In this document: piece by piece, positions 1-64,000 of the stretch
Layout of the letters: the number at the start of each line of letters is the position of its first letter
How positions within the stretch are numbered: the stretch's first letter is position 1
Assembly: GCF_020382885.2 (NCBI RefSeq)
Contig: NC_058501.1
Span: 16,382,501-16,446,500, forward strand
Reading direction: 5' to 3'
DNA: 64,000 nt
From: Scatophagus argus
Taxonomy: Eukaryota > Chordata > Actinopteri > Scatophagidae
The notes under the pieces: model-generated
Database searches by the model: none
What the model was told of the DNA's origin: nothing
Seen by the model: only the letters and a program-made list of their open reading frames with translations
Made by a program: the position numbers and the translations under genes

Positions 1-2280
1 GCCGAAACAAGACCTGCCATTTCTACACTTCTAATTGAATTTAGACACCACAAATGCTGTTGTAACACCACGAGGTGAAACAACAGCAGATCGGATTTAA
101 TTCACAGATTAAATCTGTTTTATTTCCCCCCAGATTTAATAAGAAATTTGGGAAAAAAGAAAAGAATTTACATGCTCTCAGTTCTTGCGTCTCACCTGGC
201 AGTGACATCCTTCTTATCTTTTGAAGAATGGACACTTCTCCATTTCTCTTGTTGACAGCAATCACTCTGCAGACGGGTCTTTGTGTCAGTCTGTGAAAGG
301 CAAAGTTTCCTCCTCTGTGGTTTCTTGAGGTCTTTGACACAGAGTGCACTGCTGTATCCTCTTCTTCACGGCCTGATGTTTAGTCTTCCCGTGGACATCC
401 TTTATGCATTCCTTTCAGTTGAGTTCCTTTGGTACTTTCCAAAAAACGCCTCATTTATCCTCTCAAACTATACTGCTCTCTCACTTTGGATTTTCCCACT
501 TAAGCCCGAGCGGCTGCAGCCACCCTAACCCTTTCCTATGAAAGCTTTTTTTTTTAACTATATCTCTTTCCCTTTCCCCCCCTCACTACTGACCTAGAAT
601 CTTCCTGAGCAACCTAATTTGAATCAGTCGTCTTTCCCTTGAAGCTGGCTAATGGATAAAGCGAGAGAGACACTGGCCTCCTCTTCTCTGTCTCTGTCTC
701 TCCCTCTGACCACTCTGTGTATCCTCACTCTGCTCAAAGTGAAAGTGCTTTGCTGGATTGCTTGTCTGCTCCCTTTAAGTCTCGGCCCCTCCCACCACCA
801 CACGTTTTACCTCACTATTGACCGACCCGGCCCCCTCCCCCCCCGGTCCCCACATTCCCTGACACCCACCCTCTTGCCCTCATCCTCCCCCCCTCCAAAC
901 CAGACCCAAGGAGGCTTAGTCATGCAGTTGGATCGTATGTTTTTCATTTAGACTCTCCCCCACACTTCTGTGCCTGTGGATCCTCTGGTCTTTATCCCTC
1001 CAGATTCAGTGCACAATATCATCCTGTTTAATGATCACATGATCTTTTTTTTTTTTTGTTTGTTTCTTTAATAAATTACAGAATCACATTCCATGACAAC
1101 TGGATTGCAACACTGCATTGCCAGAACTTGCAAGTCAGACCATGTGCGATAGGTTTTAGTCATTCCTGTTAATATCGGCTCCACAGAGGTGGATGGTATG
1201 ATTGTGACGTCCGATAATGTGCTCAGCTGTCATCATCCTGTCTGTAATGAGTTGTTATATCCCCTCAGGTCATGTGAAGCAGTATGTGTTATTTTGGTTT
1301 AGATGTCAGGAGGGGTGTTACTTACTAATGAAAGGAAGAAAGTACGAAGTTCTTCCTTCGTGTCTTCTATTTGTCCTCTCTTTTTTTGTGTACAAGCCAG
1401 AGGAAGCGAGACAAGCTTTCCAAAGTGGCATTTCTTTGAAGGGAAGAAGGAAACCAGAGACCAGTGATTTCACTGCCGGCTATACATTATAACACTCCCC
1501 AAGGCATCAACTCGAAAAGTTTACACCTATACTTTGTGTTTTAATGAAGGCTATAAATACCCCAGTCATTGTGCTGTCTTCCTGTTTCATACATTGCTTG
1601 CGTATTGGGGGAAGTAACTATGCAACTAACCTGCTGAGTTGCTGCAAATTGTTTTTTGTGCTCCTGTTATTAAGACTTGCAAAATGAAATCCAGATTTCA
1701 GTAAAAGAAAAGCATAACAATGAAATTAGTAAATCTCTAATAAGACTCTAGCAGATCTGAGAAGTACGTCCATTTTTACAGGGAAAGCTCTAGTCAGTCC
1801 TAATATTTATAAATCACTTTCAATCTGGGCTGCAACATGACTTTGAGTTACTTTATAATTACATGAGTAAGGAACAAAAAGCAGCTCTCCAATTTAAACA
1901 AAGACTTAAACAAAGACATATGTTGCTAAGTTTTATTGACTGAAGTCTGCAAGTTTCAGCAAAGCAACAGCCTCAAATGACTGTGGTAAAGAAAAAAACA
2001 GCTTTTTAGTGGATCAGTGTGCAAATGCCTCATTAAGAAGCCAAAATCCCACTGATGTGTTCGGCCATACTGGAGCGAAGCCCTGTTATGCAACCCTTTT
2101 GTACGTTTCAGGACACAAGGAAACTTTAAAAGTGTTGTCTTACACCACTTGAGACGAGCTGGCCGCAGGCCACTCAAACAAGTGAGTGGGAGCTTAGAGA
2201 GAAAGGCCGCTCTCTTCCAATTCACTCCCCCTTTATTCTTCGTGTTCGCCACAAGATGGAGCCAAGTGTGGAATTAACAA
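1..2280. other. Left-edge region, no recognised gene
   Basis: No conserved protein family is recognisable on either strand. The stretch 540-960 is rich in C and T, and 1040-1060 holds a T-run. On the minus strand, positions about 264-199 resemble a short exon flanked by an AG acceptor and a strong CAG|GTGAGA donor (donor GT at 198-197), but its translation is unfamiliar. All open frames here are short and show no motif, so they are not called as genes. Confidence 0.5.
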
Positions 2281-2309
2281 AAGGATGTCAAATATACTGT
2301 TCATGTTCA

Positions 2310-2315
2310 TTTATT
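2310..2315 (-). terminator. Candidate flcn polyadenylation signal
   Basis: TTTATT on the plus strand reads AATAAA on the minus strand. It lies about 370 bases beyond the flcn stop codon and is the first canonical signal I see downstream on that strand. The stretch between it and 2686 would be the flcn 3' UTR. Cleavage is expected around 2285-2300. Confidence 0.5.
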
Positions 2316-2686
2316 AAAATTTAAAACATCAGCAAGAGAGTAAACAAAGTGCAAAGTCTTTTTGTAATAAGTTAAACTTCACATGTGGAGACCTACAGAA
2401 ATTCCCCTTTCAAAAGCCTCATACATTATCCAGACGGACTGAATGTGTTAATCTGGGCAGGATATTAATCAGGGTTAGGAACAGCAGCTTTCTCATTACT
2501 TAAAAAGACAATTATGAATGAGTCATCCATTCGCATCACGTCTTTCATTCCCCTAAAAGTCCTAAACAGTTCACAAATCTGATAATAAAAATCTTCTTGC
2601 TTTCACTTTCATTTCTTTAGTACCCCCACCCTCACACACACCTTCACCTCTCTAACCCCCCATCCTCTTTTCTTTGTCCATTTGTG

Positions 2687-4217
2687 TCATTGGCTGGGGC
2701 TCCTCTCCCCTCCTCGCACAGCTGTCATTAAATGACTCTTGTATGTTTTGCTGAGTCCCGTCATCCAAAACTTGAGCAGCCTGACGTTGTCCTCCTCGCC
2801 CGGTCCTGTGGCACCAAGGAGGGCTAGAACCTTCTGGGTGTCCTCCCTCCCTCGTCCGTCCACTTTGGAGAACTTGAACAGCACTTTGACCTTACTGAAG
2901 GAGAGAGAATGAGCTATGAGAAGGCCTTCAATGACAAAATGTTAACATATTACTTAAATGCTGGTGGTCTTCATTTAGAATGAATGGATTTTTACTCACT
3001 TCATCCACTCTTCCTTCAGACACAACAGGCAGTGAGATACGACATCCACAGACAAGTTCTCATTGGACAGGGCCACCTCAAGCTTGTTCAATAATGTGGG
3101 ACCTGGAAAAACAGGGCAAAGACTGTCTGATGGCTCATCATGCGATCAGTATCTAAAACCGTTCTTAAAGTCTGGCCTTTGCATGTTTCTTGTTTACTTT
3201 TCACGGGCTGTTTTGTCAATGTGTTATCTCACAAACTTACTGGGAGAACAGCTTTGAATGAAAACTGATGAAAAGACATGCTGCGGGCCAAGAGACAAAT
3301 CTGTTTTTCACATTCAGATCCCGGGAAGCGTTCTCTTGTGTTTAGTCTAGTTTTAAGTTTAATTTGAGTCAGTGTTGCCAGATGCATGCATTCTATGCTA
3401 CTGTGGTTTTATCCACGAGGCAAAGGATTATTGCATACTTGAAGGTGACACCAAACCTACAAGGACTCCACAAATTCAGGTTTGTGCACTCACCTCTGTC
3501 TGTGGGCTGTGTATTGGCACTGCTGATGGTGAACTGATACAGTGACGGGATATCATCTTCACCCATGGCTGACATCTGACAGCTTCTTTCCGAAGTGACA
3601 TCCACGAGCACTGAAAACTCTACAGGACAAACAGCAGGAAGGTAAAACCAGCACAAAATGACCTGCCTACAAACAGCCTACTGCTTGTAACAGCTGTTTC
3701 ACATGGTGATCTATCACAGCGCGAGTTTACAGACTCTCTTGTACCTGAGGAGCTGACGTGGGTTGGAATAGGCACATCTGGGCTGAGACCCAGAAAGTTG
3801 CATTTGTAGGCCTCCTCATACTGAGCACTGTATGGCACAGAACGCACACAACCAACTGGGAGCAAAGACTGCAGGGAAACAGGACAGAGATTCAACTGAT
3901 AAAACTTGGCTGGCTTAGTGAAGGGCACTGCCCAGACACTCCGGTCTGAGTTCTTGCTGATATTCATGGCCATAATTTTGACGTGTCACAGTTGGACAAA
4001 CACAGGTGTAAATGATAATATGAATGATGGCTAAATTTGGTTTAGCTGCTTCACTTTCACGGCCCTGGTACTGTGCACGCTGACTCACAGTCACACTGTC
4101 ATGACTCACTGGGACGCTTGATCAGAACAGAGCCGTTATTCATGATAGTAGTAACACCTGTGCTTTTCCCACTATGACAAGTCAAAATATCTGCTGTGAA
4201 AAAGGTCTCTGTCTCTG

Positions 4218-4289
<72 letters not shown>

Positions 4290-7200
4290 ACCATTAATGT
4301 GCAGTGGAAACAGCTACATGATCGGTCTTGTTACCTGGAAAGATCAGCATTAGCATGCAGGGGCAAATAAAATTTCAAGGTGTGTTACGTTATCATAAAC
4401 AATACTGTCTTAAGGCAAGAAGTGGAAGTTAGAGAAAAAGAAAAAGAAAAACAAGCGAACAAAGAAACGTATGTTCATGGAGAAACAACTGAAACTCAAT
4501 CAAATAGAAGTTTATATAAAATCAAAATGATTGTAACGTCAGAAGTCATAAGTAAATTATTATCTATCTATGCTCATATCATGATCCACCTGCTGACCAT
4601 TTGCACTGTTTACCTCACCTACTTTGCACTACTTCCACTCTATACTACCTCACTTTTGCACTACCTCCAGAACCATATTTATTTTACTTACCTTATTTTA
4701 TTTTGTTTTACTTTATTCTATTCTATTTTATTTTATTCTATTATTATATGTTACTCGTTCTTACGTTTTTATGTATGCACCAATCACTAAGACAAATTCC
4801 TAGTAATGTGAAACCTCTTCACTTACATGGCAATAAAGACAATTCTGATTCTGATACTTCATAAGTACAATGTGAAATGTGACAGAACACTACATTTAAC
4901 TAATGACACAATATTTATACTGTGATTCAACTAGCGAGGACCCTCAAGGCTGTTATCACTTGTCCCCATTTATTTTTGCCGACATCATAACGACACCGTC
5001 TCTCCTAACTAAGCAGAAAGCGCCGCAGCAGCAGGGTACCTTGAGCACTGTAAAAGCTGACTGGATGAGCCCAGGGTCAGCGCCTCTCCATATGACCTGA
5101 TTTCCCATGAGCACGTGCCACACGAGTTGACGAAACTCAGCAACCCCGAGGACCTGCAGAACAAATCAGAGTGTCACATACTGCAGCTCACACATATGGG
5201 AATCTATGATGTTCACAGATGTGTCCATATGGTTCTTCTTTTCTGTCCTACAGTTAGTACATCATTTTTTTCTGATTTTGTTTTCTGTATTATTATATTT
5301 TTCTTTTTCTATACATGTTGCACAGCCCTCTAGTAGTCTTACTTTGTCACCTTTGCTCAGGTGGTTGCGGTTATTTTATATCTACTAAAGGAGCCAAACA
5401 TTGTGCCAAGGGCAACACCCTGAAGAAGGCTGTTTGTCACCAAGCTTGTTTTTTAACATGTATTGCCATGTGAAGAAAGACTTCTCTACTTTTTTCCTTG
5501 AAGCATGCCTTGGATTTTTCTCTTTTTTGAACTTTTATATTCCCCACCAAAGAGCACCTTCATCGACACTTTTTGGAATTTTTGAGCACTCTGGACTTTT
5601 TTTCTATGAGATTAATACCATAAAGCTGTAAAATTGTGCAAACCGCCTCTAATGAAACCACGTGATTCAGCTTTTGTATCTCCTTAACTCTTATTACAGT
5701 TAACACAATTATGGACAAAAGTTCAAGAAAATTACCTGTCTCAAATGCCTGAGTGACCTAAATTTTGGACCAGGTAATTCATCTAAATTCGCATCATCAC
5801 ACAGTAAGTGGTGGCCCAGCTCGCTCTCTGATTGGTGCCGCTGTGACTTTGAAGCGCCGCCTTCTGCTCCTTCCCAGCAGCTCATTTCCTCCTCTTGCTC
5901 TTTTGAAAACAGAGACAGAAATAGCGATGACCAAACGTCTCCAAACTGAGGTTCATTGCAAAAGTGGGGAAATTCCACAGGAAATTATTACAAAGTACTG
6001 ACTCTAATATCACACACATATAGAGTGTGATGTACACATGTTGCTATCCAGCTCCTATTTCCAAAACAACAACCAATAGTGTACCATCCCACCTCTCACC
6101 TATGATTAATTTCAATCCCATTCCTAAAAAAAATCCAATAACACAAACCAGCAGATAACCAAACAACTTTCCCTGTAATCAGTATATGCAAAACAACCAT
6201 TTGCACAAATTGGAATTTTTTTTTTTTCAATTTGTTTTGTGAATCACACTGCAGTTGTTATTCTGAAAAATGCCACAGAAATAAAGTTATTTTACTTACA
6301 ATATTAATATAGAGGAATAAAGAAAATTCCACAACCTAAGACCTAGGGACTGGTAAATATTAAAATCTTTTAATCATATTTTAAATCTTGACTAAAATTG
6401 TGTAAACTCTTACTGGAAAGGAAGTTCATTTGAGCACCATGGTTAAGTGAATCGCTTTGCTTTTCCAGGCAGAATGTTTTCGTACTGTCTGACCTGGTGA
6501 ATCAGACTGAAACAGGAGGATTTTTTTTGCATTGTGATCACATATCTGCTGCTATCATCCTCCATCAAGAGGCCTAACCTTGTCTGGTGGGTGAGACATG
6601 ATGAAGCACTGTCCAAGTATGCTTTCCATACTGTGACAGGTTTTGCATCACTGGAAATTTTATGAGCTACAGTTTTTTCCCCAGTTACGGGCTTGAACAA
6701 GTGTTGGATGGTCAAACACAACAGTTTCATGACAGAATGCTGTTTTGTTTTTTTTGTTTTTTGTTTTTCTTTTAAATCTTGTTCGATTCAGGACAAAATG
6801 TCTACCTGTCTGTCTCTCTATGAGTACCAGTGTGTCCTCCGTGGGAGCTCCCTCCAGCAGCTTCTCTGTAAGACGACTCCCACAGGCCTTCAGCAGCCTG
6901 CAGACAATGTGAAAACACACACCCATATATCAAGTTGAGCGATTACATGAAAAAAGTCAGCACCTTGTGTTTCACAATGGGGCTGATAGTCTCACCAGCT
7001 AAAGGAGGAGTGCAGACTGGCCCAGAGGTTGGGGTGCTGGGTAAGAGAAGTTAGTGATCGGGCTGCATTGCCACTCCTTTGGTGTGGGAAAACTGCAGGT
7101 GAGAAGACACTGTTCATCCTCACTGCTCGCTGGGGACAAACTCCTTGTTCATTGTCAAACACCTGATGGGCAGTAGAGCACAAAGACATTAGGTAAACTA

Positions 7201-8116
7201 CTAGATAAGTGCCTGTGGTATACATCTTCATGTTTCTGAATAAAGGCATGCAATGGTCACAGGTGTACCCTACCTTGAGGGCTGTGCTTTGCAGGCTCTG
7301 TATAGTGAGTCTAAGGTGGCGTAACAGAAAAGGCCAGGAGTTGATAAGGTAGATCCTGTCCATTGCTACCATGACGATACTGTACCAGCGCTGGAAACCC
7401 CTGGCCAGGCTGTCTTTGATGAAGAAAGTGTGTGAGAACACAAAACCGTGTTGCTCGTCTCCAAAGAAAATTGGCCCTTCGCGGCCAGGACACACCTGAC
7501 AGAGCAGACAGAGAGAAAATCGGTGGCGGCAGTGGAATAAGAACAGCGGTCAAGTTCATTCGATGCATAAGAAGATGTGTGACTCACACACACATACATG
7601 CAGACGTACGTCACTGTTTACCTCACAACTGAGGCTGCGTACACAGGCCTGGCGAACCACGCTGAACAGCTGTGACTGTCTGGGATGCTGGTGGCTCAGG
7701 AAGCGTATGCCTGTTTCATCATCAATGCTTACAAAGCCCGGGTGAGATGCAGGAAGAGATCGACATCCCTATGAGAAAAGGAGAAAAGGAAAATGAGTAC
7801 AGCTAGCAGGACTATTAACGCAATGTGCAGTAAAAACAGGAAAGTTTCTGGAAAGCTCATGGTGAGTTGACATTCTGTCCTGGGTCTGTCGCCTTCCACT
7901 CACGTCACACATTTCTCCCCTCTGTGTGGCCGAGCTGTTGGCCCTCATGGTCAGCCCTTCACTTTCCCGGTCACCATCGCGGTCCCTGTCCCCAGGCACT
8001 GGGGCGCCTGCCTGGGATGAAGGGGACGGGGATGGAGGGTGCAGTGCCTCAGTGCAAAACAACGTCCGAGGACCATGGAGCTCACAGAAGTGACAGAGAG
8101 CAACCAGAGCATTCAT
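2687..8116 (-). CDS. flcn: Folliculin, 11 coding exons
   Basis: Folliculin forms a complex with FNIP1/2 on lysosomes, acts as a GTPase-activating protein for RagC/D, and so controls mTORC1 phosphorylation of TFEB/TFE3. Coding exons, 5' to 3': 8116-7904, 7768-7622, 7495-7274, 7162-6996, 6897-6806, 5899-5736, 5153-5040, 3868-3745, 3619-3494, 3102-3000, 2894-2687. They join in frame to 559 aa (human is 579). The protein begins [20 protein letters not shown], typical of the family. The longin half includes [20 protein letters not shown] and [13 protein letters not shown]152 in LARGF aligns with the arginine finger (human R164). The C-terminal DENN half includes [20 protein letters not shown] and ends near [18 protein letters not shown]. 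The acidic linker (about residues 270-325) is shorter than in human. An AG acceptor directly precedes the ATG, so the 5' UTR is spliced. The gene is head-to-head with leng9. Confidence 0.96.
4206..4284. repeat. (TC)n(CA)n microsatellite
   Basis: A TC tract of about 27 bases runs directly into an uninterrupted CA tract of about 52 bases. It lies in the flcn intron between the exons at 5153-5040 and 3868-3745. The pure run suggests it is polymorphic. Confidence 0.95.
4546..4856 (+). mobile_element. LINE (L2-like) 3' tail, TTCTGA-ended
   Basis: T-rich sequence with repeated TTGCACTA-type words and a TTTTATT-rich stretch is followed by GGCAATAAAGACAATTCTGA and a second TTCTGA-type unit. This is the usual shape of 5'-truncated teleost L2-type LINE ends. 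No reverse-transcriptase reading frame is left. It sits in an flcn intron, antisense to the gene. Family name is from memory of the consensus. Confidence 0.6.
5390..5640 (+). repeat. Possible retroelement fragment
   Basis: The segment contains CCTGAAGAAGGCTGTTTGTC followed by T-rich sequence and ATAAAGCTGTAAAA, resembling the CCTGAAGAAGGC-type 3' ends of dispersed fish retroelements. It lies in an flcn intron. The match is by eye only. Confidence 0.25.
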
Positions 8117-8286
8117 CTTTAAAGAGGGAAAAAAGGTTGTTTTTCAATGCGTATTGTGCTGAATACGTTTGGGATTGACATGAGTAACAAGCACTTCACA
8201 ATTGAACATCTGTTCAAGGTCAGTCACTGACATTACGAGATTACACCACGGTTACGACAGCTGCTAACATCAGAAGACAGTCTTAC

Positions 8287-8540
8287 CTTCAGCACAGAGC
8301 CAATATAAACGAATGACTGGTGGTCAATGCTACTTCACAAAAGGACATTCATTAGCCGTAACGTTCAAAAAACCCTGTTACATAAAAAGCAGCACATTAT
8401 AACTGTGATATAAATCAAATTCAATTCAAGATTGAGGCGGTTTTTCAAAAATCCGTCATTCTCAATGTCTCAGATTTAGGATTTCTACACTTTTCTTGTT
8501 CTGTTTTCCCTGTGTGCCTGCTAACTGACAATAACAGATA
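8287..8540 (-). other. Probable flcn 5' UTR exon
   Basis: On the minus strand a strong donor (AAG|GTAAGA, GT at 8286-8285) ends a segment that would splice to the AG acceptor at 8118-8117, immediately before the flcn ATG. The upstream limit is not visible. The start is inferred to lie near the TFE-type site at 8543-8552. Confidence 0.45.
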
Positions 8541-8542
8541 CT

Positions 8543-8552
8543 GTCATGTGAC
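8543..8552. promoter_or_regulatory. M-box / CLEAR-like site GTCATGTGAC
   Basis: GTCATGTGAC is a consensus-type binding site for MITF/TFE family factors (M-box; one base off the CLEAR palindrome GTCACGTGAC). It lies between the divergent flcn and leng9 genes, about 430 bases upstream of the flcn ATG and 550 upstream of the leng9 ATG. FLCN is known to be induced by TFEB/TFE3 in mammals as feedback, which makes this site plausible rather than random. Function is inferred. Confidence 0.5.
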
Positions 8553-9105
8553 GCGGAGTCACGCGCTCGAGGACAAATGACGCGTGGCAGTTAGCTGCGC
8601 TGCTTTTTCCTACGTTTTAACCGTTGAAACCAAAATGTCTCAAGTATTGTTTAAGCGATATGAACGCGATGAAACGACAGATTTATTTCCCAACATCATG
8701 CTCTATGTAATATTTCCACTAAGGTATTTTTCGATTAATGACTAATGAAAACTACATTACCCATGATTCCGTTTGAGCCAACAAACGTAAGGTCAAAGGG
8801 CGATAAAAAGTCAGAATCATTTGCCTTCTTCGGTTAGTACGTGAAAGATTTATAAAATATTCTCCAGACATTTTTTTAAAAAAAAAGCGCGTTTTAAACG
8901 TGCTATTTAAACACGATGATTGTTTCCTTCCAGAAGATGTTGAATTTTCAAATTTGTTTTTGTCATGCTCAACGCTAACTAACCACTTCCGCATTAACTA
9001 GTTGAGTTGGTGTAGCAGCATAAACCTCCGTGACACAGAGGACTGTCTTCTTTTAATTAACGTTATTAACGAATTACCGTTGTCTTTTAAATCACAGGTT
9101 CGAGC
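8553..9105. promoter_or_regulatory. Divergent flcn/leng9 promoter region
   Basis: A compact spacer separates the start regions of two oppositely oriented genes. The part near 8553-8590 is CpG-rich for this window (GACGCGGAGTCACGCGCTCG). The leng9 ATG at 9106 is preceded by an AATCACAG acceptor-like sequence ending at 9098, so leng9 may have an upstream non-coding exon here. No TATA box is evident. Confidence 0.5.
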
Positions 9106-12100
9106 ATGGCATCAGGTATATCAGTAATGCCCGCACTTCCGTCAGAGGACCGGAGAGACGGTGAGACCCACTTGACAGACACATCCAGTCCAGAGACAGG
9201 AGTCCCCGCTGAGCCTGATAGTGGCAAAGACACAGCGGGTAAATCACCGTGATACGTTTTACACATTTATTTGCTGCATGTAAAAACTGTCCTCAGAGGT
9301 TATCAGTTCATTTGACACATATTATATAGCTACAGGTAATTCATTGTTATGTTCAGTTTAGACCTCCTAGTAGGTAATATTACTAAAATCAGTCTGAATC
9401 TTTTGTAAGTAATCGACTCTGTAATCACATTCCTCAACCTGTATTTCATTTCTGTGTTACTGTGACCAACCTGAGTTCCAGTAAAGTTTTGGTTATGTTT
9501 TTATGTCACTGCTGCCGTGTATCTTAAAATGAGGGGGCTGAATGGTTGACCGGCAACGTTTATTCACAGAGATGCTTGGTTGCCCTGCTGGAATTGTGTC
9601 AGGAGTCAGGAAGTGAGTCAAGAGCTGTAATTTAATAGCTCTGATCCCTGTGATGACAGGAAGATTCACTGTTTGCATTACTGTCCTCTATCTCACTGGA
9701 ATCAAGCCTCCTTTCCAAAGAATAAAGAATTTAGTTTTTACTATTTTACTCAGTTACTTCCTGTCATTCGCAGTTGAAAGACTGCACTCTTCCAGTGCTA
9801 TCTCAGTGGACAGGAAGATGGCTAATAATTAAAAGATTCGAGCAGTGAGTCACATCCAGTTGTCTATTTGGAAATATCATTGACAGGTGTTGGGCATGTT
9901 TTTGAGTTTACAGACAGCCACGTTCCAAACTACTTGCCCGACGTTTGAGTCATCTTGGTCGAGCCATTTCCACCTGTTCAATGATTTATACTTTTTGGAC
10001 ATATATTAGAGAGGAAATATAGTCTCATACAAACATTCACCACTACCAGTTTCATCTTGGGAATTAATCACTTACAGTATTTATAATTTGAATTGTTAAC
10101 TGCCAAATCAGACCCCCCTTGAGATAGGGATCAGATGGTATCTAGTGAAAAGAGACATTTAATTTGTTGTCCAACACTCTGAGGACAGGCACTCAGGGTT
10201 CATATTCCCTGACGTCTGTGCATTTCTGTGCATTTGGCAGGGTGGACTTTCTTTTGTAGCTGTATCCTTTCAGACTCTCAGTGTCTGGATAGAGTCAGGC
10301 TGTTATGTGATCATGTTTGTGGATGTTTTACTTCGTGAACTTTGTATTATTTGACCTGGAAGAGACCTACGGTGCATCAGAGAATTATGAGGCAGACAGC
10401 TCAAAATTTGTAATCATCTGTTGAGTGAGCACATCAAAATGGTCTGGTCTAGTCCTCTTTTCCTCCCTTATGAGGACTTGTATATAGCTGGATATTGTAC
10501 TGTGTTTACTGTACTTTGTAAATTGTTAATTTATTTTACCTTTATATTCTTTTGTAACTGTTTTTGCACACTTTTTGCACTCTTTTTCTGTTCTTGTGAG
10601 CTGCCACGACAAGTGAATTTCCCCACTGCGGGATCAATAAAGTTCATCTTATCTTATCAAAAGTCATTGCTGTGTTGCTCAAACTTCATTTAAACGTCTG
10701 CTCAGTGTCATCACACTGTGTGGCTCACCTTCTCTTTGTCTTTTTCTGACAGGGTCAGCAGAACAGAGTGAGGATGGAGTTGATGTCTGCCAGTTTTACC
10801 TAAAGGGAAAGTGTCATTTTGGCCACAGATGTCGTTTGTCTCACAGGTCTGCTCGCATCCTCTTCTTCAGCTAACTCACCAACAGGATAAATTCTGACTT
10901 AATTTCCTAGTTAGACTCATTTATTTTTTAGCAACTGCAACACTGAATGTTGTGTTTTGAGTTATTGTAGCTAACATTAACAGAACTGAAAAAATGTGAA
11001 TCTGTTCGTTAATTTAATAAATTGCTAAATTTAACCTCCTGCAGCAAATTCTTCAGAAGTGTTGTTTTGGAAAGTGAGAAGTATAATGTGTGTAATTTTT
11101 TATTTCTCTTGCTGTCAATTACCGCTCATATTGACCATCAGAGAGAGAGTGATTCTTGGCCATGACTAAATATGGATACTCAGACATGCTCCACGAAACT
11201 ATGTCAAATGGAATTTGGACTTATCATTTTGTGTCATTTCTCACACTCTTCATAATTTTTTCCTCTCCTGTTCTTCTCTTTACTTAGTGACCCGTCAGTA
11301 GGTGATTCAGGGGTCGCATCTCCTGAGCAGGATGACAAACCACAAGGAGAAAAAATAGAAAAACACAAGAAGAAAGCGAACAAAGCAACGAAACAAAAAT
11401 ACGAGGCAAAAGGTCACTCCGCGTTTAGCTGGTTTCCTTTATTTCAACACACTCTTAAGACGCTGGTGGCCCTATGCTAACACTTTTTTTTTTTTTCCCA
11501 CTCTCCCTCAGATGTGAACAAAAAGCCTCGGATGCGCACAGCAGATGATGTTATCTCTCGAATCCTGTGGGACCCATCAGTAGATGCTTCAGAGTTTGTT
11601 GTGGGGTATGTGGATCGCTTCCTTGGTGTTCTGGAGCGTCCCTTCATTGACTTCAACTGGGACACCAACCCTTGCGACTGCGATTACTCTACTGAGCTGG
11701 CCCTGCCCAGACACAGGATCCAGTACTTCACCTACAGAGGGCACCGCGTCTGGGACCGCCACACCAGAACTGACAGGGTGTTTGGCTCCACCGGTCAATC
11801 TCTGGCTCCCCCCTTTGGAGGGGAGGAGGAAGTAAAGGGTGAGACATGACCCTCTTTTGCTGCCTCACTTTACTCTACATACACAAAATTTACAAAAGCC
11901 AGAACAGTGCACACAATTTACACTCACCAAATATAATCATTTATTTCACAAGGAATAAATCCAACGGACCAAGACCAACAACAAGACCTTAAAACAACAG
12001 AAGAGCAGCCCCCTGCTCTCTGTGGGCAGAAGGAGAGTGAAACAGAGAAGTGTATTCACAACCAAAACCCACATCTGGAGGAAGGGAACCCAAATGAGAT

Positions 12101-13865
12101 GAATATTCACACCCCTGACTCAGCACAACCAGCTCCAAAGTGTAGAGAAAACACTTCTCGGGAACAACAGGAATCGCGAGGAGCATGTGTTGCAGAGGAG
12201 GCTACAATTAGGTCTGATGTTCACATTCATCCTTCAGATTTAACTAAAAAGAGATAAATCCTGTACAGAACAGAATGGTACATGTTCTTTACTCAGCCTG
12301 TTTATTCAATACAAAATGCCAACTTTAAATCACAGGGTTGCAGCTTTCACAAGACTGCAGAGTGAAACAGAACGGAGCTGCAAGCTGTTGGTTGGTTCTC
12401 AGATCGACTAATGGACGACTATTTTTATAATCAAATAAACAAAAAAATGTGATGCAGTTCTTTGTCTTAGACGACAGTGAACTGGATATCTTTAGACTCT
12501 GTCTGGTCAGACAAAACAAGACTGTTGAAAAGAAGAAGTCCTGTGGGCAAGTTGAATGGGCATTTTTCACAGTTTTCAGACCGTATTAATTGAGAAAATA
12601 ATCAGTAGATCAAAATCAAATCAAAATAAGCATAAATTTCAGCCCTGAAACAATATGATTGAGAAGAGAGTGATTTAATTCATATCCTTCTCATTTGGTT
12701 GGATTGAGCGTAGCTTCGCGAATACAGTGTCGCAGTCAGAGCTGTAGAGGACTGGACGATGGAGAAATGAATACATTAATCCTTCACCACGCTCTTGAAG
12801 AAGTGTGAACAAGGTTTTTGGCAAATAAGATTAAATAGCACACCGCTGACCCCAAGGCCCAGTGTGTTTCTGTATGGTTGGCAGATTAGCACGACAAGTC
12901 ATTTTATACTTAGGAAACTGTAGGTTGTGTGAGCTGGAAAGCAGTCTTGAAACATACTCTCTTTTGTCTCTGTTTTGTCATTTTACTCACCTGTTCTGAT
13001 TTCAGACCTGAGGCTTCAACAGACCAAATGTCCTTGTCCCAGAAAATGGGAACCAGCGTAAAAGAGGAGGCTGATGAAGAGGCGGAGTGGCAAGAAAGCT
13101 GGGAGGGCAACAAAGATACTGTGGTGGGTACAGGGCAGCTCTCCCCTGAACTACAGTCTCCTGCTATTACTGTTTGAGTTTAATGTGTCTTTTTTTTATA
13201 CGCAGAGTTATCATGGAGCCCTGAGCATCAGCCAGAGTTGTTCACCGCTGGAGCAGAGAGAGGAGAAGCGTGGTGGGCGCCCCCCTAAGAAAAAACCCAC
13301 TCACTTCATCACCTTCAGAGCCAACACTCCTGCTATCCTCTCCTGTTTCCAGCAGCTGCAGGATGAAATCACATCCCTTCTGCCATCCTCTGCCCCTCAC
13401 TGGCAGACCTCCACCCGCCTTCATGTCACCCTGTGCCTCCTGGTCCTTGCTGGCCCAGCTGAGGTAGCCGCCGCCGGGGAGATCCTCCGGCGGTTTGCCC
13501 AGTTGGATCGTAATCCCCCGGTGGCTGTGACCTTCCCTGTGAAGTTGAAACATTTCAATGGGAGGGTGCTTTATCTGAGCCCCCAGCCTCAGCTACCCCT
13601 CCAGCAGCTCAACAGCGGCCTGCAGACGGCCTACAGGGAGAAGGGCTGGCTCCACAGGGACTCCTACAACCCACGCTACCACCTCACACTGGCCAAGATA
13701 GAGAACATGGAGGAAGAGAGGATTTTTGAAGGGGTGGGGGACCTGAAGGTGGGGAAGGGTTTGAATTTTGGCCGCTTGCCAGTAAACACCTTGCACCTTT
13801 GTGCCATGGGCGGTGCCAAAGTAGATGGTTTTTATGAGACTTTATGCACGGTAACTCTTCGTTGA
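9106..13865 (+). CDS. leng9: LENG9-like CCCH / MJ1316 / 2H phosphoesterase protein
   Basis: Orthologue of leukocyte receptor cluster member 9. Exons 9106-9238, 10753-10846, 11288-11412, 11512-11838, 11953-12211, 13006-13123 and 13206-13865 join in frame to 571 aa. Residues 57-75 form a CCCH zinc finger (C57, C65, C71, H75; C-x7-C-x5-C-x3-H). A Lys-rich stretch follows (about 97-116). Residues about 123-212 are an MJ1316 (DUF504) domain with VISRILWD, VVGYVDRF and LPRHRIQYFTYRGHRVWDR, a family proposed to recognise cyclic-phosphate RNA ends. An acidic, Gln-rich linker (about 215-350) leads to a C-terminal AKAP7/2'-5' ligase-like 2H phosphoesterase with both HxT motifs, H425-V-T427 and H511-L-T513. 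Together these suggest RNA-end recognition and processing; no activity is shown by sequence alone. Donors of exons 2, 3 and 5 begin GTC, which is unusual. Confidence 0.92.
9239..10752 (+). other. leng9 intron 1
   Basis: The longest leng9 intron but one holding nothing coding. Its 3' part carries a LINE 3' tail (10460-10660). Around 9844-9860 there is a TGAGTCA-containing word resembling the 25-base repeats at 33336 and 36995. Confidence 0.7.
10460..10662 (+). mobile_element. LINE (L2-like) 3' tail, ATCTT-ended
   Basis: Contains GCCACGACAAGTGAATTTCC and CGGGATCAATAAAGTTCATC, then ATCTTATCTTATC. This is a very characteristic 3' end of teleost L2-type LINEs with a terminal ATCTT tandem. No coding remnant is visible. 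It is in leng9 intron 1, in the sense orientation. Confidence 0.75.
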
Positions 13866-14002
13866 TAGAGGAGTGTGACCCTTTACATGCACACACTACA
13901 TACATGTATATTAACTGAGAGATATGACTGGAAGCCATACCTCTTCGTTTGCACTAGCCGCGTGGCCTTATCAAACAAATCAAGTGTCTTGTGTTTTTTG
14001 TT

Positions 14003-14169
14003 ATTAAATTGAATTAGATAAGATGCACTTTTAAAGATAAGTGGGTGAAACACATTTTTATAGGGAGGTCTGAAGGGGGTAAAATTGCACTTGATGCAGA
14101 TCTGTAGCGCAATAATATTAACAGATCTTATACTAAATTGAGCTACACTTAATTTTTATATTTAATAAA
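14003..14169 (+). terminator. Candidate leng9 polyadenylation signals
   Basis: ATTAAA at 14003-14008 and AATAAA at 14164-14169 lie 140 and 300 bases after the leng9 stop codon. The second is the canonical hexamer and the better candidate. The intervening sequence is AT-rich 3' UTR. Confidence 0.5.
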
Positions 14170-14189
14170 AAAAATATTTATTTCACTTA

Positions 14190-16225
14190 AATGCATTTTA
14201 ATCCATTAAGGACCAATTCGTAAGTTGATGCAGTACGTCCAGAAGTAAAAGCACAGATGTTTGCAACTATAACAGCAGAATGTGGACACTAAAACAGAAT
14301 TGGTGAAGTGCATCCATTGTACATTTTTAAGTTTTTATGTTACAATGTAAGTATGCATGTAAGTTTCATAATTCTTATTTGTTGGTTTTAGTTGGTAGGA
14401 CAAAAGACTCCTACTGTCTTCTCAGTACAAACACCTTCATCAAATTCATTTATATCTCAGGCTGTGGTCTTCTCCTGTGCACCTGTTGATGTACAGGTGT
14501 GCAAAAGTTTGACTCTTTTGATTTTGGCCGATAGAAATGAATGATAATATATGGAAATTTTTTTCTTTGCTTCTCGTGGCTTCTCACATTTTTGTATTTT
14601 CGAAAGAAGTTCATAACCTGTACTTTATACACACCTGAGGGTAAGAAAGTCAAAGATGATTGATTTAATATTCCATTACTCTAATAGGATTTGTTGTGTT
14701 AAGATTGAGGAATTTAATCCTTATTTCCTCCATATGTCATCCATGTGGGCCAACAAGCTGTTCAGGCAAACTTTTCCACATAGGACCTATTTTGAATGTG
14801 CTTCACTTTGATATCTGCTTTTTTATGACTTTGCAGACAGGACATATGCGCCTGCCATAAAGGCACATGTATGATGCATAAATTATGTATGAGGGGGGAA
14901 AAGATGACATTTTCTTTACAGTCACAAATTACCCAAAGTGGTGATATTCTGCAGCTTGTAATTCAATGATTTATACACTGTTTAATGCTGTATGGACTGT
15001 GTTCCCCAAGAATGATTGTCAAGGACATTAAATATTGAATTGGTCATTTTAAATCCTGTGAGTGTTGATATTTTATCAGTGTGGTGATGGATGGTCTGGA
15101 TAACATACTGTTGCTGTCTTTTAGCATGCAGACACACGGGGGCTATGTAAATGCTCCCTGAATAACTCTTGCATACATAATATAATTTTCTGTCTTCTTT
15201 CCCGTCTTCCTCCCAGATACACATACACACACACACACTACATCTACTATACATAGGCTATATGAGTCAGTGAGTATGCTCCATGGCTCTCTACTGTTTG
15301 CTCCCTAGCTCGCATTATCTCCATGCCTCCCTTCCCCCACTCTCCTTTCAGTGACACAGAAAAACTAACGCCGCCCCCTCCCTCTTTGCTGGCTCGCTTC
15401 TGCCCCTCTTTCACCAGCAGACAAACACCATAATCTTTTTACACTTTCTTACTGTGTTTCACCAATATATGTCCAGTTTGGATTCCCCAGCCAAATCGCC
15501 CACTGAGCAGCATCTCCATCGCTGCCTCTCATCACTTGTATCGTGCTGTTGCAAGTTCTCCTCCAGCCTCCTTGTCACTGAGTCAGTGTTGATGCTGTGC
15601 TACAGCCTCCACTGAAAACTGGTTTTGCCTAAAAATCCATTGCATGCCCCCCCCTCCCCTCCAGTTCATTGTTCACTCCATCTCTCTCCTTCCCTCCTTT
15701 TTCTCTCACCATCACTCGCTGTGAACCCCCCCTCCTCAGTATTTTATGTTGCCTTTCCCTGCATCTCCCCCTCCCCTCACTCATCTATGTGTGCTTATAT
15801 GCTTCTTTTACTCCAATTTTATGTGCATCTCTACCTCTTGTTAGCCTTTGACACATCGCAGCCACAACAAGCTCTCATAAGGCAGGAGTTCACAGTTTTA
15901 CATCCAACATGTAAGTGATTTTTCCTTTCACTATTATTTAGCACACACAGTTGGTTGGCAGCATTTCCGCTCTTTCTATCAGTAATCTGGTCAGGATTCA
16001 GTCTGGGGGGTCTGGACAGAGATTGGTCCAGTTGATGGGAGTGTGCGATGGGAGTGTGCGTGGATGTTGGTGGGGGTCGGTACCCCCTGCTAATCCCTGT
16101 TAACAGATTAATTATCTTTGGGCAATATCGTGTTGCTGCCCTGTTGTCAAGTCGTGCGTTAAGCTATGAAGGGCTACAGTGCAAAGATAAAGGGTCCCTT
16201 AGGGGTGTCTCCTCAATCCTAATCC

Positions 16226-16275
<50 letters not shown>

Positions 16276-16300
16276 CACTCTCTCACTCGCTCTCACTGAG
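14190..16300. other. leng9-ttyh1 spacer
   Basis: No protein motif is visible on either strand. Sequence from 15290 to 15860 is C/T-rich on the plus strand. A short tandem duplication of GATGGGAGTGTGC occurs at 16034-16060. A (TC)n tract lies at about 16225-16275. Confidence 0.55.
16225..16275. repeat. (TC)n microsatellite
   Basis: Nearly pure TC dinucleotides over about 45 bases, just upstream of the candidate first ttyh1 exon. Confidence 0.9.
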
Positions 16301-16499
16301 AGCTCCTCTCCCATCCATCAACACAAGCACCTCTCCACTGTCACCAGACGACCATACAATTATTGGCTATTTAATATTTCAATAACTGCAAGACTCACTG
16401 CCTTATCTTTCCCCAGTTTTGAACATATTTTTGGCATGTCTCCAAGCCATTTTTTCAGGATGATGTTTTTTCAAGAGCATCAGGCGTTGATGGCTGGCA

Positions 16500-16590
16500 G
16501 TATACCTCTTTGAGTGGGCAAATATTTCACGGACACCGGCAGAGAGGAGACACAGAAGGAGAGAGAAACCTCCCAACGCTTCCGACAGAG
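16500..16590 (+). other. Candidate ttyh1 5' UTR exon
   Basis: A purine-rich stretch ends with the consensus donor GACAGAG|GTAAGAG at 16590/16591. The first coding ttyh1 exon starts at an acceptor (CTCCCGCAG, exon from 20462) 30 bases before the ATG, so at least one upstream non-coding exon must exist. This is the best-looking donor in the spacer, but the 5' limit and the link are inferred. Confidence 0.35.
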
Positions 16591-19500
16591 GTAAGAGGCT
16601 GATCTCTCTCCTTGATGGTGGCTTAGTTGTTGATGTGGTTGCAGAGGTTACTCGCCAGTCAAGTGAAACATAATATAAATGCACATTGCATGATATCACA
16701 GTGTATTGCTAATTTGGAGCGGTGCTTATCTTTTCAGATATACTTAATGGATGTTCATGAAATCATTACCGGAATGGATTCACTTTTATCATTTTATCAA
16801 ATATCACAAGTACTGGACATTTATGGAATAAGGAAATTATTAGTGGATGCTGTGAGAGTTTGATTACATTCATTTATTTTCCACCCGGCTATAGTTTCAT
16901 AATGGCTTTTGCAAAATGTGTTACATCTGCAAGATAAGTGGACATTCCTCTCTGTAGGGGATTGTTGATTCGGGGCAGTAGTGTGGAAGCATTTTGTCAC
17001 CATCAACTTGTCAGGCTGGACTCTTGCACACATCAGAGCACTGATTCGCTCTGACTTACTGACTATGAGCTGCACTCACTTACCTTGGGTCAGCTGCACT
17101 CACTTTGAAGGTCCATTGTTGGAACTGCATGGGCATTAATATTTTTGCAGATGAATGTAAAGTGAAAACTGAATTTGAATTTTTCCTGTGGCTTCACATG
17201 TTAGGTAACTTCCCAAAACTGCTAATTAATTTCTCCTGGCTGATGTAGTGTGTCATGAGGCTGAAATCCTTTCTCATAAATTACAGCCATTAAGGTTGTT
17301 TTTAAGAGGCTGTTACCTATGATGTGAATTGTAATGGATTTTATGAGGCGCATTGGAAATATGCATCATGTCAGCAGCAAAGGGACTGCACTAATTCGAC
17401 TACATCTTTTGATCAAGAGTTTTACTGCTGTGTAAAAAAAAAATCTGAAGGTGGAGATGAGTCTCCTGCGCTAAAGATGATCCTAAATCCGGGTGACAGA
17501 GATGCTTCAGCTTTGCTCTCATTAGCCGCCTCACAAAATGGCCCTTTTCTTAGCATTCAGGCATCGTGGAGACATGGAGACTGATTTCATTCTCGGTGTT
17601 GAGCTTCATGCACATTCAACACAGAATTTTTCACTCGTTTTGTGTTTTTTTCCTCCTTCTTCTTCTTAAGAGCTCACCGTCAGGTGATAGTCGGTGCGAT
17701 CTCTCTCTCTCCTTGTCTCTCTTGTTTTTTGTTCTTCGCCGACCGAACTCAAAAAATCACATTTATCACGTTTGTTTGGTTTCAGTTATGCAATAGTGAG
17801 AGGCATGATAACAAGCTGACATCACGTCAACTTGAGGCTTTGTATGGGTGACAACTGCTGAGCAACTGCTGCTCCTCGACTGTGACAACCCCCCTCCCCA
17901 CAAACACATCAGCACCTCATAAAGCTGCCTCGATATCTTTCGGGGTTGCAGGAGAATCCTACCTGAACTTTGACCTGATGTCTGTCATCGCTGTGAGACA
18001 GATAACGTGCTGTCATGCTGGTGGTTTCGTTCCTTTATCTTCAGTTGTTTGATAATGGGTTTTATGTGGTGTTTTCTGCTTGCGTCAGCACAGTATTTGT
18101 CATCCATCAAAGGACATGTTTCTCTCTTTATTGACCCACTTTGTTGGTGGTGATCACAACAGGTAGACATGAATTTCCTTTGACTGTGGAATTATTCCCT
18201 TGATTATCACACCTCTCTAAAACGCTCTTGTCCTCTCCAAAGCCTGATAAATAATCTTATAATTTCACTCAAGACAAATGATCATGGAGGAAGGCATTAC
18301 ACCGTCGGAAAAGCACGCACTTTGTGTTTACACTGTGGATGTGTGGTGCACGGATGCAGCTCTCACAATGTGTGAAGCATCGTGACCAGCACAGTTTTAA
18401 TAAGGAAAATGGAGTGTTGGCAGTGATTCGATTTGTGACAGTTGGGCTGCTGGAATCACTAAGGTGAACAGGCTTATTGTAATGGGCTTAGAGCAGCCCT
18501 GTCTGGCCTGTGGGCGAGCTGTTAACTTGTTCCAGGCCATAACCGCCCCAAATCTGAGTGGGAAATTGTCTGGCACTGAATGTGACAATGTGGCTAAATC
18601 TAAACTTTTATCAGTGCTGCTGTAAATAACACGATTCTGTGCAATGGATTGTAAACGCGAACCAATAGGGATAGTAAAATCCCTCGTGGAATACTGCGCT
18701 GATTGAAAGTTGTATTGAATAAATAAAACAGCTGCAGTAAAATATAATAAAGTCCAACACAAGCCATTTAATTCAGACTCTCTCTGACATTATTGGATCC
18801 TGTTTGAATCAAATGCAGAACTGTATCCCTCTGTAATATCAGCGTGGAGCTGAGCTGTATAACTCTTTGTGTTCAGGCCTCAGTGCTGTTGTTGTGAATT
18901 GTTTGCTCTCTCTTGAGCTGTCTTAAAACGCTTCTTTCTTAAACAGTGAAGCTCTGATGGTCTGTTAATCTGGGCAGCCCGTATCAGAAGCCTACCAGGC
19001 TCTTGTCTTGCCCTCTGTTCCCCCTCCGCTCCGTCACTGGAATGAGGACTCCAGTGTATGTTTTGGCTAACCGGATTTGCCTTTTGTATTTACCCGACTT
19101 TATCCCTCTTGGCCGGCTTTAGTAAGAGATGCTGAATACTAAACAGTGGTTGGTGATGGAGCCATATATACCAGTAAATCATTCTCTGTGTAATGGTCTA
19201 CTTGGTGCCTTATACAGTGTTCTTCTGCAGGAAGACTTCCTCAAAGGTCCCATATGTGCCCTATATAATCCATGCTGCTCCTATAGCATATACAGTTTTT
19301 TATGAGGTTAAGAGAGAGGCCTGTGAATAACAATAATAAGTAATGTACTCCCCGGTGGCAACTAACGATGATTCTTATTATTGAATCTTTTGATTATTTT
19401 TTCCATTCATCTATTAATTGTTTATGCTGTTAAATGTTTTTTTTTTTTAAATCATACATATCCAGAGCCTAAAGATCTGTTTTGAACCCACCATCCCAGC

Positions 19501-20461
19501 AACCATCCACAACTCGAAGATATCCAATTAAAGATGACATCAAACACAGGAAAATCAGAAAATCTTTGGAATATATACTATAAACTACATTTTTGCTTGC
19601 CTAAATTACTTAAATTGTCAATGAGCTCGAGCGATAAAAGAATCTTATGTTCCATAAAAGAAGGTTGTTCTTCTGAAATATGTCTCAAAAATAAAAAATA
19701 AATAAAGAAATATAAAAGCAAAGGTCGGGTCACCTAAAGCTTCATGTGGTACCTAAAATTCATGTGATAGTCTAGCTTTATTTGCTTTAATCTTACAGTT
19801 AAATGTGTCATCATTACCACAAGTGCAATATTAAGGACTACTTTCTGGACTACCTCATACTTGCACACACTTGCACATGCACATTTATGCTGCTATGTGC
19901 TAAAACCGGCTTCTTTATTTAAATGTTTAGCTTATTTAAATGTTTAATTTTATATTCTTTTTATATTCTAGTTTTATTTCGCATATATTTCTATTTTATT
20001 CAACTTTTTACCTCGTATTTTTATATTTTTATATTCTACTTATTGCTCCCGGGACCTGAGTCCTAATTTCGTACCTTAAACATGTGAATGTGAGCTGGTA
20101 TGACAATAAAGTTCCTTGATTTGATTTGATTTGATTTGAAACCAAACTCTGTTGTAAAGGTAAAGCAGGTCATGCATAAAAACAAAACAATACACCTCAG
20201 CCTCTTCTCTGAGTGATGTGTGTGCACTGATTTACACTTCCGGGAGCTCATTTCAAGTAACTATTGTTGACATTGTGACCCTGACTTCCTTCAGGTGATC
20301 ACTGGTCATAAATCGTCTAAACTGTGCCTGTGTAGAGCTCTGTCCCCTCAGCTCGGCCACAGCCTCAGGAAGACCTTCATCCCTCCTTACCCTCTTTTCA
20401 CCCCCCCTCCTCTTACTTCACATCCTGGTTGCCTCTGACCCCGCTTTCCTCTCTCCCGCAG
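16591..20461 (+). other. Presumed ttyh1 5' intron
   Basis: No exon-like coding sequence recognised. It contains a LINE 3' tail at 19800-20139. A C/T-rich stretch (20340-20461) leads into the first coding exon. Confidence 0.45.
19800..20139 (+). mobile_element. LINE-like 3' tail, TTTGA-ended
   Basis: Contains TTGCACACACTTGCACATGC, long T/A-rich sequence, then GGTATGACAATAAAGTTCCT and four copies of a TTGAT/TTTGA unit. The layout matches the other L2-like tails here but ends in a different tandem unit. No coding part remains. Confidence 0.6.
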
Positions 20462-20491
20462 GGTGGAGGAGGGGACCAGCGGCAGTAGAAC

Positions 20492-23400
20492 ATGGCTGCC
20501 ATGACAACGGTGCCCAGCTATACCCCATCGCTGTGGGTGAGAGTGTGTCACGCCCTCCCCCGGCTGGACCTCTCCATGCAGATGAAGGACAACATCTTTG
20601 TCCCCGACAGCTGGGAGTACCAGCAGGTAACAGACACCTGCCGCAGCCACTCATAGCACACTGTAACCACATGCTGTACTGTAGCTGTCCAATCTGTGGG
20701 GCCACGTTGCATAATAATTACAGCCCTGTTGCTCAATTTGTACTTAGAAATGTATAGGTATGTTGCACAATTAAGTAACTAGATCTTTAGCTCTACATCA
20801 CTCTATAAATTTCTCTTTAAACCCCTGAATGTAACAAGGACCTGCACGATGGCATTTGAAATCCATTTAAAACCCATATCATGAAGTTTTATTGACCCAA
20901 TTATTGGTGAATAAATTGCACCAAACCCTAGCAAGAGCCTCTCAGCTCACATCTTATCTTTTCCTACCTTGCTTTAGCTGCTTTAATGCTTTTTTAAAAA
21001 AATCTGTCACTTACACCTCTGCCTCTGTGCATGCAAAGTGGAGACATTTCACGCAATTTGGTTCCAGGCAGTGCATGAGATTCAACAGTCTTCTAGCAGG
21101 TTTCCACTGCCGCTATTGTGTGTATCGGTGTGAACTGTGCAGTTTCTGCTGCAACATGCAAAGGTCTCATCCTTCTCTTCCAGCAGGCTCTGTCATACAA
21201 AGCACTTCGGCTAGCAGAGTCTCACAGTGCGTGTTTGTGACTTCTCTGCGGTACAAAAGGGGTTGGGGGGGGGGGACGCAAATTATCCTGCAGAACAGAA
21301 AGACAAAAGAGACTGAAAGTGCTCCGAGAGAGGGAATGAGTAATGCGAGGAGGTAGCTGAACAGAAGACCAGGCAGAGAGACTGAGAGAGAGAGAGAGAG
21401 AGACAGAGAGAGATGAGAGTGGGAGTGAGAGAGAGTGGCAGTGAATGTATTTAAGTAGGTCACAGATTATTAATAGAGATTCAGTGGCGTGGATAGAAAG
21501 GAGGAGAGGGGAGAGAAAGAGAGTGGGAGCGTGGGGAAAGAGGGCTGGGTTGAGTGGGGCGATGGGGAGGGGCTTCGGCGAACAGGAGGTGAGATAGAGA
21601 GAAGGTGGAGGAATGGGGAGTGACAGACGGACAGATGGATGAAGGATAATACTGTAGATATGTGTGGAGGCAGAAATGCATCTCAGTAATGTTGACTTTC
21701 TGATGTGATCAAAGTCTGATATGGCTTAGTGACGTTATTATTAACTGCGGTTCAAATAAAGATCTGGGATTGATGGGTTAAGCCTTTGAAATAAGTATAA
21801 ATGGTCAAGAAGCAGCTTGAATTATGTGCTAAATTCATCTTTTTATAAATGTGTGTTTGCATGTAGTTGCGTATCTGTATCTCTGATATTTCTTACTGTC
21901 TCTGTGAAGGGCTTAATTTATATTCTCATACCTTTTTAATCACCATCTCCTGCTGCTAATGGGGGCGGGACAATATGACAAGCTATGGAATTTAATAAGA
22001 TTAGTTGGTATTTTACCCTTTCAAATTGCTCTTCTCCACTTGTAGAAATGGAATTAAAAGTGCCATCTCTCACATTCACTGACTCATCCTCTGATTTTTT
22101 TTCTCCCTCCTCCTCTTCTTCCTCCTCCTCCTCGTCTTCTTCCTTCTTTCAGACTCTGCTGGTTTTGTCCAGTTTATCAGCTATCGCTCTTGTTATCTCC
22201 CTCCTGGTGGTTCTCTCCTTCCTCATACACTACTGCTGCTGTCACCGTGGCGATCGGAGCGAGGGATCGGAGGAGGAGGAGGAGGATGAAGATGCCAGCA
22301 CAGGTCACGGTTACAGCGGGAAGAAGGGGCGGGGCATCTGCTGTGTCACGTGGGTGGCGGTGGCAGCTGTCACGCTGTGCTGGTGAGGAGGAGGATTCAG
22401 ACGTCATTATCACCTACAGAGCTCTTAAAGTTTATGGCAACACACACAAGTCGCCTTTCAGCAGTGATGGATGAAATATTCAGATTTTTGTTCTAGTAAA
22501 AGTACCACTGCAGTACAGAAGTGGAATCAGCAAGATGTAAAGTATTACTTGGTACTGGTGACTAAATACTAGTTGCACATTATGAGTTACAAAACTCTTG
22601 ATGAGCTTTCTGCAGATGAGTCCATAATAATACACTCTTAATTTTGATACTTAAACTTCTCTTTGCTCATACTTGAGTGTAGGACTTGTACTCGTAGTGG
22701 AGGATTTTCTTATTGTGGCGTTGCTGCTTTTAGAAAAAGGATACAGAAGCTACTTCCTCCACTACTCATTATGAGATTGTCTATACTGATGCATTCATTT
22801 TTGGTCAGATTTTGCTGTCATAGCTGAAGTCTAGCAAAGTCTATTTAGCTTCAGACAGATTAGTTGAGTGGTTCCCAACCTAAGGTTCAGTCCCCTCCAG
22901 TGGGTCAACAAGTCAAATCTGAGGGGCTATAAGCAAACGTCTGATAAGCAAATTAATATTCCTTGGAAACTTTGCATTTTTTGCATAATATTGAATTATT
23001 TTACCTAATTTAGCCTGAAGCTGTTTATTGTTGGCCAAAGCCAGGCGAGCTTTCCCCCCCTGTTTACAGTCTTTAGGCTAAAATAACCTAATCTACTGCT
23101 GGTTGTAGGTTCATCAGTCTTCTCATTTAGCCCTCTGCAAGAAACCCAAATAAGCACATTTTCCAAAATGTTCAAACTGTACCCATCACATTTAGCTAAA
23201 GCTGCCAGCAAAAAAACTGGAAACTACTGGTTAATCTTTAAATAAATGCACTTCATTTCACAAACGTATCTTGTGTTTTTCAGGTAGAGTCTTAAACTAA
23301 TTAGTAACTCTGTGTGGCAGATTGTGTTTCGAAAAGTGTGTGTAAAGAAGCTAGAAATACTCATGTAAAATATGTCAAGTTTTACAGGACATTAGTTGAG

Positions 23401-26400
23401 CAAATGAACATAGTTTACTTTATACAGCAACAAGGCTGTGAATCACACGCTGTCACTTTCTCCATCGTCATGTGCTTTTTAGTCTGCCGCTGTCACTGGT
23501 GTCACCGTAGGAAAAACAAAACCATGACAGCTGACGGTCATGTTCTGGTGCTGTTTTCCCGACCACAAGACTATGACAGCACTGTGTGTGTGTGTTCTGT
23601 GGATTTCCCTGTCGTTATCTGTGTGTGTGTGCATGTGTGTGTGTGTTTATGTATGATCTCAGCTTGCCCACCTACAGTACAGTCATTTACCCACTGGTGT
23701 TCCCCTCAGATCTGGTGACCGTGCAGTCATCAAGTCAGTACATTGTCTCCGCTGTACATTATACAGAGATGCTGCCTGTCGTCTGTCCAGCACACTCTCA
23801 TATAGCTCAAGTCACTGAAGGGAAGCTCAGCTGCCTTTTAAATCTAATGCTACAGGCTCAGCTGTTTGCTGTAATAAAATTATAGAGCAATTTAATGCTT
23901 CCACAGTGTCTGCCATTATGCTCCAGTCCATTCCCTTCACGTTCACATGCACTACGACTGTATTGCTATATCACTGAACATAATGTATTGGAGATGTGAT
24001 TTTGGCTGTTGTAATGATGTCATCACAAACAGACTGTAGGTTGATGTGGCTCATGTCTCCCCCTTATGGACCATAATGTGATGTAAAACATAGTCGTCTC
24101 CTCTGCTTCGATGATGCTTAATGCAAGAGTCTTTCTGTGCCAAACATGTTGAAAAAAATAATGCTGCAGTTTACCTCTTGAAAATATTTCATGTGACAGA
24201 CACCCTCTCCTCTGTGGTGGCCTTCAGTCGGAGGAGCAGTCATTTGAAATGCAGCTGCATTAAACAGCGTTCACATTTGGCAGCTTGAAATGCAAAGCAC
24301 ACACAGACGCAGACACACATTCCTCCTTTTTCCCCCTGCTTTCTAATCTGGGTCACATACTTTGTGGGAGATTGGGTCATACCATTCCTCTCGGGTTTGA
24401 GGGGATTTGATGAACATCTGGCCCGAGCCTTAATCTGAATATCTGAATAACAGAAAGATGTGTAAACATGTCGCTATGGTTAACATTCTGAATATTTTCC
24501 TCGCTGAAGCTTAATCACTGAGTGCTGAGAGTCATCCCCCCCCCCCCATCATCTGTTTATTCCTTCCCCTGCACTGCGCTGATGGTATGCCCATCCAGAG
24601 CACACACTTCCCATCCTCTACAGCTCTATCTCCTTGTGTCACATTCATTTAAAATGTACATACACACTGAATTAAACATTACAGTTATGCCTCTGCTATC
24701 TGTTCCTCTATCGTCCTGTCACACACACACACACACACACCCTCCCACAATGTTTCATGTCTCCTTTTTTTTCCCCCTCTTTGCAGTGTTGCCATAGGCA
24801 TCGGTTTCTATGGCAACAGCGAGGCTAATGATGGGATGTATCAGTTGACCTCGTCTCTTCTCACAGCCAATTATACGCTAGCTTCCATCGATCTGCTGGT
24901 GAGTGCTGCGCCACGCAAGTAAACTGTCATGCAGAATATCAGCCCTGCTTGATGCTGTGTGTGTGTGTGTGTGTGTGTGTGTGAGTGAGAGAGAGTGAGG
25001 GAGAGAGAGAGAATCAGATACAAACTTCTGTTTTATCGATTTCCCTGTGGTCAGACAGCGGTTTATGTGTCAGACTGCTAAATGTCCTCATTCTCCTCAG
25101 GAGATGCAGGTCAGCAAAACTACAGTAATATAGGTAATGATACACAGCTGAATACAAGTGGGGAAAAACACAATCTACCATATCAAATGGTGTATCTATC
25201 TTATCAAGGAAACAGACATATCTGACCCTCATAAAGCAGTAGCATTAGACACAGTGCACACAGACTCTGCACAGACTAAAAGCAAAGCAAATGCGGAATA
25301 AAACACATTTGTCGAGAAATGTAGTCCTACTTCAACCTCTAAGATCAGCTCTCTTATTGCATGCCTGGTCAGAGCAGGAATATCTCATAATAGGTGAGGG
25401 TTTACCCCAGCTAAAAGATTACATATATTTATTTCATTCAAAAACCCACAATTTCACTTTCAGCAGTTTGATAAGATGCAGGACCTGAGCTTTAACTTGT
25501 ATTATAGGGACATGCATTAGTGAACTGAGGCACCAACATGCCCACCATCTTCAGCTTTCTATCACCATAACAGAGACCACCACTATTTTATGAGCATCAT
25601 CTTTTCCACTTTGTGGTTTCCATCCCACTTATCTCCCCTCACATTCTTCCTTACTCCCTCCAGATTTCAGATACAATTACTGGGCTGCAGCTGTCTATCT
25701 CTGGCCCTCTGACCTCGATGGAGGAGCTCTTTACCGGCAGCAAACCCTTCCTGGTGTCGACGCGGAACTGCCGGAGGTTATCTGAGAACGTCATCAACCT
25801 CCTCTCCTCCATCTCCCTGGCACGGTCCAGTGTTAATGCAGGCCTGGGGAATGACAGCAGTGTCAGTGGGGCGTCCATCATACCTCTGACCCCAGTACCT
25901 CCCTCTGTGGCTCCGACAGTGGTGCCCAGCGGCGGCTTAATCACCAGCCCCTTCTCACCTGGCTGGGCGGCCAACACACTGATGGTCAATGAGGACTACA
26001 GGTGAGACTGCAGTTTGGATTGTGATTTTTAATTTGCATTTTTTGGATAATTATTAGTAAATTGAGTCATTTCCGGATATCTTGCCCAAGGGTGGTGGTG
26101 GGGGGGGGGGGCATGGCCACAGTTCAGTGCACACAGGCCTGTTTCTGTACGATACAATACACTGCAGTTCAAAGCTGATTCAATATCATTTCTTTCAGCC
26201 GTAATTATAACATTTTATTTTATGGATCTGTAAGTTGTTTCCTGTAAAGAACTACAGAATTTGGCACTAACTGAAAAAACTGAGGACATGAACATGCAAA
26301 AATGTCAAGCTTTCAACCTGCCTTACATGGAAACTGAGGGTTTCCAGTCATAAATGAGGAATGTGCAATATGTGCAATACGCTCTTGGTTTTAACGGGAG

Positions 26401-28619
26401 TCGTCCTTTCAATCAAAAAGCAAATACTCTTAAAATTACCACCAAACTATACAATTACGGATATAAAGATATACTGTGATGTTATACTTAATCTCGGATA
26501 AAACAAGAGTTGATATTTGTACTTGTCTATCAACATCCATATTTCCTCTCAGAATCAAAAACAGCCGAGGACTTTGTGTCCCATGTGACACCATGAACAC
26601 TGGCAGTGACAGTCAGCTTTCTGCTTTCAACTGAAGCTGTTTATATTCGTTCTCTCTTTGCAATTTGACCTCGGAGAGTTGGGTCCAGAAAGTAATGATT
26701 CCCCTGAATCATGCTTTCCAGTGAAACAGATGCTGTAACCACATTCTTGATGTATCTGCTAATAAAGCAACAGGAATTCTTGTTCTCCCCACTTGAAAAA
26801 TTCATTGTTACTCATCATGATCTGTCAGTTTTCCAGTCCCGTTGTGAGGTGTTGTGGCTATAAACACATGAATTCACTTACAAAGTCACAAATTTAGCCT
26901 TTTACAACTTGTTCAGCAGAAGCGTCAGGATCAGTTCTTGAGTACATTTCAGGGGAAGTAGAGAAAAAAAGTGTTATTTTCAAATGGACTAATTCATTCC
27001 CAAATATTATTTACTCCACCTACTTTATCCATCATCCAAGTGTAACTGCTTATCAGCCACTATTTACTGTGACTTGGAGCATGGAAACTTTACTTTTCTA
27101 GCACACAGGTCCACTCTCAACACATGGATGTTGGTTATCAGCACTACGACAGCCCTGCCTGTAGTGTTAGCATAAGAAACCGTCCTCACCAGCCTTTTAT
27201 GAACGTGCATGTTCATTGGGGTGGATGTGATTATTGAGGTAACACAATGGAACAAAAATGTTTTTACACTTAATGGGCTGATGGGATGCTTTTATATCCC
27301 AATTGCATAATGAACACACTTTAATTGATTAATAAAAGGCCATAACTACATCCTAGTGCTAATTCACATTGTAATAACAATGTGAAAGTGCTGTCTCCCC
27401 TAAACAAACCGCACACGGCAAACACAGATGACAGAAGTGATTTATCCCTGTCCTTAAACTAGAGGTTGTGTAAGACTCAGCCTCATCCTGAGTTCACCAC
27501 TTCCCTCCTGTAGTGGAGTCTTGTGTCTGCCTTATCTTAAATGGCAAATAAAGCTAAAGCCATTCAGCAGACCGCAGACACACACTGAGATTTTTTTTTT
27601 ATTTAAAAGAGACATCCCGGATCAGCAGTGTTATATCAAAACCACAATAATCTTATACTTCTCAGCAGTTTTAATTCTGGGAGTGGTTGGGGGGAAGTGC
27701 ACTAAACTCATATTTGTTAAAGCAGTGGTTCAAAACATGATCAAGGAATAAAATACTTCTATCCTAATGAACTGACTCTGATTATCTAAGAATAATGAAT
27801 AACTACCCATAAAATACAACAACAGAAAGCAGCAACTTAAAAAAAGTATTATAATATAATATTGCAGTTCCTTCTTGCATATTTCCAGATGCATAATACA
27901 GCAGTTGTACTATGAAAGCAACAAATGGGTCCATTTTTTGGGTCAGAACAAGCAGCAGCAGTATGAATGCTGTTGTCATTTTTAATCAGAGTTTGATAAA
28001 AAAGCAAACTGTGGGATACAGTTGAAAATTGTGGGGGAAAAACACTTGTAAGCGGACCTTGAGTTGAGCTTTTTTGTTTTTTTGTTTTTTTTAATCCAAC
28101 AACTTGTTCAAAGGTCAAGAATATTTTTGCACCCTCAACATTTCTCACAGTTTTTAATGTAATGGGATTGGCTATGTGTGGTGCTTGTGTGTTTTTCCTT
28201 CTTACAGGTGGCTTTCATACGTTTTGTTGCTGCTGCTTGACCTCATAGTGTGTCTCTTCATCCTGCTTGGACTGGCCAAACAAGCCCGCTGGCTGCTCAT
28301 CCTGTGAGTAAACACACACACACATTTGTATCTTTAGACACAAACCATACAACTCTGGATTGATGGTCAGAGTGTCCTCATGGCTGAAGAGTTTGTGCTG
28401 TTCTCCCACAGGATGACCGTGCTGGCCTGGCTGGCTCTCTTCCTAAGCTGGGGCTCCCTGGGCTTGGAGACAGCCACTGTAGTGGTGAGTAGATCCAGTA
28501 AAAGAGGGAGGGGAGGGCTGGAGGAATAGGAAGTGAATTGGACTGTCATGGGAGGGACTGGCCCCCCACCACTGAGGGAAGAGAGCTGGAGGAGGCCGAC
28601 CCCTGATGGCAGGCCAATG

Positions 28620-28660
<41 letters not shown>

Positions 28661-28986
28661 AGTGAGTGTGATTTCTGTACCCATTGTACTAAGCCGTGAA
28701 AAGACCTGCCTCCTAGGGAACGTTGCAGTCATGGCAGAAGACCAAAAAGGCAGAAAAATGGGGCAGAGATTAAAGATTCAATGCACGCGTGCACAAGTGC
28801 GTTTGTGAACAAAGTGTGTTTGTGCTTTAAAGTGCGTGTTTTTCGTGTAAGTGTGTTTGCGAGTGTGTGGGCGTTTGGCTTCAAGAAGTAGAGATGGAAG
28901 ATGAAGAGAAGTGCTTTCAACGAGAGTGAGGAGGGGAGAGGAAGAGTGGCAGAGTGCATTTTGAGATCAGTTTAAGAGAGATGGGT

Positions 28987-29036
<50 letters not shown>

Positions 29037-32000
29037 GAGTGGCCAAACCATCAGCTTGCCATCAGCAGTGCAAGGCTTGAAGCTGGTGCTATTCCTTGGC
29101 CCCTTGAGGCTTTAGTCTGAGCATGCAAGGGTGGTTGTAGTGTGAGTGCAGTCCTGTGAAAATAAAATTCGCTAACAGCTGCTGGACGACGTTCAACCGC
29201 GAGTCCAGCTATGCTTTCAACGTGTAAACATGACAACGCCATGAGTGTGCTGTGTCTTACAGGCTTAAATCTGGCCACGATTAGAGGCAGTGATATTTGT
29301 GAAGAATACATCAAAGAGATCTTTATTATGTCCCAAACAGAGGACTGTCCTTTTTCAGTTTGCCCTGTGAAGTTTCAAGCTCTCTGAAGGGGAGACTGTT
29401 TTGCCTTTGGCTGGGGTGCGTGTGAAGAGGGTAAAATGGTGGCTGTTTTTCAGCGCTGCTGCCCACTGTAAGAGTCTCAGTGTCATGTGGAGCTGGCGGG
29501 AGATATCCCGAAGCCTGTGGGTTCTCACAGAGCCGCTCTGTCCCTGGTTACTGACTGGGAAACAAAGGGCCAGCTGTGGGCCTGCCCACTTTATGTGGCC
29601 TACCACTCTCTATGTGGCTCTCACTCCCTCTTCTGGTGAGGGTGAAGGGGGGAGGGGGGGCTCTCAAGCTGAGGGTGTTTATGAGCTCCTCTTCAAAAAT
29701 AGGCCAGGAGGTGCAGGAATGTATAGCGATGACATGGAAAACAAAGGTTAACAGAGGGGAGGACAGGAGTGATGAGCTAATGGAAAGACAGCTAGATGTC
29801 AGGTTTATCCAGGGCAGCATGTGATGCAGGGAGATCGATACTTGCCACTGTATTGTGAGCTGCTGTCAGATATCTGAGGTAAGTATGTCAGTCGGTCAGT
29901 GTCTCTACTAACTTTTCCCTTGTGATCATGTTCTCTTGCCCTCCCTCTTTTGCCTCATCTTCCCCTCTCTCCTGTCGTTTTTCTTCCCGCCCGTCATCCT
30001 TTCTCACTCTCCTCATCACTCTTGATGCATCGCCAGGCTCTCAGCGACTTCTGCTCAGATCCAAACACATTTGTCCTGAACTCCACCCACTTCAACACCG
30101 GGACCAGCGCAGGTACAGCATTAATCTGTCCATGTGCAGGCCACATTTTTCTGAAAGTGCTGGTTGTTTTCCATTCCTGTAATGCACTTGATTTACCTCC
30201 CAACTGTGCATATGTCAGCACAGTCTCACATAATGACAGTTGAATGATCCCACATCTTTTCTATTGTGCACTGATCTGCTGTGCACTGGTGTTTTATGCT
30301 GGCCATTCAGATGTGTTGGATTATTACCTGACCTGCAGCAGGCGCATGAACAGTCCATTTCAGCAGGTAATGTGACCACCACCAGTCACATGTCCTATGT
30401 ATATAACATAGCATGCATTTAGCTGACACACTCACCCTTGTTATTTTAAAGTAAGTGAGCAGATTGGATGTCAGACCTGCTCAAGGCCGGTTAAGGACAA
30501 ATTATTCCAGGGCGGGATGCACAGCTGTTGCTGCATGTCCTGTTCTTAAATGCTTCGCTCTTCGCCCATATAAAAAAAGCTACACTTTCAGCATATTAAT
30601 GGTATATTTGATCAACAATGCAAAATAAAAAGCTGTTAACTCCCATGACTTGTTGGCTTCAGCTGCTGACGCAGTCGCAGAGGGCACTGTCCAATATACA
30701 CACACACCTCTCCAGTCTGGAAAGAAATGCTCTCACACAGTTCCCCAAAGCTGAGGTATGTGATAATGTGTAGAAATATAAGAATTACATTTTCTACAGT
30801 GTTTCAGTGATTTCTTTCACTTGATGCAATTTTTTTTGTCACAACAGAAATCACTCAGAGAGGTTCAGCAGATACTTAACTCCACAGAGGGAAACTTTCA
30901 TCAGTTGGTGGCACTACTGAACTGCCGAGGTCTGAATAAGGTAGCACAACGCTCAGTGCATGAATTCAGGACTTGTATTAACGAAGAAGAGCAGCAAATT
31001 ACCAAAATACTGCTTCTTTATTTTCATCTGTCTCTCAATTTTCTTTTAGGACTACATTGACTCTTTGAAAGGCCTGTGCTATGATGGGATGGAGGGATTG
31101 CTCTACCTCTCCCTTTACTCTTTCCTCTCTGCTCTGGCCTTCACTGCCATCCTCTGCTCTCTGCCCGGTGCCTGGAGGAGCTTCCCCAGGTGAGAGAAAG
31201 TGGGAGCATGTGTTTAGTGCATAGGTATAATTGCTGTTGCAGTTCAGTTGGTTCTTTCAGTTTTTGAATAGAAACAAGGACAAGTAGGGCAATATTTTCA
31301 TCATCCCGCACAAACTTACACGCTGTAAATTACCTAGCATAAACACTGACAAAAGAAGCAGATGGTGTGGGCCAAAATGAATTATTTATCTTGGGCCGAG
31401 GTTCCTGAAGAGCAATAAGTCTGTCACCCACAATCAGAAAGTGATTACAAAATAATAGACTTTATGTGTGCTGTATGCTGCTCGGAATAAGGTGAAATAT
31501 TTTCTTTTTTGCAAACACGTAGAGTATTGAGGAGTTTGGTTTCAGTGGCACAGATTTGTTGGCTGGAGTTGGACTGGATATGGAGCAGGTTGTTTGTTCC
31601 AGGCACACTGAAACCAATGAGGACCCATAACAGTAACATTAGGTAGAAGAAGAATTTGGGATCCTGTAGATCAGTAGTTTTATGTTTCCTGTGGTGACCA
31701 TTTGTGGACAAATAACAAATTTTGACTTGTGAAGTGTGCATCATATCATATCATTTTTAGCATCTAACTAATCACAACCAACAGAATAAACGGAGTTGTC
31801 TTGTAAGATGTCTTTTAATAACAGAAATAAACAATGGATATGGAAGTATAACAGAACAATGTATAGAGACTCCATGTCAGTTCTCTGCTCACACGTCTAT
31901 CTCTGTCTGTCTATCTCACTGTCTGTCTGTCTCTCTCTCTTTCATGGACATTGACAGTGAATCAGAGGAGTATGAAGACTCAGACAGCGAGAGTGAGGAC

Positions 32001-34988
32001 CCCTTCACCTCCCATCAGGCACGTAGACAGACGGCCTCGGGGTCTCAGCGAGGGGCCATGGCCCCCTTCTATAATTACCCGGGGGCCGGGTGGACACCCC
32101 CCTTTTCTAGCGCGCCGCCCCTCCCGTGAGTAACACAGACACACAGACACAAAGACAGACAGACAGACAGAACACCATAGATATTTCAAGAGGAGGAGGA
32201 GGTTGCTCTTAGATACAGCATTGGCATCATTTTGTCTTGAAGCTTGCACCTGTGGGCAACATTTATACTGATGCCCCAAAGGTCAGAGGTTGTAAAAAGT
32301 GCAGGATGGAGTATGACAACACATAGGGACTGAATGAGCACTACTGAGACATTTTTGTGCAGACACATTCACAGTCTTTTTGGTGAAGACACTCACAGAT
32401 TTCCCCTGACAAGCAGTTAAAGTTCCTGACATACATAACACCTGTTGGACACAGTGCACACCTACCTTCACGAGAGAGAAGCAGAAGTGCAGTACAGTCA
32501 GCTGGGTTCACACACTTTGGTCTGTAGACACACAGGATTAGTCCACAGAGCTGTCAGGTTAAACACATGCATTGCAGACAGACACACAGACAGGTCATTA
32601 TGGACTACAGTGTAGGCAGAGAAACAGACACAACTCCAGAGGTCTGTCTGTCTGTCTGTGTGTCTGTCTATTCGTCTGTCGACTGTTTCGGGACAGACGA
32701 TGTAGGCCGCTCGGACATTTCACAGATCTTGTCTCAAATGGCGTCCTGTCTCCTAAACAGCAGTAGACTACTGCTGTGATGGGGGGGAGGGTGTCATTGA
32801 CGAGGCTGCGCTCGTAAAAACTCCGGCGAAGTGAGGCTCAGGTTCACTATAGGTAACCCCACCCACCCACCCACCTGCATCACTCTCATCTGTCTCCTCA
32901 CCGTGGGCTCCAAACCTCTCCAGTTTTTTTCTCCAGATCTGTCCTTGCTGCTTTTCTCTTTATCCTACCGCCTGCTTCCTTATTTTTGGTTCTCCCTCTT
33001 TCTCACTCTCAGTTTTCTCATCTTATTGTGTTTCTTCCGTTTCTCCCTCACTGGTGTTTCCAAACTAGTGTTAGTGTTCTAATAAACCTAAATGTGGACT
33101 ATTTAATTTTCACTTCTAATGCCAGCTGATCATCTTGACTGCTCCCTTATCCAATATTAACAGCAAAAGGCAAGAATATTGTCTAAACTAAAGCTGTCAC
33201 GGCTCAGAAACTCAGCTGGTACTAAAAATACAGTCCACTCCTCTTAAATGGAATCTGCTCGGGATTGCTTTAAAAGCTTTCTGGGGTTTATCATGCAGAT
33301 AAACAGATTCATTAGGAAAACAACATTACAGCCGAAATGGGACTGGTGAGTCACACCCAGCTCTAAATGCATGTAATTGCAGATTATTGTATAAATCCTG
33401 CACTGCATCATCAGTCAGGAGTGGTCTGTATGCCTGACGCTGGCGCTCACAGTGTCTGGCTTGAGTTTCAGTAGTACGAACCAACTAGTGAAACTGAGTG
33501 CTGTGGTTTTGCGCACTATATTTCTAACCGCTCTTTCTCCTTCTTCCCTGTTGCCTGTCCTTGGGTCACGTCACCCCCTTGCGGCCCCCCCATCCCCTCC
33601 GTCTTTCTCAATGTGTCTCATCCCTGTTTCCCTCTCTTCTTCATCCTTCCGTTCCTCCTCTCCCTCTCTCTTCTGTCCTTGTCTCTTTCTATCTCTATAC
33701 AGGACTCCAAACGTTTCCTCCAATGGCAACCCTGGCTATGAGAGCCTCCCCTTGACTGACAGGCAGTCCCCACCCCCCTCTGTGAGTTCCTCTGTACTTG
33801 TGACACCATCGCAATCTGTGCCATTTTATCGATGCTGTTAGAGCACACGCTCGCTTTAAAAAACCAGCAGCAAACGGACTGACATGGTAGCGAGGCTTCG
33901 ACCTCGCAGCATCCAGTGGGCTGGCCTTTTGTTCCATTTGATGCAATGTTTCACATCGTGCAATAACATGAAAGAGAATTTGCATATTTTTCACTGTTGC
34001 CAGTTAACTTTTACATAACTTAAATCTAAAAGCTCTTCCTGTCTTATTGTCACTGTCTGACCATTTTACAGAAGTCCTAATAAACATTCAGTGTGACCTC
34101 GGGAACAGTAGCAAGAATAAAATTCCAACTCAAGGTTCCCTTTCTAGCTTCCCCCCACAGCTTTCAATCAGTGGATTATCACGGGAGTCCATATACATAT
34201 ACACTGTCACGTGACTAAACTATTCAGTCTCATGATGACAACTTTGTTATCGTCATGACAACTGAGCAACTGAACTCTTTCAACCGGGGAAGACCATAAG
34301 ATGCAGCTAGTAAGGGACGATTTTTTTGTTTTGTTTTGTTTTAATGTTGAAAAAGGAAATCAGAAGATAAAAATCAGCAACAAGGAAATGAAAGCTTTTT
34401 CTGGCACATTAAGATGCATCTCATGGTCTTCATCGGCATATTGGGTCTGGAGTTGCAATCCCCTCGTCCCATAAGTGAGCACAAATTATCACATGACCAA
34501 ACTATCAGTCGTATGATGACACTGCAGGGCTCGCAGTGAGCAAACTACATGTGTTGATCAACGTGAGATTCAGCAGAAATCTGGGAAAAATATTCAGGTG
34601 GACCTTGAGTTATTATTTTTTTTTATTTTTATCAAAATAATGAACATCTTCATACCTGCATTTGAGTCTTGTCAACTTACTGTGACCAAAGCAGTAATAT
34701 CTACATAATTTGAAATTGTGCAGGTGTACATTAGTGCCTGCTGGTCAGATAGTGAGAATAACATGTGCTCTCAGCTTGATGAGTTAATCTTCACACATGT
34801 GAGTAATGAATTTTGTTCTCTTCTCTCTTATTTTCTCTCGATACACCTTTGGACCATCTCAACCTCCTGTCTGTTGAATCCCATCGTCTGTTCTGGATGT
34901 GCAGTACTCTCCCAGCATGCTGACTGGTTACGGGGGAAATCAATCACACCCCAATCCTGCCCATTCGCGGAATCTGTATTCACGTTGA
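20492..34988 (+). CDS. ttyh1: Tweety homologue membrane protein, 14 coding exons
   Basis: Tweety proteins are five-pass membrane proteins linked to volume- or calcium-regulated anion currents. Coding exons: 20492-20626, 22153-22382, 24787-24898, 25664-26001, 28208-28303, 28412-28484, 30037-30112, 30311-30366, 30663-30755, 30848-30940, 31050-31189, 31958-32125, 33703-33781, 34905-34988. They join in frame to 590 aa. Hydrophobic segments: about 47-75, 106-135, 272-296, 298-328 and 440-472. Family hallmarks include IGFYGNSEANDG, WLSYVLLLLLDLIVC, LSDFCSDPNTFVLN, STEGNFHQLVALLNC and GLCYDGMEGLLYLS. The tail has an acidic run (SEEYEDSDSESEDPF) like human TTYH1/2 and a PPPSY motif formed across the last junction. 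Loop 1 carries an extra acidic stretch (EGSEEEEEDEDA). The TTYH1 assignment leans on synteny with leng9, ube2s and shisa7; TTYH2-like is the alternative. Confidence 0.92.
20627..22152 (+). other. ttyh1 intron after coding exon 1
   Basis: No exon seen. Purine-rich, with GA tracts at about 21374-21436 and a G-run near 21266. The 3' end (22100-22150) is a long CTC/TTC polypyrimidine tract directly before the acceptor. Confidence 0.6.
21374..21436. repeat. (GA)n tract
   Basis: Pure AG dinucleotides at about 21384-21413 with degenerate GA sequence on both sides, in a ttyh1 intron. Confidence 0.85.
22462..22767. mobile_element. hAT-like miniature element
   Basis: The left end reads CAGTGATGGATGAAATATTC and the right end TACTTCCTCCACTACTC, a diverged inverted terminal pair of the CAGTGGTGGAAGAAGTATTC type common in teleosts. 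The interior has the typical AGTAAAAGTACCACTGCAGT and TACTTGAGTGTAGG words. There is no coding capacity. I see no clear 8-base target duplication. It lies in a ttyh1 intron. Confidence 0.6.
22866..23230. mobile_element. Possible hAT-like remnant
   Basis: The left side GAGTGGTTCCCAACCTAAGG resembles the GTGGTTCCCAACC ends of hAT-type elements; the right side GGAAACTACTGG is a rough inverted match. Target duplications are not evident, so this is tentative. Confidence 0.3.
24955..25012. repeat. (TG)n then (GA)n microsatellite
   Basis: About 29 bases of TG followed by GA-rich sequence, directly downstream of the ttyh1 exon at 24787-24898. Confidence 0.9.
26002..28207 (+). other. ttyh1 intron
   Basis: Intron between the exons at 25664-26001 and 28208-28303. 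It has a G-run near 26100 and is otherwise AT-rich. No motif or element is recognised. Confidence 0.6.
28620..28659. repeat. (TG)n microsatellite
   Basis: About 35 bases of TG dinucleotides ending in GCGCGC, in a ttyh1 intron. Alternating purine-pyrimidine sequence of this kind can adopt Z-DNA. Confidence 0.9.
28988..29034. repeat. (AG)n microsatellite
   Basis: About 45 bases of pure AG dinucleotides, in the same ttyh1 intron as the TG tract at 28620. Confidence 0.95.
32126..33702 (+). other. ttyh1 intron with CAGA/GTCT repeats
   Basis: Contains (ACAG)n at about 32140-32172 and (GTCT)n at about 32640-32668, which are complementary and could pair in the transcript. A perfect 25-base match to 36995-37019 lies at 33336-33360. 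No exon was recognised between the two coding exons. Confidence 0.55.
33336..33360. repeat. 25-base repeat with AP-1-type core, copy 1
   Basis: Identical over 25 bases to 36995-37019. The centre is TGAGTCA (33347-33353), the consensus AP-1 site. It lies in the penultimate ttyh1 intron. Confidence 0.7.
33782..34904 (+). other. Last ttyh1 intron, structured element inside
   Basis: Contains an inverted pair (34289-34307 with 34413-34431, 17 of 19 bases matching) flanked by two diverged direct copies of a roughly 40-base segment (34203-34243 and 34486-34526). The first copy includes the palindrome GTCACGTGAC at 34206-34215. An AATAAA (34080-34085) also lies here and could end a transcript that retains this intron. 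Confidence 0.55.
34206..34215. promoter_or_regulatory. Perfect CLEAR-type palindrome GTCACGTGAC
   Basis: An exact 10-base match to the TFEB/TFE3 CLEAR consensus, in the last ttyh1 intron. Such a site is expected by chance only rarely in 64 kb, but intronic location and repeat context leave function open. Confidence 0.4.
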
Positions 34989-35131
34989 TCATTATTTTTT
35001 TGTTAGGAAATGTATAAAAAAAATGTTTAGTTTTCATATGAATGGACACTTTACTGAAATGAAAAAGAAACTAATCTAAATACAATGAATGCTAGGTGTG
35101 AATTCAAAGTGCGTAACGTCAGTACCACTGA

Positions 35132-35158
35132 ATATTATTATTATTATTATTATTATTA
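35132..35158. repeat. (ATT)n microsatellite
   Basis: About nine ATT units in the ttyh1 3' UTR. Confidence 0.9.
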
Positions 35159-35982
35159 GAAGCACTTAAAAGAAACAGGTCTAAATGAACTATTGATATA
35201 ACTGACCGTGATAATACTGGTTGGATGGTTGTGCAAAGCTATGAACCAAGTCCGCTTGGTCTAAATTCTTTCCCCTTGTCTGTCCGAACTCTGTGTAAAC
35301 TGTGAACAGTGGTGAGGCAAGTCAGAGCGGTAATGACGTTACTACGTTGTAGTTTTATATTCTTAAATGTATCAGTACCACCGATTTATTTTTACGTTTT
35401 TTTTTTTTATAAATATTGTTGTAGAAAAGCACTGGCACGTAGCAACAAGACACATTTTTTCTGTGAATGGTTATGCAGTTCCCTCACTTGTATCATTTTT
35501 TATTATTATTATTACTTTTTATAGGTGGCAATTCTGTATTTTCCTTGTATTACCTTATGGTATTCTGTATATCTCACTGTCATATCTGAATAATCATGAA
35601 CCTCTGATCTTTAAAAAAAAAAAAAAAATACTAGAGGGCTACCATGACCCTGTTTTAATGATTGAATGGAGAACTACAACTGCCACTCAACTCTTGAGAG
35701 TGGCAAACTACAAATCCCATGCAATGACAGCAGGTACATAGCAATATGATTCTTGCTACTGGTGCTGCAGTAGCCCTACCGTAACTAGCAATAATAACTA
35801 TGTATAGCATTGGGTTTCTGAGATTTCTCCAAGATGTTTTGTGTATATATGGTATGGTTTGTTGGAGATTTCATTGAATCCCCCGTCCTTGCCAACTGAC
35901 CTTGTTAACCCTTAAATTGAGTTTGTATGGTTATCAATGCTCCTTTTGAATGGCATCCTTTTACACTCAAGAGTCTAATATA

Positions 35983-35988
35983 AATAAA
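35983..35988 (+). terminator. Candidate ttyh1 polyadenylation signal
   Basis: AATAAA about 1 kb after the ttyh1 stop codon, in AT-rich sequence. It implies a 3' UTR of about 34989-36005. The josd2 3' end faces it from the other strand. Confidence 0.5.
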
Positions 35989-36009
35989 ATAACTTCAGTA
36001 ACCTTCATC

Positions 36010-37372
36010 TGGTGTCTACAAGTCAATGCAGTATAAAGAAGACACAAACAATATGCTTCACAACAGATTCATACTTAAAACAGGAGGTCAAAGTTTAATA
36101 TAAATAAGCTTCAATGTTGTGAGCCTTTGAGCTTAGGTTTATGTGTAAGTAAGTCAGTCTTTTGGATATGCATAGATCAATAGGAGACAATACAAACATA
36201 AAGGTTACATACAGTCACAGAACCAGTGTTTTTGCATGTTTGACTCCTTTACAACTAACCAAGAATAGTGCACTTCATATCCCTGCTACCTCTAATTTTA
36301 AGATTGAAAATGAAGTGATTTTCCTGACGTCCATGTAACCATGGAGACTTGAAACATATTCACGACAAATACCACAAGCTCAGTTCTGTTACTGTGTGGA
36401 TTCAGCTGCACTATCACACAATAACATAACTCTGACATAAACAAAAGCAGGTTCAAGTGTTCATCGTGATGGATTATCAATCTCAGTCATTTCAAGTCTC
36501 TGCAATTTCGTACTGATGCCAAACGAAAGGAAAAGGAAATCACGTTAACAAAATCTAATAAATGTGGCAAACCATGAAAATGTCTACGTTGTCGTAAATG
36601 GACGAAAACATGAAAAGACACTGGTAGTCCTTCAATGCCTCACCAGGCGATGCCTTTACAGTACCTGTGCCTGTATGAACACACACACATACACACAAAT
36701 AGTGCTAACAAATCTAACTGCAGTGCATAGAAGGTTTACAACAAAAGGTCTTGGAAAGAGATGGTGCACTCGGCTGTTGCTTGATAACTGATGGATTTTG
36801 ACAAAACCACCTTGTACACATGGAACTAATTTTGGCCACTTGAACATGAAACTGTGGGACAGCAACTTACGTGGCAAATTCATCTTGGAGATGTTTTTGT
36901 ATTGAAAGTGGTCCAGTTATCCATATTGCAGATGTTTTTTCATGCACAAACACTGCAATTTTCCTACCACAAAACAGTGAAAGTTCAGCCACATAATGGG
37001 ACTGGTGAGTCACACCCAGTCATATAATAATTCAAGTTCTACCATCAAACCAGCCCATATTTGTCTCAAACTTTGTTAGCTTAGATGCACCTTCCCAGTG
37101 TTAAAACAAAGGTACCACGAGCAAGACAAAGCAGATACACGGGTCACATCAGAGCAACAGCTTTTACAATCAAAACAGTTCCTCATTTCAAGAGTAAAAC
37201 ACCCATCTCGGCTTTTCTTTGGAATTTCCTCTGTGTTTCTCTGTGTAGATATTAAACGTATTTTAGTGCATCATTCCCTGAAGAGTTTTCTGTATTGAGG
37301 TGTTTTAAGTCTGTCATTTTCCTGGAAGAGTTTTTTTTCATGCTATCTGAAGGTATGTCCTGTCCCAAGGCA
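36010..37372. other. ttyh1-josd2 convergent 3' region
   Basis: Presumably josd2 3' UTR in its right part, although I see no clean AATAAA on the minus strand close to the stop. It holds the second copy of the 25-base repeat. No other feature is recognised. Confidence 0.45.
36995..37019. repeat. 25-base repeat with AP-1-type core, copy 2
   Basis: Identical over 25 bases to 33336-33360, with TGAGTCA at 37006-37012. It lies downstream of the josd2 stop codon. Confidence 0.7.
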
Positions 37373-39866
37373 TCACTTCCTGGGGTTATCAGAATTCAGC
37401 CATGAGCCGTCCTCCTCCACCTCGCGCCGGACAACCAGGAGCATCTCTGCCACATCCTGAGAAAGCTGCTCGCTGAGAAATGTGCTGAGAGAGAAACGAC
37501 GACGACAGAGGAGAAAAGGTTAGAATAGCTCTGGACACAGAGACAGAGGGCAGATTAAAACAGTGCTGCCTTCTGACACAAACAAACAGTGAGTTAAGCA
37601 CCATGTGACCACTAATATGGGATGACTCACTCGGGGAGACACAGCTCAAGCAGCACACAAAAGCCAAGTTTTGATGCAACACAGAGCACGCACACACACA
37701 CGCACATCTGGAAACATTATAAACTTGTACATGCACATTCTTACCGTAGTTCTGCTTCTCCCCCAATACAGACAGGACTCTTCAGTTTGGAGTCGAGGTT
37801 GTAGTACTGTCCATTAACCTGCCGAACCGCGAGCCAGTGCCGCCGTCGGAGCGGGAGGGACACGATCCCCAGAGATACTCGTGATGGGACGTTGAGAATA
37901 AAACCTTGCACTTTTGACATGCAAAGGCTCTGAACTGTTCTGCAGGAGAGATGTTCAGATTATAGCTTGTACAGAAGCTCTTATTAATTACATTTGGATG
38001 AACACAAGACCACTCACTTGACCTCAACCTGACTCACCTACTCCTGCTGCGCTTACTGACTTCCTACATTTCCCAAAATAAGATCCTAATTTCGTATGTA
38101 GCTGGAGATAATACGTGAGAGTAATGTCTCTTATTTACAGTGCAACATTGTATGATGTCCCGGTATTATGGTCTAGTACTTGAAATGGGTGTTTCTGTCT
38201 GTTTCTAAGTCTAAAAACATGCATTATTTCTTTGACTGCCTGGTGCAAAGAGTTGATGCTTTGTGATGAATGTCAATGTGAATAAGATCATAATCACCAA
38301 ACTCCAAACACCTATTTTAATTTTCTGCCAGTCTCCAATAGAAGTGGGCCAAGAGATGCAAAGTACTGTGTGCTTTGGGATGGACTGTCCATTAAACACA
38401 AAATGATGCCTGTCAGATTTCAGTATGTCAGTGCAGTAAAACTTAAAGTTGTCAGTCAGTCTGTCTTACTCACCTGCGTTTGTCCCACCACACCGCAGCC
38501 AGTTCCCTGCTCTGTAGTGCTGCCATAATGACATTGACATCGTAGTTTCCCGTTCCCAACACTGAGCGATGAGGATTCACCACACACTGTGGAGCTAGCC
38601 TGCGGACAGGGAGCCACAGAGTCTTTTAAATGACAGGTCCACCTCCTGTACGGCACAGCTCATTTTAACTTTGGTTATTGGCGGGAAGGCCTCCTCTTGC
38701 TTGTATTGTCGCTCTGATGTTTTCTTTGCTCTCTTAATTGTTTGAGTCGCTCCACAGTATGGAAGTAACTGTCAAGACCAACATCCATAGTGATTTAGCT
38801 GGCATACGGCTACAGGAATCCCCTTAATTTGAAAAAAAATTTAACAAAGAAAGAAAAAAACCCTTGTTTGTCAATAACAACCAGAACAAGGTTTCTGTGA
38901 CACAATGAAGTCACAAGGTTTCCAGCAGGAAATTCTCTAGCTGAAGTCATAAGCTACCCAGATCACGACCTATTAAGTTGTTAAATGACACTGTGACCAA
39001 CAGTGGCTTTTACGATGTGAAATTCACTTTATTGTTGGAAGCAATGGGACAGAATACAGCACGGCTTCGGTTTGCCTTCCCAGTTTAATTACAAACCAGT
39101 GGAGTGGTTTTTCATGACACCAAGTTGAACAGCACTGCTGCTGAATGCGAAACTAGGTCAGGGTGTGGACACATCCATATGCTAGTGGTTAGTACTTTAG
39201 ACCTTTGGAGAAAATCAAAACGTATTTATTTTTCACTTGTTATACAGCGGCAGGTTAGATGTTCAAAAGTGCTTCTGTAAAGCCACAGACGTCCATCAGT
39301 CTGCCTGGAATGGTTACATGTCCCCTGGGTGAAACTAGTCTTTTCTTCTCTGATGGCAGGCTGCATCAGTGGCCAGCACAGTCCCTTAAATATTGGATTT
39401 CAATTTGGATTTCACCTCCGGCAAACAGTTTTATCATTCTAGACAGAAAGCAGACACCTGTGCGATCACTGAAGTAACCGTGGAGATACAATCGGCTGCT
39501 GCCTGACAGGTAAAAACTAAAGTTTTGACAGCAACCAAACTATAATGTAGCTTTGCACATACATACATTCAAGTATTGTATGTATATAATGTGTGCAGTG
39601 CTGATGTCCAAAGGGGGATAGGGGACCGTTTATCAATCCATAATGCCCCTGTTGTTAAGTAAAGTTTCGTGTTTTTTATTTCGATATATTTAATGGTAAA
39701 CACTCTCTGTAACACTAAAATACATTACCAAAACGTTACCCTACCGTTTGCAGATGTCATCGGCCGTCTCCTTGGTGAACACCCGCTCCTGGAGCACGTT
39801 GTTGAGTGCATGAATCGCGCACAGCTCCAAACGTTGCTTCTCATGAAACACTTCTCCTTCGCTCAT
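37373..39866 (-). CDS. josd2: Josephin-domain deubiquitinase JOSD2
   Basis: A single-domain Josephin cysteine protease that removes ubiquitin. Exons 39866-39745, 38599-38474, 37939-37745 and 37484-37373 join in frame to 184 aa (human JOSD2 is 188). The N terminus [20 protein letters not shown] contains the catalytic cysteine C16 in the family motif QRLELCAxHALNN. The catalytic histidine is H117 in [14 protein letters not shown], and the third position is N130 or D132 in YYNLDS. Other conserved stretches are [20 protein letters not shown] and AAVWWDKRR. The C terminus is [18 protein letters not shown], close to human JOSD2, which supports JOSD2 over JOSD1. All key residues are present, so the enzyme should be active. 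The gene is divergent from ube2s and convergent with ttyh1. Confidence 0.95.
38600..39744 (-). other. josd2 intron 1
   Basis: About 1.1 kb between josd2 exons 1 and 2. No repeat, exon or regulatory motif is recognised. Confidence 0.6.
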
Positions 39867-40192
39867 ACTAATGCTTACAACACACAAGCACACATAGGAA
39901 GTACCGTTAACAGAGTAAAGACTAGCTAGCACACAGCTGAGTACGTGGTAGCTAGTATTGTCTGCAGGCTGGTCATGCTAACGATAACTCAAAAGTCGTT
40001 AGCTATTGCTTACCGTAACGGAGGTTAAAGTGTGACAGCCTTGCAATTATACTCTAGTTTGCTTGCTGACAGTTTGCAAAACAACGGCAAAGTGAACTAT
40101 TACTACTCAACAACAGCCAAATGAAGCTACCAACCTGCTGATAAAGCGATTCCCGTTAAAAAGATGCTGGACTCTGACAGCTACATCCAGAA

Positions 40193-40200
40193 ACCGGAAG
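40193..40200. promoter_or_regulatory. ETS-type site near josd2 start
   Basis: ACCGGAAG, an ETS-family core often found at TATA-less housekeeping promoters, about 330 bases upstream of the josd2 ATG. The josd2 transcription start is inferred to be nearby; it is not visible directly. Confidence 0.35.
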
Positions 40201-41403
40201 CAGATGCGTTGTTTTTGTTGTGATGTTTTTTTTTGTTGCGCGGTTGACACGCCCATTTACGGTATTCACAGCAGAACAGGAAAATCCGTCGCTTTTAGCC
40301 GCGATACTTCTGTTTGACACATTCAAATAAAATAAAAAATGTATATCTCCTTGGACACAAACGTTCTCCTCCAACCAACCACCAGAGGGGTGTGCTGTGA
40401 AGCAAGATTAAAAAATTAGCGAGGCATGTTGAGCCTAGAGCCAGAGTTTTCACTGTTAGAAGTTAGCTGTCCTTTAACCTGGCTCCCTCATCACCATGGT
40501 AACTAATGCTGCACACCTAACCTGGTCCGGAGGTTATGATCGCTGTCCGCATCGCGGTGTGGTTGCCTGCGTTCAATCAGGTGGCGTAGAAAATCATTTC
40601 TATTTTGCTTCAAATAATATTAATACTCTAATAAATTTAAATTTAAACTAATAAATTTTACACACCAAATCATTTATACACTTATACACTCACTCGGACC
40701 ACTTTGAATGATGCTTTCACTCTCGGTCCTGCTTAGCTGCCAATATTCGTTTTACACTGTAGATATTGCACTAAACGATTGACTGAAATTGATAAATCTA
40801 TTGGTAATTATCACAAATAATATTAAATCCACCAAATTGATTTTGATTTAGCCAAAAACTAAAGTGATTTCCACATATCTTTCATTATGGGACAGTGTCA
40901 GACCTATACAATTCTTGAGTATAATGTTTAAATATGCTGTATGTTTCACGTTTAGGGGCTCTACAATGTGCATTTGTCACGTTAGAAATAAACGAGTGCA
41001 ATGAGTGGTAAAATAAATTTATCAACTTTTTGCGGCAATATTGATGCCTGCATTTTGCAATTATGTTTACAATATATATTCATTGAGTTCTTGGCGCCCT
41101 AAACGCCCCTTCTTGTCAGAAAGCCCACAGAGTCTGAAGCACATACTGATAACCACAGTCGTGATACTTATTGTCTGCGACTGGGGTTTTGGCTTTTGTC
41201 GAGCCCGCTCACACAAAAACCTGGCTGTGTGAACCTTGCCTCGTCGTTTACGTTATGTTGACGCGCCCTCTAGTGATAAACCCTTGTTATTGATGTTGAT
41301 GTGGTGATGTGTAGTTCTTTTGTGTTAAAAAAGAAGCAGATGATAGAATCATAATACATATAGATGAGTTTGGGGATGGCATTTCTGGACCATAACTTAT
41401 CAC

Positions 41404-42110
41404 CAGTCGTGGAAGGTAACTAAGTACACCTCAGCTACATTTCACAGGGACAGATGGTAATACATTTATTTCACAGTTGTAGTTGTTAGTTACTTTGCAG
41501 GTTCACATGATCAGCACAAATAACACTACTGATATACTTACATACATACTGACTATACTGATGCTGTGCAGAAACATTCTTGTGCACTGGCATGGCCTAT
41601 TCTTTATTTTGCCTGCCTGTTTACAACCTATTCAGTGTACATATATTTATTGTTACTAGTTTATATCTGCACATGTCACTATTTATTTATTCTACTACCT
41701 ATAGGTGGATTATCCATAACAGCCCATATTTACCCATCACAATGCATGTATATTCATACCTACAGTATGTACAATTGATTCTCATTATTTATGTGTATTT
41801 ACTGTACTAGTGTACACACTGTTTTCATTACGGTTTCTATATTTTATACTATTCATCTGATCACCACAGCGTCGTTTTTCTATTATATTATAATTCTATA
41901 TCTTAGTTGCTGCACTAAGTGATGCTTGCAGATTGATGCATCAAGAATAAGAATCCATTTAGTATTATCTATATTGTTTTGATGTCACTCATTCTGTATA
42001 ATGAACACTTTTACTCTTTACTTTTGGTACAAAATTTACATTTTGTGAGCCTTATGTGTAGACATACTTGAAATTAGTGCTTTGAGCTCACTTTGTTTTA
42101 TGTTATCTAA
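41404..42110. mobile_element. hAT-like miniature element, apparently interrupted
   Basis: Begins CAGTCGTGGAAGGTAACTAA, a near match to the common teleost end CAGTGGTGGAAAGTAACTAAG. Words of the same family (CTACATTTCACAGGGA, TTAGTTACTTTGCAGG) run to about 41510. Further family-like sequence (ACTTTTACTCTTTACTTTTG) resumes near 42007, after the LINE-like segment. The right end is not clear. Confidence 0.45.
41530..41965 (+). mobile_element. LINE-like 3' tail, diverged
   Basis: Carries the TGTGCACTGGCATGGCCTAT, T-rich, and GTTGCTGCACTAAGTGATGC words of L2-like tails and ends with AAGAATAAGAATCC, a weak tandem. More diverged than the tails at 4546 and 10460. Its position suggests insertion into the hAT-like element around it. 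Confidence 0.4.
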
Positions 42111-42734
42111 GTTAGTGTCTTAAGTCATGATCAGTCACATTAGCATTTCATCAGCATTAGAAAAACATCCTACTAAATCATAGCAGTGTATTGCTGCTGT
42201 TGTGAGAGCAGAAAAAGGATTAATGTAGAGATTTGTATAACAGGGTTATAGGTGTTATGGAAACTAAACTAAAATAATTAGAAATGCAGTCTAGGTTGTA
42301 ATAGTGACTAGTTCATACCGTAGATATGTACCATTACTAAACTTTCTGTGACTGTTTGCCATTTTTTGCTACTTGTTTGTTTTTCTTTGTGTGTGTGCTC
42401 TGGTTCATCCTATAAATGTCTGCCTTTATCTTCACTATTATGAGCTCTGTTTTTCTACTTTTGTGTTAAATGTTTCCCATTTCCATATACTTTCTATGTA
42501 TCTGTACACCATACCATACTTATATTTTTTCCTTACTGATCAGTTCCTTTTTGTTCTCCGCCACCCTCCTTCTGTTTAAATGCAAAATGCAGTGAGTTTC
42601 TCTTTTCACTCTTGTTGAATCTTGTTCTATTTCATATACCAGCTTTCTTCTCGGTATGGTTCGGAGAAATGTGAGTTTTTTAAATGGACCTATGGCTGAC
42701 CAGCGTCAGTCATATTTTCGAATCTCTGTGGCTG

Positions 42735-42823
42735 ATTGGGTTTCCGACTGTGACGCAAGAACAACATCGTATCGTTATTGGTTCAACGTTTCTGGCGTAT
42801 CATGTCACTACGATGCTCATTGG
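42735..42823 (-). promoter_or_regulatory. Three CCAAT boxes, 42-bp period (ube2s promoter)
   Basis: ATTGG (inverted CCAAT) occurs at 42735-42739, 42777-42781 and 42819-42823, with exactly 42 bases from one to the next. Multiple evenly spaced NF-Y boxes are a hallmark of G2/M gene promoters (cyclin B2, CDC25C). UBE2S works with APC/C in mitosis, so this fits. TTCGAA, a CHR-like word, lies at 42717-42722, upstream rather than downstream of the boxes; TTTGAA lies at 43005-43010. Confidence 0.65.
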
Positions 42824-43011
42824 TCTATGGTAATAGGTTAAACTAAGGATCGTATTTTTGTTCCTGTGTCAACGAAAAGAAGAAAAGAGCAGAAACCAGT
42901 GGGACCCGACTAAGTTTTCATAAAAGATCTTTTATCCAGTCATAACGGAAGAGTCTCCGCATATCTGACACTAGCCAGACACCCATCACCTTAGCAGAAC
43001 GCTTTTTGAAG

Positions 43012-46000
43012 ATGGTAAGTCGGATGGCCGAGCTTATTGCTAAGAGCTAATAGCAGTAGTTGCTAGCTTGATCCGATGTTTGGCTAGCCGTCGCCAGCCG
43101 TCGAGCTTTTGATTTAGGTTGTGTGTACTGGTTGGGAGTCCCCGACGTAGACGTTAATTAAAAAAGCATAATTACTTTTGTATAGTTAAATTCATAAACT
43201 TGTCATTGTAGGTAATGTTAAACTTACTGTATCTGAAATTTCGAAACCACCGAGCAGCTTTAACATGAACGTTACGAGACTGAGGCTAGGCTAGTAACGT
43301 TACTGCTAATGGTAATGATACGGTATTCTAACGTTTAAGTTACCGTCGAATGAATGGTTGTGAACGGGTGCCGCAAATACTCCACTATTGTAGTAGTGTA
43401 ACCTTTCGTGATTGTGTTGATGCCAGACAAGAGTTTTACGTAACGCTACATTACTCGAAGTAAGTTAAAAATTGCTTGAGTTCAATTAGGATACTTGTGT
43501 GGTGTAACGTGACTTACTTTATAGCGCACTCAAAACAACTGAATGTCTGTGTTTACTCGTAAAAGTTAATATGCTTGTGGACATAAACTGAAGAATAACA
43601 ACTGAAGATGAACAGCAACCAAAAATAGAAAGCCACGCAGTATCTGTACGTCAGCAAGAGAAAAAGATACCGTTAAAGAGACTCAATTGATTTTGGTGGT
43701 TATTTTGTGTTAGTCAGTTTTCTGTTATCAGTATAAGTATATATGTGTGTGTGGAAAAACGTTCACTTCCAACCCTCAGACTGTCAGGTTTTATGACCGT
43801 TGAAAAACGGGTGTGAGTTGGCTTTCCAAAGTTGTTTTAGGCGTTTCTGAATAGATACAATCGGTAAGGTAATGGTGTCAGTAAAGCAGTATGACAACAT
43901 TGTCATAATACCCCTGATTTTCCTCTTGTGGCAGACATGTGTTTGTACATATCCCCAACTCATACTGATGAAATCATCTTTCTGTCTGTCTCACAGAACT
44001 CCAATGTGGAGAATTTGCCTCCTCATGTTCTTCGCTTGGTCTACAAAGAGGTTTCAGCTTTGGCAGCAGACCCCCCTGAGGGTATCAAGATTTATCCCAG
44101 TGAGGAAGACATAACCGAACTGCATACTGCCATCGAAGGACCGGGTAAGGATTGCTATGGTGTGATGCCGAGCTGGCATTGGCCATGAAAACAATTAAAA
44201 CATGTTGCATTACTGATTTTAATTTTGGTCTGGTCTGGTCGTTGTGTTTGCATTCATCAAATAAAACATAGCTGCTTGATGGAACTCTTAACAGTACATT
44301 CAACACAGTTAAGTCATCTGTGTTGACTTTTATTCATTGAAGTTTTTGAGAATCCTATACAGCTGAGTGTTTCACATTTCTGTCTATCCATGAGACAGTT
44401 TTTCTTTTATACTCACTCACTTGTCCATAAAAATTTCTGAATCCCTGGTCAAATGGAATTACTGAAAGGTCAGTACAACACATGTGTTTAGACATTTTAT
44501 TGATTGGACATGCAAACTCTCATGTAACAAATCGCATGATTCTTGAGTACGCCATGCATTTTAAAGGTCAGTTAAAATAAGAATAAGATAGCATGCAATT
44601 CATAAAGATTATAATTCTGTCATATCCGCTAAATTAAAAAAAATATATGATCCCATTACTTTTATAATGTCAGTTTTTGATCACTAGCTATAGAACTCCT
44701 CTAAATACTCTAATTACAACTTTGAATTCATGTCGCATATGTTTCATACTAGCTACATGTTACAGTAAGTAGGCTGCCCCACCACTAAGCATCCAGTAAA
44801 ACAGCTGGATAACTATGTGGTAGTGAAGAGAGATTTCAATTTGTGACCAACCTTTTATGATCATCCTCCCGTAATAACAGCTCTTGCCTGTTTGCCTTTC
44901 TCACTTCTGGTGTCTTGTCTGCTCCTCTATATTTAGGTAGGTGATGGTTAACTATCCAAGCTTAAATGTTGAGCTCCCCCACCTCCATGGAGCCACAAGG
45001 CATCAAATTTACAATATAGAAATGATTCTTTTCCATGAGTCCTTGAACACTTATTACATATCATTATAGGCTGTATTTCCGGATTTTGTAGGTTTTGCTG
45101 ATTACACGTGAGACACACAAGTCACTTAAAGCGCACAGCCAGCAGTGTCCATGCTATCCTGAGCTCATTGCCTCAGACTGCTATGGTTAGGTAGGCTTGG
45201 AAGAACTAGGCATCATGATCATCAAATTGATTTATTAGGTACTCATGCTAGTATTGGACAATACATTACAATATGTACTTCTTTTGGCCTGTGGGCCCCC
45301 TGTTAAGTTTCACTTGTATCCCGCCAAGAAGAAAGTTTGGGCACCCCTCAATTAGAGTGTGTGTGACAGTTTTGTCATAAATAAATTTTCTTTTCGTAAG
45401 TTTGAACGAACTGTAGCTGTATGTAAGATTTTCTCTGTGTTTGTTTGTCAGTTGACTTAGTTGCCGCTCTATGACCCTTTTTATGGAGAAAGTTTGGCAC
45501 AGGACATACTGCTCATGAAATGAATTCTTTATGCTTTGACAGAGGGAACTCCATTTGCTGGTGGCGTTTTCCGAATGCGTCTGGTCCTCGGGAAGGACTT
45601 CCCTGCGGTTCCACCCAAGGGGTATTTCCTGACCAAGATTTTTCACCCCAATGTGGGTCACAAGGGAGAGATCTGTGTCAACGTGTTGAAGAGGGACTGG
45701 AAGGCAGAACTCGGCCTCAGACATGTTTTGCTTGTAAGAGGGACCATCAGTCTTTATTGGTCTGAGTATCATCCTGTGTTGCTGCCACTATTTTTACATT
45801 TCCATCTTTTTTTTTTTTTTTTTTTATTTCCCCACAGACAATCAAGTGTCTTCTCATCCATCCGAATCCAGAGTCGGCTCTGAACGAAGAGGCAGGGCGT
45901 TTGCTGTTAGAGGACTATGCAGAATATGAGTCCCGAGCTCGTCTGCTCACAGAGATCCATGCCATGGGCGGGCCTGGTGGGACCTCTGGGACACCACAGG

Positions 46001-46206
46001 ATCCTAATGACGGCCCACAGCCGAAGAAGCACGCAGGGGACCCCGCGAAGAGAGCGGGACCCAGCGCCGCAACCGTCCCAGCAGCTCTGGGTAATGGAGC
46101 AAATGGAGCCAGTACCACCAACAGCAATAGCAACAGTAGTAGTAACACCAATAATGTAGCAGGGAAAAAGAAAGCAGACAAAAAGCGTGCATTGAGGCGA
46201 CTTTAA
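43012..46206 (+). CDS. ube2s: Ubiquitin-conjugating enzyme E2 S
   Basis: UBE2S extends K11-linked ubiquitin chains on substrates of the anaphase-promoting complex. Exons 43012-43014 (ATG only), 43997-44144, 45543-45733 and 45838-46206 join in frame to 236 aa (human 222). After the initiator, [19 protein letters not shown] matches the family N terminus. The UBC fold holds the HPN motif at H85-P86-N87 and the active cysteine C95 in [12 protein letters not shown], the same number as in human. [21 protein letters not shown] follows. The C-terminal tail contains an Asn/Ser-rich segment (about 203-219) not seen in human and ends [12 protein letters not shown], the basic Leu-Arg tail that binds APC/C. 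The start codon is separated from the rest by a 982-base intron. Confidence 0.95.
43015..43996 (+). other. ube2s intron 1
   Basis: Begins GTAAGT immediately after the ATG. Contains several TAACGTTA-like words and a (TG)n-like stretch near 43744. No exon or repeat family is recognised. Confidence 0.6.
44145..45542 (+). other. ube2s intron 2
   Basis: AT-rich intron. The only recognisable element is a possible hAT end at 45280-45350. Confidence 0.6.
45280..45350. mobile_element. Possible hAT-type right end
   Basis: Ends AAGTTTGGGCACCCCTC, the inverse of the GGGGTGCCCAAACTT ends seen in many hAT-type elements. No matching left end was found in this intron, so it would be a fragment. Confidence 0.3.
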
Positions 46207-47445
46207 TACCTCCGCGAAATTCTCAGTATGTGTGTAAGTGTGTGAGTGCGAGAATGTGTAAATATAAATATTGAAGTGTGCTGGCGATGTTTTTGTTCAC
46301 TTTTTTTCCCTGACTCTTTCTACCGCCTATCCAGAGTGTCCACTTTGTACTCATACCTTACCTCCTGTCTAGTCTTCACTTTGTCCTGTTGACATTACAG
46401 GTTTCGTTAATTATTTCCATACTTAATGATATGATGAAAAATATCTGTTCCTCTTTTAAAAGGAAAAATGACACCTTCGCTGCAGAAATCATGCCATCTG
46501 TTGTAGTTTGCCTCGCCTGAATGAATGATACAAGGAATGGGTTTCACTGTGCAAAACATGGCCTCTAATGTCTGTCCATTACTGAGACATGACTACTGTT
46601 GTCTCAGACTTGACATCGGCTCTTTTAAAAGTGTTTCTTGGTAAATTCTGCTGTGATGGTACTGTGTACTGCTCAGCCAGGCTCTCTTGTGAGTCTAAGC
46701 CAGGATGTTACTTAAACGAAAGTCAGGTTTTCGAGTTAAGATCAAAGGTGGTAATTGCAGAAGTCGCTAAACAATTATGCATGAAGTCTGGGTGTTCACT
46801 ATTGGGAGAGAAATGTTAATGTCATGCAAAAATAGTAACATCTTTTTAAATTGTATTTTTCTTACTGTGGTCTAACCTGAAATGAAGGTATGGCAAGAGT
46901 TGGCAGCGGAGCATAACTGGTCTGTTGTATTCTTCGTGGAACCTCAACCCCTGTTTTAAGTTTTTCTGAAATTGTTTCACTGTCCAGTATTTTCAAAAGT
47001 TGTTTATAATTGACATGTTCATATTCAGCTGTCTAGTGGTTGTGAAGATCTAGGTCAGTGGATCAGGGTAGGCTGTCAGACTACTTTATAAAAAAAACCA
47101 ATAATTTATTCTCTGTATTAAGCATACAGTGGTGTAACTCGTTTGAATTATCCCTGCTTCCCGACAACGCAGTATGTGCTCTCGGATACTCAGCTGTGTG
47201 GGTACCTGAGAGGACATCTGTAGGCAGACTTCCACGTTTGATAGAATTTGTCTCCCCACCTGCTGCACTGGCAGGGTTTCCTGGGCAGGTTTTCTCTCTG
47301 TTCTAAATGCATGCGGGGTCTACATTTCCCAAGGAAACACACTGAAGCGCTGTGTTAATTTAGATGGAAAAGGTGCCTCTGGAAATCCTGTCGTCGTGCA
47401 GACTGTTGGCTGGATATTTTGTGTCCATTTTAAATTATTTAAATT

Positions 47446-47451
47446 AATAAA
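47446..47451 (+). terminator. ube2s polyadenylation signal
   Basis: AATAAA in AT-rich sequence followed by a GT/T-rich stretch, giving a 3' UTR of about 1.25 kb (46207 to about 47470). Confidence 0.65.
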
Positions 47452-47474
47452 ACATTGAAATACAAGAAGTGAAA

Positions 47475-48483
47475 TGAAAGATGAGTCATGTTTCCTCTTT
47501 TATTTGGTCTTGTTTTTGCATGTATAATTGTTTATTGTGGTAAAAATGTAGCTGGTCTTCAGTGATAGGCGTGTGTGTCGGCACAGCTGCTGAGAGGGAT
47601 ACTAGCAGTGAACCTTTTACTGTTCGGCAACGTATAATAGCACTTCATTTTGTTTATAGTGGTCTCCTGTTCTGCACTGATGGAATAACCGTAATGAGGA
47701 AATCAGTAATTGCATCCACCCCAGCAAACCAGTGAGTGAAAGTGCACCCGGTAGAGCGTCATTGGACCATCTAATGAGGGGCTCCAGCAGCCTCTGCTGC
47801 AGACATGCAGCAGCCCACCCACCTGTGTAGAAATAGCAGCCTGCCATGCAGGTAATTATCAGGCCCGTCTTAGACACCTGGGGCTCCACACAACGCTTAC
47901 GCCTTCCCCAAGCCACATTTTGCAGCTTACCTCCTTCCCCACCTGCTATTCTCCTCCCCAGTTTGTGAAAGCAAACACTGTGACATTTCTGATGCAAATT
48001 ATATGAATCTGGTCTGATGTGGGTCAGGTGTAACAGGGAATGCATGTTGCTTTTCCTGTGTCACAGTGCAGTGATGTTAATTATGGTTGATCCCTAGTTC
48101 CAATGTGTGATTACCATCCGATTCACTGAATGAAAACCCGGTTTAAATCCGGTTTGTTCATGTGCTGTTGATCTGAGAATCGCGAAGAGACAGTTAGCTG
48201 TACGAGTCGGTGGAATGAAGCCAAACAAGAGCCAACTTCATCTCTGACAAACCTCACACTGCCTCTCCTTCACCCTGTGCGTTTTGTAGATCTCTGACTG
48301 TCCCTGCTTGTCCTCAACTTGAAGAAATCTCTGAATTGCCAATGCAGATCTGCGTCTAATTGACAGTTTCGTTCACGCTCCAGTGTTAAAGCTTTTGCGC
48401 CAATCCTCTCCCCTTCCCCGTTTTCATCGCTTTCATAATTGCCACCAACATAATGACACTGTTGCTGTGGCAACCGTGTCTTT

Positions 48484-48524
<41 letters not shown>

Positions 48525-48800
48525 GCACATACACATACACACACTTTGGATCGGCTGCTTTAATTTTGCAAGTGTTTTCCCTGTTTTCACAGCTTCGACT
48601 CAGTCATTCCTCTAAGACTTTTCTGAAAGCACAAATCCTTTGCTGATATATATATGTATATATGCTTAAAGTTATTTATTTATTGTCAGAGTCCGTGAAA
48701 TGTATGTCGCCAGGGTCACTCAATCACAGAGGGAAATGAAATGGAGGGGAATAAAGATGAACGCCACCAGTTGAATGGGCCTAACGACCGTCAGCGCCGA
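47475..48800. other. ube2s-shisa7 spacer
   Basis: No gene recognised. A (TC)n(AC)n tract occurs at 48485-48545. A minus-strand open frame of 142 codons (48045-47617) lacks any familiar motif and is regarded as chance. Confidence 0.55.
48485..48545. repeat. (TC)n(AC)n microsatellite
   Basis: About 30 bases of TC followed by imperfect AC repeats, roughly 400 bases upstream of the shisa7 TATA box. Confidence 0.9.
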
Positions 48801-48842
48801 GCAGCGCGGAGCTGAGAGTCTCACCAGCGCCAGTCTGACTGA

Positions 48843-48930
48843 CCAATCACAGCGCTCCCCCCCGCTGGCGGACCTCAGTGAGGCCATTGGCGGTTAGGCG
48901 GTGTAAACCACCTCGCTTGGAATTTATAAA
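48843..48930 (+). promoter_or_regulatory. shisa7 core promoter with TATA and CCAAT boxes
   Basis: CCAAT at 48843-48847, inverted CCAAT (ATTGG) at 48886-48890 and TATAAA at 48925-48930 lie in a CpG-rich block (48780-48910). Spacing predicts transcription starting near 48955. The downstream segment then has a good donor at 49464/49465. Confidence 0.6.
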
Positions 48931-48954
48931 GGCAGCCAGGCTCGGTCAGTCCTA

Positions 48955-49464
48955 GATGGGGGAAAAAAAAGTTAGATTGTGGGAGTTTTTAGTTTATTGA
49001 CATTTTGACCATCTGACACCTGACTAGTTGTACTGTAACTTGCACTGTAGTACAACAAACTGGATTTTTCCGATATAGTGTTATAGCTGAATAGTCCTGT
49101 CACATGTATCAGAAAATCTCAGAACATCTCGTTGGGCAACAGACTCTCTCTCTCTCTCCCTCTCCCTCTCCCTCCCTCTCTCTCTCTCGCTCTCTCTCTC
49201 TCTCTTTCTCTTTCCTGCATGCGTTTTTCACCCCCTTTTCTTCCGTGGTTAATGGATTAACAATAGCCTGAAGGAGACTTATCAAGACCGACTGAGATCT
49301 GCGGCACTTGTAGAAAACGGGCATCTAAAACAGGTGGCCACAGTTCACGCTGTCCTGATCTTCCTCTGCTACAATAACAGGCTGCCATCTGAGGAACGCT
49401 GAGGTACAGTGCGCAGGCTCTCCCAGCGCTGTTCTCCAGCATCAAACCCCAGAGCAACGCACAG
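48955..49464 (+). other. shisa7 5' UTR exon 1
   Basis: Starts about 30 bases after the TATA box and ends at CGCACAG|GTAAGA. It contains a 70-base polypyrimidine (CT)n tract and no long open frame. The connection to the coding exon at 53260 (acceptor CTCTTAG) is inferred. An acceptor-like GCATTGCAG at 51569 may add a second non-coding exon. Confidence 0.5.
49141..49217 (+). repeat. (CT)n polypyrimidine tract in shisa7 5' UTR
   Basis: Almost pure C/T for about 75 bases within the predicted first exon. Confidence 0.9.
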
Positions 49465-49801
49465 GTAAGACACGACATTATGCACCTTTTTTAAAAAGAT
49501 AATAAAACAAAATGCAACATCAGTTAACGAATTACGGGGAGTGGGGGGGTCTCTTTGATACCGTCATTGTGTGTTTGTGTCTGTATGAAAAATTAGTTTT
49601 TGCATGTGTTTAGTCGCATCATCTGTGCTGGAGGCTGTCATATGAAACATTTGGATGAAAGCTGCGCCACAGAAACAATCAGGCTTCGTGCTGGGCAAAC
49701 GGTTTTCAACACTTAAACACTTTAATCGACAGCTGGCAGCACATTGCGAATTATGAACGTATTGATATTCGGACCACTGATAACACACATCCAGCCGGAC
49801 T

Positions 49802-49828
49802 ACACACACACACACACACACACACACC
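49802..49828. repeat. (AC)n microsatellite
   Basis: About 26 bases of AC dinucleotides in the shisa7 5' intron. Confidence 0.9.
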
Positions 49829-50396
49829 GGCACGGATACACCCACGCACTTTTAGCCTACTGATAGATGCAAGTCATGTCCATAACCCGCATGCTTGTTC
49901 ATTGCAAGTTGCAACTTATTAACCTAATGAAGGATGGACTGGGGTCTGAAGAGTCGAGGTCCAAAATGACTCGCTTGATTCGAAGTCATTGCGCAGCATA
50001 CATTTTACTGATAAGACTAAAGCAAACGCTGCTTTCGCCGTAATTAAATGTCTTTCGCATCTACGTGGCTTCTATTAAGGAATTGTTTTCTCTCCCACTG
50101 AGTAAACATCGGCGCGTTTTGCAACCGCGTTTCTACAGGGGAAAAAAAAAAAGAAGCCATTTTGTTTCGTTTCAAGCAAACACCTGTTGAAATTGTTGCA
50201 TGGCCAGCCGTCTGCACAGCTGGTCAGCAGTCCTGTAATGAAAATAAGGGGCGCCGTTTGGTTCTTTTGCTTTGGTACGAATTGCTCGCAGTGACAGGAA
50301 TCTGTGGAAATGGTTTGTTCTCCCTCCAGTGGTCATGTAACTGAGGGGGGATGCATCTTCACAGTTCTGAATGTGTGCCCTTCACCCTTTGGTTCC

Positions 50397-50400
<4 letters not shown>

Positions 50401-50434
<34 letters not shown>
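50401..50434. repeat. (TC)n microsatellite
   Basis: About 34 bases of TC dinucleotides in the shisa7 5' intron. Confidence 0.9.
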
Positions 50435-50440
<6 letters not shown>

Positions 50441-51015
50441 TACTGCATTGCTTCAGCAGTACACAGTATAGAGATACCCACAGGAAAGCATTTTGCTTCT
50501 TTTGCACGTTGAGTCACTTTGCTGGAAAGATGTGATATCAGCCTTCAAGCTGACCCTCCATGATTTGAATCAAGATTAGAATTTTAAATTTCTGTATTGT
50601 TAGAAAGATGTAATTGCACATTTAGCGCAGAGTGGTATGCATATTTGGCCGGAGCATCCTCATGAAGTGATGGAGCCAGAGCAGAAAGTATGGTAATGGA
50701 AGTTGAGCAGCGCTCGCAGACGTTGGCGAGAGGCATCAGTGTCATCTTGTCGAGCAAGAGATGGGCAGATGTGACTTTGAAATCTGGTTTGGCTAATGGG
50801 TGTAGATTGGATTCTGCCTCCCTTCTCTTTCACTGCCTCTTTCACTCACACAGACAGAGCTGCAGTGCTATTCTGAGAGAGTTAGCTGCCTCAACCCACG
50901 CACAGAATCTGAGAAAGAGAGAAAGGCAGAACGAGGGAGAAAGAGGAGAACGAGGGAGCAAGAGGAATAAAGGAGAGAGAAAGACCATAAGGGGGTTTAC
51001 AGAATACCTACTATA

Positions 51016-51016
<1 letters not shown>

Positions 51017-51083
<67 letters not shown>
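51017..51083. repeat. (CT)n(CA)n microsatellite
   Basis: A CT run of about 38 bases running into a CA run of about 28 bases, in the shisa7 5' intron. Confidence 0.95.
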
Positions 51084-51087
<4 letters not shown>

Positions 51088-51569
51088 AAGCCTCTTTTAC
51101 AGTTTCAGATGTACCTCTTAAACTGCTGAACTGACAGCAGCTGATTTACAGTCTTGATTAGCACTCCTCTTGTGTGTGGCATTGACTGTATTTGCAGATC
51201 TGTTTGGTGGTGCTGTTTGTGTGATGTGCTATGTTGTATTGGTAAGTGCTGGGAGAAATGTACTTGATTCTGTGCCACCCACACACCGCCCTCCCACTCA
51301 TGGTCGTCTCTGCATCTATACCTCTGGCTCTTCCCGCTCGCCACAATCTCTTTGCTCATTTAAATCCCTACCCTGCATTTATCCCTCTGCTCTCTTTCTC
51401 TATCGTTGGCTTTTCAGGAGCGTGTTCCTCCTGCATCCAAACAGGCACACAAACACACACACAAACACACACACACATATATAATGCAATTAATAAAAAT
51501 TAGTGTATTGTGCAAGCTCAGAAGGTGCACGCAGCTTCTGTCTAATCATGTCTCTTGTTTGCATTGCAG

Positions 51570-53259
51570 CGGACGCTCGGCCAACACGTTCCGGGTTTGA
51601 TTGTCAACGTGTAAACCCGAGGACAATTCTGGAAATCAAGCAGAACATTCAGAGACAACAGAAGAGAAATTCTCCCAGAGAGAGACAGAAAGAGAACATT
51701 AGTCAGTGGGAGAGCTGCTGCTTTGTGTCTCTCGTTTTTCCTTCGCTGAACCCTCCTCAGAAGGTCAGAGGAGCATGTAACTGAAACAAGTGGAGCCCTC
51801 GGTGATTTCGGCATTCTGTCTCCCCCATCTGTGCCTACATTCTCTGCTACAGATAGGGACGTTTTGATAATTACATATAATTATAATTTCTGTGGGAGAC
51901 AGATCTGCTTCTGTCTATTATTGCCAACACCTCCAACACAATAACTTCACACATTTACATATTTCTCAACAAAAGTGATATTCTTTGAACCTCCGAGACA
52001 AATCAGGAATAATTTTGCTTAGAGAGACATGTCACATGGAGAAGCAATGTGCCATTCAGTTCACGTCTAATTAGTGATACATTTGAATGACACAGGCGAC
52101 TTTTTGTGCCTAAAAGCTGAATAGAGAGCATTTGAAATCAGTGGCGTTTGCCTCATTTCGCGATGTATTTTACAGGCAGGGAGTCATTTCCTTGGTTTGT
52201 GCTTACTCCTGATTTTCAGCTGTTACTGTCTTTTAGCACTTAAGCTGAGCCTCACTCATTATCACCCCTGGCCCAGTCACAGTAACAGTCAGTGCCAGAA
52301 GAGTACTGATGCATATTAAACAATCATAGAAAAGATTCAGGTGAAGTACATGGTGTATCTACTGATATGTGGCTAGAACAAGTTAACATGGAGGAAAGTT
52401 CCTCCTCCAGAGAAACTAAGCAACATCAATAGACCGTGTTGATCAGGAGGTTCAGTCTGTTAATTCCACTGGATTGTGTTACAATGCCAGGAATTGCCAG
52501 ATACATTAAAAGAATTATAGATTTCACGCGTATTTCCAAACAAGAATTGCTTACAGTTTAAATAAGTGCCAATTCTGAATGTATGTAGTGCTAGACTAAA
52601 ACAGGAATCCAGGAATGAACAAAACAGATAAAACTGTTTACATTTGACAAAACACAGGCCATAGACTATCATTCAAGTGCCATGGTCAGCACAGGAATGT
52701 ACAGGACCGCCATATTTTGCTGAAAATAGTTGCTACTAATTTTTACTGGCCTTTGTGGTTACAAATAGTGATTCCATCCAGCAGTACATCAGATTAGTCC
52801 TTTTAGTTCAGTGGGACATGTAGAACAAGGCATTAAAGACTAAAAGCATGAAGATTGTTATGTGCAATTTGTCCTTTATACAAAGATACGTCCATTTTAG
52901 TGTTGTAGACTTGAGAAGCGTTGTTTTTCGAGGGCAAAGGTGGTCTGAGTTCCTCTCTAGCTATAAATTAAAACCATTTGAATGCCATTATCAACAATTA
53001 CTGAAAACTTCCAACTGATTTTGATAGTGGTAGTCCTTTAAAATTACATTATTCCTGACCTTATCTATTAGTACATCATATAAATACTTCAAATTTCATC
53101 ATCCATTATTACTGAATGAAACTACTCATACACCATCAATATCCAGTAGGTAGTACATGCTACTGGAATATTTCACATGCCATTCTAGTGGGTTAAACTG
53201 CAAAAGCGGATACAGTGTTGCAACTGCATTGACTCAACAACAGAAAATAGATCTCTTAG
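51570..53259 (+). other. shisa7 5' intron, possible extra UTR exon at its start
   Basis: The first 200 bases after the acceptor-like GCATTGCAG are purine-rich and could be a non-coding exon; candidate donors (AAG|GTCAGA at 51763, GTAACT at 51778) are weak. The remainder shows nothing recognisable. Confidence 0.35.
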
Positions 53260-53269
53260 TCATGTAAAA

Positions 53270-57074
<3,805 letters not shown>

Positions 57075-60000
57075 GGTCTGTGCCTAATGTAGAGTTAACC
57101 CCTCATCAGAAGTATGGGAATAGATCACCCTTCTGCATTTAACTATTAGATATACAACTACGAGACATAAAACTATAAGTATAAGTATAGTAACAGTATA
57201 ACGTGTTTAGGCTATTCAAATTAGTGTTATCTTGTAATTAAATAGCTTAAATATGATTACTTAATTACAAATCTAAGTGGGGAACATCTGTTCCAATTAT
57301 GTGATAGCCTACATCAGCCATATTTTGTAACAAATTCGCCATATTGCCATATACAGTGGTGCCATTACTTGTAGAAAGACTGACTGGGAGGGTGAAACAA
57401 AACCAACAGAAGTGTCGTTCATAATTTTGTTTTTATATATGTTTTTAAAAAGTACTCAGGAGCCATATTAGATAGGTAACAAGACGATATTAAAAAAAAA
57501 AACAAAGAGGTTGAAGAATAGGAGGACTATGGAATATTGTATCACAGAGTTTAACAGAAAATTGAACCAACAACCTGCTGGACTGTCAATGCGCTCAGTC
57601 CTCACCAACAGCGATTTATTAAACTGAATCTCATGGGTGAGTCTGAATGAACTGTGCGCCCGGTGAGGGTTTCCGGAGAGCTGACACTCTGCTGAACCAA
57701 CCTCATCCTGGCCCAGGGAGACCAAACTGATTTTTGTTGCTTCCGATCTACATGGGCGGACACGGTGGGGGCTGTTTCTGATTGGGACACAAAAGACTGA
57801 CGCTACTGGTAGGACTCTGCGCCCGATTTAAACCGCGGACGTACCCACATTACCAATCTGATGCCTGGGTTGCCTAGTTTTCCATGTGACCTTAGATCAA
57901 ATCCACAGAGGAACTCACGCTTTGATCACTGTTACACTACACGAGTGTAAACTGATGTTAGATTACGTTGTGGTTGTGTTTTCCCTAATGTTCCCATCTA
58001 CAGATCAGGACCTAAGTGTAAAAACAATGGGCTACCAAATGATTTAGAGCCATCTGTCACGTTATTACAAAAACATCTTGACATGACATTAACATAGACG
58101 AGTTAAGAGATAACAGAACAGAAGTACGTGTTTGGTTTACCAATAAAGAGGCAACTTGCTTTGATATAGGTTGTGCACGAAGAGCAAAGGTTGTTCTACA
58201 GAGCACAAATGAATAGACCGTGACGCAGAGGTTGCACTTACACAACTGTCCTTCAAAGCCATTTATAGAAGATACAAAGAAAATACCACAGAAGAAGCTG
58301 GTCTGACAATCACCATTTTATTATTCTTACCAGGTGACACATTATACAAGTCAGTGATGTTTTGTACAGTCAAAGGATTGGCTTCAGAGCAAGCCAAAAA
58401 CCCCTCTGAGTCAGGAGAGAGGGCTACCCGAGGCCTTCTCCTGTGTGGCTCCACGTGCCATGAGAGACTTGGATGGTTAGAAAAAGCCCTGCCCATCCTC
58501 AAGACGAAGACCTTGCTGTATCATAAAGCATTTCAGCCAGTATGAATAATAATAATAAAAAAAAACAAATGAAAAAAAAAACAAACAAAAAACCAAGCAA
58601 AAAGAAAAAAAAAATCTTCATCAATAACAATGCTTATCAATACTAAGGGCTATCCTATCCTATATACTGTAGTATGTGATATCTGTGGTCCATATAAAAT
58701 GCTATCTCTTTCTCTTGATTTTGTGTTGATATTGTCATGATGTATTAAGTATTAATGTGTACAAAAAACCGAGCAATTTAAGCACAGTTCAAAGAGAAAC
58801 ACAGAGACAAAACTTTGCACAAATCTTTCCCCTGATATTTGCACCAGATACAAACTTACTTTGTATCTTGTCCTCAAGGTTTACATTCTGTACAAGCACG
58901 ACTGAAAGTGTGACTGAGCAATGGAAGGTATTATATTGAGTTTTTTTTTTTTTTTAATCAGCAGAAATCAGAGATGACTACGCAGATCAAGAGAGGGAAC
59001 TTGTTACTGCTTGGTTTTTGTTCAGTCATGTGAAAGGATACGGAGATGAATCTCTGCTAAACAGAAACACAGACTTCATTTGGACAATCTTCCTATACAC
59101 AGTGCTACATGTAGTTGTTATGAATATGATGGAGTGTTATTATTAATGATTATTATAACTGTTATGGTTATTATTAACAATTATCTTATGATGTGATGTT
59201 CTTTTACTTGGTGGGATTTAAGTGTTTATTGTTTTTAGATAACTAGCATTCTCATGACTAGTTGTTTTTTCATACATCTGGTCATAAATTCAAGTTTTTA
59301 AAAACATTCTGAGTCTTGATGCATGCCAGCTCCATTTCATTGAGAGGCATTTACAGTATGCCTGGATTTTAAGGTCATTGATGCTTATATGGCCAACTTT
59401 CCAGCTGTATGTACTGTGCCTAGACATCGGCCTTATTCTTGATCTCAAGTGATTACTTAGGTTTCCACTCGGGTACAAAAACATCTATTGAAAAAATCTG
59501 CCTTCTAAGCGTATGTGTAGATGACGGTGTTTGTAACGGCCAGTAAGGGGTAGATGTGTGTGTGTGGGACGGGGCCAGAAGTTATTAATGTCACCAGAGT
59601 GGAGACGGTCTCCAGTGCAGCAGCCTGACCCAATAACTTATTATGGGTTGTACACACTGAAGCCATGATGCCATAATGTATGTGAATGAATGTTTATTAC
59701 ACAGATTGGAGAGACATGGAGGTCTAATGGAGACCCGAAAGCTATGAGTGCAGTGACTTTTTCAGGGAAATAGGGCAGATGACATACAGTAGTATTAGAT
59801 TTTTTTAATAGAGCCACAAAAGGTCTGTAGCAAAGTCTGTAATATCTCACAAGCCATATCCATCGAAACTCATTCTCACAATTTTATAAATGGTTACTCT
59901 AATTTGTGCAAGTATTGTATTTTGTATAGCTAGTACAATCAGAATATTTTGAGTGATCTCTTCGGCATTAATTTGAGGATTCAACAAATTATGTGTTAGT

Positions 60001-60388
60001 ATTTAATGAATTGTACAGTGCCAAACTCATAACATTTTGTTGTCTTTCTATCGTCATAGCCTCCTACAAAACTACAGAGGTTATTTCTTTTTTCACAACA
60101 GAGTACTAATACAGAGGCAAGTATGCTAAAAAAAAGGCTAGTTATCAGAAAGAAATGAATGAATATGGTGTGTGTTTTGCCATTATGAATTCATTTAGAG
60201 AGGGAATGGTTAATGGCCACCTGAAATGTAAAAGCATTACTATCAGTAAATTGTATGGACAGGGACAGCGTCCAGTAATTGAATTCATGGATTTATTTTC
60301 ATGTCTATAAATTTCAAAACAACCCTTTTGTTATTGCTCAATGCATTGATCCCCTTGGATACGACAGTGACTTACAAAGAATTTGTAT
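57075..60388 (+). other. shisa7 3' UTR
   Basis: A long non-coding stretch between the stop codon and the AATAAA at 60389. It has A-runs at 57490-57505 and 58555-58615; the latter includes an AATAAA (58554-58559) that could be a proximal end. No open frame with a known motif. Confidence 0.55.
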
Positions 60389-60394
60389 AATAAA
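60389..60394 (+). terminator. Candidate distal shisa7 polyadenylation signal
   Basis: AATAAA followed by a G/T-rich and A-rich stretch. It gives a 3' UTR of about 3.3 kb, common for neuronal membrane-protein genes. Confidence 0.5.
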
Positions 60395-60710
60395 GTTGGT
60401 GGAAAAAAAAAATCTTTTGTTGTTCATTGTAGTCTAAGGTTTATTACGTTAATAATGCACTTGAAACTTAGGCACTGATTCTGCCATTCAGTGTCACTGA
60501 TATTCTAGTGTGGAGCATTTTTAAGTATTTATCAAGCATTTAATATTTCACACTCTTAAACAGCTAAATGTTGAAGCACCATACATCTTACCTTGCAGCA
60601 ATGAGTCATTAATTCATTAATAAACTGGTCTACATACATTCAAGTCAAACATTTTTTATTTGTTGCTGTGCATTTCGGAGGAGCTGACACACCAACATTC
60701 TGAAGTACTC

Positions 60711-60711
60711 A

Positions 60712-60760
<49 letters not shown>
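60711..60760. repeat. (ATCT)n microsatellite
   Basis: About twelve tandem ATCT units without interruption, in the spacer after shisa7. Confidence 0.95.
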
Positions 60761-60761
<1 letters not shown>

Positions 60762-60939
60762 AGAATTTTATGTTTATTTTATTCAATTTCTTTTGTACAA
60801 AGCTAATTTTGGACTCTCTTTGCAGGAATAATCTGCTATGTAATCTAGTTAAATTAACATTCTTTTGAACTAAAATACACAGAGAGCCAATGACGAACTT
60901 TCATTTTTCTGTAGAAAATCTTCTGGAAACAATCTAACT

Positions 60940-61371
60940 GACAGACACATAGTCAATTACAAGTGCTTGTTCTGCAATGTGAAAATATACAAGTATTGTT
61001 TGCAAAATGCACTTTAAGTAGAGTGAAAGTACTCATTAAGCAGAAAATAAGGTCTGTGAGACTTACTGCATGTTATATACTGTATATTGTGTTATATATC
61101 ATTGGATTATCATTACAGATGTATTGTGCTGTTTTTGGTCAAAGTAGAGCACGTTTTACAGTTTTATATACTGATGACCTGTATTATCTATGATTGCACA
61201 TCACATTTTATAAGCTGGTGTGTGTAAAACAACTAGTTAATCAGTCAAAAAAGTAAAGTGGAGTAAAAAGTACAATGCTTCCCTCTAAATTGCAGTGGAG
61301 CAGAAGTATAAATTAAAATCAAAATGAAATATTTAGGTACCGTACAAGTACTTTGCTACATCCCACCACTG
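60940..61371. mobile_element. hAT-like miniature element, inverted relative to 41404
   Basis: The right end GTACTTTGCTACATCCCACCACTG is, in inverse, the same CAGTGGTGGGATGTAGCAAAG type of terminus. Interior words such as GGAGTAAAAAGTACAATG and GTGGAGCAGAAGTATAAA are typical of this teleost family. The left end is not sharply defined. Confidence 0.55.
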
Positions 61372-63500
61372 GTTACACAGACATTTTAATCTAAAATGCA
61401 CTGATGACTGTTTAACCAGGTGAAACAGTTTTAAAATCTTTGCTTGCTCATTACTCCACAACGTTTTGTGCTACTTGTTACTGACGGTTATTACAGAAAA
61501 AGCATCCTTTGCTTGATACACGGCCTGAGGTGATGTTGGTGAGGGAGGGGGATAGTTTTGCAAAAATATTTAATTCACTTTAGGAGAAAACGCACAGCAT
61601 GTCTAACACATGTTAATGCAGCAGGCTGCAGTTTTGAAATTACTCACTTGGTCAGAGGCAATATGTTATGAAACTGAGATTCAAAAAATAATCATGAGAC
61701 AAATTAGATTTTTATAATGGGTCAAACTAGCAACAGTTTTATATTAACAAAAAGCCTTTTTAGTCTTCAATAGGTTAGTATGCACACAGAGCGGGTCACA
61801 CATCACCGGGATGTGAGATATTGTATAAGCCACAGTAAGCCTATACTGTGCCAGTGGGAGTAGACAACTGTGGTTTTAAATGAGATGAAAAAGTGAAATT
61901 GTCTTCATATAATTCACAGCTTTATATCACACTGTACCTGCTGGATCCTTAGAGTGAGGTAAGAGCTACGGAGCTCATATTTAAAACCTCTTGTGAATAC
62001 ATTTATTGCACTGAGATGTATGAAAGCTTAAATGAAAGGGCAGACTGCGACACTGTACTGATACAGATATGATTTTTACAAGAAGTACACAAAGGGCACA
62101 AAAATGATTATGTTTGATTTAGGCATTGGCTGCAACTGACGCTTTACAATCATTGCAATTTGCACATTTCACCACCAGGAGGGTTCAGTGGCTCCTCTGC
62201 TCTGAGTCAAGCTCTACTTTAAGCCCTTGACTCAACATTTCATATGAATTAAACCTTCACCAGATTACTGTTAACTTGCAGAGGAATGACTCCACACTAA
62301 TGTGTGGAGTATGCTGGCGAAAGCAAAACACATCAAGAATATCTGACTATTCTCCGATAGTATCATGGAAGCATAAGTTGTCCATTAGTGCATTATATAT
62401 CTGCTAAGTAAAGTGACACCCCATTTTTCACAACTCATGCTCAGTTTACGACTCTGACTTTAGCAGAGACAGACAGCAAATTTGCCCGTAAGGACAAATT
62501 GATATTCAAATTGCAAAAGTATGTGTGTGTGAGTCGAGGCCTTCTGGTTCCTTTGATGGTCCTGTGTAAAAGATTATGGGCTCCACATGCAGTGTGCATA
62601 CATTTCACAACACAACCCAAGAATGATTACCATCCAGTGGCCCAGAGCGGAAATTATTTCCATCTTTGTGATTAAAATAACTGAATCAAACCATACAATC
62701 ATATGATGATAAAATGAGGATTTTTTTTTTCTTGAGTTATTACATTCATCACAGCTTTGGAAGAACACAAATCGTACCCATATCTCTATCTCTTCATCAT
62801 CATATTGACCTGGAAATGGACTTTGTTGATTTGAGGATGATCATTTTTAAACTGGCTCTGTTGTTAGGATACAGAAGAGTAAAAGGGGGCCTTATAGACA
62901 CATTTCACCTACCAGTTGCAGGCGTTACTGCATTTTAAAGGTAAGAATTATGTGTTTGGTGTCAAAAGGCCTGGTTTCATGAACCACTTCTTTGCAAAGA
63001 CTAGCCAGTGTTATATACCTTATATAGCTGATAACATGTCCAGAAAAGAGACAGAGACAGACAGACAGAGATAATTAGAGGTAAGCATGGTGTGGTGTAG
63101 ATTTTTCAAGAAGAGAAACCTCCTCTGTATTTACTTCGGTATTTATAACAATTACTAATGTCATAACAATATATTATTGATTCATACACCTCACATATAT
63201 TTGATACACAGGCCCAGACCTATATACGTGCAAAAAATAATTTGGAAGAGGGTTATGGTGAACATTTATACTTTTTTTATTTACTAACTGCTATTTATTT
63301 TCAATAAACGTCATAGTTACATTAAAGATATTCCTATGGTGTAATACGCCTGTAAGAAATCACATTTAATATGCAGCTTGGCAGAAAGTTATTAACCATC
63401 CACTGAGAGTGGTTATCTTTTGATATAATCGGGCATAGGACTGTGGATGTAAAAAGGGCACTTAATGTCTGAATATGCAAAGTTTGTGGTAAGAGAATCC
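61372..63500. other. Spacer downstream of shisa7
   Basis: AT-rich sequence with no recognised gene, element or motif; short open frames only. A GACA/CAGA-rich patch lies at 63050-63070. Confidence 0.55.
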
Positions 63501-63932
63501 TCTTTAACCAAACGCTGAACCCGTTGTGAGCCCTATACAGCCGCCCGTGAGCCCCGCTAGTGCTACCCGGAAATATTACAAGGGCCGGAAAGGACCAATG
63601 TTAAGAGAGCACACGTCACTCACTTTTACCCAAAAATATTATCGCCGACCACCCAAATTTTTCTCGGCCGTCGAACTCTTTTGCAAAACCTTCCTGCCGG
63701 CGCAAAGAGCCGTAATCAAATGGCAAGAGGGCGGCTGCGGTATCCATCGGCGTTGATTTCTGTTGGGAACGGTGTAAGCTTTCACCCAGCTCAGCATCAG
63801 TGAAAATGGCTCTGGCTAACGACTGGAAAACAGCACGCAGAAATGGAAGCGGACGATAGCTAGCTAGGCAGTTAGAAGAAGGCGTGACAGGCCTCATCCA
63901 TCCGCAACTGTGCTCTGCAACTGGATGCGTAG
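63500..63932 (+). promoter_or_regulatory. Possible promoter and first exon of a further gene
   Basis: Relatively CpG-rich compared with the preceding 3 kb, with two ETS-type cores (CCCGGAAA near 63568, GCCGGAAA near 63583). A consensus donor GTAG|GTAAAC occurs at 63932/63933. Two ATGs precede it: one opens an 18-codon frame that stops (63806), the other (63925-63927) would place only 8 coding bases before the donor. The gene itself lies beyond the window, so identity is unknown. Confidence 0.35.
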
Positions 63933-64000
63933 GTAAACATTTGCCGAATATAGGTTACGCAGATGTATACGCTAACGCTAGCATCATAATGTTAACGGTA

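Follow-up and report, generated by a model that had tools for sequence, protein, structure and literature searches.

The fusion of domains in LENG9 was reportedly described by Mazumder et al. in 2002. Database entries now describe LENG9 as an animal gene that unites a zinc finger for binding RNA, a domain presumed to read the ends of broken RNA, and a phosphoesterase. That the MJ1316 domain reads cyclic-phosphate ends of RNA is a published prediction, credited in the text consulted to Burroughs and Aravind 2016 and Mazumder et al. 2002; no assay of MJ1316 binding to such ends, and no test of LENG9 function, was found among the open-licence papers listed, and of the 41 that name LENG9 none of the 40 titles listed announces a biochemical assay. 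Archaeal MJ1316 proteins (COG1531) have the same Pfam domain as the fish protein described here, with P-x-H-R and W conserved, but stand alone at about 80-90 aa, and in the archaea sampled their genes often adjoin one for an MBL-fold hydrolase rather than a 2H gene. Amongst two-histidine (2H) phosphoesterases, the central domain of AKAP7 resembles the 2H domain of LENG9 in belonging to the AKAP7_NLS Pfam family, whilst ThpR/LigT (TIGR02258) shares a partial profile match with it (1e-6, 158 residues).

The gene compared with these systems lies within a window of 64,000 nt, the whole stretch of Scatophagus argus DNA that was analysed. It comprises seven exons with GT-AG introns on the plus strand (9106-13865), which splice to 1716 bases, stop included, and encode 571 aa; the exon borders were derived from sequence alone. 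The first-pass annotation had placed all of the domains in one 571-aa frame, and whilst this length is correct, the frame is not a single continuous ORF, being formed only after splicing. The features are:

9106..9238, plus strand: leng9 coding exon 1, start codon at 9106 (exon joining)
10753..10846, plus strand: leng9 coding exon 2 (exon joining)
10788..10844, plus strand: CCCH zinc finger, residues 57-75 (C57, C65, C71, H75; PF18044, 1e-5)
11288..11412, plus strand: leng9 coding exon 3, lysine-rich (exon joining)
11512..11838, plus strand: leng9 coding exon 4, containing the entire MJ1316 domain (exon joining)
11532..11759, plus strand: MJ1316 domain, residues 125-200 (Pfam 1.4e-26; sole match found in the genome)
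11953..12211, plus strand: leng9 coding exon 5, linker with no Pfam match (exon joining, Pfam scan)
13006..13123, plus strand: leng9 coding exon 6, linker with no Pfam match (exon joining, Pfam scan)
13206..13865, plus strand: leng9 coding exon 7 and stop codon, containing the entire 2H domain (exon joining)
13296..13859, plus strand: 2H phosphoesterase domain (AKAP7_NLS), residues 383-570 (Pfam 7.4e-20)
13422..13430, plus strand: catalytic motif 1, H425-V-T427 (motif position check)
13680..13688, plus strand: catalytic motif 2, H511-L-T513 (motif position check)

A CCCH finger, an MJ1316 domain and a C-terminal 2H domain on one chain constitute the LENG9 architecture, the last of these presumably being part of how the protein is defined, and this bears out the original naming of the gene. 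Exons of folliculin, Tweety, an E2 ubiquitin enzyme and Shisa surround it in the 64-kb window; the latter three we take to belong to ttyh1, ube2s and shisa7, and TTYH1, UBE2S and SHISA7 are found near LENG9 at human 19q13.42, which would support orthology; architecture and neighbours together appear to fit an orthologue of the vertebrate gene. The domain architecture is not new, both the names and the cyclic-end idea being already in Pfam and the literature, and hence the view of the gene as under-described holds for its function but not for an architecture that had been annotated before. What was seen here repeats existing annotation and a prediction already in print; what the analysis adds is the correction of resealing to ring opening, and a lead towards a small beta barrel for MJ1316.

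A Pfam scan of the protein at E<=1 returned 11 matches, four above their cut-offs and seven to weaker families below them. The MJ1316/DUF504 domain is confirmed by the PF04457 profile (93.4 bits against a cut-off of 26.3, profile positions 1-75 of 75), with RHRIQYF from residue 184 and VWDR from residue 197, and it is the one copy found by profile search of the 570.7-Mb assembly (48 contigs). The four zinc finger residues fall at the numbers first assigned to them once the protein is spliced; zf-CCCH_4 (PF18044) passes narrowly, at 25.6 bits against 24.6, the classical zf-CCCH model (PF00642) lies below its cut-off in the scan of the 571-aa protein (17.7 vs 20.5 bits), and a CCCH of the same spacing arose in 27 of 20,000 shuffles of LENG9. 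The 2H domain belongs to AKAP7_NLS (PF10469; 72.1 bits against 24.4) and carries the two expected HxT motifs (H425-T427 and H511-T513), present and intact as initially read, with the related 2H family 2_5_RNA_ligase2 also above its cut-off (34.7 bits against 27, 2.3e-8); at least two H-h-[ST]-h motifs were present in 127 of 20,000 shuffles. Matches below the cut-offs were set aside, namely Corona_NS2A (16.3 vs 23), LigT_PEase (15.8 vs 23.3), Torus (21.6 vs 29) and further CCCH models. The Pfam matches above the cut-offs far exceed these chance motif counts.

The MJ1316 domain had no convincing match to the PDB by sequence, the best (E 0.061) being a homeodomain, and Foldseek comparison with the PDB and a viral library gave nothing at E<=0.001; the one viral fold match, to Hyperionvirus, lay above that threshold. 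A small beta barrel, perhaps of the Sm/SspB-like type, is a lead for its fold. Protein and alignment scans of viral contigs revealed no viral relatives, and seven viral loci from motif scans were taken as chance, the best local MJ1316 profile E value being 0.0027 over 24 positions (L077).

The first-pass annotation also gave as known that binding of cyclic-phosphate ends by MJ1316 was proposed from genome context. That prediction does exist in print, but the archaeal context sampled, with no close linkage to RtcB or ThpR, does not strengthen it. In a survey of 115 genomes from one archaeal phylum, with gene coordinates copied by hand, PF04457 was present in 103, ThpR in 102 and RtcB in 108. 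Among the matches listed, the closest MJ1316-RtcB pair was separated by 21.7 kb (53 genomes with both on the same contig) and the closest MJ1316-ThpR pair by 57.4 kb (46 genomes, likewise), the genomes outside these counts having the genes on separate contigs or lacking one of them; in the subset of 44 genomes with all three genes on contig C1, the nearest RtcB was at 28.7 kb and the nearest ThpR at 176 kb. A co-directional MBL-fold gene abuts MJ1316 upstream in 22 of 30 loci (L024-L053), these being the best scoring, one per genome, and so not random, and the MBL profile having been built on genes from eight of those 22 genomes. The other eight comprise two with a convergent MBL gene and six without one, including L046 at a contig end. 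When ten adjacent genes were scanned with Pfam, eight matched Lactamase_B and the others were a methyltransferase and a Toprim protein; none of ten further genes near archaeal MJ1316 belonged to RtcB, 2H or other RNA-repair families, though they included an RNA-related DEAD helicase and SepSecS-like enzyme, as well as one gene with no match. The link between COG1531 and an MBL gene has been published previously (PMC9425974, in the text available). Because its closest solved relatives are MBL enzymes, hydroxyacylglutathione hydrolases among them, the MBL protein is no argument for RNA, and the linkage neither proves nor excludes a role at RNA ends.

We consider, with a probability of about 0.5, that LENG9 is an RNA 3'-end phosphoesterase serving RNA turnover, the fish gene being an orthologue of the vertebrate one and the opening of a cyclic phosphate its most likely reaction. 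For the RNA contacts of the individual domains, the substrate, the direction of the reaction and the biological role, we infer the following: single-stranded RNA with a cleaved 3' end would be held by the CCCH finger together with the small MJ1316 domain; the two-histidine domain, acting without metal, would work on the 2',3'-phosphate end, in all likelihood by opening the ring of the cyclic phosphate; what results would be degradable RNAs that RtcB cannot seal; and the protein would thereby serve turnover, not repair, after endonucleases such as IRE1, partly in inflammation. At E<=0.01 the sole NCBIfam match of the 2H domain is to the RNA 2',3'-cyclic phosphodiesterase family TIGR02258, although its 28.8 bits fall well short of the 65.7 needed to place it within that family.

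LigT-type enzymes open 2',3'-cyclic phosphate to 2'-phosphate. Sealing by RtcB, one gene for which was found in the S. argus genome, proceeds via 3'-phosphate according to the text available of a review (PMC13247085). The same text has CNP, a hydrolase of 2',3'-cyclic phosphate, acting opposite to RTCA in XBP1 splicing (PMC13247085). It is therefore unlikely that RtcB would use the product of LENG9, since LigT-like opening would give a 2'-phosphate where RtcB works through a 3'-phosphate; intact LigT-like chemistry thus predicts antagonism of sealing, not repair. The earlier suggestion that the protein processes or reseals RNA ends is consequently reasonable in its first half alone, no RtcB, RLIG1 or ATP-grasp ligase domain being found in the Pfam scan at E<=1, where entries called '2-5 RNA ligase' refer to 2H families.

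An unlikely alternative is that LENG9 is an AKAP7-like 2',5'-phosphodiesterase that leaves a 2',3'-cyclic phosphate, with MJ1316 binding the product or a branched end. AKAP7_NLS is indeed the top 2H profile for the protein, and the AKAP7-type enzymes tested cleave 2',5' linkages, leaving cyclic phosphate, whereas 3',5' linkages stay uncut; by the authors' account the same is true of an oyster relative (PMC8406329, in the text available). However, a single-sequence search with the 2H domain retrieved no AKAP7 structure at E<=1, ms64 (5.7e-4) and ASCC1 (7.2e-4) scoring instead as the nearest solved relatives; a single-sequence structure model of the domain had a pLDDT of 36.4, too low for a reading of the fold. 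Furthermore, the genome keeps a separate akap7: AKAP7_NLS was above its cut-off in three genes, leng9 itself and two others, on C19 and C21, with exons that match structures of AKAP7 and ASCC1, respectively. Two more places with AKAP7_NLS (L022 and L023) were below the cut-off, with only ORFs read there.

A genome search for the RNase domain of RNase L and IRE1 gave eight matches, five of which lie in two genes, on C2 (L002, L005 and L008) and C16 (L003 and L004); exon pieces of both match solved IRE1, with no RNase L chain among the matches. The remaining three were marginal, L006 being just above the cut-off with one internal stop, and L007 and L009 below it; reading the ORFs of L006 by eye revealed no exon like those of IRE1 or RNase L. 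A search of the genome for OAS1_C gave no match, but its controls gave no positive either, and OAS genes are missing in some teleosts (PMC2852836, in the text available). The absence of RNase L from these matches counts against the AKAP7-like reading, as it does against the link to RNase L proposed in the first-pass annotation. RNase L and 2-5A were accordingly set aside as the fish context, all of the strong RNase-domain matches being IRE1-type. An ancestral role of LENG9 tied to RNase L is unlikely because only the IRE1-type genes are strong, though RNase L may still exist.

It is improbable that LENG9 acts as an RNA-binding adaptor without catalysis, its 2H domain being a fossil, as may hold for the AKAP7_NLS proteins of kinetoplastid mitoribosomes: the best solved match of the domain is ms64, presumably such a kinetoplastid mitoribosomal protein, but both HxT motifs are intact. 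The least probable reading has LENG9 trimming RNA 3' ends like USB1, a two-histidine enzyme that produces cyclic-phosphate ends (PMC8406329, in the text available), so that MJ1316, sharing a chain with the 2H domain, would read and hold the protective product, but the Pfam scan at E<=1 shows no USB1-type family among its 11 matches.

If LENG9 is a phosphoesterase of RNA turnover, an immune setting would be plausible. In the available text of a mouse study, organs related to macrophages show Leng9 enrichment, and in macrophages treated with LPS the gene is raised at 4 h and stays high for at least 24 h, with Zc3h12a and Zc3h12c following the same pattern (PMC2478707). In chicken, LENG9-like genes are located in MHCY (PMC9635633, in the text available). 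LPS induction and the MHCY position fit a role in immune RNA turnover without showing one; of the antiviral RNA-turnover factor first envisaged, the immune turnover role thus remains plausible on the mouse induction, whereas the tie to RNase L is not supported in this species.

The tRNA ligase RTCB acts on cyclic-phosphate RNA fragments (PMC13247085), and where RNase L is their source such fragments activate signalling through RIG-I/MDA5 and NLRP3 (PMC8406329), in the text of each source available. The mammalian enzymes observed to alter the supply of cyclic ends for RTCB are given as RTCA, CNP and ANGEL2 in a 2026 review, the available text of which does not mention LENG9 (PMC13247085). Were LENG9 to read and open such ends, it would join these enzymes as an additional factor that responds to LPS. 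A bolder and quite unlikely proposal is that it is an inflammation-induced eraser of cyclic phosphates, in which MJ1316, an Sm-like reader dedicated to broken RNA ends and common to archaea and animals, would find RNA cut by endonucleases, and opening to the 2'-phosphate would both remove a RIG-I/NLRP3 danger signal and block resealing by RtcB, the reverse of repair. Chicken has eight LENG9-like loci, five of them pseudogenes (PMC9635633, in the text available), in contrast to the one MJ1316 copy found in S. argus. Fish leng9 would offer a one-gene system, free of interference from RNase L if that enzyme is truly absent.

In 22 of 30 archaeal loci (L024-L053, the best-scoring of a single phylum, one per genome), an upstream gene encoding an MBL-fold hydrolase has its 3' end directly adjacent to, or overlapping with, the gene for MJ1316, which suggests that the two are translationally coupled. 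Only one of the 115 genomes searched for PF04457 in the phylum (G115) contains two matches, found on separate contigs, whilst each of the other 102 genomes with a match has a single one. An MJ1316-like fold also appears to be present in a giant virus EEP-family protein (BFVD A0A3G5AFW8), as indicated by a fold search of viral structure models; if real, this would represent a second case of the domain being fused to a possible RNA-end enzyme.

In the window, folliculin was identified through a Pfam match. The ranges given for the three genes 3' of leng9 are the extents of open reading frames, with a single piece of each gene having been matched:

6992-8116, minus strand: folliculin (flcn)
21979-26005, plus strand, as leng9: exons of a Tweety gene (ttyh1)
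45524-46206, plus strand, as leng9: exons of an E2 gene (ube2s)
53189-57074, plus strand, as leng9: exons of a Shisa gene, probably shisa7

The genes flcn and leng9 (plus strand, from 9106) are divergent and arranged head-to-head. Their start codons are separated by approximately 1 kb, assuming that flcn begins at the known folliculin N terminus; therefore the pair may have a bidirectional promoter region in common. The Tweety, E2 and Shisa set is also found in the neighbourhood of human LENG9.
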